Source of the DNA: Deltaproteobacteria bacterium
GTDB taxonomy: Bacteria; Desulfobacterota; GWC2-55-46
NCBI GenBank assembly: GCA_016218105.1
Contig: JACRET010000043.1
Location: 1-64,000 of the forward strand
DNA: 64,000 nt
Direction of reading: 5' to 3'
Shown here piece after piece: positions 1 to 64,000 of the stretch (the first letter of the stretch is position 1; the number at the start of each line of letters is the position of its first letter). The position numbers were made by a program, and so were the translations under genes. The notes under the pieces were generated by a model. It ran no database searches and had not been told where the DNA came from. It saw only the letters and a list, made by a program, of their open reading frames with translations.

Positions 1-796
1 CTGTCTGCGCTATCTCCCATACGCACGGGTCTACGTTGAAGTCGCAGCAGACAGCTATCGGAAGATTCGGGTTTAATGTTATACCGGGGTCTTCATGCCT
101 CTTTGAGTCGTACGAGTAATAAGCCATGCCCGTGGCGCCCTCGAAGCTGCCCTCGTACTCCTGCCTGAAAGTCCTTTCATCTAGAATCCTTCTTGCCGCT
201 TCAAGCTCGGTTGCGGGCAGTATGTCTGATGAACGCCAGGAATAGATCCCCCATTCCGGGTCTTCGCCGCCCCTTGCGTAATCGACAAGTTCCTTGTAGT
301 GGTTTAGCCCCTCAGGCACCCCGATAAACCAGCACCACCCCATTCTGTCGGACAGGGCCGGCCTGATATTCTCAGGCCAAGCCGAGGCCCTCATGTTCGC
401 GTACTCGTCAAGAACCCCTCCGTCCCATGGCGTGCCCTCTATCCTTTGCGGCTTATCGAGCCCGACCACCCATATCTCGCTTTCAAACCGCGTCACCAGA
501 CAGAGGTCTGTTTCATAAACACGCTTGATCCAATTAAGGGGCGTTAAGGACTTCAAGTCCTTCCAGAATATTCTCTTGGCCTGGTCTCTTGTCGGGGCGG
601 CGGCGAAGTATCTGGGGTCGCTCCAGGGTTTCCTGCCGGGAAGCGACATCACGAGCTTTCTTTTGGCCAGCTCAGTCTTCCCGCTTCTCCTTCCGGCCGG
701 CACAATCGCAAACCGTTTCTTTTCAGTCAGCAGCCTCTCCTGCTCCCGGTGGTAACGTAATTCGTGCCATCTCGCTGATAATCTCTTCCGGGTCAT
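1..796 (-). CDS. Phage terminase large subunit (partial, C-terminus off the left edge)
   Basis: ATPase-nuclease motor that packages phage DNA into procapsids. Translating the minus strand from an ATG at 796 gives an open frame to the window edge (265 codons visible). The start is preceded by a GAAGGG ribosome site. Residues about 25-45 carry a Walker A loop (PAGRRSGKT). A Walker B/acidic pair follows in the sequence GGVLDEYANM. Near the truncated end CCDFNVDP looks like the first acidic motif of the RNase H-like nuclease domain. The gene overlaps the small subunit gene by 74 bases in another frame, an unusually long but phage-like overlap. Family assignment rests on motifs and position next to the small subunit. 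Confidence 0.85.
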   Translation of the reverse strand, partial: MTRKRLSARWHELRYHREQERLLTEKKRFAIVPAGRRSGKTELAKRKLVMSLPGRKPWSDPRYFAAAPTRDQAKRIFWKDLKSLTPLNWIKRVYETDLCLVTRFESEIWVVGLDKPQRIEGTPWDGGVLDEYANMRASAWPENIRPALSDRMGWCWFIGVPEGLNHYKELVDYARGGEDPEWGIYSWRSSDILPATELEAARRILDERTFRQEYEGSFEGATGMAYYSYDSKRHEDPGITLNPNLPIAVCCDFNVDPCVWEIAQT

Positions 797-1193
797 CGTG
801 CCCTTCGCTATTGTCCTCGCCTGCTTCTACACCCCACGCCATCCTTTCGCCCCTTATTACGTTAGAGAGCACCTCGCCGGCCATTTTTGCGACCTTGAGA
901 TCTTCCAGCCCAGTCTTGGCATCGTTATTATGCAGCCCTTTTATGAGCCTCTTTTTAACGCCTCTCCACAGGCTTTTGTGATCATCCAGGACATTGTCTA
1001 AACCCGCGGGCTCATCTCTCCTGCTATTTTTTTTCAAACCCGGTTCCCCGGCTTCCCTGCGCCTCTCCCATCCTTCTTTTTTAGCCCGCCTCCTGATGGT
1101 GCTCCTGTCACATTTGTACTTTAAAGCCATCTCCCTTATAGAGACAGCCCCTTTCTCCAAATCTTTTTTTATCCCCGGCCAGTCAATCCCCAC
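723..1193 (-). CDS. Phage terminase small subunit-like DNA-binding protein
   Basis: Predicted to recognise the phage packaging site and recruit the large subunit. The 156-residue protein opens with a helix-turn-helix of the resolvase/terminase-small type (residues about 5-40: SIREMALKYKCDRSTIRRRA), followed by a basic linker and an acidic C-terminus. It starts with GTG at 1193, with AGAGG seven bases upstream; an out-of-frame ATG overlaps it. It lies directly upstream of, and overlaps, the terminase large subunit, which is the strongest support for the call. Other HTH functions are possible from sequence alone. Confidence 0.7.
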   Translation of the reverse strand: MGIDWPGIKKDLEKGAVSIREMALKYKCDRSTIRRRAKKEGWERRREAGEPGLKKNSRRDEPAGLDNVLDDHKSLWRGVKKRLIKGLHNNDAKTGLEDLKVAKMAGEVLSNVIRGERMAWGVEAGEDNSEGHDDPEEIISEMARITLPPGAGEAAD

Positions 1194-1235
1194 ATTTAAA
1201 CCTCTGTAATGGATCTATGCGAAATTTACTTCTGC

Positions 1236-1418
1236 TTACAGCTCATCCAGATCTTCATGGTCTGTGCACCTTTTTAAGGGATAAAGACTTATGAAGACCT
1301 TATTACATTCTCCGCACCTCTCAGGCTCCCTTAGAAGCACTCCGCGTCTGGGGCTGCCCCCTGACCTGAAATAATCTCTTCCTGCAAATTGTGAAGTGCC
1401 GAAGCTTATCATCTCCAT
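1236..1418 (-). CDS. Small zinc-ribbon-like phage protein, function unknown
   Basis: A 60-residue protein. I chose the ATG at 1418 because GGAGGT stands seven bases upstream; the longer GTG start at 1433 would place that ribosome site inside the gene. The only recognisable feature is a C-x2-C-x12-C-x2-H pattern (CGECNKVF... CTDH) in the second half, consistent with one zinc-binding site. It lies between the sigma-like regulator genes and the terminase genes on the same strand, so it is probably part of the phage late operon. I do not recognise the family. Confidence 0.6.
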   Translation of the reverse strand: MEMISFGTSQFAGRDYFRSGGSPRRGVLLREPERCGECNKVFISLYPLKRCTDHEDLDEL

Positions 1419-1538
1419 TGTTGTTACCTCCACATGGCGCTTTTACACTATGGTGTTTTATTTCTACCCCTTTCTTTTCATCTCCTCGATTTTATGGAAG
1501 AAATCTTTTCATTTTATTCTACCCCGCGCCCTTGAAAT

Positions 1539-1570
1539 AAAAAAAGGCCGGGTATATACACCCGGCCTTT
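1539..1570 (-). terminator. Intrinsic terminator, minus strand
   Basis: An eight-base-pair GC-rich stem (GGCCGGGT/ACCCGGCC, 1546-1567) is flanked on the plus strand by seven A residues, so on the minus strand the hairpin is followed by a T run. It would stop leftward transcription coming through 1858-2308 and the repeat element, separating it from the 60-residue gene and terminases. The right-hand TTTGC makes it weaker in the plus direction. Confidence 0.7.
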
Positions 1571-1626
1571 GCATATCTCTATTTTTGATCTATAAGACCT
1601 TTTTAAGAACCCCTCGTCTTAACTTC

Positions 1627-1849
1627 TAGCAGGATGTTGAAAAAGTCCATCCATGGCTTTTTCAACTACGGTTTGACCGAAATGAATAGCAAAACGGAAG
1701 TTTTGCATCGTAAGGAAGTTGCCATTTCCAATGCCCGCCGAAAGGCGGGCTGCTCAACGGCCAAACATCACTAATTGCTCTGGAAAGTCTTGCAATTAGG
1801 CAATCCATCCATGGATTGCACTAACAGGGTGTTTTTCAACACCCTGCTA
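1627..1849. repeat. MITE-like element with TAGCAGG...CCTGCTA terminal inverted repeats
   Basis: The left end reads TAGCAGGATGTTGAAAAAG and the reverse complement of the right end reads TAGCAGGGTGTTGAAAAA, an inverted repeat of about 18 bp with one mismatch and TA at both outer edges. The 223-bp interior has no coding frame and several small hairpins (for example GCCCGCC/GGCGGGC). The same termini recur at 34628, 54908, 63417 and, as fragments, at 50671 and 52243. The TA at each end fits TA target-site duplication of the IS630/Tc1-mariner type (inference). Confidence 0.75.
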
Positions 1850-1857
1850 GATTTTTC

Positions 1858-2115
1858 TCACTCTGTAAGCCAACTGTGGCCGTTTTCGTTGATCAAGCGC
1901 TGCCCTTTTTCTTTTATATGTTCGACACCTCCGCTGAATCCGTAAACCCTGAACTCACCGAGCATGTCGCCCATCGATTGATACTGCCTGACTGTCTTAT
2001 ATTCAAGCCAGCCAATCTTTGCCTCAGATTCCGCTTTCTTAATCTCGAAAACCCTCCTCCTCTTTCTGTGGCCTTGAAGACGCGATCTTCTCTTCTGCCC
2101 TGTAGAGTATCTCAT
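1858..2115 (-). CDS. Small basic phage protein, unknown function
   Basis: An 85-residue protein with a very basic N-terminus (QKRRSRLQGHRKRRR) and a mixed C-terminal half. The start is chosen because AGGGAGG lies five bases upstream of the ATG at 2115, inside the preceding gene, which it overlaps by 77 bases in another frame. It follows the sigma-like regulator in the phage operon and ends nine bases from a MITE-like repeat. I recognise no domain. The overlap and good ribosome site argue that it is real, but a spurious frame cannot be excluded. Confidence 0.5.
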   Translation of the reverse strand: MRYSTGQKRRSRLQGHRKRRRVFEIKKAESEAKIGWLEYKTVRQYQSMGDMLGEFRVYGFSGGVEHIKEKGQRLINENGHSWLTE

Positions 2116-2308
2116 ATGCCCTCCCTAGCGAGATCCTGTGGCTCTCCGCGATGATTTTCATGTGTGTGTTCCAATAGTGGTACTCCGTAAAAACTGACCT
2201 TTCTCTTGGGCTCAATTCCGCCAGAGGCCACAAGATGTCCCGTATTTCAACCCCAGAGCCTTTCAGTTGACCATAAAAAGCATCCGGATCGATCCTCGTC
2301 TTCTGCAA
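2039..2308 (-). CDS. Sigma-70 region 4-like phage regulator
   Basis: An 89-residue protein. The middle (residues about 30-75: LSPRERSVFTEYHY, then a second helix pair ending GRAYEILYRAEEKI) resembles the helix-turn-helix of sigma region 4 and of phage late-gene regulators of the ArpU/RinA kind. It probably switches on the terminase and structural genes that follow (inference). The start is a TTG at 2308 with GGGAGGGG just upstream. It is the first recognisable gene downstream of the consensus promoter at 2511-2545, with a leader of about 200 bases. Confidence 0.6.
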   Translation of the reverse strand: MQKTRIDPDAFYGQLKGSGVEIRDILWPLAELSPRERSVFTEYHYWNTHMKIIAESHRISLGRAYEILYRAEEKIASSRPQKEEEGFRD

Positions 2309-2510
2309 ATTCCCCTCCCGTGGAATTTTTTAAAAAAGCATCTCAGACCGGATGTTCTTTGCAAGCACATCCGAAAAAGCAAGGCGCTTCTTCGCAATTT
2401 ATTTCTTTTATAGATCAGGAAGAAGAGAAAAGGGAAATAAGACATGGATACACATTATGGCCATCCTTAAACGGCACAGAATAATCGATCCGGTATTTTG
2501 GGTTATAATA

Positions 2511-2545
2511 ATTATATTAAATATCAATGTGCTTGTCAAGCACAT
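2511..2545 (-). promoter_or_regulatory. Consensus sigma-70 promoter overlapped by a 19-bp palindrome
   Basis: On the minus strand TTGACA (2534-2539) and TATAAT (2511-2516) are separated by exactly 17 bases. Both hexamers match the E. coli consensus fully. The -35 box is embedded in a perfect palindrome, ATGTGCTTG-T-CAAGCACAT (2527-2545), a likely repressor operator. Transcription would run leftward into the phage operon. Confidence 0.8.
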
Positions 2546-2575
2546 ATTTAAACTGGACAATTCCAAATTTCAAAA

Positions 2576-2611
2576 ACAAAAAAAATCCACGCTAATTTCC
2601 ATCAGCGTGGA
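2576..2611 (-). terminator. Intrinsic terminator downstream of ychF
   Basis: The stem TCCACGCT/AGCGTGGA (2586-2611) with a ten-base loop has an A-rich run on its left, hence a T run after the hairpin on the minus strand. It ends the leftward ychF transcript. A second, shorter hairpin (AAGCCCG/CGGGCTT, 2635-2660) lies between it and ychF. Confidence 0.75.
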
Positions 2612-2685
2612 ATGCAATTCAAGCTTGAATTTATAAGCCCGTACTGGAAACTCCGGGCTTAAACCCTGGGAGGGTCGTATAAAGA

Positions 2686-3777
2686 CTACACGTTGAACCT
2701 GAAGTGCATAATGTCCCCGTCCTTAACGTCATACTCCTTCCCCTCAACCCTTAAAAGCCCCTTTTCACGGCAGGCCGCCTCCGAACCATACTTCACAAAA
2801 TCCTCGTATGACATCACCTCGGCCTTTATGAACCCCCTCTCAAAATCGCTGTGTATGGCGCCGGCCGCCTTCGGGGCTTTCGCGTCCCTTTCAACGGTCC
2901 AGGCCCTGACTTCTTTTTTGCCGACAGTGAAAAACGTAATAAGGCCGAGGAGCTTGTAGGCCGAGGCCGCCAGCTTGTCCAGCCCGGACTCCTTTAGCCC
3001 CAGGCTCTTAAGGAATTCGGCCCTCTCCTCTTCCGACAACTCCGCTATCTCAGATTCTATCTTTCCACAAATAGCCACAAATCCGGCCCCTTCCCTGTCA
3101 GCCACTTCTTTTACGGCTTGAGCGGCGTGAGATACCCCGGCAAGATCGTCCTCGTCTACATTGGCGACATAGATTATCGGCTTGGCCGTAAGCAGGTTCA
3201 AATCCTTGACGAGAGCCGCCGTTTCTTTCGTAAGCACAGATCTTGCCGGCCTGCCGGCTTCGAACGCGGCCTTAAGAGCGTTATATACCGGTATGGCCTC
3301 GGCCACCAGCTTATCTCCGGTTTTCGCCATCTTGGGGGCCCTTTCAAGTCTCTTATCCACGGTATCGAGGTCAGCGAGTATCAGCTCTGTCTCTATTACC
3401 TCAATATCCCCCTTGGGGTCTATCTTGCCTTCGACATGCACGACCTGCGGGTCCTGGAAGCACCTCACTACATGGGCGATGGTATCCACGCTCCTTATGT
3501 TTCCAAGGAACTGGTTACCAAGCCCTTCGCCTTTGCTCGCGCCCTTCACTATCCCGGCGATATCGACAAACTCAACCGCCGTCGGCAGAACCCTCTCAGG
3601 CTTGGCGATCTCCGCAAGCCTGTAAATCCTCTCATCCCTCAAAGGCACCATCCCTATATTAGGGTTTATCGTGCAGAAAGGATAATTCGATGCCTCGGCC
3701 CCCGCGGCTGTCATGGCGTTAAATATTGTGGACTTTCCTACATTCGGCAGACCTATTATGCCGCAATTAAATCCCAT
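2686..3777 (-). CDS. ychF: Obg-family ribosome-binding ATPase YchF
   Basis: Universally conserved P-loop NTPase that binds the ribosome and, unlike other Obg proteins, prefers ATP. The 363-residue length is standard. Walker A is GLPNVGKST near the N-terminus. The DIAGIVKGASKGEGLGNQFL stretch is the G3/switch region. The modified G4 motif reads NVDE instead of NKxD. A TGS domain fills the C-terminal 90 residues, ending with the typical GDIMHFRFNV. It follows pth and hppA on the same strand but has its own upstream terminator (3825-3859), so it is probably transcribed separately. Confidence 0.97.
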   Translation of the reverse strand: MGFNCGIIGLPNVGKSTIFNAMTAAGAEASNYPFCTINPNIGMVPLRDERIYRLAEIAKPERVLPTAVEFVDIAGIVKGASKGEGLGNQFLGNIRSVDTIAHVVRCFQDPQVVHVEGKIDPKGDIEVIETELILADLDTVDKRLERAPKMAKTGDKLVAEAIPVYNALKAAFEAGRPARSVLTKETAALVKDLNLLTAKPIIYVANVDEDDLAGVSHAAQAVKEVADREGAGFVAICGKIESEIAELSEEERAEFLKSLGLKESGLDKLAASAYKLLGLITFFTVGKKEVRAWTVERDAKAPKAAGAIHSDFERGFIKAEVMSYEDFVKYGSEAACREKGLLRVEGKEYDVKDGDIMHFRFNV

Positions 3778-3824
3778 CTTCTTTTCTTAAGTAACTTAAA
3801 GCTACTTTATCCTTTCGTTATTAT

Positions 3825-3859
3825 AAAAAAAACAGGGCAGACGCCTTAGCGCCGGCCCT
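3825..3859 (-). terminator. Intrinsic terminator downstream of hppA
   Basis: On the minus strand an imperfect stem (outer AGGGC/GCCCT, inner CGC/GCG around CTTA) is followed by a run of eight T. It lies between the 3' end of hppA and the 5' end of ychF and should end the leftward hppA transcript. The remaining 155 bases to hppA show nothing else clear. Confidence 0.65.
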
Positions 3860-4015
3860 CTATTTTATACAATAAAATGCTTCAATAAGCCAGCATGATA
3901 TTTAAAAAAAACAATCCGTGATTATCAAGCGGCCGCTTCAAAACTGCGCATGGCTACAGTTTTTCGTTGATACAACACCCGGCAGGCCGCCTGTTTCAGC
4001 CCTCACAAAAAAGCT

Positions 4016-6037
4016 TCAAATTATTAAAGGGGCTATAATAAGAGCCACTATGGACATAAGCTTTATAAGTATGTTCATCGCCGGCCCTGAAGTATCCTTG
4101 AACGGGTCTCCGACAGTGTCACCTACGACGGCGGCCTTGTGCGCATCCGACCCTTTTCCGCCGTACGCGCCTTTTTCGATATACTTCTTGGCGTTGTCCC
4201 ATGCCCCGCCTGCGTTAGCCATGAATATGGCCAGGAGCACCCCCGTAACCGTAGAACCGGCAAGCATCCCCCCCAGCGCGTGCGCCCCGAGTACGAAGCC
4301 GACGATTACCGGGGCCGATACCGCGAGCAACCCCGGAAGTATCATCTCCCTCAGCGCCGCCCTGGTGCTAATATCGATGCACTTGGCCACATCAGGCTTT
4401 ACGCCCGCTCTGCCCTCAAGGAGGCCGGGGATCTCCCTGAATTGCCGTCTTATCTCCTGCACCATTTTAAACGCGGCCTTACCGACACTTGTCATCGTAA
4501 GCGCCCCTATGTAGAAAGGTATTACTCCGCCAAGGAGCATCCCGATAACCACGCCCGGGTCTGTAAGCGATATCTCGAAAGGCTTCCCGATCTTGAGGCT
4601 TATCGTCTGTCCGAACGCGGAAAACAGCGCAAGGGCCGTCAACGCGGCCGACCCTATGGCAAAGCCCTTCCCGATCGCGGCGGTAGTGTTGCCTAGTGAG
4701 TCGAGGTTGTCGGTGATCTCCCTTACGTCCTTCCCAAGCCCGCTCATCTCTGAGATACCTCCCGCGTTATCCGCTATGGGCCCGTACGCGTCAACGCTCA
4801 TTATAATGCCTGTGGTCGCGAGCATTCCAACGGCCGCTATGGCGATACCATAAATGCCGGCGGCGTAGTTCGCGATGTATATGGCGACGCAGATGGAAAT
4901 CAAAGGCAGAGCAGTGCTCTCCAGCCCCACGGCCAATCCTGTTATGATATTCGTAGCAGGCCCTGTCTCGGATGATTTTGCTATCTTCTCCACCGGCCCG
5001 GCGGAGGTGAAATGCTCCGTTATAAGGCCTATAAAGCTTCCTCCGAGGCACCCGGCAACGACGGCCAGGTACACCTTTATGCTTAACCCCGAAACAATGG
5101 TCACTAAATATCCGAGCCCCAGGAATAGGGCGGTTGTGGCAAGTGTCGTATACCTGAGCGCCTCCGCCGGCCCGAGCCTCTTCATCACATTCAACACGAA
5201 TACGCCAAGCATGGACGAGGCCAGACCTGCCATGACAAGCGCGATCGGATACGACATTAACGCCTCCGGGGCGCCGAGGCTTAAAATCGCGCCACCGGCC
5301 GCCGCCGATGCGCCAAGGGCTATTGACGCCACTATGGCGCCTACATACGACTCGAATATATCCGCTCCGAGGCCGGCCACATCGCCTACGTTATCGCCTA
5401 CGTTATCCGCGATAACACCGGGGTTCCTGGGGTCGTCTTCAGGTATGCCCGCTTCGATCTTCCCTACGAGGTCGGCTCCGACATCGGCGGTCTTGGTGTA
5501 AATGCCTCCTCCGACCCTCGCGAATAACGCTATCGAAGACGCCCCCATCGCGTATCCGTTTATGATTGAAGCCGTCTCCGGCTTTCCGTAATATATAAAG
5601 AAAACTCCGACTCCGAAAAGCCCGATGCTGGCGACCGAAAGCCCCATTACCGAGCCGCCGAGGAATGCCGTTGAAAGCGCCTGAACCATCTGAGGCTTGT
5701 GCCTGTTAGCGGCCTCAGCTGTTCTCACATTCGCTTTCGTAGCGGCTTTCATGCCGAAGAACCCGGCGAGCATGGATGATATCCCGCCGCATAAGTACGC
5801 GATAGCCGTGGGGACGTTTATAAAGACGGCAAGCAGCACGGCGACCGCGGCCACGAAAATAACGAGTATCGAATACTGCCTTTTAAGGTAGACCATCGCG
5901 CCGTCGTGGATAAGATGCGCTATCTCCTTCATCCGGTCGCTGCCTTCGGGCAGTCGCCTTATATGAAGATATATTATTAGTGTCATTAAAAGACCGGCAA
6001 GGCCGAGAAGAGGCGCAAACATGGTAAGGTTGGTCAT
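4016..6037 (-). CDS. hppA: Membrane-bound ion-pumping pyrophosphatase
   Basis: Integral membrane enzyme that couples pyrophosphate hydrolysis to H+ or Na+ export. It has 673 residues with about 15-16 membrane helices. The pyrophosphate site is visible as [18 protein letters not shown] followed by [18 protein letters not shown], and a second acidic cluster lies near the C-terminus ([14 protein letters not shown]). The motif [16 protein letters not shown] has Ala and Gly at the two positions that are Lys and Thr in potassium-independent enzymes, so it belongs to the potassium-dependent class. That class includes both H+ and Na+ pumps, which I cannot tell apart here. GAGGG lies upstream of the ATG. 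It is inserted in the conserved pth-ychF neighbourhood. Confidence 0.96.
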
Positions 6038-6112
6038 GGCAGCCCTCGTTAAAGGTAGGTAAGACTCTTGCTTTACGCCTTCGAGTTCCGTAATCCCCGA
6101 TTTCCAGGCAGC

Positions 6113-6135
6113 ATTATACTATAGCTATTATATCA
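6113..6135 (-). promoter_or_regulatory. Probable hppA promoter
   Basis: The minus strand has two TATAAT boxes in tandem (RC at 6113-6118 and 6127-6132). The upstream one is an extended -10 (TGATATAAT). There is no convincing -35, as is usual for extended -10 promoters. The leader to hppA would be about 70-80 bases. The prediction is based on motif only. Confidence 0.5.
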
Positions 6136-6166
6136 AAGAAATGGTTATGGATGGGAGCGGACGGGA

Positions 6167-6724
6167 TTAATCGGCATTAAAACTGTTCATGGCGCGTTCG
6201 ATCCCCTCTTTTATGATCACCTCAAGCGAATCGGCGCCTTTAGCGAGCATCTGATCAAGGGCTTCGGTTTCAGAGGCGCTGAAGGGGCTCAGCACATAGT
6301 CTACTATGTCTCCGTGCAGGGGCCTTCCGACGCCGAGGCGGATCCTTCTGAAGTCCCTGCTGTAAAGATGTTTTATTAAGGAATCAACCCCTCTGTGCCC
6401 GCCGCTTCCGCCGTTTTTGCGAAGGCGTATTTTACCTAAAGGCAGGTCACAGTCGTCATAGGCCGCTACGATAGACTCGGTAGGGACAGGTTGGTTTGAT
6501 ATGAACTCGGCTACAGCCTCTCCGCTTAAGTTCATAAAGGTCAGGGGCTTAAGAAGGGCGACTTCCACTCCTTCTATAAAGCCCCTGCCACAAAGAGATT
6601 TACCTCTTCTGCTTAATCTTATCTTATGGGCCTCTGCGATCCTGTCAACGAGCATGAAGCCGACGTTATGCCGTGTTATCTCATACTCCGTGCCGGGATT
6701 GCCCAGGCCTACTATAAGAAACAA
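6167..6724 (-). CDS. pth: Peptidyl-tRNA hydrolase
   Basis: Cytoplasmic esterase that recycles peptidyl-tRNA released from stalled ribosomes. It has 185 residues, the usual size. The motif VGLGNPGTEYEITRHNVGF contains the conserved Asn and the catalytic His. Asp of AYDDCDLPLGKIRLR and the GGSGGHRGVDSL motif are also intact. It lies 36 bases downstream of rplY, continuing the prs-rplY-pth operon. Confidence 0.97.
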   Translation of the reverse strand: MFLIVGLGNPGTEYEITRHNVGFMLVDRIAEAHKIRLSRRGKSLCGRGFIEGVEVALLKPLTFMNLSGEAVAEFISNQPVPTESIVAAYDDCDLPLGKIRLRKNGGSGGHRGVDSLIKHLYSRDFRRIRLGVGRPLHGDIVDYVLSPFSASETEALDQMLAKGADSLEVIIKEGIERAMNSFNAD

Positions 6725-6760
6725 CTGCCAAATCCTCCGGATGCTTGAAGCCGAAGCCTG

Positions 6761-7408
6761 TTACTCTTCCTTTTCAGCTTCCTCTTTCTCTTCAAAGGAC
6801 TTCGCGAGCTCAGCCTCGACCTCTTCAGCGGTCTTAGGCGCGACTTCAGCCGTAGGCGCGACTACCGAAACAATGGTCATATCGGCATCGTCCACCGCCC
6901 TTAATCCATCCGCGAGCTTCAAGTCCTTTACGTGCAGCGACTGCCCGATCGCGAGCGGGGTTACGTCAACGTCAAAGGAATCCGGTATCTGGGTGGGGAG
7001 ACACTCGATCCTGACTTTCCTGAGTTCCTGAGAGACGATCCCGCCGTAGGCGATACCCTCGGCTTTTCCGATTACATGTAACGGGACCTCTACCACCAGC
7101 TTATGGTCCATATGGATCTCAAGCAGGTCTACGTGCTGCAAAGAGCCCATGAGCGGATGGCGCGTAATCTGCTTAAACATAACCATCCTGTTCTTGTCGC
7201 CGCCAAGGCTTAGATTCACAAGGACGTTTCCGCCTGCCGCGGTATGGAGCACTTTTTCAAGCTCCTTTCCATTAAGCGTGAGCGGTAAAGCGTCTTTAAC
7301 GCCGGCCCCGTATAGAATAGCGGGTACGGCCCCGGCGCTTCTGAGCCTTCTGGCGGGCCCTTTGCCGGTTTCCTGCCTCTGGCTGGCAGTAAGATTTATC
7401 TGTTCCAT
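6761..7408 (-). CDS. rplY: 50S ribosomal protein L25/general stress protein Ctc
   Basis: 5S rRNA-binding ribosomal protein of the long CTC/TL5 type: an N-terminal L25 domain (residues about 4-93) followed by a TL5-like beta domain (about 100-190), then an acidic, glutamate-rich tail. It has 215 residues, against about 94 in E. coli L25. It starts with ATG after GGAGGAATG and lies between prs and pth, a pairing conserved in many bacteria. Confidence 0.95.
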   Translation of the reverse strand: MEQINLTASQRQETGKGPARRLRSAGAVPAILYGAGVKDALPLTLNGKELEKVLHTAAGGNVLVNLSLGGDKNRMVMFKQITRHPLMGSLQHVDLLEIHMDHKLVVEVPLHVIGKAEGIAYGGIVSQELRKVRIECLPTQIPDSFDVDVTPLAIGQSLHVKDLKLADGLRAVDDADMTIVSVVAPTAEVAPKTAEEVEAELAKSFEEKEEAEKEE

Positions 7409-7447
7409 ATTTTCATTCCTCCGTTGATTTCTGTATGGTCAAGCCAG

Positions 7448-8380
7448 CTAAACAAAAAGAGAGCTTACCGACTCTCCATAATGTATCCTCTTTATGGCTT
7501 CTCCCAGGAGCGGGCCTACTGAAAGCCTTTTCACCTTGTCCGTAGAGTTGTCCCTCTTGGGAATGGTATTGGTCACCACAAGCTCTTTTATCGGCGACTT
7601 CTCAAGCCTGTCCATCGCGGGGCCGGAAAGGACGGCGTGCGTGCAGCAGGCGTATATCTGCCTGGCGCCTTTTTCATGAAGGGCCACGGCGGCCTGGGTT
7701 ATGGTACCGGCCGTATCTATCATATCGTCCAGTATTATGGCGGTCTTTCCCTCGACCTCGCCAATTATGTTCATTACCTCCGAGACATTCGGCCTCGGAC
7801 GCCTCTTATCGATTATAGCGAGATTTGCGCTAAGCCTCTTTGCGAATGCGCGGGCCCTCTCGACTCCGCCCGCATCAGGAGAGACGACGACAAGATCATC
7901 GTGAAAATTCTCTTTTATGTAATTCAAAAGAACTGGCGTCGCGTAGAGATGATCGACCGGGATATTGAAGAACCCCTGTATCTGGCCTGCGTGAAGGTCT
8001 ACGCATACAACCCTCGTAGCGCCGGCTACAGTAATGAGATCCGCCACGAGCTTCGCCGATATCGGAGTCCTCGGAGCCACCTTCCTGTCCTGCCTCGCAT
8101 ACCCGTAATACGGCAGCACGGCCGTTACGGAAACAGCGGAAGCCCTCTTGAAGGCGTCGAGCATTATAAGGAGTTCCATCAGATTGTTATTGCAAGGCGT
8201 GCAGGTCGACTGCACCACATATACCTCGACCCCCCTGACGCTTTCCTGTATGTCCACATAAACTTCGCCGTCACTGAAACTCTTTACCTCTGACTTGCCA
8301 AGCGTGATGCCAAGGTGTTCGCAAATTTCCAAAGCGAGCGGCTTATTCGAATTCCCTGCAAATACCTTTATCTTGTCCAT
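7448..8380 (-). CDS. prs: Ribose-phosphate pyrophosphokinase
   Basis: Makes PRPP from ribose 5-phosphate and ATP for nucleotide, His and Trp synthesis. It has 310 residues, full length. Visible motifs are the flexible loop [17 protein letters not shown], the PRPP-binding loop [14 protein letters not shown] and the regulatory-site sequence [17 protein letters not shown]. It is followed by rplY (39 bases) and pth, and preceded by tRNA-Gln only 34 bases upstream, so tRNA and mRNA may share a transcript. Confidence 0.97.
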
Positions 8381-8414
8381 ATGAGCTCTCTTCGTCTTTT
8401 TTTTGTTTCACAGC

Positions 8415-8489
8415 TGGCTGGGGCGGGAGGATTCGAACCTCCGGGTGCGGGGATCAAAACCCCGTGCCTTACCGCTTGGCGACGCCCCA
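8415..8489 (-). tRNA. tRNA-Gln (anticodon UUG)
   Basis: The minus strand folds into a full cloverleaf. The acceptor stem is TGGGGCG/CGCCCCA, the anticodon stem is CGGGG/CCCCG around loop TTTTGAT (anticodon TTG), and the T arm is GGAGG-TTCGAAT-CCTCC. The 3' CCA is encoded. U1 is typical of tRNA-Gln. The window also carries gatCAB, which would make Gln-tRNA-Gln by transamidation if the organism lacks GlnRS (inference). Confidence 0.95.
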
Positions 8490-8605
8490 ATCTCTTGGTC
8501 AGGGTTCATGTCGTAAGGCTATCAAAGGCTTAGCGCTTACCGCCGCAGCTAAAACTTCTTTAAACAGTCCTGTTACCCTAAACACTCCCGGTGCCCTTCA
8601 GCCAT

Positions 8606-8748
8606 TTCAAAGCCCCGGTAATTGAAGCACCCCGCGGAATCCGCGGAGAATCATCTATATGTAGGGAAAAACTATTTCTATTCGCACGCTTGGCCCCCCG
8701 CAGAAGACTGCGGGGAATTCGCTCGCTCTGCATTATTCAAAGCCCCGG
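8606..8748. repeat. Solo copy of repeat module 2 between 13-bp direct repeats, at the ispE 3' end
   Basis: The 117-bp core (8619-8735) matches the inner module of the elements at 34628 and 63417. It has a GAAGC start, a CCCCGCGG/CCGCGG hairpin, TATGTAGGGAAAAACTA, TTTCTATTCGC, a CCCCGCAG/CTGCGGGG hairpin and a GCATTATTCA end. It is flanked by the direct repeat TTCAAAGCCCCGG (8606-8618 and 8736-8748). The right copy is the end of ispE including its TGA stop, so the left copy looks like a duplication of the gene end. The rest of the stretch from 8490 to 8605 shows nothing I can interpret. Confidence 0.65.
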
Positions 8749-9591
8749 CGCAAGAAAAACGGAGTTACCCTCAGGGAGGCTGTCTTTTAAGCTCTTGCAA
8801 GCCGCCTCGGCGCCGCTCATATCATTAAAAATGCCGAAAACCGTCGGCCCGCTCCCTGACATTAGAGAGCCTATAGCTCCGGCCTTAATGAGGGCATTTT
8901 TAAGATTTGAGATGACCGGGTGCTTTTTCAGCGTAACATCTTCAAGGTCGTTCACCAGGCAATCCCTCAAATCTTTCGCCGTGATAAAGGCCTTTTTAGA
9001 ATATGATAGATTATTATCTTCCGTCTTTTTTGTCAAGTCCAAATTATTGTAGACCCAGGCCGTGGAAACCTGAAATCCTGGATTAACAAGCACGTAGGGC
9101 AACTTTGGCAAAACCGTTTTTTCAAGCTTTTCACCCCTGCCTTCGGCAAAAGCCGGCCCCTTGAGGATAAAAAACGGGACATCCGATCCAAGCGCCGCCC
9201 CCATCCCCATCATTTCCCCGTCTTTAAGCCCGGTTTTCAGCGCCTCATTGAGCCCCATTATTACAGCCGCCGCGTTCGAGCTTCCCCCTCCGAGGCCTGC
9301 CCCTATCGGGATATTCTTCTCGATAAAGATACGAACATGCTTTTTTAGATTTAATCTGGTCAGGAAAAGGTCAGCGGCCCTATGCGCCAGGTTTGACGGG
9401 TCTGCCGGAAGTTCAGGCTTTGAGCAGCTTACCGCGATCCCGTCCCCGTCTTCGACGTCTATAGTGATATTGTCATAAAGCCCGACAGGCTGCATGAGAG
9501 AGGAAATGTCATGATAACCATCAAGTCTTTTCCGAAGTACCCGGAGGAACAGGTTGATCTTTGCGGGGGAGGCAACTGCGATGCTACTCAT
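8737..9591 (-). CDS. ispE: 4-diphosphocytidyl-2-C-methyl-D-erythritol kinase
   Basis: GHMP kinase of the non-mevalonate isoprenoid pathway. It has 284 residues. The ATP-binding motif PIGAGLGGGSSNAAAV is at about residues 97-112, the N-terminal motif is ASPAKINLFLRV, and the C-terminal GHMP motif is SGSGPTVFGIF. The ATG overlaps the stop of the preceding small gene. The stop codon lies within a 13-bp repeat that borders a MITE-like module (8606-8748). It continues the nuo operon direction and precedes tRNA-Gln and prs. Confidence 0.96.
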   Translation of the reverse strand: MSSIAVASPAKINLFLRVLRKRLDGYHDISSLMQPVGLYDNITIDVEDGDGIAVSCSKPELPADPSNLAHRAADLFLTRLNLKKHVRIFIEKNIPIGAGLGGGSSNAAAVIMGLNEALKTGLKDGEMMGMGAALGSDVPFFILKGPAFAEGRGEKLEKTVLPKLPYVLVNPGFQVSTAWVYNNLDLTKKTEDNNLSYSKKAFITAKDLRDCLVNDLEDVTLKKHPVISNLKNALIKAGAIGSLMSGSGPTVFGIFNDMSGAEAACKSLKDSLPEGNSVFLAPGL

Positions 9592-9778
9592 TTAGGGTAA
9601 ATTCAACTCTCTTTTTGGGATTGTTCTCCATGCGGGATCCGCCTAGAAAAAACCCGAGCAAAGAAAAATTTGTGGTAGGGTCAAAAGGCAGTTTCCACCA
9701 GCTTTTAATCCCTGTATCAGGCGGCTGCGGCGGCGCTTGAACTGTTTCGTTATGGTCGTGTCCGTGATTGTCAGCCAT
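9584..9778 (-). CDS. Small histidine-rich N-terminus protein after nuoN, unknown function
   Basis: A 64-residue protein of unknown family. The N-terminus is His/Asp-rich (MADNHGHDHNET), followed by a Pro/Gln stretch and a more hydrophobic middle (NFSLLGFFLGG) too short for a confident membrane helix. It ends in a charged segment. It has a strong ribosome site (AAGGAG seven bases before the ATG), starts ten bases after nuoN and overlaps ispE by eight bases, so it is almost certainly expressed as part of the nuo operon. The His cluster could bind metal; this is speculation. Confidence 0.7.
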   Translation of the reverse strand: MADNHGHDHNETVQAPPQPPDTGIKSWWKLPFDPTTNFSLLGFFLGGSRMENNPKKRVEFTLNE

Positions 9779-9788
9779 GTGAATCTCC

Positions 9789-11231
9789 TTACATCAGAAG
9801 CGGCCTTACCGCCTTGATCGCCATGTCTATAAAAGGTGTGGGATAGATCCCCAGAAAGACAGTCCCTACAGCCGTTATAAAAAGCACGATATTATATGTC
9901 AGCCCGGACGATGGCGCAGTCTCGAAACCCGGCGCGGGCTCCTTCATGTACATATAAAAGATGACCTTCGCGTAAAAGAAAAGCGATATTGCCGTACTTA
10001 CCACACCTATGGAAGCGAGCCAGTAAAATTTCTCGTCGATCGCGGCAGAGAGCACGAAAAACTTTGCCGCGAACCCGCCTGTAGGAGGTATCCCTGCCAG
10101 AGACAGGAGAAAGAGGGCCATCAGGAAGGCCAACAGCGGCCTGGAAGATGCAAGCCCCCTGTAATCGCATATGTCTTCATAACGGCCGTTAAACCTGAAG
10201 TGCGCGACAAGGGCAAACGCGCCCATGTTCATAAAGGCATAGACGAGGAGGTAAAACACTATCCCAGCTATACCTATGCTGTTAAAGACCAGCAGCCCTA
10301 TCATTATTATACCGGCATGCGCGATACTGCTGTAAGCCAGCATCCTTACGATATTTTTCTGCGAAATCGCCACGACGCTTCCGAATATCATCGTCGCCGC
10401 TGAAACCATCCAGAGGAAGCTCGACCATTCCGGCTGGAATGCCGGGAATGCCGTTATAAATACCCTCAGGAATGCAGCAAAAGCCGCGCCCTTCGAGCCG
10501 ACTGAAAGAAATGCCGTTACAGGCGTAGGAGCGCCCTCATACACATCAGGAGTCCAGAGGTGGAACGGCACGGCGGCTATCTTAAATCCGAACCCTACGG
10601 CCAGGAGGATCAGCCCCAGCGTCAGGAAAGTGTTTTCTCCCTTGCCCAGGGTCATCGCTATATCCATCAGGTTGGTCGAACCTGCCGCCCCGTAGACAAA
10701 CGACATCCCGTAAAGCAGCACGCCTGAGGAGAGCGCGCCAAGGATAAAGTATTTAAGTGCGCCTTCGACGGACCGGCTGCTCTTTACCCTGTACGCGACC
10801 AATATGTATGATGACAGGGCCATCAACTCAAGGCCCACATACACGTTAATGAGGTCGTTGGCAAGCCCCATCACCATCATTCCGACCGTGGCGAAGAGTA
10901 TTATATGGTAGTACTCGCCCCTCTGGATATTTACCTTCCTGAGATATTCCATCGACAGGAGTATGGTAAATATAGAAGCGATGATGAAGATCACGTTAAA
11001 GTACGCGGAGAACGTATCGGCTAGCACAGATCCGGCGAATATAGGTTTGGGATCGGCCACATAGGCCGCTACGGGCAGTATGCAAAGAAGCCCGGCTATG
11101 CTTACCCAGCCTAGAGCCGCCTTCGACTGCCTGGGAATAAAGAAATCCAGCACCAGCACAAGCAAGGCCAGCCCTGTTACCAGAAGCTCCGGCATGATAG
11201 ACATCAAATTCACATTAAGATCGACCGGCAT
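9789..11231 (-). CDS. nuoN: NADH-quinone oxidoreductase subunit N
   Basis: Antiporter-like membrane subunit of complex I, one of the proton channels, nearest the peripheral arm. It has 480 residues and about 14 helices. The conserved proton-path Glu lies in NVYVGLELMALSSYILVAY and the key Lys lies in KIAAVPFHLWTPDVYEGAPT. It is the last nuo gene, two bases after nuoM. Confidence 0.97.
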   Translation of the reverse strand: MPVDLNVNLMSIMPELLVTGLALLVLVLDFFIPRQSKAALGWVSIAGLLCILPVAAYVADPKPIFAGSVLADTFSAYFNVIFIIASIFTILLSMEYLRKVNIQRGEYYHIILFATVGMMVMGLANDLINVYVGLELMALSSYILVAYRVKSSRSVEGALKYFILGALSSGVLLYGMSFVYGAAGSTNLMDIAMTLGKGENTFLTLGLILLAVGFGFKIAAVPFHLWTPDVYEGAPTPVTAFLSVGSKGAAFAAFLRVFITAFPAFQPEWSSFLWMVSAATMIFGSVVAISQKNIVRMLAYSSIAHAGIIMIGLLVFNSIGIAGIVFYLLVYAFMNMGAFALVAHFRFNGRYEDICDYRGLASSRPLLAFLMALFLLSLAGIPPTGGFAAKFFVLSAAIDEKFYWLASIGVVSTAISLFFYAKVIFYMYMKEPAPGFETAPSSGLTYNIVLFITAVGTVFLGIYPTPFIDMAIKAVRPLLM

Positions 11232-11233
11232 AC

Positions 11234-12817
11234 TTATTTCTCTATCCTTTCAGCAGGAATGGTAGTCTCAAGCTGCGCCTGGGCAGCGGGCGCCTCCTGT
11301 GCGGTGCCCTTCTTGTAATTCTCCTCCACCTGCTTTACAAGGCTCGTTAAAGACGCGTCCATCACATTAAGAAACGGCTTCGGATAAATACCGATCCAGA
11401 AGACCAGTATGATCAGCGGCACAGTCTCCACTATTTCCCTGAGCCCAAGGTCCTTTAATTTTCCGCCGCTGTAGTAATAATTGCCGAGGAACACCCTCTG
11501 GAAAAGCCACAGGAGGTACACAGCGCCAAGTAGAACGCCAAGGGCTACCAGCACGGCATAGGCCCAGTGCGCCTTGAAAGCGCCTATAAGGACGAAAAGC
11601 TCGCCTATAAATCCGTTCGTGGCAGGCATACCCATAGAGGACAAGATAATTATGAGGAAAAACACCCCGTATACCGGGAGCTGCTTGAACAGCCCCGTGT
11701 AGTCCCCTATTATCCTTGTATGTGTCCTCTCGTATATCATGCCTATAAGAAGGAACAGGGCCCCCGTTGAGATCCCGTGGTTTATCATCTGCAGCAAGCT
11801 GCCCTTGAGCCCCTCGATATTAAAGACGAAGATGCCAAGCATTACGAAGCCCATGTGGCTCACGCTAGAGTATGCAATAAGCTTCTTTATGTCTTTCTGC
11901 GCAATAGTCACCAACGCCCCGTAGAGGATCGCGAATATGGATATCCCGATCATCAGCGGAGCGAAAAGCATCGAAGCGTTCGGCAGCATGGGCAGCGAGA
12001 ATCTTACAAACCCGTAGGTCCCGAGTTTAAGGAGCACCGCCGCAAGCACTATACTACCCGCTGTCGGGGCGTCCGTGTGCGCGTCCGGCAGCCAAGTATG
12101 GAGCGGGAACATCGGTACTTTTACGGCGAACCCCAGGAAAAACGCTATAAACACCCAGAACTGTATAGCCGGAGCTATCGGCGAGAGGGAAAGGATCGTA
12201 GCGTCAAACGTATATATGCCCGTGGCGCGCCCATGATAGAAGTAGATGACAAGCACGCCGAGGAGCATGAACAAACTCCCGACGAACGTAAAGATAAAGA
12301 ACTTGATCGAGGAATAGAGCCTTCTGGCCCCACCCCATATGCCGATTATGAACACCATCGGTATCAGAACGGCTTCCCAGAATACGTAGAAGAGGAAAAA
12401 GTCCATGGCCATAAAGATCCCCAGGGAAAAAGTCTCGGTGAGGAGGAAGAGGGCCATATACCCCTTGAGTTTTTTATCTATTTCCCGCCATGACGCGAGT
12501 ATGCATATTATCGTCACGAGCGTCGTAAGGAGCACTAAAAGCAGGCTGATGCCGTCTACGCCCAGAAAATAGCTGATGCCGAACCGTTCTATCCAGGCCT
12601 TCTTCTCAACCCACTGCAACCCGGGGTTCGACGGATCGAACGTAAGAGGCAGATAAAGCGAGAGGAGGAAGGTCGCTACGGACGTCCCGAGCGCGGTCCA
12701 TTTTATAAGGACGTCCCATTCCTTTTTGTAGAAAAGGATTATGAAGAGCGCCCCGAGGGCCGGCAGGAAAACTATGCTTGAAAGTATGGGAAACCCCGTC
12801 AACTCAACCCCCGTCAT
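11234..12817 (-). CDS. nuoM: NADH-quinone oxidoreductase subunit M (second copy)
   Basis: Mrp-antiporter-like proton-pumping subunit of complex I. It has 527 residues. The helix-5 Glu is in FWEAVLIPMVFIIGIWGG and the helix-7 Lys in KVPMFPLHTWLPDAHTDAP, both intact. It starts four bases inside the end of another full-length nuoM (12814-14436), to which it is clearly paralogous. The C-terminus ends in a short Ala/Gln/Glu-rich extension. Two intact NuoM subunits in one operon are the hallmark of the 2M form of complex I. Confidence 0.96.
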   Translation of the reverse strand: MTGVELTGFPILSSIVFLPALGALFIILFYKKEWDVLIKWTALGTSVATFLLSLYLPLTFDPSNPGLQWVEKKAWIERFGISYFLGVDGISLLLVLLTTLVTIICILASWREIDKKLKGYMALFLLTETFSLGIFMAMDFFLFYVFWEAVLIPMVFIIGIWGGARRLYSSIKFFIFTFVGSLFMLLGVLVIYFYHGRATGIYTFDATILSLSPIAPAIQFWVFIAFFLGFAVKVPMFPLHTWLPDAHTDAPTAGSIVLAAVLLKLGTYGFVRFSLPMLPNASMLFAPLMIGISIFAILYGALVTIAQKDIKKLIAYSSVSHMGFVMLGIFVFNIEGLKGSLLQMINHGISTGALFLLIGMIYERTHTRIIGDYTGLFKQLPVYGVFFLIIILSSMGMPATNGFIGELFVLIGAFKAHWAYAVLVALGVLLGAVYLLWLFQRVFLGNYYYSGGKLKDLGLREIVETVPLIILVFWIGIYPKPFLNVMDASLTSLVKQVEENYKKGTAQEAPAAQAQLETTIPAERIEK

Positions 12818-14436
12818 TTACCTTCTCCTTGGGACGGCGCGTGTCCATGTGCATCCGCTGGCATCGCATGAGCTTCAGCGTGATCAACAGCGTGCACGGG
12901 CTTAAGAGATACATTCCCCGCTTCCGGAGTCTTAGCCTTGTTCTTGTTCATCATCTCGACTATATGGGCCGTGCTTGCGGATGAAAGGCTTAAAAAGTGC
13001 TTCGGATAAACGCCTATCCAGATTATCAGGATTATGATAGGGGCCAGAGTGATAATCTCCCTCGCGTTAACGTCCTTGAGCCCCTGATTCTCCGGGTTCG
13101 TCACTTTGCCGAAAACGACCCTCTGATACATCCAAAGCATATATGCTGCGCCAAGTATTACGCCCGTAGCCGCCAGTATAGACGCGGTGGGATTGGCGCT
13201 GAAAAGGCCCATAAGTATAAGTATCTCGCCGACGAAACCGTTCGTTCCCGGCAGCCCTATCGATGAAAATACTATTATCATCACGAGGACGGAATAAACA
13301 GGCATTACCTTTGCCAGCCCTCCGAAGTCGGCTATCATCCTCGTATGTCTCCTCTCATATATCATGCCTATTAAGAGGAAGAGCCCACCTGTTGAGATGC
13401 CGTGGTTTATCATCTGAATGACCCCGCCGTCCAAACCCTGCTGGTTCATGGCGAACATACCGGCCATCACAGCGCCCAGATGGCTTACGCTGGAGTAGGC
13501 CACGAGCTTCTTGACGTCTTTCTGCGCCAGCGCCAGGAGAGAGCCGTAAATTATGCCTATTACAGCGAGTACCAAGATCAGCGGCGTAAAAGCCCTGCTG
13601 GCGTCAGCCAGGAGCGGCAGATTGAACCTTAAAAACCCGTACGTGCCCATCTTAAGGAGCACGGCGGCCAGTATTACACTGCCCGCGGTAGGGGCCTCGA
13701 CATGCGCGTCAGGCAACCATGTGTGGAACGGGAAGACAGGCACCTTGATCGCGAAGCCCAGGAAAAATGCTATAAACACCCACCACTGGAGGTTATACGG
13801 ATACGTGACCTCATAGAGCTTCAAAAGATTGAACGTATACTCGCCGGTCATGTTGCCGTGCGCGTAGTAAAGGGCTAAAATGCCTACGAGCATGAATACC
13901 GAGCCGAACAACGTATACAGGAAGAATTTTATATTGGCGTAAAGCTTTCTCGGGCCTCCCCAAACGCCTATGAGGAAGTACATGGGTATAAGGCCGATCT
14001 CCCAGAAGAGGAAAAACGCTATCATGTCCAGGGCCACGAAGACCCCTATCATGCCTGCCTCGAGTATAAGGAGGTGTATCATGTACTCCTTGACCCTCTC
14101 CTCGACCGCGCTCCATGAAGAAAGTATCGCTATTACGCTTGTGAGCGTCGTAAGGAGGACGAGGAGCAGGCTGATGCCGTCCATCCCCAGGAAATACTCG
14201 ACCCCGAGCCCGGGTATCCAGGTAGCCCGCTCTATGAACTGCATCTTATGCGTGGATGAATCAAAATACAGAAGCAGTATGAGCGAGACTACAAAATTGA
14301 CCAGAGAGAACCCCAGGGCCGTCGAGCGCAGGGATTCCTTGAACTTTCCGGGCATGAAAAAAAGCACTATCACCCCGAGGAGCGGAAAGAAGATAAGGAA
14401 CGAGAGTATCGGCATATTAAGCGCGTTTTCGATCAT
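12814..14436 (-). CDS. nuoM: NADH-quinone oxidoreductase subunit M (first copy)
   Basis: Antiporter-like proton channel of complex I. It has 540 residues. The proton-path Glu is in FWEIGLIPMYFLIGVWGG and the Lys in KVPVFPFHTWLPDAHVEAP. It lies directly after nuoL and overlaps the second nuoM by four bases (ATGA). The C-terminal 40 residues are His/Ala-rich (HAVDHAEAHAMPADAHGHA), absent from the paralogue. Both copies keep all key residues, which argues for two working pumps, not one copy decaying. Confidence 0.96.
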   Translation of the reverse strand: MIENALNMPILSFLIFFPLLGVIVLFFMPGKFKESLRSTALGFSLVNFVVSLILLLYFDSSTHKMQFIERATWIPGLGVEYFLGMDGISLLLVLLTTLTSVIAILSSWSAVEERVKEYMIHLLILEAGMIGVFVALDMIAFFLFWEIGLIPMYFLIGVWGGPRKLYANIKFFLYTLFGSVFMLVGILALYYAHGNMTGEYTFNLLKLYEVTYPYNLQWWVFIAFFLGFAIKVPVFPFHTWLPDAHVEAPTAGSVILAAVLLKMGTYGFLRFNLPLLADASRAFTPLILVLAVIGIIYGSLLALAQKDVKKLVAYSSVSHLGAVMAGMFAMNQQGLDGGVIQMINHGISTGGLFLLIGMIYERRHTRMIADFGGLAKVMPVYSVLVMIIVFSSIGLPGTNGFVGEILILMGLFSANPTASILAATGVILGAAYMLWMYQRVVFGKVTNPENQGLKDVNAREIITLAPIIILIIWIGVYPKHFLSLSSASTAHIVEMMNKNKAKTPEAGNVSLKPVHAVDHAEAHAMPADAHGHAPSQGEGK

Positions 14437-14437
14437 A

Positions 14438-16474
14438 TTAACCTAAAAAGACCCTTACTATAATGATGAGGATGCCTAAAACGAATACAAAAGCGTAATT
14501 CTGAAGGTACCCGGTCTGCATCCTCCTCCAGATCGAGCTGTTAAAGCTCACCAGAGTAGCCATCGAGTTGACAAAGCCGTCTACTATGTAAATATCGAAC
14601 TTATGCGACACCCAGGCCGTAAATCTCGTGAACCATGCCATAAAGTTCACGAACCAGTCTATCACTCCGAGATCGAAGGACAGGCACCATACCGCGAACC
14701 TCTTGATCGGGTTGACGATCAGGTAGTCATATAGCTCGTCTATATAGTACTTGTTGTAAAGGAGCTTATGCAGCCCGGAGAAAGTCCCCGCGAGCACCTC
14801 CGGCCTCCAGAAGGACGGCGCGTACTTTTTGAGCGGCTCGTAATAAAGCAGCCCTGCCAGGAATATACCGGTTGCACCCACCGCCACTGAAACCCCCATG
14901 AGTATCAGCTCAAGCCCGCCGTGAACGGCCTCTGCCGCTCCGGCATGAGCCTCAGCGACAACGGCGTGTCCGCCGTGGCCGAATACCGGGCTGAGGAACT
15001 GGTGAGCGGCGGTCCCTTCCTCAAAGAATGGTATGCCGACGATGCCGCCTATTGCCGATAACACGGCCAATATGATGAGCGGTATCGTCATGGACGAGGG
15101 TGACTCGTGCAGATGATGCTGTGTGTGGTGGTCTGCCCTGCATTTCCCGGTAAAGGTCATAAAGACCTGCCTGAACATATAGAACGCGGTCATGCCTGCG
15201 GTTATAAGGCCCACTATCCAGATAATGTAGTGCCCCTTCTCAAAAGACTCCCAGAGTATCTCGTCCTTTGACCAGAATCCGCTGAACGGCGGCATACCGG
15301 CTATGGCAAGCGCGCCTATGATAAAGGTGGTGGAGGTTATCTTCATATGCTTATGAAGGCCGCCCATCTTTCTCATGTCCTGCTCGCCGTCCATCGCGTG
15401 TATGACGCTTCCGGAGCCGAGGAACATGAGGCCCTTGAAGAACGCGTGGGTCATAAGGTGGAACACACCGGCGGTATACGCGCCGACCCCGACCGCCGCG
15501 AACATGTATCCAAGCTGGCTCACCGTGGAATAAGCGAGCACCTTTTTAATGTCGTTTTGGACCAGTCCCATCGTGGCGGCGAATAATGCCGTAAATATGC
15601 CCACTACGGCTATGACCTCGCCCACGTGTGGGATAAGCGAATAAAGCGCGTTGTTCCTGGCGACCATATAAACGCCGGCCGTGACCATCGTTGCCGCGTG
15701 GATAAGAGCTGAAACGGGCGTTGGGCCTTCCATCGCGTCCGGCAGCCACACATATAACGGGAACTGCGCCGATTTACCCGTCGCGCCTACGAAGAGGAGC
15801 AGGCCTATCAGAGTAAGTGTCGTCGGGTCCAGGTGATGAATATTTTCAAATACGTCCTTATAATCCAATGAATGCACCCCTATCCCGGACAAGCTCCAGA
15901 ACAGGATGAATAATCCAAGGATGAAACCGAAGTCGCCTATCCTGTTTACAATAAAGGCCTTCTTACCGGCGTCTGAAGCTGATTTCTTTTCATACCAGAA
16001 TCCGATAAGGAGGTAAGAACAGAGGCCCACGCCCTCCCACCCCAGGAACATGACAAGGTAGTTGGAGCCAAGCACAAGCATGAGCATGAAGAAGACGAAG
16101 AGGTTCAGATAGGAGAAGTACCTCCAAAACGCCTTGTCATGATGCATGTAGCCGGTTGAATATACGTGTATAAGGAAGCCGACCCCGGTCACGATCATTA
16201 TCATCAATGTCGAAAGAGGGTCTACAAGGAATGATATGTCTACATTAAACGACCCGCTGAGTATCCAGGTGAAGACCGAGACCTCGATCGAGCGCTCTGC
16301 GGCCGGGATCGTCATGAGCTTGTAGAAGACCGAGACGGAAATGATAAAGGCAAGCCCCATCACGAGACAGGCTATAAAGCCGACCGTCTTCTTGGAAAGC
16401 CTGCTACCCGCGACTCCGTTGACAGTCGCGCCTATTAGCGGAAGCAGTGGTATCAACCAAACCAGATCTATCAT
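14438..16474 (-). CDS. nuoL: NADH-quinone oxidoreductase subunit L with extended lateral helix
   Basis: Distal proton-pumping subunit of complex I with the long amphipathic helix HL that braces the antiporter subunits. It has 678 residues, longer than the E. coli protein of about 613. The proton-path Glu is in FLGWEGVGLCSYLLIGFWY and the Lys in ATGKSAQFPLYVWLPDAM. The C-terminal part contains two consecutive 26-residue units, about 600-625 (FDLGVIDWFVNF...) and 626-651 (FDIYIVDGFVNS...), where ordinary NuoL has one. That insertion would lengthen HL enough to span a second NuoM, matching the two nuoM genes next door. Confidence 0.97.
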   Translation of the reverse strand: MIDLVWLIPLLPLIGATVNGVAGSRLSKKTVGFIACLVMGLAFIISVSVFYKLMTIPAAERSIEVSVFTWILSGSFNVDISFLVDPLSTLMIMIVTGVGFLIHVYSTGYMHHDKAFWRYFSYLNLFVFFMLMLVLGSNYLVMFLGWEGVGLCSYLLIGFWYEKKSASDAGKKAFIVNRIGDFGFILGLFILFWSLSGIGVHSLDYKDVFENIHHLDPTTLTLIGLLLFVGATGKSAQFPLYVWLPDAMEGPTPVSALIHAATMVTAGVYMVARNNALYSLIPHVGEVIAVVGIFTALFAATMGLVQNDIKKVLAYSTVSQLGYMFAAVGVGAYTAGVFHLMTHAFFKGLMFLGSGSVIHAMDGEQDMRKMGGLHKHMKITSTTFIIGALAIAGMPPFSGFWSKDEILWESFEKGHYIIWIVGLITAGMTAFYMFRQVFMTFTGKCRADHHTQHHLHESPSSMTIPLIILAVLSAIGGIVGIPFFEEGTAAHQFLSPVFGHGGHAVVAEAHAGAAEAVHGGLELILMGVSVAVGATGIFLAGLLYYEPLKKYAPSFWRPEVLAGTFSGLHKLLYNKYYIDELYDYLIVNPIKRFAVWCLSFDLGVIDWFVNFMAWFTRFTAWVSHKFDIYIVDGFVNSMATLVSFNSSIWRRMQTGYLQNYAFVFVLGILIIIVRVFLG

Positions 16475-16476
16475 CC

Positions 16477-16779
16477 CTATCCTCTCATCTCATCCAGCTC
16501 ATCGACATATACCGTGTTTCTCCGCCGGTATACCGCCACAAGTATGGCAAGCCCTACGGCCGCCTCCGCGGCGGCGATAGTGATGTTAAACACGACGAAT
16601 ATGGTGCCGTTCAGATTCTGCAGGTAATACGAAAAAGCAGCCAGGCTTATATTTACGGAATTGAAGACAAGCTCAAGAGACATCAATACGATTATAATGT
16701 TGCGGCGAAGGAGCACCCCCGCAACTCCGATGAGAAAGAGTATGAGGCTTAAGACCAGAAAGTGAGTTAATGTAAGCAT
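16477..16779 (-). CDS. nuoK: NADH-quinone oxidoreductase subunit K
   Basis: MrpC-like membrane subunit of complex I with three helices. It has 100 residues, the standard length. The two membrane glutamates of the proton pathway are visible in LMSLELVFNSVNIS and AAAEAAVGLAILVAVYRR. It lies two bases upstream of nuoL and 11 bases after nuoJ. Confidence 0.96.
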   Translation of the reverse strand: MLTLTHFLVLSLILFLIGVAGVLLRRNIIIVLMSLELVFNSVNISLAAFSYYLQNLNGTIFVVFNITIAAAEAAVGLAILVAVYRRRNTVYVDELDEMRG

Positions 16780-16790
16780 AAGCTATCCGT

Positions 16791-17306
16791 TTATTCGGCT
16801 TTGTTTCCCTTGCCTCTCATAACGAGCACTATGGCTCCAATGAGGGCTATAAGAAGCAGTATCGACACCACTTCAAACGGGAATATGTAGGTTGTATACA
16901 GAGACCTGCCTATGACCTCCGTGTTTTTCACGAGGGCAGGCTCGTTAAAGGGCCCCAAGGGGGCCGTTATCCTGCCTGATATCATGAGCATGCCCATCAC
17001 TATAAAGAGCGCGATAAGTACCGCAATCGCGGGCACCGTCTGGCTGTGCATGTGCTCCTTGAACTTTTCCCTCCCGAGATCCAACACCATTACAGCGAAG
17101 AGAAAAAGTACCATGACCGCGCCCACGTAAATGAATACCTGAACGGCTGCCAGAAACGGCGACCTTAAAAGGATGAAGATCGCCGCGACCTGCAAAAAGC
17201 AGACGATGAGATAGAGCGCGCTATGTACGGGGTTACGTACCGATATTACCAGTACCGCCGACAGCACGGCCAAAAAGGCGAATATGTAAAAAAAGAGCTG
17301 CTCCAT
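16791..17306 (-). CDS. nuoJ: NADH-quinone oxidoreductase subunit J
   Basis: Membrane subunit of complex I (five helices) that carries the pi-bulge segment moved during coupling. It has 171 residues. The conserved stretch FIYVGAVMVLFLFAVMVLDL is present. It is separated from nuoI by 126 bases that hold a degenerate MITE module (17336-17425), the only sizeable gap between nuoH and nuoN. Confidence 0.95.
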   Translation of the reverse strand: MEQLFFYIFAFLAVLSAVLVISVRNPVHSALYLIVCFLQVAAIFILLRSPFLAAVQVFIYVGAVMVLFLFAVMVLDLGREKFKEHMHSQTVPAIAVLIALFIVMGMLMISGRITAPLGPFNEPALVKNTEVIGRSLYTTYIFPFEVVSILLLIALIGAIVLVMRGKGNKAE

Positions 17307-17335
17307 TTTATAACTTGCTCATCCTTTAAATCGCG

Positions 17336-17425
17336 GCGCATTCCCCGCGGCTTTACGCGGGTTGGCCGACGAATAAAAATTGTTACATCCCGGCATTTCG
17401 AAGATCCCCATGTCCGGCGGGGGGC
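17336..17425. repeat. Degenerate solo copy of repeat module 2 inside the nuo operon
   Basis: The plus strand (GCGCATTCCCCGCGG, then GACGAATAAAAATTGTTACAT, then GGGGGGCTTC) aligns with the reverse complement of the inner module of the 63417 element. Hairpin positions are conserved but many bases have changed. It begins just after the nuoI stop codon and fills the nuoI-nuoJ gap without breaking either gene. Confidence 0.6.
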
Positions 17426-17432
17426 TTCTGAA

Positions 17433-18011
17433 TTATATGCTTCTCTTCTTCGTATTTGTAAGGTCGGCCTTTACTACAATGCCTCTCTTTGACTGTATGA
17501 ACTCAGCCCTCGCGACTACTCCGCCCTCAAAAGACTCCGGTATTGGTTGCGGCTTAAGGAGTTCTTCTCTCTGCCTGACATTGCACCTTGAATCCGTGCA
17601 CGCAAGCTCATATTCACGCCCGAGCCGCACCGCCCTTGTCGGGCAGGCATCCTCGCAGTATCCGCAGAACAGGCATCTTACGAGATCCACCTTCCAGACC
17701 TTCGCCACCCTGTCGGCGATCCCGCGGCCCGTGTCATCCTCCATCGGAATTACCGTGATGCACTGGGTGGGGCAAGCCTTTGAGCAAAGCTCGCAGGCTA
17801 CGCAAAGCTCTCTCCCGTTCTCGTCCTTATTGAGCGTGTGGAGGCCTCTCCAGCGCCTGTGGGGTACCCACTTCTCCTCATCGGGGTATTTGTGCGTAAT
17901 ACTCCTGGAGACGTTATAGCCGAGCGTTATCGAGAGCCCTTTCACGAAATCCGTGAAAAGGACTTTTCTTATCAGATCTAACAAATTTATGCCTTCTTTA
18001 TTATCCGCCAT
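17433..18011 (-). CDS. nuoI: NADH-quinone oxidoreductase subunit I
   Basis: Complex I subunit carrying the two 4Fe-4S clusters N6a and N6b that pass electrons toward NuoB. It has 192 residues. Two ferredoxin motifs are intact: CVACELCSKACP and CLFCGYCEDACP. An N-terminal amphipathic stretch precedes them. It starts 12 bases after nuoH. Its stop codon is flush with a repeat module. Confidence 0.97.
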   Translation of the reverse strand: MADNKEGINLLDLIRKVLFTDFVKGLSITLGYNVSRSITHKYPDEEKWVPHRRWRGLHTLNKDENGRELCVACELCSKACPTQCITVIPMEDDTGRGIADRVAKVWKVDLVRCLFCGYCEDACPTRAVRLGREYELACTDSRCNVRQREELLKPQPIPESFEGGVVARAEFIQSKRGIVVKADLTNTKKRSI

Positions 18012-18023
18012 TACCAGAAACCT

Positions 18024-19058
18024 TTATATGTACAGCCTCATGAGGCCCGTAATAAGTATGGTCACGAGCGATATCGGTATCAGCACCTTCCAGCCTATGT
18101 TCATAAGCTGGTCGTACCTGTATCTCGGAAGCGTGAACCTTATCCACATGAAAAAATAGATGAATGCGGCGACTTTGGCTATAAACCATAATATCGGCGG
18201 TATCGGAAGCGGGATGTTAAAGGGCGCGTTCCATCCGCCGAAGAAAAGGATTACCGAGAGCACCGATACCGAAACCATCGCCACATACTCCGCCAGCATG
18301 AAGAACGCGAACTTCATTCCGCTGTACTCCGTATGGAAGCCGGCGGCAAGGGTTCCCTCATCTTCCGGCAAGTCGAAAGGCACGCGGTTGATTTCGGCTG
18401 TAGACCCTATTATGAATATCGCGAACCATATCGGCCCGACGGGCAGGTAAAAGAAGTTCCAGTTAAGCAGGCTTCCGCCCTGGCTCCTTACTATGTCCAC
18501 GAGGCTTAAGGAGTTCGCGAGCATCACAACGCCAATGGCTGCGAAACTTACGGAAATTTCATAGCTTATCATCTGGGCGGAGGAACGTAGCCCTCCGAGG
18601 AGCGAGTACTTGCTGTTTGACGCCCAACCGCCGAGTATTATGCCGTAAATGCCAAGCCCAGATATTGCGAGCACGTAAAGGATACCCACGTTCATGTCTG
18701 AGAGGTAAAGTGTCACCTCTTTATCGAGCCCCGGTATCAATACGCTCTCGCCAAACGGGATAGCGGCGAAGACCGCGAACGCAGGCACCATCGCGAGTAA
18801 AGGAGCTATGACGAAGAGCAGCTTATCCGCCTTGTCCGGGATGATATCTTCTTTAAAGAGCAGCTTTATCATGTCCGCGAACGGCTGCAGGAGCCCGTGA
18901 GGGCCGACCCTCCAGGGGCCGAGCCTTACCTGTATGTGACCGGCGACCTTCCTCTCAAGCCAGGTCAGAGGCAATGGAAGCCCGAAGAGGATCATCGTTA
19001 TGACCCCGGCCTTGACTATTATGAGGAAGAACTCCAGTATCGTTGATGTATCAGGCAT
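18024..19058 (-). CDS. nuoH: NADH-quinone oxidoreductase subunit H
   Basis: Membrane subunit that forms the quinone channel and E-channel of complex I. It has 344 residues and eight to nine helices. Conserved motifs are PLPLTWLERKVAGHIQVRLGP near the N-terminus, EINRVPFDLPEDEGTLAAG in the acidic E-channel loop, and RFTLPRYRYDQLMNIGWK near the end. It follows the CNB-domain gene (49-base gap). Confidence 0.97.
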   Translation of the reverse strand: MPDTSTILEFFLIIVKAGVITMILFGLPLPLTWLERKVAGHIQVRLGPWRVGPHGLLQPFADMIKLLFKEDIIPDKADKLLFVIAPLLAMVPAFAVFAAIPFGESVLIPGLDKEVTLYLSDMNVGILYVLAISGLGIYGIILGGWASNSKYSLLGGLRSSAQMISYEISVSFAAIGVVMLANSLSLVDIVRSQGGSLLNWNFFYLPVGPIWFAIFIIGSTAEINRVPFDLPEDEGTLAAGFHTEYSGMKFAFFMLAEYVAMVSVSVLSVILFFGGWNAPFNIPLPIPPILWFIAKVAAFIYFFMWIRFTLPRYRYDQLMNIGWKVLIPISLVTILITGLMRLYI

Positions 19059-19107
19059 TTTTTAAGGTTCTCTTTTTTATTTTGCGCTTCGGTACGTTAA
19101 AAAAACT

Positions 19108-19578
19108 CTACCTTCTTCTGCCCCACATATAATTTATCATCTCGATATACCTTGAGTTCATGCCGCGCACTATCGAGTGTATCGTGAAGACTATATTTTT
19201 AAGCATCTTGTAGATGATCCGGGGATTGCCGTCCACAAGCGTTTCGAAATCCGCCTTCTCTATTACGTAAGTCTCAAGGTCGGAAACCGCCACAACAGTG
19301 GCTGAACGGGGTCTACCGTCCAGGAAACTCATCTCCCCGAATATATCGCCGTCCTTCATTATCGTAAGGGTGAAAAGCTCCCCGTCCGGCGCTATCTTGC
19401 AGGCCTTGACCTCGCCTTTCCTTATTATATAGATCGAAGCCCCGTCCTCTGATTCCTTGAATATCGTATCGCCGAGCTTGAATTCCTTCTTTTTAACTAC
19501 CTTCGAAACAATCTCCAACTCATTATCGGAAAGGTCTGTAAAGAACGGCAACTCTCTAAGTAATTTTGGGTCTACCAT
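19108..19578 (-). CDS. Cyclic nucleotide-binding-domain protein embedded in the nuo operon
   Basis: A 156-residue stand-alone cNMP-binding beta-barrel (residues about 10-135) of the CRP family. The phosphate-binding cassette reads FGEMSFLDGRPRSATVVA, with the Glu and Arg that contact cyclic nucleotide both present. There is no DNA-binding helix-turn-helix after the hinge helix, only about 20 further residues ending in WGRRR. It has a strong ribosome site (GGGAGGTGG) and sits between nuoG and nuoH with short gaps. It may sense a cyclic nucleotide and act by protein contact, possibly on complex I or its assembly; nothing direct shows this. Confidence 0.85.
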   Translation of the reverse strand: MVDPKLLRELPFFTDLSDNELEIVSKVVKKKEFKLGDTIFKESEDGASIYIIRKGEVKACKIAPDGELFTLTIMKDGDIFGEMSFLDGRPRSATVVAVSDLETYVIEKADFETLVDGNPRIIYKMLKNIVFTIHSIVRGMNSRYIEMINYMWGRRR

Positions 19579-19635
19579 GATCCACCTCCCAAACCTTGTT
19601 CAGGCAGCGCGGAAAACCCGCCGCCCGTCTTGCGT

Positions 19636-22140
19636 TTAAGCCTTGCTGATCTTTACCGACGGCGACCCTTCGCCGCGCGTGAAAAACCTGTTAACAGGGA
19701 CATCCTCGAAGTTCTCGCCCATAAACACTATTCCGTTCTTCGAGCCCGAAGCCGTTCTTAAGGTAACTACAGCTTCATAGTCTTTTGATTTTATCTTTAC
19801 CCTCTCGCCGCTCTTAAGGCCTAATGACTTCGCGTCCTCTTCGCTTATCTCTATCACCGCGGCCTTCAAGAGGCCCGAAAGCGTCTCCGACCTCATCGAG
19901 GCCTTTCCGGAGTGGAAGAGATGGTTTCCGGTAATGAGCTTGAAAGGATATTCCTTGTCTTCATTCCCTTTGGGGCTGAAATCCGCCACCTCAAGCGAAG
20001 CGTTCCCCGAAGGCCGTACCAGCGCCTCCTTAAGATCGAGCTTGTTGTCGCTGTTCCTCTTATTATTGAAGGAGAGGCTTACCTCTGCGTACATCTCATT
20101 AGTACTGCGTATCTCGTCCAGGACGAGCGGGAAGTTCTTTGGGCCAAACGCCGGGTCGAATCTCTCGCCAAGCGCCCTTATGATATCCAGGTCCGGCTTT
20201 GCCTTTCCCGGCGGGTTGATAAGCCTCCTAATAATCTGGGCCCTGCCCTCCTGGTTAGTGAATATGCCTTCCTTTTCGCCGAAACTGGCGCCAGGAAGAA
20301 CCACATGGGCGAGCTTCGCCGTCTCGGTCATGAATGTGTCCTGCACCACGAGGAATTTAACCCTCGACAGCGCCGATGCCGCGAACCCCTCGTCAGGATA
20401 CATGGATACTACGTCGGAACCTGCTATGTAAAGCGAATCGATATTCCCTTTTGATGCCGCTTCCAGCATGCCATCGCAGCCAAGCCCCTTTTCCGCGGCC
20501 TTCGAGTATGCCGGGCCAAGGGAAGGATGCACACCCATCTCCCATGCCCCTCTCTGGTTACAGCGGTCCAGCACAGGCAATATGGAGACTTTCTTCCCGG
20601 ATGACCTGAGGAGTTCCCTAAGAAGCCCCAGCTTCTTTATTCCCTCAGGGAACCTAAGGAATTCCGTACCCGCCATTATCGAGACCGTCTGGGAGGCGCG
20701 CACCTTGTTTACAAGGGAATCTACCAGCTCTTTTTTGACGCCGGCGGCGCGTAACTCCTCATCAAGCTTCCCTGAAGCTATCGCCTTGAGCTCATCAGAC
20801 GCCGCGACCTTCTCTGCGTTAAGGCTGAGCACAACCGCCTCGATGAGCGCGCCTTCTTTCCCGGCCATATGCCTTATCGCAAGGTTCGCGGAGGAGTCGA
20901 GCTTCATGGCCCTCGGAGAGGCGATAATGACGTTCATCCGCCTGCCCGCGCTTATGCGCCTTACTATATAATCCGTTACCGGGTTCTCATCTGATAGATG
21001 CGTGCCTATTATAATTACGGTGTCCGACTCCATGCAGTCAAATACCGAGACCCCGCCCTCGTTCATCGAGGTTGCCTTGATAAAGCCCTCCACGGCCTTG
21101 GCGTCCCACCGCGAGCTTGAATCTATGTTGGGGCTCTTTAATATCGTCCTGAAGAGCTTCTGGAACAGATACAGCTCTTCGTTTGTAAGCCTCGGCGAAG
21201 CTATACCGCCGAGCTTCTCGCCCCTTGTCGATGAAAAACCGTCTTTTACCGCGGCCAGGGCCTCTTGCCAGGACGCAGGCTCAAGTTTTCCGTATTTCCT
21301 TATAAGAGGCGTCTTTAGCCTGTCGAGATGGGTGACGTAATCGCAGCCGAACCTTCCGCGTGCGCACAAGGTCTCGCTGTTGAGCCCCACTCCGAGCTGC
21401 GCCTTTGACCTTATAAGCACCCCGCCCCTCTCCTCTATCACCATCCTGCACCCTGTGGCGCAGTATGGGCATACGGTATCGGCGCCTTTCAAATCCCAGG
21501 GCCTGGTCTTGTATCTATAGGGAAGCCGCATGAAACAGCCGACCGGACAGACTTCAATGCAGTTGCCGTCCTGGTCGCAGTCGAGGAAGTGCCTGAAGAA
21601 GCTCGTCTCTTCCTGATGGTCGCCTCTTCCGAGCGCGCCGAGGACGTTGGCGCCGACGACCTCCCTGCAGACCCTGACGCATTTCATGCACTGAACGCAT
21701 CTGTTTGAGTTCTTTATTATGACCGGGCTTAAGGAATAGTCCTTTTCCTGGAACTTGAACTTGGGCTCTGAATGCCTCCCCTTGTGCGGGCCGTACTTAT
21801 AGACCATGTCCTGAAGCTCGCACTCGCCGCCTTTGTCGCAGACAGGGCAGTCCAGGGCATGATTGGCCAGCAGGAACTCCAGCATCGACGCCCTCGCGGA
21901 CATAACGGTCGACGTCTCGGTATTTATGGACATACCGTGGAGCACGGGGGTCACGCAGGAGGGTTGGAGCTTTTTCTGCCCTTCTATCTCGACCAGGCAC
22001 ATCCTGCATGAGCCTATGCCCACGAGGTCGGCCTGATAGCAGAATGTCGGGATCTCGTATCCCGCCCGTCTCGCCGCGTCGAGGATAAGGGTGTTATCCT
22101 CTACCGTTACTTCTTTTCCGTTTATTTTTACTGTTACCAT
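19636..22140 (-). CDS. nuoG: NADH-quinone oxidoreductase subunit G
   Basis: Largest peripheral subunit of complex I, holding clusters N1b, N4 and N5. It has 834 residues. The N-terminal 2Fe-2S ligands are C34, C45, C48 and C62. The His-Cys motif around CPVCDKGGEC and the ferredoxin-like CVQCMKCVRVC and CIEVCPVGC motifs follow. The rest is a molybdopterin oxidoreductase-like domain, starting with a further Cys set CPYCATGCRM, which may hold the extra N7 cluster, so the protein is of the N7-containing type (inference). Confidence 0.96.
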   Translation of the reverse strand: MVTVKINGKEVTVEDNTLILDAARRAGYEIPTFCYQADLVGIGSCRMCLVEIEGQKKLQPSCVTPVLHGMSINTETSTVMSARASMLEFLLANHALDCPVCDKGGECELQDMVYKYGPHKGRHSEPKFKFQEKDYSLSPVIIKNSNRCVQCMKCVRVCREVVGANVLGALGRGDHQEETSFFRHFLDCDQDGNCIEVCPVGCFMRLPYRYKTRPWDLKGADTVCPYCATGCRMVIEERGGVLIRSKAQLGVGLNSETLCARGRFGCDYVTHLDRLKTPLIRKYGKLEPASWQEALAAVKDGFSSTRGEKLGGIASPRLTNEELYLFQKLFRTILKSPNIDSSSRWDAKAVEGFIKATSMNEGGVSVFDCMESDTVIIIGTHLSDENPVTDYIVRRISAGRRMNVIIASPRAMKLDSSANLAIRHMAGKEGALIEAVVLSLNAEKVAASDELKAIASGKLDEELRAAGVKKELVDSLVNKVRASQTVSIMAGTEFLRFPEGIKKLGLLRELLRSSGKKVSILPVLDRCNQRGAWEMGVHPSLGPAYSKAAEKGLGCDGMLEAASKGNIDSLYIAGSDVVSMYPDEGFAASALSRVKFLVVQDTFMTETAKLAHVVLPGASFGEKEGIFTNQEGRAQIIRRLINPPGKAKPDLDIIRALGERFDPAFGPKNFPLVLDEIRSTNEMYAEVSLSFNNKRNSDNKLDLKEALVRPSGNASLEVADFSPKGNEDKEYPFKLITGNHLFHSGKASMRSETLSGLLKAAVIEISEEDAKSLGLKSGERVKIKSKDYEAVVTLRTASGSKNGIVFMGENFEDVPVNRFFTRGEGSPSVKISKA

Positions 22141-22170
22141 TTTTTCTGCCGTTTTAATCTATTCGTTCTA

Positions 22171-23430
22171 TCAAGAAACCATGCACCGCTTGTGATCCAC
22201 ATGGTACTGGAACTCTTCCCTGAAGTTCTTAAGATGCCCTCTCAAGGCCATCACTGCCCCGTCGCCGAGCGGGCAGAATGTGCGTCCGAAGATGTTCGTG
22301 CATAAGCTCTCAAGAAGCTCTACATCCCCTGGCCTTCCCTGCCCGTGCTCTATCCTCTTCAGCACATTCGTCAGCCAGGGCGTGCCGTCGCGGCACGGAG
22401 TGCATTTTCCGCATGACTCATGGCTGAAAAACCTGTTTATAATGTAAGCCGACTTTACCATGCAGGCCGACTCGTCCATCACTATCACCGCGCCTGACCC
22501 CAGCATCGAGCCCTTGGCCGCGAGCGAATCGAAATCAAGCGGCGTATCCAATTCCTTCGAAGTCAAGAGCGGCGCGCTTACTCCGCCCGGTATCACAGCC
22601 TTCAAGGGCCTGTCGGAGATCATCCCTCCGCAGTGGTTGTAGATCAAATCCCTTACTGTAACCCCCATCGGAAGCTCGTAAAGGCCCGGCTTTTTGACAT
22701 GGCCGCTTACGCCGTAAATCTTCGGCCCGGGGCTCTTCTCAGGTCCTATGGATGAGAACCACTTTGGCCCCTTCTCTATTATCGCCGGCACGCAGGCAAG
22801 CGTTTCCACATTATTTATGACCGTCGGCTTGCCGTAAAGTCCGGCAAGGGCCGGGAACGGCGGTTTCTTTCTTGGCTGCGCCCTGTAGCCCTCGATGGAC
22901 TCCAGGAGCGCTGTTTCCTCGCCGCATATATATGCGCCGAATCCCCTATGTATGTACATATCAAGAGAGAAGTTAGAGCCGAATATGTTCTTCCCGAGGA
23001 ATCCCTTTGCATACGCCTCGTCTATGGCGGCCTGCAGCCTCCTTGTGCCGAAGACGAATTCGCCTCTTATATATATGTAGCCGGCCGACGCGCCTATCGC
23101 GTAGCAGGTGATCATCATGCCTTCGAGCAGGAGGTGCGGGTCATGGTCCATTATGGCCCTGTCCTTGAAGGTGCCTGGCTCTCCCTCATCGGCGTTGCAG
23201 CACAGATACTTCTGAATCGTCGGGTCCTTCGGTATAAAGCTCCACTTAAGGCCGGTTGAAAAACCCGCTCCGCCGCGCCCGCGAAGCCCCGAGTCCTTTA
23301 CCATCTGGACGATATTATCGGGCCTCATCTTAAGCGCTTCCTGTATAGCCTTGTATCCTCCGTTAGCCACATAGTTCTCAAGCTTAAAGGATTCGGGCTT
23401 GCCCAGGTTTTTTAAAAGTACTTTTTCCAT
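22171..23430 (-). CDS. nuoF: NADH-quinone oxidoreductase subunit F
   Basis: NADH dehydrogenase subunit of complex I with FMN and cluster N3. It has 419 residues. The glycine-rich NADH-binding motif GLRGRGGAGFSTGLKW, the FMN-site stretch CNADEGEPGTFKDR and the cluster ligands CGKCTPCRDG with a later Cys (LCTNIFGRTFCPLGDGA) are all present. Its presence with nuoE and nuoG shows a complete NADH-input module, unlike the F420 or ferredoxin-type complexes that lack it. Confidence 0.97.
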   Translation of the reverse strand: MEKVLLKNLGKPESFKLENYVANGGYKAIQEALKMRPDNIVQMVKDSGLRGRGGAGFSTGLKWSFIPKDPTIQKYLCCNADEGEPGTFKDRAIMDHDPHLLLEGMMITCYAIGASAGYIYIRGEFVFGTRRLQAAIDEAYAKGFLGKNIFGSNFSLDMYIHRGFGAYICGEETALLESIEGYRAQPRKKPPFPALAGLYGKPTVINNVETLACVPAIIEKGPKWFSSIGPEKSPGPKIYGVSGHVKKPGLYELPMGVTVRDLIYNHCGGMISDRPLKAVIPGGVSAPLLTSKELDTPLDFDSLAAKGSMLGSGAVIVMDESACMVKSAYIINRFFSHESCGKCTPCRDGTPWLTNVLKRIEHGQGRPGDVELLESLCTNIFGRTFCPLGDGAVMALRGHLKNFREEFQYHVDHKRCMVS

Positions 23431-23474
23431 TCTGCGGTTCTGTTCCCAGGGTGGGGTAGTGCCCCGGCCCTCAG

Positions 23475-23945
23475 TTATTCAAGGCCCTTAAGTATCTCGT
23501 CAACTTTCGCTTCAGTTAAATTCTCGTGATAGTCGTCATTTATCTGCATCATCGGCGCGGTTCCGCACGAGCCGAGGCACTCAACGGTTGAGAGCGTGAA
23601 CTTCTTGTCTGGAGTGGTCTCGCCTGTCTTTATGTTAAGCGTCCTCTCCATATGCTTGATGAGGTGCTCCGCGCCAAGCAGCGAGCAGGAAATATTCCTG
23701 CACACCTGCACATGGTATCTGCCGACCGGCTTGTCGATGTTGTACATCGTATAAAAAGCCGCGGCGGCGTTCACCTCAACAGCCTGCATCTCAAGTATCG
23801 CGGCGACCTCGTCCATGTCTTCCTTCGTAAGATGCCCTCCGCAGCCTTTCTGTGCGGCCCTCAGGGCATCCATGACGGCAGACCTTTTATTCGGGTACTT
23901 CCGAAGCGCCGCTTCTATCTCTTTTTTTGCGTTTTCTGAAAGCAT
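23475..23945 (-). CDS. nuoE: NADH-quinone oxidoreductase subunit E
   Basis: Thioredoxin-like 2Fe-2S subunit (cluster N1a) of the NADH-input module. It has 156 residues. The four cysteines are visible as CRNISCSLLG and ECLGSCGTAPMM. An N-terminal helical domain includes RSAVMDALRAAQ. It lies 44 bases upstream of nuoF and 95 bases after nuoD. Confidence 0.96.
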   Translation of the reverse strand: MLSENAKKEIEAALRKYPNKRSAVMDALRAAQKGCGGHLTKEDMDEVAAILEMQAVEVNAAAAFYTMYNIDKPVGRYHVQVCRNISCSLLGAEHLIKHMERTLNIKTGETTPDKKFTLSTVECLGSCGTAPMMQINDDYHENLTEAKVDEILKGLE

Positions 23946-24040
23946 ATCCCTGCTCTAAATGTTAATTGCTCACCGGCAATGAACCCTCCGGTCCCGCTTC
24001 AGGCTTTTTCCGGAGCTTCGATACTTAATGCCTCATCCGA

Positions 24041-25231
24041 TTACTTGTCGCATTCGCCAAAAACAGGGTCAAGGCTTGACACGATGGCTATGACGTCGGC
24101 CAGGTATCTTCCCTTTGACATATGGTTTATGGTCTGGAGGTTATTAAACGATGGAACCCTTAATTTAAGCCTGTACGGCTTCTCCGTGCCATCGCTCACT
24201 ATATAAACCCCAAGCTCTCCCTTGGGGGCCTCTATCGCTGAATACACCTCGCCTTTCGGCACCTTGAACCCCTGCGAGACATATTTAAAATGATGTATCA
24301 ACGCTTCCATGTTCTTATAAACATCGGGCTTTGGCGGTGGGACTATCTGCGGCATATCCACGTTAAACGGCCCGTCCGGCAGGTCCTTAAGCGCCTGTTT
24401 AACGATGCGCAGCGACTGCTTTATCTCTTCGAACCTGACGTTATACCTGTCCAGGCAATCCCCGTTCCGTCCCGTCGGCACATCGAACTCGAACCTGTCG
24501 TACACAAGATACGGTTCATCCTTCCTGATGTCCCATTTGATCCCGCTGGCCCGCAGGGCCGGCCCGCTCAATCCCATTGACACGGCTTCTTCGCCGGATA
24601 TCAGCCCTACGCCTTTATTCCTCTGTATCCATATCCTGTTCCCGAGCAGTATCTTTTCATATTCATCGAGCCTCTTGGGCATTATCTCCAGGAGGTTTTT
24701 GATCGATTCCTTAATGCCTTCGGTAAAGTCGTACCTTACTCCGCCTACGCGCAGGTAGCTTAAGGTCATCCGCGCGCCGCATATCTGCTCGAATATATCG
24801 AGAACGATCTCCCTCTCCCGCATGGCGTAAAGGAGTATCGTCATCGCGCCCAGGTCCAGCGCCCAGGCCCCAAGGGCCAGCAGGTGCCCCGCTATCCTCG
24901 AAAGCTCCGCGGAAATGACCCTGATGTATTTCGCGCGCTCTGTTATTTCAAGGCCCAGGAGCTTCTCAACCGCCATCACGTAGGCAAGATTGTTGCTCAT
25001 CGCGCACATGTAATCGAGCCTGTCTGTATAAGGGACGAACTGGTGATAAAGGAGGTTCTCCGCTATCTTTTCCGTGCCTCTGTGGAGATACCCGATATCA
25101 GGCTCTACATTTATTATCTTTTCACCCTGAATATCCAGAATAAGATGCAAAACCCCGTGTGTCGAGGGGTGCTGCGGTCCCATATGGAGTGTGACTTCCT
25201 GGGTAGATATTATTTCTTCGCGCTCAGGCAT
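24041..25231 (-). CDS. nuoD: NADH-quinone oxidoreductase subunit D
   Basis: 49-kDa subunit forming the quinone-binding pocket with NuoB. It has 396 residues, separate from nuoC (no CD fusion). It shows the quinone-site motif MGPQHPSTHGVLHLILD and the [NiFe]-hydrogenase-like C-terminus, whose metal cysteines are absent as in all complex I. The typical PKGELGVYIVSDGTEKPYR stretch is present. The protein ends in a short extension (FGECDK). Confidence 0.97.
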   Translation of the reverse strand: MPEREEIISTQEVTLHMGPQHPSTHGVLHLILDIQGEKIINVEPDIGYLHRGTEKIAENLLYHQFVPYTDRLDYMCAMSNNLAYVMAVEKLLGLEITERAKYIRVISAELSRIAGHLLALGAWALDLGAMTILLYAMREREIVLDIFEQICGARMTLSYLRVGGVRYDFTEGIKESIKNLLEIMPKRLDEYEKILLGNRIWIQRNKGVGLISGEEAVSMGLSGPALRASGIKWDIRKDEPYLVYDRFEFDVPTGRNGDCLDRYNVRFEEIKQSLRIVKQALKDLPDGPFNVDMPQIVPPPKPDVYKNMEALIHHFKYVSQGFKVPKGEVYSAIEAPKGELGVYIVSDGTEKPYRLKLRVPSFNNLQTINHMSKGRYLADVIAIVSSLDPVFGECDK

Positions 25232-25321
25232 GCTTTTAATTTACTGCCGTTAGGCCTAACGAGTTATTTTTATTTTTTATTCTTTTTCGGCGTAAGCAAA
25301 TCACGCCGCTTATGTCTTTAC

Positions 25322-25834
25322 TCAGATTTCTTCCGGCTTTTCTTCGCCATAAGGGTTATATCTATCCTTGTAGCCCCTTAGAGGGTAGTCTTTTCTGAGC
25401 GGGAACCCTTCCCAGTCATTGGCCAGATATATCCTCTTAAGGTCAGGATGGCCTTCAAAGACTATTCCGAACATGTCATATGCTTCCCGTTCGGGCCAAT
25501 CGGCCCCGGGCCATATCGAGGTTATGGAAGGCACGGTCTCGCCTTCTCCCGCTTTTACCTTTATCCTTATCCTGTGCTTCTTGGGGATCGAATAGAAGTG
25601 ATAGACGACCTCGAACCTCGGCGCCGCACCGTAATAATCGACCCCCGATATATCCGCGAGAAAGTTCATCCGAAGCTCAGGATCGGTCTTCAGGAAATTG
25701 CAGATGGCGCGAAGCGCCTTAATCTCGACCAGATGGGTTATCTCGCCTTTAAAAATGGTAGTCTCGATTATATCGTGCCTGAACGAGTCCCTTAACTTCT
25801 TTATAAGAACTTCTTCTTTGTCTAAAGGTGTCAT
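25322..25834 (-). CDS. nuoC: NADH-quinone oxidoreductase subunit C
   Basis: 30-kDa peripheral subunit that joins the hydrophilic arm. It has 170 residues. The signature [21 protein letters not shown] and the C-terminal [11 protein letters not shown] are present. Its ATG overlaps the nuoB stop codon by four bases. The 90 bases between it and nuoD hold no gene. Confidence 0.96.
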
Positions 25835-26400
25835 TTGCTTAAAGCTATCTTCCTCTCTTCAAGGATGAAGGGGTTCTCCCTCTTTATCTTTTCCATCAGC
25901 TGCAAAAATCCGAAAAGGAGCGCGTCAGGCCTGGGCGGGCACCCCGGTATATACACATCGACAGGCACTACAAGGTCAGTGCCCTGCACGACCGCATACG
26001 TATTGTAAGGCCCTCCTGCCGATGCGCAGCCGCCCTGCGCTATGACCCACCTCGGCTCAGGCATCTGGTCATACAGCTTCTTGACCGCGGGGGCTATTTT
26101 CTTGGTCATCGTCCCTGCCACGACCATAACGTCCGACTGGCGGGGAGAGGGCCTGAATACTATGCCGAGCCTGTCCGTATCGTAACGGGAGCACCCTGCC
26201 GCGATCATCTCTATGGCGCAGCACGCGAGCCCGAATGTCATCGGCCAGAGCGCGGATGAACGCCCCCAGTTGACAACGTCGCCGACAACGGCGTTATGCT
26301 TGACCGTCTTGACGAGCGGGTTGTTCCTTATGACATCGGCTATGGACTCGAGGGTGGTAAAAAAAAGAGACTCCTCGAGCGGGTTTTTGTTCTCGTCCAT
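25831..26400 (-). CDS. nuoB: NADH-quinone oxidoreductase subunit B
   Basis: Subunit that carries the terminal cluster N2 next to the quinone. It has 189 residues. The tandem-Cys ligand motif [26 protein letters not shown] and the last ligand in [13 protein letters not shown] are all present. It lies 68 bases after nuoA and overlaps nuoC. Confidence 0.97.
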
Positions 26401-26468
26401 AAACGCCTTTTCTACATTAAATATCAGTTTGTTTTTTTAAAAATTTTAAATCGCAAAACCTGTGAAAG

Positions 26469-26834
26469 CTAAACCCATTCAAGCGCACCCTTGACCCAGG
26501 CGTAGATAAGCCCTATCGCAAGGATAGCTATAAATACTATCATCTCAACGAATATGAAAACCGATAGCGCTTTGTCTGTTAATAGTACTGCCCAGGGGAA
26601 AAGGAAGAGTGTTTCAACGTCGAAGACGATAAAGAGTATGGCTATAATAAAGAAATGCACCCTGAAATGGCCCTGGTTAGCCTCTCCAACAGGCTCCATG
26701 CCGCACTCCCAAGGAGACAGCTTTTCCCTGTAAGGGTTCCTTGGACGGAAGATGAAGCTCATGAAGAGGGCACCGATGGCCATGAAAGAGGCCAGACCTA
26801 TCATCACGAGAACAGGCAGATAAGAAAAAACCAT
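26469..26834 (-). CDS. nuoA: NADH-quinone oxidoreductase subunit A
   Basis: Three-helix membrane subunit at the hinge of complex I. It has 121 residues. The conserved loop with SPWECGMEPVGEANQGHFRVHFF and the acidic FIVFDVETLFLFPWA are present. It is the first gene of the 17-kb operon and lies about 80 bases downstream of a good sigma-70 promoter (26917-26945). Confidence 0.96.
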   Translation of the reverse strand: MVFSYLPVLVMIGLASFMAIGALFMSFIFRPRNPYREKLSPWECGMEPVGEANQGHFRVHFFIIAILFIVFDVETLFLFPWAVLLTDKALSVFIFVEMIVFIAILAIGLIYAWVKGALEWV

Positions 26835-26916
26835 CTTAGACCCCTTCGCTGTTTCTTACAATAAAGATTGTAAAAAAGTTCTATTTGTTACGATAAAATC
26901 GGCCAGGGTAGAAGGC

Positions 26917-26945
26917 AAGATAAAACAACCGCGAACTTTTGTCAA
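26917..26945 (-). promoter_or_regulatory. Probable promoter of the nuo operon
   Basis: On the minus strand TTGACA (26940-26945) and TATCTT (26917-26922) are separated by 17 bases. Just upstream of the -35 lies the palindrome CTGTATACAG (26961-26970), part of a GTATACTGTATAC repeat, a possible regulator site. The leader to nuoA is about 75 bases. The remaining intergenic sequence to 27049 shows no gene. Confidence 0.65.
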
Positions 26946-27049
26946 GGATAAAATGGTATACTGTATACAGTTATTGGGGAGAAATCGAACGCTTCACTCA
27001 CATTAGTTCCAGCCAAGGCGTAATAACCTTAAAATACAATAACTTACCC

Positions 27050-27841
27050 TTACAACTGGAACAGGTCTCTTCTTCTATCCTTTATAATGTCGTTTACAGG
27101 CGTAATATTTTTCTTACGGGCGTCTTTCGGCTCTATTTCAACCGCCATTGCCACGGCCTTTTTGCCTCCAGCGCGGAACAGCAGCTCCCCGCCGGGCGAC
27201 ACTATCTGGCTCATCCCGATGAATTTAAGGCTTTTGCCTCTAATGCGCGCCTCTTCCCCGACCCTGTTCGCGGTTAGCGAGAAGACCCTGTTCTCTATGG
27301 AGCGGGTGATCATCGCGGCTGGGCAGTATGGCAGCACCAGATTGGACGGATGGCATATTATATCAGCCCCCTTAAGGGCGAGCGTCCTCGCCGCCTCAGG
27401 AAATAACCAGTCAAAACAGATCATCATCCCTATCCTGGCCTTGCCGGTATCATATACCTCAAAAGGAGTATCGCCCGGAGTAAATATCTTCTTCTCATCC
27501 CAGAAAAGATGCGCCTTCCTGTAAATTCCCATCAACCCTTTTGGCCCGACAAGGACGGATGAGTTATAAGCCTTCCCGCCACTGCGCTCAGCGATCCCAG
27601 CCACTATGAACGACTTCTTTTTTCTGGCAACCTCAGTAAGCCTGCCGGTCGCGTACCCGCCCTCCGCGTCTTCAGCAAGCTTCAGCATTTCCGGCCTGGA
27701 TTTAAACTGGTAACCGGTTGAGAAAAGCTCCGGCAGCACTATAAGCTCCGCGTCGAGCTTCTCGATCACCTTGATCGCCCCCTCTATATTTTCCCTGATC
27801 CTGCCGAACAAAGGGCTGGTCTGCACAACAGCTGCCTTCAT
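27050..27841 (-). CDS. Carbon-nitrogen hydrolase (nitrilase superfamily amidase)
   Basis: Cytoplasmic hydrolase of non-peptide C-N bonds, most like the omega-amidase/aliphatic amidase branch. It has 263 residues. The catalytic triad is visible: Glu in VLPELFSTGY (about 38), Lys in GIYRKAHLFW (about 109) and Cys in GMMICFDWLFPE (about 143). The substrate cannot be told from sequence. It reads toward the nuo promoter with no terminator that I can see, so some read-through into nuo is possible. Confidence 0.9.
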   Translation of the reverse strand: MKAAVVQTSPLFGRIRENIEGAIKVIEKLDAELIVLPELFSTGYQFKSRPEMLKLAEDAEGGYATGRLTEVARKKKSFIVAGIAERSGGKAYNSSVLVGPKGLMGIYRKAHLFWDEKKIFTPGDTPFEVYDTGKARIGMMICFDWLFPEAARTLALKGADIICHPSNLVLPYCPAAMITRSIENRVFSLTANRVGEEARIRGKSLKFIGMSQIVSPGGELLFRAGGKKAVAMAVEIEPKDARKKNITPVNDIIKDRRRDLFQL

Positions 27842-28056
27842 AATAGCTCCAGAAATAAAATTTTAGTCAGCCTCCCGATACGGGCTGGCGGTTGAACTGT
27901 GTATAGGACGATTTACAGGAGAAAGAGGTTTTCAGAGGCCAGAAGATTGAAACTCAAAAAAACAGATGAACCCGGTAATGCTGAGGAAGGGGCAATGACT
28001 TCAGAAAGAGAAAATAACCGGGCCAGTGCTCCCTTCCCCTTTTTAAAAAACTATTC
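27842..28056. other. Intergenic region without recognisable genes
   Basis: About 215 bases between the nitrilase-family gene and the 33-residue lysine-rich gene. I see no frame with a ribosome site, no repeat copy and no strong hairpin. Confidence 0.5.
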
Positions 28057-28158
28057 CTAGCGGCAGCAGCCTGTTTTCTTTGTAGCTGCCTTCTTTGTCG
28101 TTGTCTTCTTTGCGGCCGTGGTGGTTTTCTTCTTAGCGGGTTTCTTAGCGGTTGCCAT
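28057..28158 (-). CDS. Lysine-rich 33-residue peptide (histone H1-like repeats, CC near end)
   Basis: A very short gene with excellent signals: AAGGAGG five bases before the ATG at 28158 and a TTGACA/TAAATA promoter with a 17-base spacer at 28218-28246. The peptide is almost entirely Lys, Ala and Thr in AKKPAKKK- and AAKKTTTKK-like repeats and ends in TGCCR. The composition resembles histone H1-like Hc1/AlgP tails, which bind nucleic acid, so a nucleoid or RNA role is the natural guess. The cysteine pair could form a disulfide dimer or bind metal. The function is not established. Confidence 0.75.
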   Translation of the reverse strand: MATAKKPAKKKTTTAAKKTTTKKAATKKTGCCR

Positions 28159-28217
28159 TACGTCCTCCTTGTGATTTAGAGTTCATTTTTTCGTAAACCC
28201 TTGCGCCATCTGAAAAA

Positions 28218-28246
28218 TATTTATCATTAATATCGCGCAGTGTCAA
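28218..28246 (-). promoter_or_regulatory. Promoter of the lysine-rich peptide gene
   Basis: TTGACA (28241-28246) and TAAATA (28218-28223) on the minus strand are 17 bases apart, giving a leader of about 50 bases before the ATG at 28158. The gatC promoter must lie in the same 180-base gap in the other direction. A TATGCT box near 28297 is the best candidate, without a convincing -35. Confidence 0.6.
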
Positions 28247-28339
28247 CACTTTTCACCCGGATTTTGTCTTCAAATGCTTGCATGCACGCACTTTGTATGC
28301 TAATTTAAAAAATCACTTTCACACAGAAGGAGCGAAGAG

Positions 28340-28627
28340 GTGGCTATCACAAAAAAAGACGTGCTTCACGTAGCTGATCTCGCAAGGCTTGAGCTTACGG
28401 AGGAAGAGAAAGATCTCTACACGGACCAACTGACGAGAATACTAAACTATGTAGAAAAGCTCTCGGAGCTCGACACAAAAGGCATTGAACCTACCACCTA
28501 CACTGTGCCGCTCAAAACAGCCATGAGAGAGGACAAGGCGCGCCCCTCGCTGTCGCATGAAGACGCGCTCTCCAACGCCCCCGAAGCCGAGAGAGGGTGC
28601 TTTAAAGTGCCGAAGATAATAGAGTAG
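28340..28627 (+). CDS. gatC: Asp-tRNA(Asn)/Glu-tRNA(Gln) amidotransferase subunit C
   Basis: Small clamp subunit that holds GatA and GatB together. It has 95 residues. The conserved pattern DVLHVADLARLELTEEE and the C-terminal RGCFKVPKIIE are present. It begins with GTG preceded by AAGGAGCGAAGAG. It is the first gene of gatCAB, 31 bases before gatA. Confidence 0.96.
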   Translation: MAITKKDVLHVADLARLELTEEEKDLYTDQLTRILNYVEKLSELDTKGIEPTTYTVPLKTAMREDKARPSLSHEDALSNAPEAERGCFKVPKIIE

Positions 28628-28658
28628 GTTTTAAATAAATCCTCAAGGAGTATTTAAA

Positions 28659-30119
28659 TTGGATTTAACCTCCATCACGATACGCGAGCTTTCCGACAAG
28701 CTCTCAAAAAAAGAGATCTCATCCGTAGATGCGACAAAGGCATTCCTTAAAAGGATCGAGGAGACTGACAAAAAGATCCATGCCTTTCTCACGGTTACTC
28801 CCGAAGAGGCTTTAAAGCAGGCCGCGGCGGCGGACAAGAGGATCTCAAATGGCGAGAACCTCACCCCGCTTACCGGGGTCCCCATTTCAGTAAAGGACAT
28901 CTTCTCCACGAAAGGCATCAGGACCACCTGCGCCTCAAAGATACTTGAGAACTTCATACCGCCTTATGACGCTACCGTCGTAAGGAAATTAAAAGATGCC
29001 GGCGCGGTAATACTCGGGAAAAACAATATGGATGAGTTCGCCATGGGCTCATCGACCGAGAACTCAGCCTATTTTAAGACACTCAATCCGTGGGCGGCTG
29101 ACCGCGTCCCCGGCGGCTCCTCAGGCGGCTCCGCCGCGTCCGTTGCCGCCTCCGAATGCGTAGCCTCGGTCGGAACCGACACGGGCGGCTCTATCCGCCA
29201 GCCTGCCGCTTGCTGCGGCGTAGTCGGCCTTAAGCCTACGTACGGCAGGATATCCAGGTTTGGGATGATAGCTTTCGCCTCCTCGCTCGATCAGGCCGGG
29301 CCTTTCACAAAAGACGTAACCGACTCGGCGATAATGCTCCAGACGATGGCCGGGTTCGACCCGCTCGATTCAACCTGTATTGACGCGCCTGTCCCCGATT
29401 ACACATCCGTCCTTAAATCCGGCGTAAAAGGCCTTAGGATCGGCATACCCAAAGAATACTTTATCGAAGGGATGGACAGGGAGATCGAAGAGGCCGTGCG
29501 GGAAGCCCTTGAGGTCTTGAAGAGACAGGGCGCTGAGCTTGTGCCGGTAACGCTCCCCCATACCGAATACGCCGTGGCGGTCTATTACCTTGTAGCGACC
29601 GCCGAGGCTTCAAGCAACCTCGCCCGCTACGACGGCGTCAAATACGGGCTCAGAGTCAATGACACTGGCAGCCTCCTTGACATGTACAAGAAGACGAGGG
29701 ACAGGGGGTTCGGCGGCGAGGTGAAGCGAAGGATAATGCTCGGCACCTACTCTCTATCGGCGGGATACTATGATGCCTATTACAAGAAGGCATCCCAGGT
29801 CAGGACGCTTATAAAGAACGACTTCGAAGAGGCCTTCAAGTCCTGCGACATAATAGCCACGCCGACCTCTCCCACCGCCGCGTTCAAGATCGGCGAAAGG
29901 ATAGAAGACCCTCTTACGATGTATCTATCCGACATATTCACCATCTCCTGCAACCTCGCGGGCATACCCGGTATTTCCATCCCGTCCGGGTTCACGAAAG
30001 ACAATCTGCCTATAGGACTGCAGCTGCTCGGAAAGTTCCTCGACGAAGGTACGGTGCTTAAGGCCGCTTACGCCTACGAACAGGCGACTGACTGGAACAA
30101 GAAAAGGCCCGGGATATAA
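28659..30119 (+). CDS. gatA: Asp-tRNA(Asn)/Glu-tRNA(Gln) amidotransferase subunit A
   Basis: Amidase-signature subunit that releases ammonia from glutamine. It has 486 residues. The Ser-cisSer-Lys triad is visible: Lys in VPISVKDIF and the two Ser in [13 protein letters not shown], with the Gly/Ser-rich [13 protein letters not shown] stretch. It begins with TTG, AAGGAG lying nine bases upstream. Together with GatB and GatC it amidates mischarged Glu-tRNA-Gln. Confidence 0.97.
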
Positions 30120-30145
30120 ATAAAATTCAAATGAGGTCTTTATAG

Positions 30146-31585
30146 ATGAAATATGAAGTAGTGATCGGACTTGAGGTACACGCCCAGTTATTGACGGAGT
30201 CAAAGCTCTTCTGCGGGTGCTCTACAAAATTCGGCTCTGAGCCGAACACGCAGGTATGCCAGGTTTGCCTGGGCATGCCCGGCGTCCTCCCGGTGCTCAA
30301 CAAAAAAGCGGTGGAGTTCGCCATAAAGATGGCCTTGGCCGTCAATTGCAGGGTCAATAACAAGAGCGTATTCGCCAGAAAGAACTACTTCTACCCCGAC
30401 CTCCCCAAAGGCTACCAGATATCACAGTATAACGAGCCGCTCGCGGAGCTTGGATATCTTGATATAGACACGAACGGCGGCAAGCGTATCGGCATCACCC
30501 GCATCCACATGGAAGAAGACGCGGGAAAGCTCCTTCACGGAGAGCGGCCCGAAGACGTAAATTACAGCTTCGTCGACTTGAACAGGACAGGCGTGCCGCT
30601 GATAGAGATAGTAAGCGAGCCGGACATGCGTTCCTCTGATGAGGCGCAGGCTTACCTTAAGGCATTGAGGGACATCGTCGTGTACCTGGAGATATGCAGC
30701 GGCAACATGGAGGAAGGGTCTTTCCGCTGCGACGCCAACGTCTCTATCCGCCCTGTCGGCGCCGAAAAGCTCGGGACAAAGGCAGAGCTTAAGAACATGA
30801 ACTCCTTTAAATATGTAAAGGAAGCTATCGAGTACGAGATAGAGAGGCAGATCGATCTCGTCGAATCGGGCGGCAAGGTTCTCCAGGAGACGCGCCTGTT
30901 CGACGCCTCAAAAGGCGTAACGGCATCGATGAGGTCAAAGGAAGAGGCGCACGATTACCGCTACTTCCCTGAGCCCGACCTCCTCCCGCTTCTGGTTGAA
31001 GACGCGCTGGTTGAAAAACTCCGCGGCGAACTCCCGGAACTGCCCCAGCAGAAGAGGGACAGGTTCATAAAGGAATACGGTATCCCTCCATACGACGCGG
31101 GAGTGCTTACCTCTTCCAAAGAGCTTGCCCATTATTACGAAGCCGTCGTAAGGGCCACAAACGAACCGAAGGTATCGTCCAACTGGGTTATGGGCGAGCT
31201 CTTAAGGCTTCTTAAAGAGGATTCAAGAGATGTAAAGGACTGCCCCGTCAAGCCCGATTCCATCGCGAGCCTTATCCAGATGGTAAAGGGCGGAGAGATA
31301 AGCGGCAAGATGGCCAAAGAGGTCTTCGAGGAGATGTACAAGACCGGCAAGGGGCCCAAAGAGGTCGTACAATCAAAAGGAATGGCCCAGATCTCAAACG
31401 AAGATGAACTCTCGAAGATCATCGATAACGTAATAAGCGGGAATCCCGAAAACCTCGCAAGATATAAGGCCGGAAGGGTCCAGCTCTTCGGTTTCTTCGT
31501 GGGCGAGACCATGAAGGCCACAAAGGGGCAGGCAAACCCGCAGGTGATAAACAAGCTTTTAAAAGAAAAACTCGACGGGAAATAA
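30146..31585 (+). CDS. gatB: Asp-tRNA(Asn)/Glu-tRNA(Gln) amidotransferase subunit B
   Basis: tRNA-binding kinase subunit that activates the Glu or Asp carboxylate. It has 479 residues. The N-terminal cradle shows [18 protein letters not shown] and [21 protein letters not shown]. The C-terminal YqeY-like tail ends [13 protein letters not shown]. It is the last gene of gatCAB and is followed by a strong terminator. Confidence 0.97.
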
Positions 31586-31605
31586 GATCAGCTCACAAGA
31601 AAGTC

Positions 31606-31642
31606 AAGGCGGCTCAGTTTTAAAATTGAGCCGCCTTTTTTA
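31606..31642 (+). terminator. Intrinsic terminator of gatCAB
   Basis: A long perfect stem AAGGCGGCTCA/TGAGCCGCCTT around GTTTTAAAAT is followed by TTTTTATTTTA. It is placed 20 bases after the gatB stop and is one of the strongest terminators in the window. On the other strand it would also terminate the Nudix-galT operon less efficiently. Confidence 0.9.
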
Positions 31643-31728
31643 TTTTATGCGGTTGGAAAAACCCTGGCATTTGCCGGGCGTATCGCGTAAGCGCGCAGAC
31701 CCTGCGTGCGGCAGAGGACGGGCAATCT

Positions 31729-32151
31729 CTACTTTATCTCAAACACCTTCCACCCGTTCCTCTTCCACCTGAAATAATCACTGAGTATCCGGGAATGGTC
31801 AAAGGCAAGCGGCGGGATTTCATCTTTGGCAAATACACCCACATTTTTAGCGTCGTCCTTTGCCTCAGGCTTCCCTTCAGCCTCAGCTACGAAAACTACC
31901 GACAAAGTCGGAAACCTGGGGTCTCTCTTCGGGTCGGAGTATGCGTGGAGCTGCGTCTTAAGCCTTACGTTTAAAGAAGTCTCTTCAAGCGCCTCCCTTA
32001 CAGCCGCGTCCTCAAGGCTCTCTCCCGCGTCAACAAAACCTCCCGGCAGGGCCCATCCGGCAGGAGGGTTTTTCCTTTCTATCAGCACTATCCCCCCTCC
32101 CAGCTCTATTATGATATCGACCGTAGGGAGCGGATTCCTGTAGTTTCCCAT
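31729..32151 (-). CDS. Nudix hydrolase
   Basis: A 140-residue Nudix pyrophosphatase, most like the ADP-ribose/8-oxo-dGTP group. The Nudix box reads [20 protein letters not shown] followed by ETSL, with the catalytic REALEE glutamates intact and Ser where the final Gly is usual. The substrate is unknown. It lies 12 bases after galT and is the last gene of a three-gene leftward operon (ferritin-like, galT, Nudix), which may link it to nucleotide-sugar clean-up. Confidence 0.9.
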
Positions 32152-32163
32152 TTACCTTTTCCT

Positions 32164-33156
32164 TTATCCCGGACGCACACCCTTAAGAAACTCCGCGCTC
32201 TTCTCCGGGACAACTGTATTAATGAACATGCCGCTTCCGAGCTCGAACCCGGCTGTTTTCGTCAGCCTCGGCACGATAGACAGATACCAATGGCAGTATT
32301 CGTTCCCCCGGTCCTGCGGCCTGCTCGACCTTATGACGTAATTATAATCCGGATCTTCAAGCCCGTAGTGGAACTTCGATAAAAGGACTTTCAGGTGATA
32401 CGCTATATCCCTGATCTCTTCCTCTGTTATGTCTGAAAAGACGGCCGAGTGCCTTTTCGGGAATATCCATGTATGAAATGGAGAAAGCGCGGCGTAAGGC
32501 ACAAAAGTAAGGAAGTGCCCCGTATCGATTATCACCCTCGCGCCTTCTTCCTTTTCGCGTTTCAATATGGAGCAGATCATGCACTCGCCGGTGTCGTCGA
32601 AGTAGTGGAGCGCCGCCTGCACCCTGTCCCTTATCTGTATCGGGACGACGGGCGTGCCGACGAGCTGCGAATGGGTATGCTCAAGGGTGGTGCCGGCGCT
32701 CTCCCCGTGATTTTTGAAGAGAATGACATGCTCGACTGTGGGGTCTTTGTGCGCGTCTATAAACCGTGCCTTGTAAACCCGGAATATATCCTCGATATCC
32801 CTGACGTCCATAAGGGCTGTCGATATGTTGTGTATGGGATTTTCAACGATTACCTCGTGAACGCCTATGCCGGAGATTGACCGCTTGTACCCGTCAGATA
32901 CCCTCTTCTTCTCTCCGGGCGAGAGAGCGGGATATTTATTATCCACTACCCTTATCTTCCAGTTCCCGTCAAAAGGAAGCCTGTAGTGCTCCTGCGGCGT
33001 CCTGTATTCGTTGCCGGGGCAGAAAGGACAAGTCTTAAGGTACGGAGGCACCGCGGGCTTATCCACCGAATTCTTGAAGTCCATGGGCCTTTTGGCCCGT
33101 TCAGTGGCTATTATGACCCACTCCCTCGTAACGAGGTTAAGTCTGAGTTCCGGCAT
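32164..33156 (-). CDS. galT: Galactose-1-phosphate uridylyltransferase (GalT-like HIT superfamily)
   Basis: Transfers UMP from a UDP-sugar to a sugar phosphate through a uridylyl-histidine. It has 330 residues. The active-site motif is HTHSQLVGTP (HxHxQ type), preceded by HVILFKNHGESAGTT. Zinc-type cysteines are CPFCPGNEYRTP, and the C-terminal HIT repeat has SPFHTWIFPKRH. In non-galactose-using lineages such homologues may act on other sugar phosphates or as ADP-glucose phosphorylase, so the exact substrate is uncertain. Confidence 0.88.
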   Translation of the reverse strand: MPELRLNLVTREWVIIATERAKRPMDFKNSVDKPAVPPYLKTCPFCPGNEYRTPQEHYRLPFDGNWKIRVVDNKYPALSPGEKKRVSDGYKRSISGIGVHEVIVENPIHNISTALMDVRDIEDIFRVYKARFIDAHKDPTVEHVILFKNHGESAGTTLEHTHSQLVGTPVVPIQIRDRVQAALHYFDDTGECMICSILKREKEEGARVIIDTGHFLTFVPYAALSPFHTWIFPKRHSAVFSDITEEEIRDIAYHLKVLLSKFHYGLEDPDYNYVIRSSRPQDRGNEYCHWYLSIVPRLTKTAGFELGSGMFINTVVPEKSAEFLKGVRPG

Positions 33157-33159
33157 ATT

Positions 33160-33663
33160 TTACTTCTTCCAGGCGGCCCCGTCCGAGTTCATAAGCGCCT
33201 CGATCTCGCTCACATGGGCCTTCTCCTCTTCGGCAAGCTCATTGTATATCTTCCTCGCCTCGATGGCGGAGGTCTTCCTGCCCAGCTCTTCGAAATACTT
33301 TACCGAGTGCCTTTCAGTATCGAGCGCCACGTTTAGGGCCTTTTTCGTAGTGTCCACTATCTTAAGAAGGGCTTCGATATTTATGCGCCGGGTAAAGATG
33401 TCCGCCGCGCCCGTATGCTCGACATACTCCTCTATCTGAAGCTCCTCTTCCGTTATCTGCTCGTTAAAGCCAGCCTCGGGATAGAACTTGTTCTCAATGA
33501 TCTTAAGGTGCTTTCTCTCATCCTCTGCGAGCTTTTTAAATACCGCCTTTGCGTCCCTGCTCTCTGTCCTCTCGGCCAGGAGATTGTAAAACCTGAACCC
33601 GTTTATCTCTATCAACGCCGCCCTCTTGACAGCCTCTTTCTCATCGATGTGCTCAAATACCAT
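33160..33663 (-). CDS. Ferritin-like/rubrerythrin-type diiron protein
   Basis: A 167-residue all-helical protein with the paired E/ExxH pattern of ferritin-like diiron domains: EINGFRFYNLLAERT, DERKHLKIIE, ALDTERHSVKYFEELG and EEEKAHVSEIE. It has no C-terminal rubredoxin domain, so it is not a classical rubrerythrin. A role in peroxide or oxygen defence is likely for the family. It is the first gene of the galT operon. The start is ATG with GGAG just upstream (TAAAGGAGATTACATTATG). Confidence 0.88.
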   Translation of the reverse strand: MVFEHIDEKEAVKRAALIEINGFRFYNLLAERTESRDAKAVFKKLAEDERKHLKIIENKFYPEAGFNEQITEEELQIEEYVEHTGAADIFTRRINIEALLKIVDTTKKALNVALDTERHSVKYFEELGRKTSAIEARKIYNELAEEEKAHVSEIEALMNSDGAAWKK

Positions 33664-33859
33664 AATGTAATCTCCTTTAAAACACGCCTTTTTCTAAATC
33701 TATCAGAAAACGCGGGTTTAGGCAAGCAGGAGGCCGTAAAGTAGCTGTTGAATCATTTGGCGATTAATGATAGAAAATTGACTTAATATATTGCTGGTAA
33801 ATCTGAATTCGGCTTGGTTATGAGGATAGCACCTTACTTTAAAAGGAGGTCAATTCAAT

Positions 33860-34630
33860 ATGGGACTGCTTAGCGGTAAAAAAGGCATAATCTTCGGTGT
33901 CGCGAATGAAAAGTCCATCGGCTGGGCCATCGCCCAGATACTTCACAAAGAGGGCATGGAGCTTGCTTTCTCCTACGCCGGAGAAGCGCTTGAGTCCAGG
34001 GTAAGGCCTCTGGCGGAGTCCCTCGGCTCCAGGATAGTCGTTCCCTGCGACGTCTCGGACGACAGCCAGATCGACAATGTTTTCGATATAGTCAAACAGG
34101 AATGGGGCGGACTGGATGTAATGGTCCATTCCCTGGCCTTCGCCAAAAAAGAGGAGCTCAAGGGAGAATTCCTCAATACGACAAGGGACGGCTTCAGGAT
34201 AGCCCTGGAGATAAGCGCGTTCTCCCTCGTAGCGCTCGCCAAAAGGGCTGCCCCGCTAATGGAAGGCCGCAACGGCTCCATGGTGACCTTAAGCTACTAC
34301 GGAAGCGAAAAGGTAATAGCGAATTACAATGTAATGGGGGTAGCCAAAGCCGCCCTTGAGGCGAGCGTCAGATACCTCGCCGCGGACCTGGGCCCGAAGG
34401 GGATCAGGATTAACACCATCTCAGCCGGCCCGGTCAAGACCCTCGCTGCCATGGGTATCTCCGGTTTCAAGCAGATACTCGATGTGGTAGAGGCAAAATC
34501 CCCGTTAAGGCGCAATGTCTCGCAGGAAGACGTCGCAAAGACAGCGCTTTACCTTCTAAGCGGCCTTTCAAGCGGAGTCACCGGAGAGATAATATACGTA
34601 GATTCGGGCTTTAACATAATGGGTTTCTAA
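33860..34630 (+). CDS. fabI: Enoyl-[acyl-carrier-protein] reductase (NADH), FabI
   Basis: Short-chain dehydrogenase that reduces enoyl-ACP in the last step of fatty acid elongation. It has 256 residues. The variant nucleotide motif is [13 protein letters not shown], and the catalytic Tyr-x6-Lys is in [19 protein letters not shown]. The C-terminal [15 protein letters not shown] is typical. It has a strong AAAGGAGG ribosome site. A TTGAAT/TAGAAA pair with a 17-base spacer near 33754 may be the promoter (weak). The TAA stop codon is the outer edge of a MITE-like element. Confidence 0.97.
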
Positions 34631-35002
34631 CAGGTTGCTGAAAAACCCGTAATTTATTGAATTACCCTGCAATAAATGGCAGGTTTTGTCGGCAAGGTAC
34701 CTGTTCTTTTATATAGCCTGGCGGAATCCCGCCCTTAAACGGGCGGGATTCCGCCAGGCACCCGATGAAGCTCCCCGCGGAATTCGCGGGGAATCTTCGA
34801 TATGTAAGGAAACTAATTTCTATTCGCTCGCTTGCCCCCGCAGAAAACTGCGGGGTATGCGCTCGCTACGCATATTCAGGCTGCTCAAAAAGATTCAGCT
34901 GCGAGGCGTCGAGAAGCGAGGAATGAGACGTACTTTGTCTGTACGCCGCAGTGACGAGCGTCGAAGACAACAAAGCAGATGGACTTTTTCAGCAGCCTGC
35001 TA
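34628..35002. repeat. Composite MITE-like element between fabI and the EndoQ gene
   Basis: The left end is TAACAGGTTGCTGAAAAACC and the reverse complement of the right end is TAGCAGGCTGCTGAAAAAGTC, with TA at both outer edges. Inside are a long hairpin (GCCTGGCGGAATCCCGCC paired with its complement near 34718-34758), a nested module 2 (34767-34882) and the GGCTGCTCAAAAAG...GCAGATGGACTTTTTCAGCAGCC module shared with 54908. The TAA of the left end is the fabI stop codon. The right end stops ten bases before the EndoQ ATG. Confidence 0.8.
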
Positions 35003-35012
35003 AAGAACCCCT

Positions 35013-36269
35013 ATGCGGATAATAGCCGATCTCCACATCCACACCAAGTACTCAAGGGCGACGAGCAAGGACATGAACCTGTCTACCCTGGCCTCATGGG
35101 CCGGGATAAAAGGCATCGACGTCCTCGGCACAGGGGATTTCACCCATCCGGCGCAATTCGCCTCCATTGAAGAGACCCTCGAGACAGCCGAAGATGGCCT
35201 CTTCAAATTAAAAAAAGACAAAAGCCCCGAGGCCGTCCGTTTCATGCTCACGGCCGAGGTCAGCAACATCTTCTCCCAGAACGGCAAGACGCGCAAGGTA
35301 CACAGCCTCCTCCTCGCCCCGGACGTCAAATCAGTGCGCAAGATGAACTCCGCCTTCTCGAAGCTCGGCAATATCGCCTCCGACGGAAGGCCTATCTTCG
35401 GCTTTTCGGCAAAGGACCTTCTGAAGATAGTCCTCGACGCATCCCCTGAAGCGATGCTCATTCCGGCGCACGCATGGACGCCCTGGTTCTCGATATTCGG
35501 CTCGAAATCAGGTTTCGATTCCATTCAAGAATGCTTTGGCGACCTCTCAAAACACATCTACGCCATAGAGACGGGCCTATCATCGAACCCGCAGATGAAC
35601 TGGCGGCTCTCCTCGCTCGACAATATCACCTTTATATCAAACTCAGACGCCCACTCTCCGTCAAAACTCGGCAGAGAGGCGAATGTGCTCGACGCGGATT
35701 TAAGCTACAGCGAGATAACAGGGATAATAAAGAAGAAGGACAGGGAAAAATTCCTGTTTACGGTAGAATTCTACCCTGAAGAAGGCAAATACCACTATGA
35801 CGGCCACAGGGACTGCAAAGTCCGCTACTCGCCTGCCGAGACCATAAAGGCAAACAAAACCTGCCCGGTATGCGCCAAGGGCCTTACTGTAGGCGTAATG
35901 AGCAGGGTAGCCGAGCTTAGCGACAGGCCCGAAGGGTTCACCCCGCCAAACGCGATACCCGCGAGGCATATGGTGCCTCTTGAGGAGATACTTTCAGAAA
36001 CCCTTGAAGTATGCGTCTCCTCGAACAAGGTCAAAAAGGAATACAGGAGGCTCATAACCGAGGCCGGGAGCGAATTCAGCATACTCCTCGACATGGAAGA
36101 GGCTGACCTCATAAGGCTTGCCGGAGAAAAGACAGCCTCCGCGATATCAAAGGTCCGTAGCGGCGATATATCCATCACCCCTGGCTTTGACGGCGAGTTC
36201 GGAAAGATAAAGATATTCAGCAAGACCGCTGACATCACGGCAAGCCCACTCCAGCCGAAGCTTTTCTGA
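35013..36269 (+). CDS. Endonuclease Q-type PHP-domain DNA repair nuclease
   Basis: EndoQ cleaves 5' of deaminated bases (hypoxanthine, uracil, xanthine) in DNA. The 418-residue protein has an N-terminal PHP metal site (ADLHIHTKYSRATS, TGDFTHP, PAHAWTPWF, SNSDAHSPSKLG) and a middle zinc-type segment (RDCKVRYSP, CPVCAKG). The helical C-terminus ends exactly in LQPKLF, which fits the QxxLF clamp-binding motif and corresponds to the PIP-like tail of archaeal EndoQ. The ATG is only ten bases after a MITE and has a poor ribosome site (TAAAGAACCCCT), so promoter and leader may be provided by the element. The family assignment is good; activity is untested. Confidence 0.85.
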   Translation: MRIIADLHIHTKYSRATSKDMNLSTLASWAGIKGIDVLGTGDFTHPAQFASIEETLETAEDGLFKLKKDKSPEAVRFMLTAEVSNIFSQNGKTRKVHSLLLAPDVKSVRKMNSAFSKLGNIASDGRPIFGFSAKDLLKIVLDASPEAMLIPAHAWTPWFSIFGSKSGFDSIQECFGDLSKHIYAIETGLSSNPQMNWRLSSLDNITFISNSDAHSPSKLGREANVLDADLSYSEITGIIKKKDREKFLFTVEFYPEEGKYHYDGHRDCKVRYSPAETIKANKTCPVCAKGLTVGVMSRVAELSDRPEGFTPPNAIPARHMVPLEEILSETLEVCVSSNKVKKEYRRLITEAGSEFSILLDMEEADLIRLAGEKTASAISKVRSGDISITPGFDGEFGKIKIFSKTADITASPLQPKLF

Positions 36270-36320
36270 TCCTTTTGAAAACCCTTTCTTCATTTCAAGA
36301 GTTACGATAAAATACGCCGT

Positions 36321-37493
36321 ATGTATAAGAAGATACTCTTCTGCCTCGACAATTCGGACTCCGCCAACAGGGGCGTGGACACCGGGCTTAATATCGCAAG
36401 GGGTTTTTCAGCCTCTGTCACAGGGTGCCACGTCTACGCCGCGCGGCTCCACAACGACAGGTTCCGCCAGATGGAAGGCGGGCTGCCTCCCGAGTACCAG
36501 AAGGAAGAAATATTAAAAAACCAGCGTGAAGTCCACGATTCCCTTATCACAAAGGGCCTTAAAATAATCTCCGACTCATACCTGGCCCCTTTCCTCGCAA
36601 AGGTAAAATCTGCGGGGCTCGACGGCCTCGGCGTAAGCAGGGAAGGCAAGAACTTCGATGAGCTGGTAAAGGAGACAAACGAGGGCGGATACGATCTGGT
36701 TGTAATGGGCTCCCTCGGCCTCGGAAAGACCGAAACAAGCCGCATCGGCAGCGTTACAGAGCGGGTCGCAAGGAGGGTTCGGACAGACCTCTTTATCTCT
36801 AAAGACACCTCAAACTCATCAGGCAGTATAACCGTAGCGATAGACGGAAGCCCATCGTCTTTCGGCGGCCTCTTAAGCGCCATTAAGCTCTCGAAGGCAT
36901 TAAATTTGAAGATCGAGGCGATAAGCGCCTTCGACCCGGATTTTCACCAGACCGCCTTCCGCTCTATCGCAGGCATACTGTCGGAAGAGGCCGGAAGGGT
37001 CTTCCGATTCAAAGAGCAGGAACAGCTCCATGATGCGATAATCGACAAGGGCCTTCAAAGGATTTACCGTGAGCACCTCTCCACAGCCTCGGATATGGCG
37101 GATAAAAACAATGTCTATTTAAAGACAACCCTTCTTTCAGGCAAACCGTCGAATGAGATAATCAAGCACGTAAGAAAGACAAACCCCTTTCTCCTGGTCC
37201 TCGGGCGTATTGGCGCGCATTCGTCCGCCGGCCTTGATATCGGCTCCACTACCGAAAACTGTTTAAGGGAAGCACTGTGCGATGTTTTGATCTCATCGAA
37301 GGAATTTACCCCTCTTATCAATAAATCCGGCGGCATTGAATGGGATGGCGAGGCAGGGAACATCCTCACATCCATACCTTCATTCGCCCGTCCCATAGTC
37401 AGGAACATGGTCGAGGACGCCGCGAGGAAAAACGGCATCTTAAGGATAACAGCTTCATTCATGCGAACTATCCGCAAGGACATGGAAGGCTAA
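36321..37493 (+). CDS. Tandem universal stress protein with C-terminal PCP_red-like domain
   Basis: A 390-residue protein. Two USP (UspA-like) domains span about 1-160 and 168-330. The first shows VVMGSLGLGKTETSRIGSVTE and the second LLVLGRIGAHSSAGLDIGSTTEN, both degenerate versions of the ATP-binding G-x2-G-x9-G(S/T) motif. The last 55 residues (WDGEAGNILTSIPSFARPIV... ARKNG) look like Pfam PCP_red (light-independent protochlorophyllide reductase C-terminal domain). It lies five bases before a radical SAM gene that ends in the same kind of domain, so the two are probably functionally linked. A TACGAT -10-like box precedes the ATG. Confidence 0.8.
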   Translation: MYKKILFCLDNSDSANRGVDTGLNIARGFSASVTGCHVYAARLHNDRFRQMEGGLPPEYQKEEILKNQREVHDSLITKGLKIISDSYLAPFLAKVKSAGLDGLGVSREGKNFDELVKETNEGGYDLVVMGSLGLGKTETSRIGSVTERVARRVRTDLFISKDTSNSSGSITVAIDGSPSSFGGLLSAIKLSKALNLKIEAISAFDPDFHQTAFRSIAGILSEEAGRVFRFKEQEQLHDAIIDKGLQRIYREHLSTASDMADKNNVYLKTTLLSGKPSNEIIKHVRKTNPFLLVLGRIGAHSSAGLDIGSTTENCLREALCDVLISSKEFTPLINKSGGIEWDGEAGNILTSIPSFARPIVRNMVEDAARKNGILRITASFMRTIRKDMEG

Positions 37494-37498
37494 CCCTT

Positions 37499-38725
37499 AT
37501 GGACGCATCCCTTTCCACCCCTTTTCTCATCTCATGGAACATCACAAAAAGCTGCAACCTTAAATGCGCCCACTGCTATCTTGACGCCTCCGAGCTCGAT
37601 GGCAAAGGGGACATCTCCACCTCTGAGGCATTAATCTTCGCCGACAGGATAGCCGAGGTAAACCCGAATGCCATGCTCATCCTTACAGGCGGCGAGCCGC
37701 TGCTGCGCCCTGATATTTTTAAAATAGCGCGGTACGCAGGGAAGCAAGGCCTGACCGTAGTCCTCGGCACGAACGGAACCCTTATACAGAGGGATACGAT
37801 ATCCAGGCTGAAAAACTCCGATATAAAAGGCGTCGGTATAAGCCTGGACTCCCTGACGCCCGGACTCCATGACCGTTTCAGGGGAATTCCCGGCTCATGG
37901 GAAAAGGCCATGAACTCCATAGAACTCTTAAAGGAAGGCGGGATAGACTTCCAGATACAGTTCACCGTCACAAATGAAAATAAGGGAGAGCTGGACAGGC
38001 TCTTTGGATTTGCATATGAAAAAGGCGCGCGCGCATTAAATATCTTTTTTCTTGTATGCACAGGGCGGGGGCAGAAGATGAGCGATATCGCCCCTTCCGA
38101 GTACGAAACCATATTAAGCCGGATAATCCGGGCAGAATCGGAATATGAAGGGAGGATGATGGTGCGGGCCAGATGCGCCCCTCATGTCCTCAGGGCGGCT
38201 TCCACCCTTGACCCGTCAAGCTCTCTCGTAAAAGGCGGTACCTCAGGCTGCATAGCCGGAAGGGGCTATCTGAGGATATCCCCGGAAGGGCTCGTTACCC
38301 CTTGCCCGTACATTCCCGCTGCCGCTGATTCGATGAGCCTTGGATCAAACGGACTCAGGTTTATACTTGAGCATGACAAGGCTTTTAAAAGCTTAAGAAA
38401 CCCTGTCTACAACGGACGGTGCGCGGAGTGCGAGTACGGCGAGAGTTGCGGCGGCTGCAGGGCGCGCGCCCTCTCCACCCATGGCGACCTCATGGGAGAG
38501 GATAACTGGTGCGGATATATTCCCCCAAGCAACGGGAAGAAAACCACTGAAAAATCCATCGGCCCTGTCTGGACTCCCGAAGCGGCTGAACGCCTTGAAA
38601 AGGTCCCCGGCTTTCTGATGCCCATGATAAAAAAAGGCATAGAGAGCTACGCCAGGGCAAGGGGCTTGTCCGAGATCACGCCTGAGATGATGGCTGAGCT
38701 GAGAAAAAAGGCCGGGAGGCGGTGA
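37499..38725 (+). CDS. Radical SAM/SPASM protein with C-terminal PCP_red-like domain
   Basis: A 408-residue radical SAM enzyme. I place the start at the ATG at 37499 (GGAAGG upstream), not at an earlier in-frame codon inside the preceding gene. The SAM cluster is CNLKCAHC at residues 19-26, and TGGEPLLRP is the GGE motif. A SPASM-like Cys region follows (CIAGRGYLRISPEG, then CAECEYGESCGGC). The fold and order resemble NirJ/AhbC/AhbD haem-side-chain enzymes and peptide-modifying maturases. Residues about 355-408 (WTPEAAERLEKVPGFLMPMI... ARARG) match the PCP_red pattern. The substrate is unknown; a tetrapyrrole or peptide modification is plausible. Confidence 0.85.
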   Translation: MDASLSTPFLISWNITKSCNLKCAHCYLDASELDGKGDISTSEALIFADRIAEVNPNAMLILTGGEPLLRPDIFKIARYAGKQGLTVVLGTNGTLIQRDTISRLKNSDIKGVGISLDSLTPGLHDRFRGIPGSWEKAMNSIELLKEGGIDFQIQFTVTNENKGELDRLFGFAYEKGARALNIFFLVCTGRGQKMSDIAPSEYETILSRIIRAESEYEGRMMVRARCAPHVLRAASTLDPSSSLVKGGTSGCIAGRGYLRISPEGLVTPCPYIPAAADSMSLGSNGLRFILEHDKAFKSLRNPVYNGRCAECEYGESCGGCRARALSTHGDLMGEDNWCGYIPPSNGKKTTEKSIGPVWTPEAAERLEKVPGFLMPMIKKGIESYARARGLSEITPEMMAELRKKAGRR

Positions 38726-38910
38726 GCGGGATGAATAGAAAGAAAGGCGCCGGAAAGCAATTCTTCGGCTGCGTGCTCCTGGGGCTCGGGCTGCTCAACA
38801 CACTGCTTACGCTTAAGGCTGGGCTTTCGCCGGACATTTTCAACTACGCCCTTATGATCTCCGGCGCGGTCTTTCTTTCCGCAGGCATATGGCAGGGCAG
38901 AAAGACCTGA
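38722..38910 (+). CDS. Small two-helix membrane protein, unknown
   Basis: A 62-residue protein (or 59 if it starts at the ATG at 38731) with two predicted membrane helices (FFGCVLLGLGLLNTLLTL and YALMISGAVFLSAGIW) and basic ends. The GTG start overlaps the stop of the radical SAM gene, so it is translated in the same operon. I do not recognise the family. Confidence 0.6.
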   Translation: MSGMNRKKGAGKQFFGCVLLGLGLLNTLLTLKAGLSPDIFNYALMISGAVFLSAGIWQGRKT

Positions 38911-39279
38911 CAGGCCGCCCAAAAAATCCTTTAGGCGAGCGGGCGAATGGGAAGGCAGACTGGTATCTGTAGGGCCCGTTCCCCGAACGGGCCGGGATGC
39001 AGCAAGCAAAACATCCCCTTCCTCGACGGGAGTGGACTGAGGGGAGAGTGAAGTTCACGCCTCTTGGTAAAAGGCCTCTTTGCGCGCTGCCACGCGCTTT
39101 CGGATATTGGCTCCTCTCGCTGTCGGCTCTCTCCCTCCAATGGAACTGAAGCCCGGTCGCTCGCCTCTTTTATTCGCTGCGCAATACCACTGTGTTTTTT
39201 AAAAACAAAAAGCAAAACGAATGTCATTGCGAGCGAAACGAAGCAATCTCTTTTTAAAATCCCCCTCATGTGCCGCCCG
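38911..39279. other. Non-coding region with hairpin and a common dispersed repeat
   Basis: No credible gene. It contains a perfect hairpin GGCCCGTTC-CCC-GAACGGGCC (38973-38993). At about 39219-39252 lies TCATTGCGAGCGAAACGAAG followed by CAATCTC, a dispersed intergenic sequence I know from many bacterial genomes. A short related piece (AGTCATTGCGAACGAAGCGA) occurs near 58899. The middle has GCGCGCTGCCACGCGCTTTC-type short repeats of unclear origin. The two flanking operons converge here. Confidence 0.55.
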
Positions 39280-40797
39280 CTAATCCCTTCGCGCGCTTTT
39301 AAGCCATAAAAGCTCCAGCAAAAAAACCGCTACGACCGCCCCGGCCACCCACGCATAGGCCTTGCTGCCTGCTTTTCTCTCCAGTATTACGGAGTGCCAC
39401 CCGGTCATCGCGTGCTTTCCGCCCCTGTCTCCGTTAGAGCCGTCCCAAGCGGCGAAAGCGACCGGGATAAACCTGCCCTCCTCAAAACCGATATCGTTTT
39501 CATCCGATGGTCTCAGAGGCCTTTTAAATATTACCCGCCATCTGCCCTTTTCGTAGCGGCCCCTGGCAGGTACGGCGGGGGCGGCTTCCTCCAGATTCTT
39601 AAAACCCCTGGCCCTGATTACCTTCGAGGACTGCGAAAGCCCCGCGCCTTCTTCGCTCTGCCAGTGCCATATTACAACCGGCCTTGAATCTCCCATCCCG
39701 AAATAGGGTTTCTCATTCTCTTTCCCTGTCGTGGCTGGGAACTCTATCGCCACCCCGTCCCTGAAAACCTCTCCATCTGCCAATTCAATCGACTTTTCGT
39801 CCCCGGGCGCCGATCTGGTGGCGTCGTCCCACTCAACGAGAAACGCTATCTCGTTTTCATTATAAAGCGCCTTTACGGACAAGGAATTGAGCGTTGGCCT
39901 GAACTGCCTTTCATCGGCTATTAACTGGGGAACAAGATAAAAGCTTGTAAATTCCGCCTTATCCCACAGAGAGTCATTCGCCTCCTCCGGGAGCCTTCCT
40001 TCCACTTTAGCGGCCCTTATAAATGATTCGTCCCCGGGTTTTTTGTAAGCCGCATTAAGAGATGCGACGTAGTTCGCCACGTCCCATCTCTCCCCGTCAG
40101 ATAATTTCTTTTTACTCTGCGGGTCGGCAAAGCTCGGCATCTGCGTGCCGGGTATGCCGACGGTTATCCTGGTGTATATGTCTCCCGCTGAACTGCCCGC
40201 CCTGTATGTCCAGCCCTTCGTAAGGTTCCTCGGCCAGGTGCGCGCCCCCCAGTCGTCCTTCAATTTCTTTATGCCGTCACCCATGCCCTCTTCGCCGTGG
40301 CACTCGGCGCACCTGTCCTTGAAGGTGTCCCGTCCCCGCTCAATGGATTCCTTCGAGGCCTTTTGCGGCTTTATCCCGATAGTAGGCTTTTCTGGAGGCT
40401 CAAGACCGGATAAGCCCTTAAGATAGGCCGCGAGATCCCAGATCTCCTTATCGCTCAACACATCCGACCAGCCCGGCATGGAAGTATCGTTCATCCCGTT
40501 CCAGCCCGGCATGGAATCATGCGAATAGCCGCTTATCATCTTGTATAAATCCTGATCGCCTGGCGCCATCTCATCGAATGGTGTCGTCTTCCATTTATAC
40601 AGGCCGAGGGTAAAATCCCGCGGAGGAGGACTAAGGAACTCAGCCGCCGGGCCGTCGCCTGCGCCGTCCTTTCCATGACACCACCAGCAACGCTTGGCGT
40701 AGATCTCTTTTCCGGCCGCGGGATCGCCCGAAACCGCGAAAGCAACCCCCGGCGCGAAGAAAAACAATAATGCAAATATTATAAACGCCCTTATCAT
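39280..40797 (-). CDS. Membrane-anchored dihaem cytochrome c with EB_dh-like haem b domain
   Basis: A 505-residue protein with a signal peptide (residues 1-21). It has two class I cytochrome c domains with haem motifs CWWCH (37-41) and CAECH (about 165), then a long beta-rich domain resembling the ethylbenzene dehydrogenase/DMSO reductase gamma subunit (EB_dh) haem b module (VEGRLPEEANDSLWDKAEF, WHWQSEEG, FIPVAFAAWDGSNGDRGGKH). It is anchored by one C-terminal helix (about 482-500). It probably sits on the periplasmic face and passes electrons between c haems and a partner. It is the last gene of the CydA-like operon. A local duplication repeats the MPGW segment (HDSMPGWNGMNDTSMPGW). Confidence 0.85.
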   Translation of the reverse strand: MIRAFIIFALLFFFAPGVAFAVSGDPAAGKEIYAKRCWWCHGKDGAGDGPAAEFLSPPPRDFTLGLYKWKTTPFDEMAPGDQDLYKMISGYSHDSMPGWNGMNDTSMPGWSDVLSDKEIWDLAAYLKGLSGLEPPEKPTIGIKPQKASKESIERGRDTFKDRCAECHGEEGMGDGIKKLKDDWGARTWPRNLTKGWTYRAGSSAGDIYTRITVGIPGTQMPSFADPQSKKKLSDGERWDVANYVASLNAAYKKPGDESFIRAAKVEGRLPEEANDSLWDKAEFTSFYLVPQLIADERQFRPTLNSLSVKALYNENEIAFLVEWDDATRSAPGDEKSIELADGEVFRDGVAIEFPATTGKENEKPYFGMGDSRPVVIWHWQSEEGAGLSQSSKVIRARGFKNLEEAAPAVPARGRYEKGRWRVIFKRPLRPSDENDIGFEEGRFIPVAFAAWDGSNGDRGGKHAMTGWHSVILERKAGSKAYAWVAGAVVAVFLLELLWLKSARRD

Positions 40798-40834
40798 ATC
40801 AACTGTTTTTATGGCTCCCTGAGGGTATAAGAGA

Positions 40835-41611
40835 CTACCTCGGCCTGTTCCCGGTATAGTCGTACAAAAAAAGTATCACCTTCCAGACCTCTTCCTCCGT
40901 GAGCTTATCCTCCCACGCAGGCATCGAAGAAAGCCCCGGCCCTCCTTCCGCCGGCAGCCCCGGCCCTCCCTTTACAATCCTCCAGAACACGTATGATTCC
41001 TTAAGCTGCGCTATCGTATCCTTCCCCTGAAACGGCAGCGGCCGCGGGGTCAACCCATGCGCGTAGTGCCCTTTTCCGTCGAGCTTATCCCCGTGGCAGA
41101 AAAAACAGTTCTTGAAATAGATTATCCCGCCCTCGTTTGCAAGCTCCTTAAGCCTTTCCGGGCCCAGTCCCCTGTCAGAAGGGTCTTCATTCAACGCCCA
41201 GGGCTCTCTAAAAGGGTTCTCAAGCGCGGCGAGGTCGAACGTCTTTCCGTACGCGTTGATATTTGAAGGCGGCGCAGGATGGACTGACCTGAGTGCGGGA
41301 GGCGCCTCTACGCCCGCGCTTACGAAACCATAAGTCAGATATCCGGCCACCAGAGGCAGAATCGCAAAGACCACATTCCTCACCGCCGCCTTATCCGGGT
41401 CTTCAACAAGGGCCCTTACGGGCCTTACAAGCTCCTCCGCGGCTTCATCGGTAGAGGTCATCACAAGCAGGGCCGTTACGATGACAAAGAACATGTACAT
41501 GAATATGAGGCTCTCCGGTATGGGCTTCCCCATAACCCACCCCGGGGCCTTGAATGCCGAGTAGGCAGCGATGACCGCTATCAGGAATTGTCCGAGCTTC
41601 GGTATCTTCAT
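40835..41611 (-). CDS. Membrane protein with C-terminal cytochrome c domain
   Basis: A 258-residue protein. The N-terminal part has three hydrophobic segments (about 7-25, 34-52 and 78-99). A periplasmic class I cytochrome c domain follows, with haem motif CFFCH (169-173) and the distal Met probably in LSSMPAWEDKL. It overlaps the next upstream cytochrome gene by four bases. The fold resembles the diheme/monohaem c subunits attached to bd-superfamily or Alternative Complex III-like enzymes, but I cannot assign a named family. Confidence 0.8.
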   Translation of the reverse strand: MKIPKLGQFLIAVIAAYSAFKAPGWVMGKPIPESLIFMYMFFVIVTALLVMTSTDEAAEELVRPVRALVEDPDKAAVRNVVFAILPLVAGYLTYGFVSAGVEAPPALRSVHPAPPSNINAYGKTFDLAALENPFREPWALNEDPSDRGLGPERLKELANEGGIIYFKNCFFCHGDKLDGKGHYAHGLTPRPLPFQGKDTIAQLKESYVFWRIVKGGPGLPAEGGPGLSSMPAWEDKLTEEEVWKVILFLYDYTGNRPR

Positions 41612-42129
41612 TCTTTTGCTTCCGCAGGCGCTTTCATGGCCGTGGGTTCTACCCCCGCCTTCTTTTGGAGGTAAGCTATAACGGCGTTTACCTCCAGCTC
41701 GCTTAATCCAATCGCGCCAGAGGTCACGTCCGGCATGGGAGAGACCGTATCATCAGTCCCTGCCGCCCCGAATCCAGCCACCACATAGGCTGAAGGGTTT
41801 ATCATTGATTCACGGATATACCCTTCGGTATCCTTCGCGGCTCCCTTGTATTTCGGGTCTTTAAGCCTCTCTGCGGCTACGGCGGCGATATCCTCGATCA
41901 GAGGCGCCCTCCCGCCAACTGGATTATGGCAAAGGGTGCATGCCCCTTTTCCATTATAGACCTTCTCTCCAAGGGCTGTGAAGCCCTCAAGGCCCATTGA
42001 CGACAGGTCGATTGCCTCATCCTTCGGAGGCGCTTCAGGTTTCATGTCAGGGACATACTTTACGGAAAAAAGGGTGTAGACCGCGATAACCGCGAGGCTG
42101 AAGGCCGCTATTTTAAGGAGGTTATTCAT
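41608..42129 (-). CDS. Membrane-anchored monohaem cytochrome c
   Basis: A 173-residue protein with an N-terminal uncleaved anchor helix (5-22) and one cytochrome c domain. The haem motif is CTLCH (64-68), with a probable Met ligand in DTVSPMPDVTSG. It overlaps the CydA-like gene by eight bases and the next cytochrome gene by four, so translational coupling and a common complex are likely. The tail is Ala/Lys/Glu-rich. Confidence 0.85.
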   Translation of the reverse strand: MNNLLKIAAFSLAVIAVYTLFSVKYVPDMKPEAPPKDEAIDLSSMGLEGFTALGEKVYNGKGACTLCHNPVGGRAPLIEDIAAVAAERLKDPKYKGAAKDTEGYIRESMINPSAYVVAGFGAAGTDDTVSPMPDVTSGAIGLSELEVNAVIAYLQKKAGVEPTAMKAPAEAKE

Positions 42130-43948
42130 CGGCGCCGCCCCGCGTTTTTCCGAACCGTGCCTGGCTCAGCCAGAATATGAATATCACTATCGCCATGAAT
42201 ATGATCGTGCCAGCAGAGACCACCTTTGAGGCATAACCGATACTCGGGGTGAACGCGTCCGGCGAATTGTCCCTCATTACGGAGAACACATGCCAGTGCT
42301 GCCGTATGGCCGATCTCACGAACCCCATGAGGCCCATAAGCCATGTGAAAGACACCGCGATAAGAATCAGCGCGTACTGGCTCCTTCCTGGCATCCTCCC
42401 CCATCTAAACGGGCCGGCCTCTTTCGCGCCCCGGAACATCAGAACCTCTATCGCCATGCACGATACGATCACAAAAAGCGTCGATACGACCTGCGGCACG
42501 GATGAAGCGACCTTATAAACCGTGTTAGTAAAATATCCGTAATAGACGCCCAGGAAGATTATGTTGATTACCGCCGCCATAATTATCGCGGCCTGGGCAT
42601 AATTGCCGTACGCCGCCCATTTGACGGCCGCCACCTTATTAGCCCTCCTGTATAAAAGAAAGCTGATAAAAGTAGCTATAAGCATTATGTTTACGGCGAT
42701 GTTTTTCGCCGGCATCAGCCCCAGGGGCCCCAGATAAGGATGGTACTGGCCGCCCAAGGCCCTGACCTCGGAAGGCGTAAGTATCAGAGTGTGCGGGGTG
42801 AACCAGACAAGAAAGGCCGCCGCGATAACGAACCCGATGTATTTGATATACTTCGTGTACCTGTACCCCCCTTCGCTCCTCGACATCCCGCACCAGAGGT
42901 AATAGTTAGCCGCTAAGAACAGCGCCCCTATTATCACGGCCTGGATGATAAAGAGCCAGGCGAAGATGCCGCCCATGAGCGTTATCCCCATCTGCTGGCT
43001 GTAGGCATATATCTCGGCGGTAAGCCAGTATCCGGCGAAAGGCAGAGGGAGGAGCGCGCCTATCGCTATAAAATTCGACGTATACCCCATCCAGTCATAA
43101 TGCGCCCTCTCCTCATCCGTGGCTGAGTTTAAGAACCTGTATGCGGCGTAGGCCCCGACGATAGAGCCTCCGTAAGCGATATTGGCTATGTACCTGTGAA
43201 GATTCATAGGGTTCCAGAGATGATTGTTAACGGCGTGCCAGACATTCCCTCCGAAGCTCCCCAGCTTATCTACACCCGCAGGCGACATCATGAACGTCAC
43301 CCAGGCGTTGGCTATGAACATGATGGCTGTCCCGGCCAGATTGAGCGTTATCCCGACGCACAGGTGCGCCCACTTCTTAAGGCCTGAGTCCATCCTCTTC
43401 CAGCCGTAATAGTATGTATAGAGCGCGGCATTCTCAACAACGAACAGGATCACATATAGCGTTGCCGTGGGGCTGAAAATAGAGGCGAGGTATCTCATGA
43501 GGTGGGGATAGAACGCGACAAGGGAGGTCAAGAGCAGTATTCCCGTTATCGCCGTCACCGAGTACGCCGTAATGCTTACCCGTATGAACTCGTACGCCAT
43601 TTTGTCATAGCGCCTGTCCCCGGTATACATCCCTATCGCCTCTATTATAAGGACGAATATCGGGACAGCCAGAACAAACGCCGCGAACCAGAGGTGCATC
43701 TGCGCCGCCATCCACACAGCTACCCTCGGCCGTACTATCTTCATCTCCGGATAGTCCTCCGCCTTTAGCTTTGGCGCGGGAGGATAGGGATTGGACGCCT
43801 CTTTTACCGCCGCGCCTTCAGCCGGGGCCGCGGCGATACAGACGCTTGCGCCCTCTGGAATGAAAGACGGCAGCGCGATAGAAATAAAAACGGATAAAAG
43901 GAGGGCTGATATGATTTTTTCAAATGCCTTGCCGACAAAGGAGATCAC
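42122..43948 (-). CDS. CydA-like (cytochrome bd superfamily) membrane subunit with signal sequence
   Basis: A 608-residue protein. A long N-terminal extension with signal-like hydrophobic segment (about 10-40) and proline-rich linker precedes a CydA-like core of about 13 helices. The first core helix carries AAQMHLWFAAF, matching the position of the b595/d ligand His of CydA. Later His-rich loops include HAVNNHLWNPMNLHR. The canonical Q-loop motif GRQPW is not visible; the equivalent stretch reads GYWLTAEIYAYSQQMG. No cydB is present. These traits fit bd-superfamily members that lack the quinol site, which I recall from Nitrospira-type bacteria, with electrons supplied by the adjacent cytochromes c. 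The start is GTG. Confidence 0.8.
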   Translation of the reverse strand: MISFVGKAFEKIISALLLSVFISIALPSFIPEGASVCIAAAPAEGAAVKEASNPYPPAPKLKAEDYPEMKIVRPRVAVWMAAQMHLWFAAFVLAVPIFVLIIEAIGMYTGDRRYDKMAYEFIRVSITAYSVTAITGILLLTSLVAFYPHLMRYLASIFSPTATLYVILFVVENAALYTYYYGWKRMDSGLKKWAHLCVGITLNLAGTAIMFIANAWVTFMMSPAGVDKLGSFGGNVWHAVNNHLWNPMNLHRYIANIAYGGSIVGAYAAYRFLNSATDEERAHYDWMGYTSNFIAIGALLPLPFAGYWLTAEIYAYSQQMGITLMGGIFAWLFIIQAVIIGALFLAANYYLWCGMSRSEGGYRYTKYIKYIGFVIAAAFLVWFTPHTLILTPSEVRALGGQYHPYLGPLGLMPAKNIAVNIMLIATFISFLLYRRANKVAAVKWAAYGNYAQAAIIMAAVINIIFLGVYYGYFTNTVYKVASSVPQVVSTLFVIVSCMAIEVLMFRGAKEAGPFRWGRMPGRSQYALILIAVSFTWLMGLMGFVRSAIRQHWHVFSVMRDNSPDAFTPSIGYASKVVSAGTIIFMAIVIFIFWLSQARFGKTRGGADE

Positions 43949-43957
43949 TGTTTACGG

Positions 43958-44110
43958 TTACCCCTTGAATATGAATGTGAGCCCTTGGGCGCTAAAGAGC
44001 GCGACATCAAGCAGCAGATAAAAAACCGAACATACCGCGAAAGCGATTAAAAAAAAGACTGCCGTTCTCACCCTGTCACCTGTTTCCGGGTCCCCTGCCC
44101 ATATTGACAT
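43958..44110 (-). CDS. Tiny single-helix membrane protein at the head of the CydA-like operon
   Basis: A 50-residue frame from ATG 44110: a charged N-terminus (MSIWAGDPETGDRVRTA), one hydrophobic helix (VFFLIAFAVCSVFYLLLDVALF) and a short tail. It ends nine bases before the CydA-like GTG. Its size and place recall the small accessory subunits of bd oxidases (CydX, CydH) and of haem-copper oxidases, but there is no sequence match I can point to. There is no strong ribosome site, so confidence is moderate. Confidence 0.55.
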   Translation of the reverse strand: MSIWAGDPETGDRVRTAVFFLIAFAVCSVFYLLLDVALFSAQGLTFIFKG

Positions 44111-44137
44111 TTACGGGAGTATTGGTTATCTTTAGGC

Positions 44138-44254
44138 ATGCTCAACCTTGCGCGCAAAAAAATCGGACCGGCCGATATCCTGATATTTTTGGGCGCCGCC
44201 GCAAATGCGGCCATACTTCTCTTTATTATCGCCGGCTATCTGCTAAGAAGGTAG
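44138..44254 (+). CDS. Putative 38-residue single-helix membrane peptide
   Basis: A plus-strand frame that begins ATGCTCAACCTTGCG and encodes a basic N-terminus (LNLARKKIGPAD) followed by one hydrophobic helix (ILIFLGAAANAAILLFIIAGY) and LLRR. It sits divergently between the cytochrome operon and the hyp operon. The ribosome site is weak. The amphipathic-plus-helix pattern with positive ends argues that it is real, but it may be chance. Confidence 0.35.
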   Translation: MLNLARKKIGPADILIFLGAAANAAILLFIIAGYLLRR

Positions 44255-44352
44255 CTTCCCCACCCCGGCCGCCGGCCATTTCAGGCGGCTCTTATTATAC
44301 TCTTGAACAACGCTTTTTTACAAGAAGTCCGGTAGATTATCCTCTTTTTTTT

Positions 44353-44361
44353 TGTTACAAT
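44353..44361 (+). promoter_or_regulatory. Extended -10 promoter of the hyp operon
   Basis: TGTTACAAT is an extended -10 element (TG plus TACAAT at 44356-44361). The predicted transcription start is about 20-25 bases before the ATG at 44392. No -35 box is seen, as expected for this class. Confidence 0.5.
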
Positions 44362-44391
44362 AAAATTAAGCCGACAAAACTGAAATCAACA

Positions 44392-44895
44392 ATGGCTCAG
44401 AGCAAGAAAAGAAAGGCCCTGATACTCGGCATCGGCAACATCCTCCTTAAAGACGAGGGGGTCGGGGTAAGGGCCATGGAGCTTTTTAAAGAGACTTATG
44501 AGCCCACCGAAGCCGTCTCCTGCGTTGACGGCGGCACCTCCGGGATAGGGCTCCTTTCCCTTATTAAGGATTTTACTCACATCATCATTTTCGACGCTGT
44601 ATCCTCCGATTCTCCTCCTGGCACAATACACAGATTCAGCGGGAAAGATCTTGAAAAAGGGCCTCCCCTTAAAACCACCGCGCACCAGCTCGGCGTAAAG
44701 GACCTTCTTCTGCTCTCCGCGTTTGAAGGGCATCGGCCCGAGGTCTCTATCATCGGGATCGTGCCGGGGAATATTTCAGCAGGCCTCGCCCTCACGCCTT
44801 TGATCAAGGGGAAACTCCCGGAGGCGATTGAGGCGGCGGCGGAAGAATTGACCAGGTTTGGCTTCAAGGTAAAGAAGAGGAAAAAAGATGCATGA
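44392..44895 (+). CDS. [NiFe]-hydrogenase maturation endopeptidase
   Basis: Cleaves the C-terminal tail of the hydrogenase large subunit after nickel insertion (HyaD/HybD/HycI family). It has 167 residues from the ATG at 44392; longer in-frame starts have no support. The motif LGIGNILLKDEGVGVRAM, the second metal ligand in VDGGTSGIGLL and the His in TAHQLGVKDLL are present. It leads the hyp operon and overlaps hypA by eight bases. No hydrogenase structural genes are in the window. Confidence 0.93.
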   Translation: MAQSKKRKALILGIGNILLKDEGVGVRAMELFKETYEPTEAVSCVDGGTSGIGLLSLIKDFTHIIIFDAVSSDSPPGTIHRFSGKDLEKGPPLKTTAHQLGVKDLLLLSAFEGHRPEVSIIGIVPGNISAGLALTPLIKGKLPEAIEAAAEELTRFGFKVKKRKKDA

Positions 44896-45229
44896 AATGT
44901 CGATAATCAAGGGGATCATCGGGATAATCGGAAAAGAGATGAAAAAGAGCAAGCTTAAGAAGCTTCACGCGGTTAAGATAAAAGTAGGCGAGCTTACGGC
45001 CGTTGAGCCCGAGACCTTAAGGTTCTGCTTCGAGGCGTCGATAAAGGACACGCCGTGGGAGGGCGCGCGCCTTGAGATAGAGGACGTCCCGCTGACCGGC
45101 AAGTGCCGCGACTGCCATACCAAATTCCGTTTTCATAATTTCGTAAGCATCTGCCCGGTATGCAGGGGGAGGGCTATAGAGAAGCTCACAGGCACGGAGC
45201 TCGACTTGGTCTCGATAGACGCAGTCTAG
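44888..45229 (+). CDS. hypA: Hydrogenase nickel-insertion protein HypA
   Basis: Nickel metallochaperone that works with HypB. It has 113 residues. The N-terminal MHEMSII contains the nickel-binding Met-His, and the structural zinc site is CRDCHTKFRF...CPVCRG. It overlaps the peptidase gene and is followed 14 bases later by hypB. Confidence 0.96.
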   Translation: MHEMSIIKGIIGIIGKEMKKSKLKKLHAVKIKVGELTAVEPETLRFCFEASIKDTPWEGARLEIEDVPLTGKCRDCHTKFRFHNFVSICPVCRGRAIEKLTGTELDLVSIDAV

Positions 45230-45243
45230 AGGATAGAATAAAA

Positions 45244-45936
45244 ATGCACGACATACTGATAGAAGAAAAAATACTTTCAAGGAACGACGCGATAGCCGCC
45301 GATAACAGGAAGCTGTTCCGTGATAAAAACATATTCGCGATAAACATGGTCAGCTCGCCTGGCGCGGGCAAGACCACGCTGATCGAAAAAATGGTCCCGT
45401 ACCTTAAAGAGAGAGTTCAGAATTTTTCTGTAATCGAGGGAGACTTGGCCACCGACCTTGATTCGCAGAGGCTTTCGAAATACGGGGTACCCGTCAGACA
45501 GATAAATACAGGCAAGGCCTGCCATCTGGACGCCCACAATATCAGCCATGTGCTGCCGTGGCTATTCGAACAGCAGGATACCAGCCTGCTCATAATAGAG
45601 AACGTCGGGAATATGGTCTGCCCAGCCGAGTACGATCTGGGCGAGGACATGATGGCAACCGTGATGAGCTCGACCGAAGGCGATGACAAGCCCCTCAAGT
45701 ACCCGGCGATATTTAACGCATCCGACGTGCTCATAATCAACAAAACAGACCTCGTGCCTTATACGAACTTCGATATCGGGCGCGCGAGGGAGAACGCCTT
45801 GAAGATAAACCCGAACCTCGTCATATTCGAAACATCCTGCAAAACAGGTATGGGCGTCAGGGAATGGAGCGATTACCTCTCCGATTCCGTCAAGAACCGC
45901 CCTGTTTCGGGGAACCGACCCCTCAGCGAGGGATAA
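45244..45936 (+). CDS. hypB: Hydrogenase nickel-insertion GTPase HypB
   Basis: GTPase that drives nickel transfer. It has 230 residues, starting at the ATG at 45244. The P-loop is SSPGAGKTTLIEK. The metal-site Cys and His are in TGKACHLDAHNI, with a further Cys in NVGNMVCPAEYDLG. The G4 motif is NKTDL. There is no N-terminal His-rich or CCxxC nickel-storage segment, so it is the short form. It lies between hypA and hypF. Confidence 0.97.
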   Translation: MHDILIEEKILSRNDAIAADNRKLFRDKNIFAINMVSSPGAGKTTLIEKMVPYLKERVQNFSVIEGDLATDLDSQRLSKYGVPVRQINTGKACHLDAHNISHVLPWLFEQQDTSLLIIENVGNMVCPAEYDLGEDMMATVMSSTEGDDKPLKYPAIFNASDVLIINKTDLVPYTNFDIGRARENALKINPNLVIFETSCKTGMGVREWSDYLSDSVKNRPVSGNRPLSEG

Positions 45937-45937
45937 A

Positions 45938-48274
45938 GTGGACGACAGCGCAAGGATACATATAACAGGCATAGTACAGGGAGTGGGCTTTCGCCCCTTT
46001 GTCTATAACCTGGCAAGCCGCCATAACCTGAAGGGCTTTTGCCTCAACGACTCTGAAGGAGTGATCATCGAGGTTCAGGGTGGCGCCATATCCTCGTTTA
46101 TAGAAGAGCTTAAAACCTCCGCCCCTCCTCTCTCAAAGATCGAGACCATCACGGTAGAGCCTTTAAGCAGAAGCGGGGTATTCACGGATTTTACCATCAG
46201 GGAAAGCAGCGCCCAGGAAGGCAAATTCGTCCTCGTCTCCCCCGACATCGCCATATGCGCCGATTGCTTCAGAGAGCTCTTCGACCCGGCTGACAGGAGG
46301 CATCTCTATCCGTTCATAAACTGCACGAACTGCGGGCCGAGGTATTCGATAGTCAAGGACATACCCTATGACCGCCCGCGCACGACTATGGCAAAGTTCA
46401 GCTTATGCGAGGAGTGCTCAAAGGAATACCACGACCCGGCGAACCGCCGCTTTCATGCCCAGCCGAACGCCTGCTGCGCTTGCGGCCCAAGGGTTTGGCT
46501 TGGCGGAAAGGACGGAGGTGAAATCAGCGCCGGGGGCAATTTTGAGGTTATTAAAAAAGCGCAGACCCTTTTGAAAGACGGAGCGATACTTGCCATCAAG
46601 GGCTTGGGCGGATTCCACCTGGCGTGTGACGCCGCGAACGGCGACAGCGTCAAGAGGCTCAGGAGGAACAAGCGGAAGTCTTACATGAAAGACAAGGATT
46701 CAAACAAGCCCTTCGCGGTAATGGCCCCGGATGTAGCCACGGCAAGATCATTCGCCGCGATATCTGAATTAGAAGAAAGGCTACTCAAAGACCGCGTCCA
46801 CCCGATAGTGCTGCTCTCCAAGAACGGCGGGAATGCCTTATCAGAATCCGTCTCTCCTGATAACAGGTTTTACGGGACGATGCTCCCTTATACGCCGCTC
46901 CATCATATATTGTTCCATGGCGCGGGCTTTAACACCCTTGTGATGACCAGCGGCAATCTATCGGAAGAGCCGATAGTGACCTCAAACGATGAGGCGGTCT
47001 CAAGGCTCTCTGCGATAGCCGACAACTTCCTCCTCCACGACCGTGACATTTACATGAGGGTCGATGACTCGATCACGAGGGCGGAGGGGAAAAAGATAAA
47101 AATACTGCGCCGGGCCAGAGGCTATACGCCCGACACCATAGGCCTCGATGAAGGGATGGAAGAGATCCTCGCCTGCGGCCCGCTTCTTAAGAACACATTC
47201 TGCATCACAAAAGGAAGGCACGCCATCTTAAGCCAGCACATAGGCGATCTTGAGAACTACGAGGCGCTTCTATTCTACAAGGAAAGCTTAGAGAACCTTA
47301 AGAACACATTCAAGGCCAGACCCGGAATAATAGCCCATGACATGCATCCGGACTATATGAGCACAGGCTTTGCGCTCGAATACGCCAGGGAGAACCACAT
47401 ACCCGAGGATAAGATAATCCCCGTCCAGCACCATCACGCCCACATAGTAAGCGTCATGGCCGAGCACGGGTTAAAAGGCGGGGTAATAGGCGTCTCGTTT
47501 GACGGCACCGGATACGGCACGGACGGCAATATCTGGGGCGGAGAGTTTCTGATAGCCTCCAGACGGGATTTCAAGAGGGCCGCGCACATCGATTATGTCC
47601 CTCTTCCAGGCGGAGACCGGGCGATAAAGGAGCCCTGGCGGATCGCGCTCTCCTATCTCATCAACACATACGGGCTTAAATCCGCCGGAGCGGAGGCAAA
47701 AGAATTCTTCGAGAGGTTCGATTCAAGGGAGATCGAACCCGTCTTACAGATGCTGGAAAAGGGGCTCAACTCTCCCCTCACCTCAAGCGCCGGGAGGCTC
47801 TTTGACGCCGTCTCTTCGATCATCGGCGTAAGGGACAGGATCACCTTCGAGGCGGAGGCCGCGATAGAGCTGGAATCGATCGCCGATATCGGCTCCGCCC
47901 TTTCCAAAGGCCCTTACCCGTATGCCTTCATCGAGGGAGAGCCTTTCAGGATAGATTTAAAGCCCCTCATAAGGGCGATAACGGCCGACAAGAAAAGCGG
48001 CCTCGGGAATCCCATAATTTCAGGAAGGTTCCATCTTACAATATCTGATATAATAGTAAACTCAGCCAGAAAGATTAAGGATACCAGCGGTATAAATACC
48101 GTAGTCTTAAGCGGCGGGGTCTTCCAGAACAAGACCTTATCAAGCCTCGCGGAAGAGAGGCTTGATAAAGAGGGCTTTAACACCGTGTCAAACGAGAGGG
48201 TACCCGCCAACGACGGAGGTATATCCCTCGGCCAGGCCGTTGTCGCCTGGGAAACAGTCAAAGGAGAAAGATAA
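45938..48274 (+). CDS. hypF: Carbamoyltransferase HypF
   Basis: Makes the thiocarbamate precursor of the cyanide ligands using carbamoyl phosphate and ATP. It has 778 residues. Domains in order are acylphosphatase (HITGIVQGVGFRPFVYNLA), two zinc fingers (CADCFRELF...CTNC; CEECSKEYH...CCACG), a YrdC-like domain (about 200-390) and a Kae1/carbamoyltransferase-like domain with HHHAHIVSVMAEHG and SGGVFQN. It starts with GTG one base after hypB. Confidence 0.97.
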   Translation: MDDSARIHITGIVQGVGFRPFVYNLASRHNLKGFCLNDSEGVIIEVQGGAISSFIEELKTSAPPLSKIETITVEPLSRSGVFTDFTIRESSAQEGKFVLVSPDIAICADCFRELFDPADRRHLYPFINCTNCGPRYSIVKDIPYDRPRTTMAKFSLCEECSKEYHDPANRRFHAQPNACCACGPRVWLGGKDGGEISAGGNFEVIKKAQTLLKDGAILAIKGLGGFHLACDAANGDSVKRLRRNKRKSYMKDKDSNKPFAVMAPDVATARSFAAISELEERLLKDRVHPIVLLSKNGGNALSESVSPDNRFYGTMLPYTPLHHILFHGAGFNTLVMTSGNLSEEPIVTSNDEAVSRLSAIADNFLLHDRDIYMRVDDSITRAEGKKIKILRRARGYTPDTIGLDEGMEEILACGPLLKNTFCITKGRHAILSQHIGDLENYEALLFYKESLENLKNTFKARPGIIAHDMHPDYMSTGFALEYARENHIPEDKIIPVQHHHAHIVSVMAEHGLKGGVIGVSFDGTGYGTDGNIWGGEFLIASRRDFKRAAHIDYVPLPGGDRAIKEPWRIALSYLINTYGLKSAGAEAKEFFERFDSREIEPVLQMLEKGLNSPLTSSAGRLFDAVSSIIGVRDRITFEAEAAIELESIADIGSALSKGPYPYAFIEGEPFRIDLKPLIRAITADKKSGLGNPIISGRFHLTISDIIVNSARKIKDTSGINTVVLSGGVFQNKTLSSLAEERLDKEGFNTVSNERVPANDGGISLGQAVVAWETVKGER

Positions 48275-48275
48275 A

Positions 48276-48491
48276 ATGTGTCTCGGAATACCGGGAAGGA
48301 TAATAACCATAAAAGGCTCCCATGCCACGGTCGATGTGGCTGGGACTAAAAAAGACGCGTCCATCAAGCTCCTTCCGGGCTCTAAGGCCGGGGACTACGT
48401 GATCATCCACGCCGGTTTCGCGATAGAGAAGGTGGATGAGGAAAAGGCCAGAGAGACCTTAAACCTGATAGATGAGATAATAGAGAAATGA
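48276..48491 (+). CDS. hypC: Hydrogenase maturation chaperone HypC
   Basis: Small chaperone that carries the Fe(CN)2CO unit with HypD and binds the large subunit precursor. It has 71 residues from the ATG at 48276. The essential Cys2 is in MCLGIPGRI. The start is set by AAGGAG upstream; an earlier in-frame codon would lie inside hypF. It overlaps hypD by four bases (ATGA). Confidence 0.96.
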   Translation: MCLGIPGRIITIKGSHATVDVAGTKKDASIKLLPGSKAGDYVIIHAGFAIEKVDEEKARETLNLIDEIIEK

Positions 48492-49579
48492 AATACATAG
48501 ACGAATTCAGGCAAAAGAAACAGGCCCAGGGCATACTTGAGAAGATACGCTCCATCTCGAAACGGCCCGTGAGCATCATGGAGATATGCGGCACCCATAC
48601 CCATTCGATTTCAAAATACGGGATAAGGGAGGCGCTCCCGGCAAACATCCGCCTCATATCAGGGCCGGGCTGCCCGGTGTGCGTCACTTCAGCCGCTGAC
48701 ATCAACAGGATAATAGACTTCAGCAAAAGCCGCTCGGACGTCATCATCGCCACATTCGGCGACATGATGAGGGTGCCGGGCTCGCATTCATCGCTCCAGG
48801 AAGAGAGGGCGAGGGGCGGAGACATCCGTGTCGTATATTCTCCCCTTAATTCGCTCGATATAGCCAGGGCAAACCCGGATAAAGAAGTGGTGCTCTACGC
48901 CGTCGGTTTTGAGACTACGGCGCCGACCGTCGCCGCCACCATCCTTTCGGCCAGGGAAGAAGGGATTAAAAATCTTTCCGTACTGTCCTTGCATAAGCTT
49001 ACGCCTCCGGCGATGAAGGCCCTTCTTGACAGCGGCGAGGTGGAGATAAACGGGTTTATCTGTCCCGGCCATGTCACGGCCATTATAGGGGCGAAGGCGT
49101 ACGAGTTTCTCGCGTCCACTTATAAATCACCCTGCGTCGTGGCCGGTTTCGAGCCTATCGACGCGATACTGGGGCTCTACATGCTTGTTAAACAGCTTGA
49201 AGAGAACAGATGCGAGATAGAGATCCAGTACAACAGGGTCGTCACATGGGACGGAAACCAGAAGGCCCAGGAGGTCATTGACGAGGTATTCGAGCCAGGA
49301 GACAGCTTATGGCGCGGCGTCGGCATGATCCCCTCCAGCGGCCTTAAGATAAGAAACGCATACGCGGATTTTGACGCCGAGAGAAAATTTACGATAAAAA
49401 AGGGCGTAGACGCGGAGCCTCCGGGTTGCCTGTGCGGCAGCGTCCTTAAGGGGATCATCACCCCCGATAAATGCCCCTTATTCGGAAAAACGTGCACGCC
49501 TGAGCGTCCAGTCGGCCCCTGCATGGTCTCATCTGAAGGCACATGCGCCGCGTTTTACAAATACAGGAGAGTGGAATAG
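48488..49579 (+). CDS. hypD: Hydrogenase maturation protein HypD
   Basis: Scaffold on which the iron-cyanide-CO cofactor is built. It has 363 residues. The conserved motifs MEICGTHTHS, GPGCPVCVT and GFETTAPT are present. The 4Fe-4S ligands are in the C-terminal PPGCLCGSVL, CPLFGKTC and PVGPCMVSSEGTC. It is translationally coupled to hypC. Confidence 0.97.
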   Translation: MKYIDEFRQKKQAQGILEKIRSISKRPVSIMEICGTHTHSISKYGIREALPANIRLISGPGCPVCVTSAADINRIIDFSKSRSDVIIATFGDMMRVPGSHSSLQEERARGGDIRVVYSPLNSLDIARANPDKEVVLYAVGFETTAPTVAATILSAREEGIKNLSVLSLHKLTPPAMKALLDSGEVEINGFICPGHVTAIIGAKAYEFLASTYKSPCVVAGFEPIDAILGLYMLVKQLEENRCEIEIQYNRVVTWDGNQKAQEVIDEVFEPGDSLWRGVGMIPSSGLKIRNAYADFDAERKFTIKKGVDAEPPGCLCGSVLKGIITPDKCPLFGKTCTPERPVGPCMVSSEGTCAAFYKYRRVE

Positions 49580-49656
49580 GCCTGTTTAGCAGTTTTTCCA
49601 TTCCCTCAGGAACGAATGGACTGATAAAGACCGCGAATTTTTATAAAAGGACGATA

Positions 49657-50673
49657 ATGAAAAAAGACGATAGAAAAATACTCCTCGCCCACGGAAGCGG
49701 CGGAAACCTTACCCGGAAGCTTATAGAAGAGGTATTCGCCGAAGCGTTCCGCAACGAGCTCCTGGCCCCTTTAAACGACCAGGCCATCTTCAAGCTCCCG
49801 CATGAAAAACTCGCCTTCACGACTGACTCATACGTCGTAAAACCGATCTTTTTCCCGGGCGGCGATATCGGCAAATTATCCATCTGCGGCACTATCAACG
49901 ATCTAGCGGTAGGCGGGGCCGAGCCAGTTTATTTAAGCGCCTCATTTATAATAGAAGAAGGCCTCCCGCTGGACGAGCTTAAAAAAATAGTGGCCTCGAT
50001 GGCGCGGACAGCGAATGACTCGGGCGTCAAGATAGTCACCGGGGATACAAAGGTAGTGGAGCGCGGGAAAGGCGACAAGCTGTTTATCAATACCGCCGGC
50101 ATAGGTATCGTAAGGGACTCCGTTGATCTGAGCCCGGCGGCCATAAGGCCGGGAGACGTGATTATAGTATCCGGCACTATCGGAGACCACGGGATAGCGA
50201 TAATGACGCACCGGGAAGGCATACAGATGGACGTGCCGGTTGACAGCGACTGCGCGCCGCTTCACAACCTCACTTCAGACATGCTTAACGCGGCCGACGG
50301 CATAAAGGCCATGAGGGATCCTACGAGGGGGGGGCTGGCTACGGTACTCAACGAATTCGCCTCCGCTTGCGGATTTTCGATGAATATCAGGGAGGACGAC
50401 GTGCCTGTCAGGGAAGCGGTGAAAGGCGCCTGCGAGATACTGGGCTTTGACCCGCTTTATCTCGCTAACGAAGGCAAGCTCGTAGCGGTGGCTTCAAAAG
50501 AATCGGCGGAAAAAATCCTTCTTGCCATGAAGAAGAACCCCCTCGGAAAAGACGCGGCTATAATCGGGGAGGTCAAAGCTGAGCCTAAGGGCAAGGTGCT
50601 TCTTGAAACGTCTATCGGCAATAGAAGGATACTGGACATGCTCTCCGGCGAGCAGCTGCCAAGGATATGCTAG
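49657..50673 (+). CDS. hypE: Carbamoyl dehydratase HypE
   Basis: PurM/AIR-synthase-like enzyme that dehydrates the thiocarbamate on its own C-terminal Cys to thiocyanate. It has 338 residues from the ATG at 49657 (AAAGGACG upstream). The motifs LLAHGSGGNLTRKLI and DPTRGGLATVLNE are present, and the protein ends in the required PRIC with Cys last. The TAG stop codon is the first three bases of a MITE-like element (TAGCAGG), so the functional C-terminus depends on that junction. Confidence 0.97.
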   Translation: MKKDDRKILLAHGSGGNLTRKLIEEVFAEAFRNELLAPLNDQAIFKLPHEKLAFTTDSYVVKPIFFPGGDIGKLSICGTINDLAVGGAEPVYLSASFIIEEGLPLDELKKIVASMARTANDSGVKIVTGDTKVVERGKGDKLFINTAGIGIVRDSVDLSPAAIRPGDVIIVSGTIGDHGIAIMTHREGIQMDVPVDSDCAPLHNLTSDMLNAADGIKAMRDPTRGGLATVLNEFASACGFSMNIREDDVPVREAVKGACEILGFDPLYLANEGKLVAVASKESAEKILLAMKKNPLGKDAAIIGEVKAEPKGKVLLETSIGNRRILDMLSGEQLPRIC

Positions 50674-50818
50674 CAGGCCGCTGTCATGCATAGCGAGCGG
50701 TTAGCGAGCGAATCACAATTGAGATTTCCTTACATGCAAGTTTTTCGCAGCTTGCTGCGGGAAACTTCAAAAGTCCATCTGCTTCGTTGTCTTTGTCGCT
50801 CGTCACTGCGGCGTACAA
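50671..50818. repeat. Truncated MITE-like element after hypE
   Basis: It begins TAGCAGGCCGCTGTCATGCATAGCGAGCGG and continues with TTACATGCAAGTTTTTCGCAGCTTGCTGCGGG, the same arrangement as the right end of the 63417 element read backwards, then AAAGTCCATCTGCTTCGTTG as in 34628 and 54908. The second terminal repeat is missing and the match fades near 50818. The hypE stop codon is its outer edge. Confidence 0.75.
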
Positions 50819-50849
50819 AAAACCAAATATTCCCCCGGATGAAAAACGC

Positions 50850-51245
50850 TCAAGCCTCCGTGTCCAAGAGATGCCTCTTCCCTTCCAGAAAATCCTCAAA
50901 CCTCTTCAGGTCTTCTTTCGAGCAGTTCATGAATTTTACGTGCATCCCTTTGGGGTATTTGGGGTTATCTATATTTACCCCGACGACCTGGCCCTCGAAT
51001 TCGCTTAAGACCTTTTTTTCAGGAGGCATGTAAAATCTCAAATGTAGCGTTGCCCCCGGGTTTAATGGCGCTTCCGTCATTATGTAGACCCCGCCTTTAC
51101 ATGCGTTCAATATAAAATCCGCGCACTCATCCCTTTCACCCTCCCCGTATTTCACCTCAAGGCATATCGGGAACCTTATGTGATTGCGCCTGTCGCCTTC
51201 AAGCTCCTCGACATCCCCGCCCTTATCAATAAATATCTTGTCCAT
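50850..51245 (-). CDS. PilZ-domain protein
   Basis: Predicted cyclic-di-GMP effector. The 131-residue protein has the PilZ arginine motif RRNHIRFPICLEVKY, and the second motif (usually D-x-S-x2-G) appears as ILNACKGGVYIMT, so the Asp/Ser are replaced and binding may be altered. I start at the ATG at 51245 (AGAGG five bases upstream) rather than the GTG two codons earlier. The target process is unknown. Confidence 0.88.
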   Translation of the reverse strand: MDKIFIDKGGDVEELEGDRRNHIRFPICLEVKYGEGERDECADFILNACKGGVYIMTEAPLNPGATLHLRFYMPPEKKVLSEFEGQVVGVNIDNPKYPKGMHVKFMNCSKEDLKRFEDFLEGKRHLLDTEA

Positions 51246-51253
51246 ACACACCT

Positions 51254-52207
51254 CTAGCTCACTTTAAGGAGCACCTTGATTACGCCTTTCCTCTTTGCGA
51301 ATTCAAAGGCTTCCACCCCTTCCTCGACAGGGAATACGCGGCTTACAAGCGGCTCCACATCGACGGCCTTTTCCGCCAGGGCCCTTATCGCCGGCTTGAA
51401 TGGCCCGCACCTTGAGCCGATCAACGTTATCTCATCTATCACAACCGCGTTAAGGTCAGCTCCGGTCCTATCAGCCACTGTCGTCTTAAGTACGATAGTC
51501 CCTCTGGGCCTCACAAGCTTAAGCGCCTCTCTCAGCCCCTCTCCCCGCCCGGTACAATCCACTACTATGTCGTATTCCTTTTTTAACCCCTCAGTCCCCG
51601 GCGCAGTCTTGATACCCCTAGCCTCAAGGATCGAAAGCTTCTCCCTGCTGTGCCCTGCGGCTATCAGCACGCATCCGGTCAGCGAGAGCACTTCCGCCAC
51701 AAGTATGCCAAGCCTTCCGTCCCCAAGGACGCAGACGTTCTTATCCCTTCCGATATCGATCTGGTCGAGTATCTCAAAGGCCGCGGCGAGCGGCTCAACA
51801 AATACCCCTTCCTCATCCGAAATAGAATCAGGCAGCGCATGGAGGTTTTCTACAGGGAGCGTCAGGTACTCGGCAAACGCACCGTCTCTTTTGAAAATAC
51901 CCAGAACGCTCCTGTTCGCGCAGTGCGTCCGCATACCCCTATCGCAGTAATAGCAGCTGCCGCAGGAAAGATTTATCTCGCCCGTCACCCTCTCGCCTAT
52001 AAGGCCTTTGAGGGAAGCGTCTTCTATCACCCCGGAGAACTCATGCCCCGGCACGCCTTTAAAACCCATATAGCCCCTGGTGATCTCGATATCGGTCGCG
52101 CATATGCCGGCGTACCTCACCTTTATGAGGGCCTCACCCTCTCCCATTTCCGGGGCAGGGTAGCGGCTTGTATATTCAAGTCTTCCGTCGTATATGAGCG
52201 CTTTCAT
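51254..52207 (-). CDS. Zinc-dependent medium-chain alcohol/sorbitol-type dehydrogenase
   Basis: A 317-residue MDR oxidoreductase. Catalytic zinc ligands appear in GICATDIEI (Cys) and GHEFSGVIE (His-Glu). The four structural zinc cysteines are in CGSCYYCDRGMRTHC. The Rossmann glycine motif is VCVLGDGRLGILVAEVL. It is closest in pattern to threonine/sorbitol dehydrogenase-like enzymes. The substrate is unknown. It lies just upstream of the PilZ gene on the same strand (nine-base gap). Confidence 0.9.
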   Translation of the reverse strand: MKALIYDGRLEYTSRYPAPEMGEGEALIKVRYAGICATDIEITRGYMGFKGVPGHEFSGVIEDASLKGLIGERVTGEINLSCGSCYYCDRGMRTHCANRSVLGIFKRDGAFAEYLTLPVENLHALPDSISDEEGVFVEPLAAAFEILDQIDIGRDKNVCVLGDGRLGILVAEVLSLTGCVLIAAGHSREKLSILEARGIKTAPGTEGLKKEYDIVVDCTGRGEGLREALKLVRPRGTIVLKTTVADRTGADLNAVVIDEITLIGSRCGPFKPAIRALAEKAVDVEPLVSRVFPVEEGVEAFEFAKRKGVIKVLLKVS

Positions 52208-52242
52208 TTTTCAGATTATATCAGAAAGCCCTGATTTTTATC

Positions 52243-52275
52243 TAGCAGGATGGTTGAAAAAAACCCTGCCAGGGG
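52243..52275. repeat. Single terminus of the MITE-like family
   Basis: TAGCAGGATGGTTGAAAAAAACCCTGCC matches the left end of the 1627 element (TAGCAGGATG-TTGAAAAA) and then folds back (GCAGG/CCTGC). No matching second end is seen before the ABC transporter gene. It is probably a relic or a solo end. The rest of the 52276-52451 gap shows no gene. Confidence 0.55.
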
Positions 52276-52451
52276 TTACGCAAAAAAACACGCCAGCCGC
52301 CAAAGGGGATGTGACCGGAATCACATTGTCTACAAAGGATTTAATATATTTTGTAACTATCTGATTTCTAAAAGCAATCTTACCTTGAAACCCGATTGCT
52401 CCAATTGTTTTGAAGACGCTTGGGGTCACAGAGGAACTTAGCAAATAGCAG

Positions 52452-54215
52452 ATGGCTTCTACAATTGAAAAAAGCTGGTTTACCCAGGGCAGGCGAGCCC
52501 TGATCTTCATAGCCCCGCACAGGGGAGCCCTCCTCGTAATAATGCTAATGACCTTGCTGGTAGCGGCGCTTGGCGCGCTTGAGCCGCTGGTCATGAAATA
52601 CATCTTCGACAAACTGGGGACCAAAGTGGTGGCATCCCTCCTTTACGGCGTAGGGATGCTCATCGGCTTGAACCTTCTGCGCGAGGCTATCGGCGGCGTC
52701 TCCAACTGGCTTACCTGGCGCGTAAGGCTTCATATAAATGACGGCCTCCTCGACGCCACGGTCAGCCGCCTGCATTCTCTTCCCGTCACTTATCACAGCG
52801 AAGAGACCGTAGGCGGCATTATGACGAAGCTCGACAGGGGGATAAACGGGCTCGTCGGGGCGCTCTCGGAGATCGCCTTCAACGCATTCCCCGGTCTTGT
52901 TTACCTTATAATCTCTCTCGCCGTCATGTTCCGCCTCGATGCGAGGCTATCCCTTATAGTCCTCTTCTTCGCCCCACTGCCCGCCCTTATAGGCCTGTAC
53001 GCGGCCGACGAGCAGACGCAAAGGGACAAAATGCTCCTTGAACAATGGACGCGCATATTCTCGCGCTTCAACGAAGTCCTTACAGGTATTATTACGGTTA
53101 AGAGCTTCGCCGCCGAAGAACATGAAAAGCAGCGTTTTATAACAGGCGTCAAGGGCGCGAACAATATGGTTTTGAAGGGCGTCGGCATCGATACCTGGGC
53201 AGGCGCGGCAAAGAACATGATCGGGGTGTCCGCCAGGGTCGCCGCGCTTGGGGCAGGCGGGTATCTCGTTATCAGGAATGAGATCACAGCCGGCACGCTC
53301 GTCGCCTTTCTCGGCTACGCAGGCGGGCTCTTCGGGCCTGTTCAGGGCTTGACCGGGGTCTATCAGACGCTAAAGCGCGCCACGGTCTCCCTCGACACGA
53401 TCTTCTCGATACTCGACGCGCATGACAACATGGGGGACGCGCCTGACGCCAGACATGTCCATTCGTTAAGGGGCGAGGTAGTATTCGATAACGTCAGCTT
53501 CGGCTACACAAAAGAGGCGCCGATACTGAGGAATATAAATTTAAATATCAAACCTGGCGAGGTCGTCGCGCTAGTGGGGCCAAGCGGCGCGGGAAAGACC
53601 ACGCTTGTCGCCCTGCTCCAGAGGCTTTATGACCCGACAGGGGGCTCCATCCGCGTGGACGGGGCCGATCTCAAGGAGCTTAAGCAAAGGTCGCTCCGTT
53701 TGAAAATAGGGGTCGTATCGCAAGACGCCCTGCTCTTTAACGATACCGTAAAAAACAACATCTCGTACGGAAAGGTTGAAGCGAACCTTACCGATATTTT
53801 CAACGCGGCCAGGACGGCCAACGCCCACAACTTTATCATACGCCTGCCCGACGGCTACGATACGGTCATCGGCGAAAGGGGCAGCCGCTTATCCGCCGGA
53901 GAAAAACAGCGGCTGAGCATCGCCAGGGCCATTATAAAAGACCCTCCCATACTCATACTGGATGAGGCTACATCGGCCCTTGACGCCGAGTCCGAATCCC
54001 TCGTCCAGCAGGCCCTCTCGCGTGTCATGGAGAACAGGACCACGTTCGTCATAGCGCACCGCCTCTCTACGGTCGTCAAGGCCGACAGGATACTCGTCCT
54101 GAAAGACGGGGGCATAATAGAGGAAGGGAGCCATAAGGAGCTGTTAAAATCCGGCGGTTATTACGCTTCACTTGTGGAATGCCAGACCAGAGGGCTGCTC
54201 GTCGATGCGGCCTGA
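52452..54215 (+). CDS. MsbA-like ABC exporter (fused permease and ATPase)
   Basis: A 587-residue half-transporter: six membrane helices in about residues 1-310, then the ATPase. Walker A is GPSGAGKTT (376-384), the Q-loop is VVSQDALLFNDTV, the signature is LSAGEKQRL (about 480), Walker B is ILILDEATSALD (about 499) and the H-loop is IAHRLST. It is like MsbA or multidrug exporters and works as a dimer. The cargo (lipid A, lipid or drug) cannot be told. The ribosome site is weak. Confidence 0.92.
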   Translation: MASTIEKSWFTQGRRALIFIAPHRGALLVIMLMTLLVAALGALEPLVMKYIFDKLGTKVVASLLYGVGMLIGLNLLREAIGGVSNWLTWRVRLHINDGLLDATVSRLHSLPVTYHSEETVGGIMTKLDRGINGLVGALSEIAFNAFPGLVYLIISLAVMFRLDARLSLIVLFFAPLPALIGLYAADEQTQRDKMLLEQWTRIFSRFNEVLTGIITVKSFAAEEHEKQRFITGVKGANNMVLKGVGIDTWAGAAKNMIGVSARVAALGAGGYLVIRNEITAGTLVAFLGYAGGLFGPVQGLTGVYQTLKRATVSLDTIFSILDAHDNMGDAPDARHVHSLRGEVVFDNVSFGYTKEAPILRNINLNIKPGEVVALVGPSGAGKTTLVALLQRLYDPTGGSIRVDGADLKELKQRSLRLKIGVVSQDALLFNDTVKNNISYGKVEANLTDIFNAARTANAHNFIIRLPDGYDTVIGERGSRLSAGEKQRLSIARAIIKDPPILILDEATSALDAESESLVQQALSRVMENRTTFVIAHRLSTVVKADRILVLKDGGIIEEGSHKELLKSGGYYASLVECQTRGLLVDAA

Positions 54216-54863
54216 TCACTTCTTTTTACTATAAACTGTTTTATAATAAACGCTGTAATCCCGGATGGGGCAGGTATCGCAAAGCGGATTGACCGCCTTG
54301 CAGGTCTTCCTGCCGTGAAGGATGAAAAGGTGGGTTGTCTGAGTCCATCTCTCATGCGGTATTACCCTGCAAAGGTCGGCCTCTATCTTGTCCGGGTCGT
54401 CAGACCCGGTAAGGCCCAATCTCTGCGAAACCCTCTTGACATGAGTGTCCACCGCCAGCGCGTTCTTCCCGAAGGCGTTACCGAGGACTATATTGGCTGT
54501 CTTCCTGCCGACACCGGGCAAGCCCGTAAGCGCCTCCAGCGTCTCCGGCACCTTTCCCCCGTGCTCTTCGGCGATCTTTGCGCAGCACGCCTTTATGTTC
54601 CTGGCTTTATTCCTGAAGAAGTTCACGGAGCCTATGGCCTCCTCTAAATCCTTTAGCGGTGCTCCGGCGTACTCGAGGGCAGACCTGTATTTTTTAAAGA
54701 GGGCTGGCGTGACCTTGTTTATCAGCTTGTCCGTGGATTGGGCGGAAAGGATAGTGGCTATGAGGAGTTCCAGGGGATTTGTATATTCTAAAGCGGACTT
54801 TGCGCCGGGGAATTCCTTTTCAAGGATGTCGAGTACCCTTTTGGCCTTCTCGCTTTTTTCCAT
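54216..54863 (-). CDS. nth: Endonuclease III with altered iron-sulfur cluster motif
   Basis: Base-excision-repair DNA glycosylase/AP lyase for oxidised pyrimidines. It has 215 residues. The helix-hairpin-helix LTGLPGVGRKTANIVLG has the catalytic Lys121, and Asp139 lies in AVDTHVKRVSQRLG. The 4Fe-4S loop should be C-x6-C-x2-C-x5-C, but here it reads C188, C195, C198 and then Ser204 (CPIRDYS), coded AGC. The last ligand is therefore Ser, and no other Cys follows. The cluster may be Ser-ligated, 3Fe-4S or lost. Confidence 0.94.
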   Translation of the reverse strand: MEKSEKAKRVLDILEKEFPGAKSALEYTNPLELLIATILSAQSTDKLINKVTPALFKKYRSALEYAGAPLKDLEEAIGSVNFFRNKARNIKACCAKIAEEHGGKVPETLEALTGLPGVGRKTANIVLGNAFGKNALAVDTHVKRVSQRLGLTGSDDPDKIEADLCRVIPHERWTQTTHLFILHGRKTCKAVNPLCDTCPIRDYSVYYKTVYSKKK

Positions 54864-54907
54864 TGGAATTTTATATTACCGGTACATGCGTCCAATTGGC
54901 AGATTGC

Positions 54908-55064
54908 CAGCAGGTAGCTGAAAAACCCGGATTTTATTCAGGCTGCTCAAAAAGATTGCAGCTGCAAGGCGTCGAGAAGCGAGGAACGAGGCGCACTTTG
55001 TTGTACGCCGCAGTGACGAACGACAATGACAACGAAGCAGATGGACTTTTTCAGCAGCCTGCTA
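54908..55064. repeat. MITE-like element at the 3' end of the polyprenyl synthase gene
   Basis: The left end is CAGCAGGTAGCTGAAAAACCC (the usual TA is CA) and the right end, reversed, is TAGCAGGCTGCTGAAAAAGTCC. The interior GGCTGCTCAAAAAGATTGCAGCTGCAAGGCGTCGAG...GCAGATGGACTTTTTC matches 34628 without the nested module 2, so this 157-bp form shows the basic unit. Its right edge supplies the TAG stop codon of the neighbouring gene. Confidence 0.8.
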
Positions 55065-56051
55065 GTAAGTCCGCTCTATGACATAGTCCGCCACAGCAAG
55101 AAGGGCCGTCCTCTCCGTGTCGGGCTCAAACATATCCAGGTTTTTCCTGGCTTCCTCTATATAGAGGCGGGCCCTGCTTATCGTATATTCTATCCCGTGG
55201 TATTTGTTTATTATGCCTATGACTTCCTTCAGTCTCGAATCATCCAGGTCGTCGGCCTCAACGGCCTTCTTTATAAAAGCCCTCTCCGCGTCAGTAGCCT
55301 TTTTGGACGCGTAGATAAGAGGCATCGTCACCTTGCCTTCACGCAGGTCGTTTCCGACGGATTTCCCGAGGTCTTCATCGGTTGAGATATAATCGAAGCA
55401 GTCGTCCATCAATTGATACGCTATACCCAGTCCCATCCCGTAGTTCGCGAGCGCCACTTCTTTTTCCAAGCCCATTTCGCCAAGAATACCGGCTATCTGG
55501 GCGGCGGCTGAGATCAGAACGGCCGTCTTGTTTGTAACGACCTCCAGATACTCCTTCTCGGTCGTCTCGGCGTCGCTGTGCTTAAGGAGCTGGAGCACCT
55601 CTCCCTCCGCCATGCGCGTGGTCGTGTGCGACAGGACTTTAAGTATCCTCATGTCCCCGTGCGTCACCGTAAGGGAAAACGCCTTCGAAAGGAGGTAGTC
55701 TCCGACAAGAATGGACGCGCCGTCGCCCCAGACCGTATTGGCGGAGGCGTTCCCTCTCCTTAGATCCGCCTTATCAACTACGTCGTCGTGAAGGAGCGTC
55801 GCGGTATGTATGAACTCTATTACGCCAGCGAGCGGGATATGCCTGTCACCCTTGTAACCGCAGAGCCTCGCGGACAAGAGGAGTATCATCGGCCTGAATC
55901 TCTTGCCGCCGCTTTTGAGTATGTATTCGCCGACCTTGCTTACCAGAAAGACGTCGGAGTTAAGGTTCTTCTTGAACCCGTCTTCCATCTTTCTGATATC
56001 ATCCCTGATAAGGTCGAAAACTTCCTGAATGTGCATTCCTGGCTCCGTCAA
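55062..56051 (-). CDS. Trans-polyprenyl diphosphate synthase (octaprenyl/heptaprenyl type)
   Basis: Makes the long isoprenoid chain for quinones. It has 329 residues. Two Asp-rich motifs are present: LLHDDVVDKADLRRG (first, DDxxD) and YQLMDDCFDYISTDEDLGKS (second). GGKRFRPMILLLSARL is near the N-terminus. Chain length cannot be read safely from sequence. It ends VIERTY with the TAG stop codon formed by the terminal bases of a MITE-like element. Its product would serve the quinone pool used by complex I. Confidence 0.93.
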   Translation of the reverse strand: MTEPGMHIQEVFDLIRDDIRKMEDGFKKNLNSDVFLVSKVGEYILKSGGKRFRPMILLLSARLCGYKGDRHIPLAGVIEFIHTATLLHDDVVDKADLRRGNASANTVWGDGASILVGDYLLSKAFSLTVTHGDMRILKVLSHTTTRMAEGEVLQLLKHSDAETTEKEYLEVVTNKTAVLISAAAQIAGILGEMGLEKEVALANYGMGLGIAYQLMDDCFDYISTDEDLGKSVGNDLREGKVTMPLIYASKKATDAERAFIKKAVEADDLDDSRLKEVIGIINKYHGIEYTISRARLYIEEARKNLDMFEPDTERTALLAVADYVIERTY

Positions 56052-56229
56052 AAATTTTCTGAATAAATGGCAGACCTATACCAAAAGCCCGCGCCTGAAA
56101 ATGTGCAAAGGTATAAATATGGGTTAGATGTTACCCCAACTGCGGCATTCTGTCAAAGAATTATATTCGTGGAAAAGAACAAGGCAGGCGGAATCCCCCG
56201 GAAAGCGTCCAGGAGCCTTTGCTGTAGCA

Positions 56230-56520
56230 GATGTTGGGTAACGCTTCTCTAAAGCAACCTACGTTACTTATTTTTATTCCTTTGAAAAATTTCTTCGACG
56301 GCACGCATTAAAAAATACTAACTTATCGAATATCTTAAAAATTATTCCATAAAATTATTTCTGTTGGCCTATATTCAGCACCTAACTCATGCTCATCTAT
56401 ATTTATTGCCTGTAAAGCATTTAAGACGAAATTTGGAACGTCCAATCCACTCGGATTCTTTATATAAGCTTTATAAGTAACGTAGGTGGGCTGAGCGAAG
56501 AGAAGCCCAACATTCAGGAT
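56230..56520. repeat. Inverted-repeat element of about 290 bp with AT-rich core
   Basis: GGGTAACGCTTCTCTAAAGCAACCTACGTTACTTAT (about 56235-56270) and its imperfect reverse complement ATAAGTAACGTAGGTGGGCTGAGCGAAGAGAAGCCCAACATTC (about 56475-56517) flank an AT-rich core unlike the surroundings. A degraded third copy (TAGTAACGCAGGTTGGGTTAGCAAAGCGTAACC) lies at about 57068-57100. This could be a small non-autonomous element or the footprint of inserted foreign DNA. Confidence 0.55.
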
Positions 56521-56535
56521 GGCTGGTGCGGCCAA
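56335..56535 (-). pseudogene. Possible gene fragment in the AT-rich insert
   Basis: The minus frame reads about 44 residues that look protein-like (AYIKNPSGLDVPNFVLNALQ... and EYRPTEIILWNNF) but its N-terminal 20 residues are just the translated repeat. No ribosome site fits. It is probably the tail of a foreign gene carried between the inverted repeats. I do not recognise the family. Confidence 0.3.
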
Positions 56536-56579
56536 TAATTATCTTGAGCAAGGGCCCGCTGAAATCGTAAACTTCCCTC

Positions 56580-56999
56580 ATGATACGCGTAACCGGCAAT
56601 ATCTTTATCGACGAAAGCGAGATCCAGGAGGAGTTTGTCCGCTCAAGGGGCCCCGGCGGCCAGCATGTGAACAAGGTCTCGACGGCCGTCCAGCTCCGCT
56701 TTGACATCAGGGGCTCGAAACTGCCTGAGGAGGTCAAGGAGAGGCTCATCCGCCACGGGGGACACAGGGTCACCGAAGAGGGCGTCATCATAATCTCGGC
56801 GCAGGAGACAAGAAAGAGGGAGATGAACAGGGCCGAGGCGCTGGAAAAACTCCTGGACCTCATCAGGAAGGCGACGGAGAGGCCCAAAAGAAGGATAAAG
56901 ACAAGGCCGTCCCTATCCGCCAAAAACAAGAGGGTCGTTGAGAAGAAAACAAGGGGCGGCACCAAAAAGATGAGGAGGAAGGTGAAGGGGGAGGAGTAG
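56580..56999 (+). CDS. arfB: Alternative ribosome-rescue factor ArfB (YaeJ-type peptidyl hydrolase)
   Basis: Releases nascent chains from ribosomes stalled without a stop codon. It has 139 residues. The catalytic GGQ is in SRGPGGQHVNKVSTAVQLRF, and the long basic C-terminal tail (RPKRRIKTRPSLSAKNKR...KKMRRKVKG) that enters the mRNA channel is present. There is no codon-recognition domain, unlike RF1/RF2. The ribosome site is weak and the start is set by homology (MIRV...). Confidence 0.93.
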   Translation: MIRVTGNIFIDESEIQEEFVRSRGPGGQHVNKVSTAVQLRFDIRGSKLPEEVKERLIRHGGHRVTEEGVIIISAQETRKREMNRAEALEKLLDLIRKATERPKRRIKTRPSLSAKNKRVVEKKTRGGTKKMRRKVKGEE

Positions 57000-57110
57000 A
57001 AGGGTAAACACAAATCGTTGTCTTCGCTGCGCTCAGCCCAAGCTACCTGACTCATTTCCCAGGCACATAGTAACGCAGGTTGGGTTAGCAAAGCGTAACC
57101 TCACACAAAT
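57000..57110. repeat. Degenerate repeat in the arfB-TIGR02757 gap
   Basis: It contains GTTGTCTTCGCTGCGCTCAGC followed by AGTAACGCAGGTTGGGTTAGCAAAGCGTAACC, related to the inverted ends of the 56230-56520 element. No gene or terminator is evident. The two flanking genes converge on it. Confidence 0.4.
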
Positions 57111-57995
57111 CTACAGTATGCAGATCTGTTTTATGAGGCAGCTCTCACACTTATCAGGGTCGGCCTTCGAGGGGCATTTATCCAGTATCCCGAGCCTGCA
57201 TAGGGCAAAATCGTATTTGACAGGGTCTCTCGGGTCAAACTCTTTCAAAGCCTCCGTTATCTCCTCGGCCATCTTCCAGTCGGGCGAGGCCCTCCTTGTA
57301 AGCCCGATATTCTTCGATATCCTTGCTATATGGGTATCGAGCGGTATTATGAGCTTTGCCGGGTCCACTTTTTTCCATAACCCGAAATCGAGACTGTCGC
57401 CCCTCCTGACCATCCACCTCAGATAAAGGTTGAGCCTCTTGCACGGGCTCCCGTCAACCGGCGTAGGGAAAAAGAACCTGACGCCGGCCCCCTTCGGCAG
57501 CTCTTTCTTCCCATAAACGGGCGTTGCATCCAGAGACAGGACGCTTTGAGAAAACGCCGCCAGCGCTTCCTTTATATTCCGGTGCTCCGGAGAGTAGCCC
57601 TTGAGGAAAAACCCTCCTATCGAGCCGCACTCATCCATCATCAGCTTCGCGAAATAAAGGAGGCAGCAAACGTCCTTCCCGTCATTGAACCTGTGCACGA
57701 ACCCGTCGAAGGCGCTCAAATCCTTTTTCGGGTCCAGGTTCATCACGAAACGGCAGGGGTGCGGCCCCACTATCGCCATAACTTTTTCGATGCTTCTTTT
57801 TATGCCCGCGACCCTTCCGTAAGCGAGCGAAGAGCTTATCAGCCCCACTATCTCCTGGTCACGGCGCTCCTTAAACTTGTGAACGAATTCAAGCGGGTCT
57901 GATGAGAGGTACTCAAGGTCAAAGGTCTTATAGAGCTTGTCGAGGTGAGACTTAAGCTCCTTCAACCCGGTCTGTTTTTTATCTATTTTTCCCAT
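57111..57995 (-). CDS. TIGR02757-family protein (HhH base-excision-related, iron-sulfur)
   Basis: A 294-residue protein that I recognise as the TIGR02757 (DUF2400) family of uncertain function. The C-terminal half resembles HhH-GPD DNA glycosylases: PLDTHIARISKNIGLTRR is like the Nth helix-hairpin-helix Asp region, and the end has CPSKADPDKCESCLIKQIC, a C-x8-C-x2-C-x5-C pattern suited to a 4Fe-4S cluster. The usual catalytic Lys is not obvious. It has its own gene unit between convergent arfB and a divergent cupredoxin gene. Confidence 0.85.
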   Translation of the reverse strand: MGKIDKKQTGLKELKSHLDKLYKTFDLEYLSSDPLEFVHKFKERRDQEIVGLISSSLAYGRVAGIKRSIEKVMAIVGPHPCRFVMNLDPKKDLSAFDGFVHRFNDGKDVCCLLYFAKLMMDECGSIGGFFLKGYSPEHRNIKEALAAFSQSVLSLDATPVYGKKELPKGAGVRFFFPTPVDGSPCKRLNLYLRWMVRRGDSLDFGLWKKVDPAKLIIPLDTHIARISKNIGLTRRASPDWKMAEEITEALKEFDPRDPVKYDFALCRLGILDKCPSKADPDKCESCLIKQICIL

Positions 57996-58199
57996 GCTGG
58001 CGCCTTCTTAACACCTTAAATAATTTTACCATTTAATGCAAGTATAATAGCGGAACCCTGAAAAAGGCCTATAATTGTTTAAACGATTACGCGGCCATTT
58101 TCGCCCCCCGCGCATTTTTCAAAAAAAAGCTTGCGTTTTCATAATTAAATCACGCATATTATCAACCAAATCGAACCCGATACGCCCCGGAGGTAATTT

Positions 58200-58841
58200 A
58201 TGAATAAAAGATTCCTTGCCGCAATCTTTTTGGCGCTTTTCGCATCCGGCTCCGCAACTCTGGAGGCCTCTGAATTCACCGATAAATATATTGAGGCCCT
58301 CGACGAGAACGACTTCGTAAAACAGACAACTCTCATCGAGCAGAACAAAGACAAGCTCCCGGCCGAGATCAAGGGGCTGGTAGACGAAGCGATCTCTCCG
58401 AACACCCCTAAAGAGGAAAAAACCGGTAAATTCCATATAGCCGAGCTGCTCGCGAGGGCGTACAAGGATATTTCAGGTGATGTAACCCTCATTAAAGAGG
58501 TAAAGAAAAAGGCCTTCGACGCCCAACTGTCCGCTCCCGTAAAATCAACCGCCGTTAACGGCGTGCATACTATCGAGATGCCGAAGGCTACCGCCGCGGT
58601 AAAGAACGTATTCATGCCTGACAATATCGTTATCAGGAAAGGCGAGACCATAAGGTGGGTCAATACCGACGCTATCACCCACATATTCTCAGCGATGCAG
58701 ATAATCAGCACTGGCGGGTTTTCCTCAAAGAGCGTCGAGGCAGGCGGAAACTTCGAATTCAAATTTGACAAACCCGGCGAATACTTCTACCTCTGCTTCA
58801 TCCATCATGCGATGGTAGGAAAGGTGACGGTGGAGGAGTGA
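58200..58841 (+). CDS. Secreted cupredoxin-like copper protein with helical N-terminal domain
   Basis: A 213-residue protein. The signal peptide is about 1-23 (FLAAIFLALFASGSATLEA). A helical charged region lies at about 25-110. The C-terminal plastocyanin/azurin-like domain (about 124-213) has ligands His161 (AITHIF), Cys199 (YLCFIHHAM), His202 or 203 and Met205. The Cys-His-Met spacing is shorter than in plastocyanin, so which His binds is unclear. It is probably a periplasmic electron carrier or copper protein. It has a good ribosome site (CGGAGG) and its own 200-base upstream region with a TATTAT box. Confidence 0.85.
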   Translation: MNKRFLAAIFLALFASGSATLEASEFTDKYIEALDENDFVKQTTLIEQNKDKLPAEIKGLVDEAISPNTPKEEKTGKFHIAELLARAYKDISGDVTLIKEVKKKAFDAQLSAPVKSTAVNGVHTIEMPKATAAVKNVFMPDNIVIRKGETIRWVNTDAITHIFSAMQIISTGGFSSKSVEAGGNFEFKFDKPGEYFYLCFIHHAMVGKVTVEE

Positions 58842-58851
58842 TCCTTTAACT

Positions 58852-58950
58852 CCTCCCCTTTACAAGGGGAGGTTGGGAGGGGTCAATATTTACGAGCAGT
58901 CATTGCGAACGAAGCGAAGAACTCATCGGTAAGCGGGGTATTCCCGCCAT
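58852..58950. repeat. Hairpin and short dispersed-repeat sequence
   Basis: CCTCCCC/GGGGAGG (58853-58872) is a likely terminator-like hairpin after the cupredoxin gene. It is followed by CAGTCATTGCGAACGAAGCG, related to the dispersed repeat at 39219. No gene is present. Confidence 0.45.
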
Positions 58951-58960
58951 TTGAGACACA

Positions 58961-58995
58961 AAAAAAGGGATTGGCCTAAAGGCCAATCCCTTTTT
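58961..58995. terminator. Bidirectional intrinsic terminator
   Basis: A long perfect stem AAAAAGGGATTGGCC/GGCCAATCCCTTTTT around TAAA has A and T runs built in, so it can terminate both the rightward cupredoxin transcript and the leftward tRNA-Pro transcript. Confidence 0.9.
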
Positions 58996-59001
58996 AAATA
59001 C

Positions 59002-59078
59002 TGGTCGGGGCGAGAGGATTCGAACCTCCGGCCCCCGCGTCCCGAACGCGGTGCTCTACCAGACTGAGCCACGCCCCG
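59002..59078 (-). tRNA. tRNA-Pro (anticodon CGG)
   Basis: The cloverleaf on the minus strand has acceptor CGGGGCG/CGCCCCG, D arm GCTC...GAGC, anticodon stem CCGCG/CGCGG with loop TTCGGGA (anticodon CGG) and T arm GGAGG-TTCGAAT-CCTCT. The 3' CCA is encoded. A tyrosine-integrase remnant lies four bases from the 5' end, suggesting an old insertion next to this tRNA. Confidence 0.95.
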
Positions 59079-59082
59079 ACTG

Positions 59083-59409
59083 TCAACATATCAAACTAAT
59101 CCATGACCAAACTTGCCAATCCAGCCAGCCAGATTTAACATAAATCATCGTCGTCTCGATGTCAAGATGACCGCCGAGCCTCATGATCTTCTGGACAGGT
59201 ACATTTTTCCTGGCAAGCTGGGTACAGAAGGTATGCCGAAGTGAATGTATATCCGCATCCGCGATTCCGATTATTTTATAGCATACCTTCAGGTTCCGAA
59301 GCAAATTATTTTTCCACGTATTTGCAAGGCAGCCCCGATGAAAGGCCGATTGATAATTATCTTTCAAAGAGTTAAAATCCGGTTGAGTAGTCTGTTTTTT
59401 CGTTTTCAT
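59083..59409 (-). pseudogene. Tyrosine recombinase (phage integrase) C-terminal remnant
   Basis: 108 residues of the catalytic half: IADADIHSLRHTFCTQLARK contains the His-x-x-Arg box, GGHLDIETTMIYVKS contains the final His and Tyr nucleophile, and the Asn-rich start (DFNSLKDNYQSAFHRG) corresponds to the region before the box. The N-terminal arm and core-binding domains and the first catalytic Arg/Lys are missing, and the PFKFB-like gene starts at once upstream. It is therefore a fragment. The C-terminal tail after Tyr is abnormal. It abuts the 5' end of tRNA-Pro. Confidence 0.75.
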
Positions 59410-59426
59410 TCAGACGGAAGGGCTGT

Positions 59427-60626
59427 ATGGTGGAAAACCGGAGATTAGCAGTTATAATGGTAGGGCTCCCCGCAAGGCGCAAGACCTTTCTGTCTTTAAA
59501 GCTGCAAAGATATTTTGAATGGCAGGGATACAGGATCAGGATTTTCAATGTCGGCGGCTACAGGAGGGATATTTCAGGCTTTAAGTCCTCAACCAGCGAT
59601 TTCTTCGATCCGCGCGCCAGGGCATTTGCCCAGGAGAGGGAAAGGATCGCCAAGCAATGTTTCAGCGACCTGGCCGTTTGGCTGCGGGCCGAGGGAGATA
59701 TAGCGATATACGACGCGACGAATGTCACCTCCGCGAGAAGGGAATATCTGATTTCAGAATGTCTGAGGAATGGCTTTGACTATATCTTTGTGGAAAACAT
59801 CTGTGACGATCCGGAAATCCTTGAAAAGATCGTCAGCTCGAAGGTAAACACCAGCGCCGACTACAAAGATAAGAAGGCCGCATGGGCGAAAAAGGATTTC
59901 TGGGAGAGGATACGCCATTACGAGAGCGTTTATGAGACGGTCGGCGAAGGTCTGCCGAATATCAGGCTTTTTAACTTCGGGGAGAGGATAAGTAAAAATT
60001 TTGACCCCGGCCACAGCCTGTACTGTGAAATTGCGGAACTTCTGGAGAGCGTCAATTTGAACGGAAAAAACATCTATATTACGAGGCACGGCGAGACTTT
60101 TTTCAACCTTGAGGACAGGATAGGGGGAGATTCTCCCTTAACTGAAAAGGGCGTGGATTTCGCGAAAAAGTTGAATAGCCATTTCACAGGCAGGGATTTG
60201 ATAATTTTTACCAGCAATAAAAGGCGGGCTGTAGAGACAGCCTCTTTTTTTGACTGCGAGAAGGTCTGCCTCGAAGAGCTGAACGAAATAAATTCGGGGA
60301 TTTGCGACAGCATGACTTACGATGAGATAGCCGAGAGATACCCCGCGATCCACGACTCCCGAAAGACCGATAAATTCCACTTCCGCTATCCCCAGGGAGA
60401 ATCGTACCGGGACCTGATCCAAAGGCTTAAAAAAGCTATCCTCAGGATCGAATCGCAGAGGAAAGATGTCCTGGTAATCGCCCACAGGGCTGTCAACCGC
60501 TGTCTTTTTTCCTATTTCATCCCCTTCCCGCAGGGAGACATCCCGTATATCGAAATGCCTCTCAACAAGATCATCAGGATACATTCTAAAGATGCCCGCT
60601 ATGCGTTTGAAGAGCTATCGATCTGA
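59427..60626 (+). CDS. Eukaryote-type 6-phosphofructo-2-kinase/fructose-2,6-bisphosphatase homologue
   Basis: A 399-residue bifunctional architecture: an N-terminal 6PF2K kinase domain (about 5-205) and a C-terminal histidine phosphatase (about 212-390), as in PFKFB. The kinase part has FNVGGYRRDISGF, YDATNVTSARRE and FVENICDDPEI, all close to PFKFB. The P-loop, however, is GLPARRKT (13-20) with Arg where PFKFB has Gly (codon CGC), which should weaken ATP binding. The phosphatase is intact: R220-H221-G222-E223, E287 (LNEINSGICDSMTY) and H353 (VIAHRAV). It probably removes the 2-phosphate of fructose 2,6-bisphosphate. GGAAGGG precedes the ATG. It has no operon partner and lies next to an integrase remnant. 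Confidence 0.9.
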   Translation: MVENRRLAVIMVGLPARRKTFLSLKLQRYFEWQGYRIRIFNVGGYRRDISGFKSSTSDFFDPRARAFAQERERIAKQCFSDLAVWLRAEGDIAIYDATNVTSARREYLISECLRNGFDYIFVENICDDPEILEKIVSSKVNTSADYKDKKAAWAKKDFWERIRHYESVYETVGEGLPNIRLFNFGERISKNFDPGHSLYCEIAELLESVNLNGKNIYITRHGETFFNLEDRIGGDSPLTEKGVDFAKKLNSHFTGRDLIIFTSNKRRAVETASFFDCEKVCLEELNEINSGICDSMTYDEIAERYPAIHDSRKTDKFHFRYPQGESYRDLIQRLKKAILRIESQRKDVLVIAHRAVNRCLFSYFIPFPQGDIPYIEMPLNKIIRIHSKDARYAFEELSI

Positions 60627-60687
60627 ACTTCCTGCTTACCTTATTCGTCTCTGATAAACGGCATTTTTTAAAGCCAGAAAAGAGAGT

Positions 60688-60708
60688 GCCCCCTGTTGGA
60701 CAGGGGGC
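60688..60708. terminator. Hairpin between convergent genes
   Basis: A perfect hairpin GCCCCCTGT-TGG-ACAGGGGGC in the gap between the PFKFB-like gene and the chemoreceptor gene, both of which point toward it. There is no T run on either side, so it may be a weak terminator or an mRNA-stabilising stem. Confidence 0.4.
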
Positions 60709-60741
60709 GGCAGGGGGTTATGAAATGGGGTTCGGGCGGAG

Positions 60742-62784
60742 TTATTTTGCGTTATATACAGATAAGTGGCGGGGGTTGATTTCCTTGTTTGAGTCCTTTA
60801 TCAAATAAGGCTTACGGTATTCAGGCTGATTACCATCATTGGCCTTAAGCTCTCCTTTATTGTCTTTCGAGATATTGAAGTTGGACACAAGCTCCTTGAG
60901 CTCGGAAGCGAGCCTTGCGAGATCATTTGTAGCGTGCGACACTTCAGCTATCGTGCTCACGTTGGCCTTGGAGACGGCAGCGATAGAGTCCATGTTCTGG
61001 GCTATCTCATCCGTTGTCGCGCTCTGCTCCTCTGCTGATGTAGCGATGTGGGCTATCATCTCGGTTACGTTCTCTACCCCTGATACTATCTGATGAAGCG
61101 CCTCGCCTGCCTCGTTGGCGAGCTTTACGCCGTTTTCAACCTTCTCAGTGCCGGATCTCATGGCAACGACAGCCTTTCCAGTCTCTTCCTGTATCGCTTT
61201 TATCATATCGCTTATCTCCTTTGTGGCCTTGGAAGTCCTCTCCGCAAGCCTCCTGACCTCATCAGCCACGACAGCGAATCCGCGGCCCTGCTCCCCGGCA
61301 CGCGCCGCCTCTATCGCCGCGTTAAGGGCAAGAAGGTTTGTCTGGTCGGCTATATCGTTTATAACGGATACTATCGTACCTATCTCTTCAGACCTCTTGC
61401 CCAGGTTCTTCACCGTATCGGATGTTATCGAGGTGGACTCCGCGACCTCTTGCATCGCCGTTATGGCTAGATTGACCACCTCGCCGCCGTTTGCCGCTAT
61501 CCTCTGTGCGGCACGGGCCGATTCAGACGCCTGCTGTGAGTTCTTAGCGACCTCGATGACCGTGGCGTTCATCTCTTCCATGGCCGTAGCTACCTGCGCC
61601 GTCTGCCCTGACTGCCTGTCCGCGCCCTCCTCTATCTGCGTCGATGAGCTTGAGAGCTCTTCCGAGGCCGAAGCCAGATGATTAGAGGAATCCGTGATCC
61701 TTCCTATGACCCCGGACATCTGTTCCGCCATGGCGTCAACGCTGTCGCCGAGGGCGGCCACCTCATCCCTCAGATCCATTCCCAGAAACTTTAATTTTAT
61801 CTCAGCCCTTTTTGTAAGGTCTCCGCTGGCGAAGTCCTCTACAGTCTGCTTTATCTTTATGATCGGCTTTATCATATGGTCGTTCGCTATCCACATGAAA
61901 AACACCGCAAACGCACCGCATATCAGGGCGGATATCGAGAGTATCGCGAGCCCCCTCATGGCGGCGCTCCGGGCTTCGGCTGCTATCGTCTTCGTAAGCT
62001 CGTTTGCGGCCCCGACTATTTTCGGCGTAAAATTATCTACCAGCGCGTGCATCTGCGACTGATAGGAATCGTTTATCTGTATCCCGCTTGTAAGAGAGTT
62101 TTTCCTTACCGCCCACATGGACTCCAGCGCGGCAAGCCTGTCGCCTTTAATGCCTTTAAGGACGGCAAGGGTGCTGTCCAACTCGGATATGGTCTGCCTC
62201 AACTCGTTAGATACCAGCTCCTTGTCCTGATAAGAGATTATGTAACGCTCAAACAGGTAGCTGAGCTTTACGGTCCTCATCCTCTCAAGCCCCGCCATGT
62301 TCACGTACTTTCCGTCGAGGACAGTTATCAGCTCGTTCAGCTTTTCCACCATCGGGAAGGTAGTGTCCTCAACTTCGGCTTTCGCCACCCTGAGTCCGTC
62401 CCCCGCCTCCATCGCCTTATCAAGGGCGGAGCGCATCTCCACCCATTCCTTTTCAAGGAGGCCGAGCTTCTCAAGCATCGCCGCGTTCGTTATGGCGGCC
62501 GATCCATCCGTGCCTTTTTTAATGCCTTCTATGACCTCTCCGAATTCGGCCTTCTTCTGCTGGAACGTCTTCTCAAGCTCCTCATTCCCCGTCATAACGT
62601 GCCTGTTGAGTATCTCCGCTATCTCAACAGCCCTCTTTCTGAGCGACCCCGCCGTCTCGACCTGGGCGTATTTCTCGCTCATCCCGCCGATAAGGACATA
62701 GATTATCGGTATCTGGATTATGAAAAGTATTAAAAGAAAGAGGTAGCTTCCTATAAACCTTGTTTTAAGCGATTGTAGATTCAT
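60742..62784 (-). CDS. Methyl-accepting chemotaxis protein
   Basis: A 680-residue transmembrane chemoreceptor: TM1 (about 11-34), a helical periplasmic ligand domain (35-275, a four-helix-bundle type), TM2 (about 278-300), HAMP (301-355) and the signalling domain (about 370-640) with the conserved hairpin tip [23 protein letters not shown]. It signals through CheA. There is no CheR-tether pentapeptide at the end. The next gene upstream, a CheY-like protein (62809-63177), is only 24 bases away and probably cotranscribed. Confidence 0.95.
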
Positions 62785-62808
62785 GTGTCTCCTTGCTTTG
62801 AGCGCTGG

Positions 62809-63177
62809 TTAGAATGTTACCATTCTTACTGTTTTAAGGAGCTGGTCGGCTGTAAAAGGTTTTACCAGCCAGCTTGTAACCCCTGCGTCTTTCCATTCCA
62901 TCTGTTTATGCAGCTTGAATTCTGAAGCGGTTATAAGCACCGGGATATTATAGGTATCCGGGGTCGCCCTTATCATCCTGGTAAGCGCGACCCCGTCCAG
63001 GCCGGGCATTTCAAGCTCCGCGATAACGAGGTCAGGCTTAAGCCCCTCGTTTATCTTGTTTATCGCCTCAATACCGTCCCTGGCGGCCAGAACCCCATAA
63101 TGTTCCATCACCAGTGTGTATGCCAGCATCGACCGGACGCTGTAATTATCGTTGACGACCATTATGGTTTTATCCAT
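62809..63177 (-). CDS. CheY-like receiver protein with Glu at the phosphoacceptor site
   Basis: A 122-residue single receiver domain starting at the ATG at 63177 (GAGGGTG upstream; an earlier in-frame Met is unlikely). Conserved Thr83 (ITAS) and Lys106 (VKPF) are intact, but the position of the phosphoaccepting Asp is Glu54 (DLVIAELEMPGLDG, codon GAG), and the acidic pair is Asn9-Asp10. It may be a constitutively 'on' or phosphorylation-independent regulator. It lies upstream of and next to the chemoreceptor gene. Confidence 0.9.
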   Translation of the reverse strand: MDKTIMVVNDNYSVRSMLAYTLVMEHYGVLAARDGIEAINKINEGLKPDLVIAELEMPGLDGVALTRMIRATPDTYNIPVLITASEFKLHKQMEWKDAGVTSWLVKPFTADQLLKTVRMVTF

Positions 63178-63416
63178 CAGAGCACCCTCTGTAAATGAGA
63201 AGTTTTGTAAAGTACTCAGCATCAGGGCCATAGTTTTGAGGTTGTGCGGCTTGTATAAGAATATATCGGAGGGTACAGGATTTGCTCAATGGGGTATAAG
63301 GTTTATTTTAGGATGGCCAAAAGGTTGATTTCGGGGTAGTCCACTGGCCGATGGGGCCTGGGATTTGAACAGTGTGAGAACGATGGAATAAGGGGGTAAA
63401 AAGAGGAGCGAGAGCT

Positions 63417-63771
63417 TAACAGACTGCTGAAAAACTCAAAATAACATTGAAGCTCCCCTCGGAAAGCCACGGGGAACCTTAGATATGTAAAGGAAACAAT
63501 TTCTATTCGCTCGCTTGACCCCGCAGCAAGCTGCGGGGAATGCGCTCGCCATGCATATTCAGGCTGCTCAAAAAGTTCAAGCTGCAAGGAATCGAAAAAT
63601 GAGGAATGAGGCGTACTTACCTTGTACGCCGCAATGAGGAATTTTGAAGACGACGCCGCAGATTGGGCTTTTTGAAGTTTCCCGCAGCAAGCTGCGGAAA
63701 ACTTGCATGTAAGGAAATCTCAATTGTGATTCACTCGCTAACCGCTCGCTGTGCGTGACAGCAGCCTGTTA
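63417..63771. repeat. Composite MITE-like element beside a LuxR-type gene
   Basis: It is bounded by TAACAGACTGCTGAAAAAC on the left and the reverse complement TAACAGGCTGCTGTCACGC on the right, TA at both edges. It contains module 2 (GAAGCTCCCCTCGG... to GCATATTCAG), the GGCTGCTCAAAAAG module and a third segment TTTCCCGCAGCAAGCTGCGGAAAACTTGCATGTAAGG shared with 50671. The right edge is nine bases from the stop codon of the LuxR-type gene. Confidence 0.8.
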
Positions 63772-63779
63772 ATGAAAGG

Positions 63780-64000
63780 TCAATCGGATTCGACGATGCC
63801 TTTGCGGATGGCTATCTTTATGAGATTTGCCATGTCGCTTACCTTAAGTTTCTTCATTATATTGTTACGGTGGCTCTTTACGGTAGAGACGGAGATGAAA
63901 AGCTTATCGGCTATCTCCTTGCTCGTTGAGCCGTCAGCGATGAGCTTTAATATCTCTTTTTCGCGTTGGCTTAATGTGTCGAACGGATCCTGGCTCTGTT
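63780..64000 (-). CDS. LuxR/NarL-type response regulator (partial, C-terminal end)
   Basis: The C-terminal 72 residues or so are visible, ending at the TGA at 63780: a LuxR-type HTH (DTLSQREKEILKLIADGSTS, then SKEIADKLFISVSTVKSHRN and an IMKKLKV helix) followed by a short tail. The N-terminus, probably a receiver domain, is off the right edge. The family is typical of two-component regulators. Confidence 0.9.
   Translation of the reverse strand, partial: QSQDPFDTLSQREKEILKLIADGSTSKEIADKLFISVSTVKSHRNNIMKKLKVSDMANLIKIAIRKGIVESD

Follow-up and report, generated by a model that had tools for sequence, protein, structure and literature searches.

A conserved CydA-like operon with three cytochromes c, of a described gene-cluster kind, in the genome of a putative NirS/NarG denitrifier

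The operon spanning positions 39280-44110 on the minus strand of the window, that is, the 64,000-nucleotide stretch of a Deltaproteobacteria bacterium contig analysed here, is real, well conserved and of a gene-cluster kind that has been described before. We read the module, from its sequences, as a putative cytochrome-c-fed reductase, with O2 a more likely substrate than NO, which would operate in NO-making cells. What the analysis adds is the denitrifier setting, the pattern of association with nitrite reductases and cydB, and the duplication of the whole operon.

The operon, its relatives and related gene clusters

The operon consists of five open reading frames, all present in the window:

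43958..44110, minus strand: tiny membrane protein of 50 aa with a single helix, ending in ...LLLDVALFSAQGLTFIFKG
42122..43948, minus strand: CydA-like bd-superfamily subunit, 608 aa, GTG start, PF01654
41608..42129, minus strand: putative membrane-anchored cytochrome c, 173 aa, one CxxCH, weak cytochrome c match
40835..41611, minus strand: putative membrane-anchored cytochrome c, 258 aa, one CxxCH, Cytochrome_CBB3 (PF13442, 1.2e-8)
39280..40797, minus strand: dihaem cytochrome c fused to an EB_dh domain, alternative-NxrC-like, 505 aa, two PF00034 domains and PF09459 (1.3e-22)

The initial annotation had claimed a five-gene operon with a bd-like subunit, three cytochromes c and an EB_dh domain, and this arrangement is present as it was described. 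The coupling that it proposed for the CydA-like gene and the two following cytochrome c genes is also supported, with an overlap of 8 bases between the stop of the CydA-like gene and the start of the 173 aa cytochrome gene, and of 4 bases between the 173 aa and 258 aa cytochrome genes. The spacer between the end of the tiny gene and the CydA-like start measures 9 bases, while a gap of 37 bases lies ahead of the dihaem-EB_dh gene.

Homologues of the CydA-like protein were collected by tblastn of genome contigs, which yielded 151 relatives, 80 of which were taken further. ORF clustering of these 80 relatives and the window showed the order CydA-like, then the two cytochromes c, then dihaem-EB_dh to be repeated in most relative loci; in L020, L028, L061, L067 and L073, a core gene missed by the greedy ORF choice was found by tblastn. 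With 151 relatives and a gene order shared by most loci, the operon is far beyond chance. Among the 80 of 151 relatives, the nearest named ones are 'Deltaproteobacteria' MAGs, and none carries a Nitrospirota title.

In many alpha- and gammaproteobacterial loci, the four genes are present as two tandem copies separated by two further cytochromes. The corresponding CydA and CydA' types form separate deep clades in the tree (L062 is CydA' by length, yet falls within the CydA clade). The partner families are split by the same types, with 1, 1 and 2 label changes in three quick trees. Since all four families fall into separate or nearly separate groups, the CydA and CydA' four-gene sets appear to have travelled together, which indicates that the whole operon was duplicated long ago. 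The window genome contains the first (CydA) type only.

The arrangement had been thought not commonly described, a view that does not hold. For Nitrospira moscoviensis, bd-like_3 is reported alongside a pair of membrane-bound cytochromes c and a dihaem, single-TM alternative NxrC (PMC6606698), and anammox bacteria and Nitrospina are reported to conserve this arrangement (PMC6606698, PMC8026999). The window operon contains the four-gene set of this NOB/anammox cluster of bd-like and alternative NxrC genes, a likeness drawn from the described gene set, with sequence compared for the EB_dh part against the 7b04 NXR only. The bd-like_3/alt_NxrC_2 cluster of N. moscoviensis is described with a second bd-like copy nearby, as in about 20 proteobacterial loci here, and bd-like_3 and bd-like_4 of Nitrospira echo the whole-operon duplication seen in the relatives (PMC6606698). 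The window organism differs from N. moscoviensis as a putative NirS/NarG denitrifier with a single copy only and no type-II periplasmic molybdoenzyme over the cut-off.

The bd-like oxidase of Nitrospina gracilis and Kuenenia is described, like the window protein, with 14 helices, no Q loop and no quinol residues (PMC3578206). Their alternative NxrC, as in the window, is described with two haem c and membrane helices (PMC3578206, PMC8026999, PMC6423088). The bd-like cluster is reported in the NXR gene neighbourhood in Nitrospina, Kuenenia and Nitrospira (PMC3578206), and in the first two the bd-like gene belongs to a conserved set with NXR genes, whereas the window operon is adjoined by hydrogenase-maturation genes and a radical SAM/USP pair. 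Roles proposed for the NOB/anammox module, in the accounts concerned, include NXR anchor, reverse electron transport and terminal oxidase.

A further comparison is offered by the OR-N enzymes, which are described as having no quinol site and proposed to be cytochrome-c-oxidising O2 reductases of unproven activity (PMC10839748, PMC12342949). The OR-N family resembles the window set in the missing quinol site, the putative cytochrome c donor and the CydA/CydA' paralogues, the second of which occurs in the window's relatives. This likeness is to the published OR-N description, not to OR-N/OR-C sequences, and the window differs from OR-N (CydA plus CydA') in having one CydA-like gene only. In the sources concerned, published from 2013 to 2025, the module is without settled function and is usually discussed within nitrite oxidation; full-text searches of literature outside subscription journals gave no report of it in nirS denitrifiers.

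Fold, conserved residues and partner proteins

On its predicted structure, the CydA-like protein is a member of the cytochrome bd superfamily with a full-length bd fold. The Pfam match to PF01654 (8.6e-21) is restricted to residues 75-309. The N-terminus carries a predicted signal/anchor helix, followed by 14 long helices, counted as helices of at least 19 residues past residue 70 in the AlphaFold model (59-row alignment, pLDDT 81, pTM 0.82). In VIA-align, ten solved bd structures matched along the entire chain, with Z values of 28.7-32.5 over 345-359 residues, and the Foldseek result for the model was in accord with this placement. Membership of alternative complex III was considered and rejected; its subunits share the fold, but with Z values of 16-19, well under the bd matches.

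The tree set the canonical CydA sequences apart from the bd-like clade with a support of 100. In the window genome, no PF02322 match indicative of cydB was found, and no PF01654 gene was found besides the CydA-like gene of the operon. In a tblastn search with E. coli CydB, 0/80 relative loci had a cydB nearby, while the canonical-control loci were positive in 30/30 cases. The initial annotation had named two outcomes that would speak against it, a grouping with quinol-oxidising CydA and a cydB adjacent in relatives, and had raised the chance of a remote cydB; none of these was observed in the tree, the 80 loci or the genome, respectively.

The residue alignment included 74 short CydA rows and 21 long rows (together 95 bd-like rows) as well as 13 canonical rows. 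The short rows count the window gene twice (WIN and L001), and L001 was left out of the tree. CydA was recovered from 13/30 canonical loci, of which 12 were aligned together with E. coli CydA; one of these rows is mis-framed, giving counts such as 12/13. We take His19, Glu99, His186, Met393 and Glu445 of E. coli CydA to be haem ligands, Glu99 and Glu445 being presumably those of the two active-site haems, and Lys252 and Glu257 to be quinol-site residues. The His19 position, which corresponds to His85 in the window protein, is kept in 94/95 bd-like rows (74/74 short and 20/21 long), and the Glu107 and His186 positions are kept in 95/95. The Glu99 position is Tyr in all 95 rows, the Glu445 position is Gly, Ala or Ser, and Met393 is aligned to a gap in a region where the alignment is unsure. 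Because Glu99 and Glu445 are replaced and Met393 is without counterpart, the protein may bind another set of haems, and O2 chemistry cannot be taken for granted. His386, His403 and His553, invariant in the 59-row alignment, could be carriers of new ligands.

The Lys252 position is a gap and the Glu257 position is Tyr in 95/95 bd-like rows. The quinol motif GRQPW had been reported as lacking, and this claim stands as regards the quinol residues Lys252 and Glu257, although GRQPW does not itself make up the quinol site; at this motif, the bd-like family has RQHWH or RGDWH, and the window protein IRQHW. Compared with canonical E. coli CydAB, the window protein thus shares the whole-chain fold (Z about 30) and the His19, Glu107 and His186 positions, and differs in the absence of CydB and of the quinol residues, the replacement of Glu99 and Glu445, the extra helices where the Q loop would be, and the cytochrome c partners.

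The hydrophobic N-terminus of the 173 aa cytochrome c suggests a membrane anchor, and an anchor is also predicted for the 258 aa cytochrome c. Two CxxCH motifs are found in 62/83 members of the 173 aa cluster, the window member having one, and a single CxxCH in 83/85 members of the 258 aa cluster. The dihaem-EB_dh protein ends in a hydrophobic helix at the C-terminus and scores 113 bits with TIGR03477, under the cut-off of 169.85. Its residues 28-248 match PDB chain 6h5l_B (8.4e-35), titled 'Conserved hypothetical cytochrome protein', which we take to be Kuenenia Kustc0457, the redox partner of nitrite reductase Kustc0458. The EB_dh part matches 7b04_C (NXR subunit C) at 1.7e-15 and 2ivf_C (ethylbenzene dehydrogenase gamma) at 6.5e-11. 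Among the candidate haem-b ligand positions of this part, Met368 is kept in 51/60 CydA-set rows and is Arg in 19/19 CydA'-set rows, while His462 is invariant in the CydA set and Met in the CydA' set.

The tiny 50 aa protein has no match in Pfam or NCBIfam. Under a strict pattern, a tail of the form D-x-A...QGL..F is encoded directly upstream of CydA in at least 26 relatives among the 66 loci with room, a count to be read as a lower bound, with ORF starts varying.

Host metabolism and co-occurrence with nitrite reductases and cydB

To judge from its gene content, the window organism is a NirS/NarG denitrifier that would reduce nitrate and nitrite and has other oxidases. The genome encodes NarGHJI and two NarK-like transporters, which were recognised by visual inspection of length, order and sequence. 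It also has a cd1-type nitrite reductase and a NirJ-type haem d1 gene whose best models, NirJ1/NirJ, are below cut-off. Further finds were a cbb3 oxidase above the model cut-off and an A-type-looking oxidase cluster, along with two unusual haem-copper proteins in which, by eye, the customary Tyr four positions past the active-site His is missing.

The operon's bearers were scanned for TIGR03479 and cd1 in 51 genomes, with 30/80 relatives, mostly short contigs, outside this set. A type-II molybdoenzyme match (TIGR03479) passed the cut-off in 0/51 bearer genomes, Nitrospira-type NxrA not being among the model controls, and only 4/51 matches were near full length (G306, G335, G340 and G344). The best TIGR03479 match of the window genome is NarG within the narGHJI cluster, a cytoplasm-facing enzyme; NarG-size matches occur in at least 23/51 bearers, a figure that counts bearers alone, with no control genomes. 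A cd1 match with E<1e-100 was present in 27/51 bearers, and any cd1 match in 38/51.

The window's phylum was surveyed in 297 genomes, 15 of which have a clear-cut homologue (E<1e-200); two intermediates come next, and then a gap to 1e-13. Strong cd1 matches are found in 7/15 bearers versus 1/282 others; the 8/15 bearers without one speak against a strict link. In Gallionellaceae, where 20/158 genomes contain the operon, NirS is present in 16/20 bearers versus 35/138 others, and NirK in 7/20 bearers (one just under the model cut-off) versus 12/138 others. Taken together, nirS or nirK is carried by 18/20 bearers versus 44/138 others (Fisher, p 8e-7), and cydB by 0/20 versus 36/138 (Fisher, p 0.004); both values ignore kinship and overstate independence because the genomes are related. 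Since Gallionellaceae genomes with cydB seldom carry nir (7/36), the avoidance of cydB may follow from clade structure. A pangenome paper on Gallionellaceae deals with cydAB and with genes of denitrification, and the operon is unmentioned in the text concerned.

That the module is present where no periplasmic NXR is obvious, and goes instead with NO-forming nitrite reductases, weakens a view restricted to NXR. This pattern, together with its never occurring with cydB in one well-sampled family, suggests a general function in respiration under exposure to NO. These genomes also provide study hosts outside the slow-growing nitrifiers, such as the iron-oxidising Gallionellaceae.

Possible functions and candidate accessory genes

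The cytochrome-c-linked bd-superfamily subunit proposed in the initial annotation remains the best reading of an operon that lacks CydB and the quinol residues and encodes three cytochromes c together with a haem-b domain. We assign a probability of roughly 0.45 to the reading that the module forms one membrane complex, a bd-kind cytochrome-c oxidase for which O2 is the likeliest substrate and the benefit would lie in tolerating NO. That the proteins form a complex, which way the electrons flow, which haems are bound, what the substrate is and whether NO is tolerated are matters of inference, as follows. The five proteins would assemble into one membrane complex, in which electrons from periplasmic carriers would enter at the EB_dh haem b and the dihaem c part, and the two anchored cytochromes c would pass them on to the bd-like 14-helix core. 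The gas, most likely O2, would then be reduced at a haem held by His85. Because bd-type enzymes tolerate NO, as established for canonical cytochrome bd, an oxidase of the bd kind would be useful to NO-making cells.

This reading is supported by the full CydA fold, the kept His19, Glu107 and His186 positions, the loss of the quinol residues, the recurrent gene order, the joint history of the CydA and CydA' four-gene sets and the absence of cydB, and also by the nir co-occurrence in Gallionellaceae and the window's phylum and by the O2 reduction proposed for OR-N. The replaced Glu99 and Glu445 and the missing counterpart of Met393 count against an O2 oxidase, as does the reported retention of the module in strictly anaerobic anammox bacteria (PMC8026999, PMC3578206). 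Moreover, the window genome needs no further oxidase, since cbb3 and A-type-looking oxidases are encoded.

An electron conduit without gas chemistry, carrying electrons between the quinone pool and cytochromes c of the periplasm (reverse flow) or serving as a mere anchor of periplasmic haem proteins, appears rather unlikely. The replacement of two usual active-site ligands and the resemblance of the fold to alternative complex III membrane subunits (Z 16-19) would suit it, and so would the reports, in the parts concerned, that propose this role for the Nitrospira/Nitrospina/anammox version and place the module in strict anaerobes (PMC6606698, PMC3578206); however, the bd-type quinol residues are all gone and the His19-equivalent is kept in 94/95 rows. 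It is unlikely, more clearly so, that the module is a bd-superfamily nitric oxide reductase or other NO-consuming enzyme, reducing NirS/NirK-made NO with cytochrome c electrons. Such an activity would fit the altered active-site ligands and the co-occurrence of both kinds of NO-forming nitrite reductase in one family and of NirS in another phylum, but we know of no bd enzyme that acts as an NO reductase, and the two haem-copper-like proteins without the usual Tyr may do the job in this genome. Anammox bacteria, which handle NO, are reported to have the module, but in the Kuenenia data concerned, growth on NO with nitrite absent went with a five-fold drop of the cydA-like transcript, and the protein went undetected (PMC6423088). 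Doubt weighs more heavily on a bd-fold, cytochrome-c-fed NO reductase common to denitrifiers, nitrite oxidisers and anammox bacteria, with its haem supplied or modified by a NirJ2/AhbD-like radical SAM protein. If NO reduction were true, such an enzyme would belong neither to the haem-copper nor to the flavodiiron family of NO reductases.

We regard it as improbable that the module serves, via EB_dh, as membrane anchor or partner for a nitrite oxidoreductase in the periplasm or some other type-II molybdoenzyme. The EB_dh matches to NXR subunit C and ethylbenzene dehydrogenase gamma, like the reported NXR neighbourhood in Nitrospina, Kuenenia and Nitrospira (PMC3578206), would favour this partnership, but 0/51 bearers passed the TIGR03479 cut-off, only 4 came near full length, and the best match in the window genome is the cytoplasm-facing NarG. 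As for an ordinary quinol-oxidising cytochrome bd whose CydB was lost or displaced, the shared fold and partial PF01654 match are set against a separate clade with support of 100, the missing quinol residues and 0/80 loci with cydB nearby, and this origin can hardly be right.

Beside the putative cytochrome-c oxidase operon, three genes on the plus strand are encoded:

36321..37493, plus strand: double universal-stress-protein domain protein with C-terminal PCP_red (two PF00582, PF08369), candidate accessory gene
37502..38725, plus strand: radical SAM/SPASM protein with C-terminal PCP_red (PF04055, PF08369), candidate accessory gene
38722..38910, plus strand: small membrane protein, 62 aa, without Pfam match

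The radical SAM protein can be likened to the haem-making NirJ2 (TIGR04055, 1e-86) and AhbD (TIGR04545, 4.8e-86), with both scores under the cut-off. Its gene occurs in 31/80 relative loci, and in 28/47 of the loci with 7 kb of downstream sequence, while the double USP/PCP_red gene occurs in 34/80. A protoporphyrinogen oxidase gene is nearby in 20/80 loci; together with the radical SAM protein, it looks like a haem-related helper, and such helpers would suit a complex with an unusual haem. The 62 aa small membrane protein (cluster 7) was found in 27 loci, and in the relatives its gene is frequently placed at the operon's downstream end.

Genes flanking the operon

The CydA-like operon is bordered by the following genes of the window:

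36321-37493, + strand: double universal stress protein (USP) with a C-terminal PCP_red domain
37502-38725, + strand: radical SAM/SPASM protein near NirJ2/AhbD, with a C-terminal PCP_red domain
44104-48274, + strand: divergent hydrogenase-maturation genes, assigned by eye

The radical SAM/SPASM and double USP genes are conserved as operon neighbours in several proteobacterial groups, and at locus L158 this pair adjoins a CydA-like gene of only 39% identity. The PCP_red domain is familiar otherwise from protochlorophyllide reductase. The divergent stretch upstream comprises, by eye, a maturation-protease-like ORF together with HypA-, HypB- and HypF-like genes. Hydrogenase-maturation genes upstream of the operon were also identified in about 12 relatives (ORF clusters 9-12).

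CydA' operons and divergent bd-like genes

Upstream of an operon of the second deep clade, CydA', the following gene was identified:

L036:3-647: protein with a cupredoxin-like His/Cys/His/Met pattern, by eye

This protein was matched in 13 of the 80 relative loci, and Pfam detected only a carboxypeptidase-regulatory-like tail. One genome of the same class as the window's encodes two CydA'-type operons (L155 and L156), each terminated by a USP gene, in addition to one CydA-type operon. Furthermore, L128 (G244:C234) contains two very divergent bd-like genes side by side (ORFs of 690 and 939 aa), which share approximately 21-23% identity with the window CydA-like protein and fall in neither the CydA nor the CydA' clade.

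Haem-copper proteins of the window genome

Two haem-copper oxidase-family proteins are encoded on other contigs:

L147:15028-16422, contig C104: haem-copper oxidase-family protein
L148:1466-3010, contig C11: haem-copper oxidase-family protein

In these proteins, the usual Tyr, four residues past the active-site His, is replaced by Phe or Gln. Both are possible candidates for unconventional NO reductases.

Follow-up and report, generated by a model that had tools for sequence, protein, structure and literature searches.

The window, i.e., the 64,000-nucleotide stretch of DNA analysed here, encodes a genuine full-length member of the PFKFB (6-phosphofructo-2-kinase/fructose-2,6-bisphosphatase) family, and comparison with its relatives marks its Arg18 as a rare and long-retained variant of the Walker A motif. 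What has to be explained is one long-kept change inside an otherwise complete kinase active site. The activities, substrate, regulatory role and targets of the protein we infer, and the reading we favour, to which we would give an even chance, is that the retained G18R strongly impairs or retunes the 2-kinase of this PFKFB, while its kinase site still binds ligand and its phosphatase is intact.

A full-length PFKFB and its bacterial relatives

The kinase and phosphatase domains lie in one chain, both Pfam matches being above cut-off (Table 1), and human PFKFB3 (6iby) matches residues 3-385 over 383 aa with an E value of 1.5e-80 (phmmer). An AlphaFold2 model built from homologues has a mean pLDDT of 93.3 and matches bovine PFKFB2 with a Z of 48.2 (396 aligned residues, 2.3 A). 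The two-domain PFKFB resemblance proposed in an earlier reading of the letters by themselves (the ‘sequence-only reading’) is thus borne out by domain models, alignment and fold. With eukaryotic PFKFB1-4 (PDB 2axn, 1bif, 5hr5) the full-length domain order is shared, at 35-37% identity and Z of 45-48 over 392-396 residues, though their N- and C-terminal extensions are both missing. All but one of the eukaryotic catalytic residues, kinase and phosphatase together, are present; the Walker A Gly47 of human PFKFB3 is here Arg18.

That the phosphatase half is intact is well supported by the residues it keeps. The catalytic Arg-His-Gly, Glu and second His of fructose-2,6-bisphosphatase are found as R220 H221 G222, E287 and H353, and alignment confirms the RHGE (with E223), E287 and H353 picked out earlier. 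N227, R267, Y298, R312, K316 and R358 are also in place, and all 26 phosphatase positions invariant among the 97 bacterial homologues with a Walker A glycine are kept. The substrate residues (Asn, the Arg at the rat R307 site, Tyr, Arg, Lys and Arg) are matched, while Gln389 of human PFKFB3 is replaced by Arg354, a site occupied by Arg in 69 and by Gln in 28 of the 99 bacterial homologues; the pocket is thus slightly unlike the animal one, and its substrate could differ. Ser303 of PFKFB3 is associated with low phosphatase activity, and as Arg267 stands in its place in the window protein, a robust phosphatase would be expected.

Table 1. Features of the window around the PFKFB gene, and loci elsewhere with which they are compared
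Feature	Location	Strand	Remarks
tRNA-Pro (CGG)	59002..59078	-	ARAGORN; adjoins insertion
Inserted segment, about 1.57 kb	59081..60655		Integrase remnant + PFKFB gene; defined against the site in congener G002
Tyrosine recombinase C-terminal remnant, 108 aa	59083..59409	-	Pfam PF00589 positions 112-168 of 172, E 2.7e-12
PFKFB-like gene	59427..60626	+	399 aa, ATG start; 6PF2K domain then fructose-2,6-bisphosphatase domain
6PF2K (P-loop kinase) domain, residues 3-189	59433..59993	+	Pfam PF01591, E 2e-51
Walker A motif GLPARRKT, residues 13-20	59463..59486	+	Aligned to human GLPARGKT
Arg18 codon CGC	59478..59480	+	Gly in 97/99 bacterial homologues
His_Phos_1 (fructose-2,6-bisphosphatase) domain, residues 216-397	60072..60617	+	Pfam, E 1.3e-34
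L003 (same gene as L054)	Record JACRCL010000031.1		Genome G015, MAG NC_groundwater_1645_Pr3_B-0.1um_57_199
L146	Congener G002 (genome of JACPGB010000051.1)		tRNA-Pro/MCP site without insert
Organism's PFK	L132:1390-2523		GGDDT/PKTIDND signature
L053 and L092	Azambacteria and Wolfebacteria assemblies (Patescibacteria)		Clade A PFKFB genes

How unusual is such a gene in a bacterium? ‘Rare in bacteria’, as the sequence-only reading had it, is wrong as to genes. A 6PF2K domain is found, at a match threshold of E <= 1e-15, in 58 of 395 Desulfobacterota genomes sampled evenly across the phylum, and an exception was already published for Desulfovibrio, with Desulfovibrio desulfuricans named as the only bacterium to have fructose-2,6-bisphosphate (PMC9721465, which cites Rider et al. 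2004). A scan of GTDB genomes gave 52 loci with PFKFB-like genes, mostly of Desulfobulbaceae, Desulfovibrio and other Deltaproteobacteria, the finds outside Deltaproteobacteria being single ones in Nitrospirota and Woesearchaeota and two in Patescibacteria. Only six of the 63 genomes of the window's own class have PFKFB, namely four of the five of its genus, one of the two of genus g12 and one distant member of clade B from another family.

Two separate lineages are involved. Clade A is a small bacterial lineage made up of the window organism's family and two Patescibacteria, and clade B comprises about 90 PFKFB-like sequences from Desulfobulbus, Desulfovibrio and other Desulfobacterota; the distance between them is about that of clade A to human PFKFB3, the eukaryotes being sampled, for the rooting of clade A, by metazoan sequence alone. 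Clade B has the architecture and active sites of the window protein at about 34-38% identity, with the Walker A Gly in all and with Asn in place of Cys126 (as in 91 of 99 homologues). The Gly-carrying members of clade A (those of GWB2_55_19 and relatives in the same genus, and those of the two Patescibacteria) are closer, at 52-62% identity, with equal length and the same sites, but their Walker A reads GLPARGKS. The clade A loci compared share no conserved metabolic neighbour gene. Carriage by phages or plasmids was considered and rejected, as those searched gave no full-length match and viral contigs just a partial one, of 28%, to the kinase half only. Within the literature searched, the bacterial family looks little studied.

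The Walker A arginine and the kinase half

In the P-loop consensus, GxxxxGK[ST], a Gly precedes the Walker A Lys, and to our knowledge that glycine is near-universal among P-loop NTPases, so that, on general P-loop grounds, an Arg in its place would be expected to disturb phosphate binding. The window protein departs from this consensus, to which 97 of 99 distinct bacterial homologues conform. The other Arg carrier, L003 (Table 1), belongs to another genus and its protein is 67% identical. The replacement of Gly by Arg through CGC, spotted at the outset, is there in the ORF and in its alignment to PFKFB3, but could it be trivial? The sequence-only reading had itself raised a sequencing error at CGC and an Arg always carried by relatives. 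Neither was found: a sequencing or assembly error is rejected, L003 in a second genome having Arg by way of CGG, and Gly prevails among the relatives. Synonymous differences between the two genes amount to 0.64-0.76 per site (pS), near saturation, which together with the second genome's own codon rules out a very recent mutation also and points to Arg18 having been retained over a long time. On its origin, the best tree leaves the two Arg carriers unpaired, though pairing them is not rejected (AU test p 0.35); a kinase-only tree pairs them (65%), whereas in a phosphatase-only tree L003 groups with the Gly-carrying congeners (88%) and not with the window protein. Single and double origins of Arg18 are both compatible with the trees.

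Has the kinase half been let go? Seventeen of its positions are invariant across the 97 Gly carriers, and the window protein and L003 keep the other 16 of 16, differing only at Gly18. Lys19, Thr20, Arg46, Arg71, Asp96, Arg104, Lys139, Arg161 and Tyr165 are all present, as are, in human numbering, K48, R75, R99, D125, R133, K169, R190 and Y194, whose roles we take to be those assigned in PFKFB structures. The ratio of dN in the kinase half to that in the phosphatase half is 0.98 between the window gene and L003, compared with 2.6-3.8 among the Gly-carrying congeners, which argues that the kinase domain of the Arg carriers is still under purifying selection; on a fixed tree their summed end branches are 0.53 for the kinase and 0.42 for the phosphatase. 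By these measures the kinase half is without trace of relaxed constraint or decay and has evolved no faster than the phosphatase half. A kinase half that is dead and decaying, leaving the phosphatase as all that matters, would account for G18R in Walker A, but it sits badly with both the dN ratio and the fact that neither lineage has lost another invariant kinase residue, and we consider it very improbable. A recent death of the kinase is disfavoured by the kept residues, the dN ratio and the comparable end branches. The earlier suggestion that the kinase half is inactive is a hypothesis; the window kinase is probably impaired, with its site not abandoned.

The same completeness can be turned the other way. 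Keeping D96, K19, T20, K139 and all of the F6P arginines exceeds the needs of a binding domain, which counts against impairment and would also fit continuing catalysis. There is a substantial minority chance, in our estimation, that the kinase is still active and the enzyme bifunctional, with Arg18 tolerated or even tuned, e.g., for lower ATP affinity or for another nucleotide or phosphoryl donor. The retention of the 16 positions in both Arg carriers, the lack of excess change in the kinase half and the holding of Arg through near-saturated synonymous divergence all suit an active kinase, while what tells against it is the sheer constancy of the glycine, from which none of the 97 other bacterial homologues departs, nor does human PFKFB3, and which is near-universal among P-loop NTPases.

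Insertion at tRNA-Pro

In congener G002 just 112 bp, with neither integrase nor PFKFB, separate tRNA-Pro from the MCP terminator. DNA homology between the window and that locus stops at 59080 (L146:8224) and restarts at 60656 (L146:8337), within a shared gene order of endonuclease III, polyprenyl synthase, TIGR02757-like protein, cupredoxin-like protein, tRNA-Pro, MCP and response regulator, as we read these sequences. The Gly-carrying clade A genes are not at tRNA-Pro; in G002, G003 and G004 PFKFB lies elsewhere, beside an hrpB-like helicase gene (loci L051, L052 and L050), a neighbour that a search run without a positive control did not find in G000 (the window's own assembly), G001 or G015. 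Grouping of the window protein with those of its congeners is rejected (p 0.018). The empty site, the homology break and the rejected grouping together make horizontal gain or relocation of PFKFB by insertion at tRNA-Pro a well-supported interpretation, in keeping with the horizontal gain first proposed from the integrase remnant and tRNA-Pro beside the gene, both of which Pfam and ARAGORN recover. At 0.615, the GC3 of the PFKFB gene falls within the spread seen among the other long ORFs of the window.

As the remnant is a C-terminal piece only and is on the 5′ side of tRNA-Pro, the integrase's part in the insertion is something we infer. Another contig of the same bin has at tRNA-Pro (L148) a 78%-identical remnant that no PFKFB follows within 550 bp; remnant and gene may therefore have arrived separately. 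At the DNA level L148:553-731 and window 59137-59315 are 82% identical; both are 5′ of tRNA-Pro, a side unusual for tRNA-targeted integration. Just downstream of tRNA-Pro, L146:7952-8090 and L148:962-1100 have a fragment copied from the tRNA-Pro 3′ end combined with a GC-rich element; seen in G002 and on contig C17 of G000 and not in the window, this looks like a tRNA-end-derived repeat.

A possible fructose-2,6-bisphosphate circuit

On the favoured reading of a retained, impairing or retuning arginine beside an intact phosphatase, a clade A PFKFB would have been gained in the window organism by the tRNA-Pro insertion. Its phosphatase half would work through phospho-His221 on fructose-2,6-bisphosphate, or on some bisphosphate closely akin to it, as the substrate to be hydrolysed, and G18R, selectively retained, would strongly lower or abolish (or retune) ATP-dependent 2-phosphorylation of F6P. 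The otherwise complete kinase site would still bind F6P and/or nucleotide and steer the phosphatase, with the balance of the enzyme thereby shifted to signal breakdown, and the targets would be two enzymes whose genes the assembly also contains, a PPi-type PFK and a class I FBPase.

Are those targets the organism's own? Contamination of the bin is put at 5.78%, and the tRNA-Pro region occurs in it twice, on C12 (the window's contig) and C17 (that of L148), whose TIGR02757-like genes are about 72% identical in protein and whose polyprenyl-synthase regions are likewise duplicated. The bin seems to mix two related organisms, C12 being nearer the genus than C17, and its PFK and FBPase genes (on C46 and C28) could in principle be from the other one. 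G015 and every congener tested have PFK; class I FBPase is encoded in G015, G002 and G003, though none was found in G004, which is 90% complete. The PFKs of the genus and G015 have the motifs GGDDT and PKTIDND, GGDD being the signature of PPi-dependent PFK; despite it, the NCBIfam ‘PFK_mixed’ and ‘ATP-dependent’ models both match the organism's PFK. Beside PFK, class I FBPase is the other classical fructose-2,6-bisphosphate target. In plants, fructose-2,6-bisphosphate acts as an activator of PPi-PFKs (PMC12203962). With both kinds of target encoded in the assembly, a fructose-2,6-bisphosphate circuit in the window organism is possible on gene content.

Can the same role be expected throughout clade A? 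L053 and L092 are the nearest homologues outside the window organism's family, and in their two assemblies no PFK, class I FBPase or GlpX was detectable, so that the known fructose-2,6-bisphosphate targets appear to be missing there, which speaks against a universal clade A role. PFK absence is common in such genomes (PMC7143001), and among 380 genomes searched from the phylum of Wolfebacteria PFKFB was seen only in L092's own. These hosts, and the Arg354 that replaces Gln389 in the phosphatase pocket, would be accommodated if the clade A substrate were a sugar phosphate or metabolite other than fructose-6-phosphate/fructose-2,6-bisphosphate. That we think unlikely: the F6P-contact arginines, K139 and Y165 of the kinase and Y298, R312, K316 and R358 of the phosphatase are all kept, the Patescibacteria assemblies are MAGs, and genomes of the window's family have PFK and mostly class I FBPase.

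The fullest form of the proposal is that the Walker A arginine makes this PFKFB one-way, a phosphatase with its ex-kinase site as metabolite sensor in a bacterial circuit that has PPi-dependent PFK and class I FBPase as its targets. It is offered tentatively, as a conjecture more doubtful than not, but if true it would mean bacterial use of a signal that most descriptions confine to eukaryotes. As recently as 2026 a preprint termed the circuit eukaryote-specific (PMC12873801), although the 58 Desulfobacterota genomes with the kinase domain show a nearly invariant active site, and cultured strains of Desulfobulbus or Desulfogranum thus allow a direct test of fructose-2,6-bisphosphate signalling in bacteria. 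In the Arg/Gly pair nature offers an experiment on the role of the Walker A glycine in a small-molecule kinase, and it is in this experiment, together with a widespread and little-studied bacterial PFKFB family, that the main interest lies.
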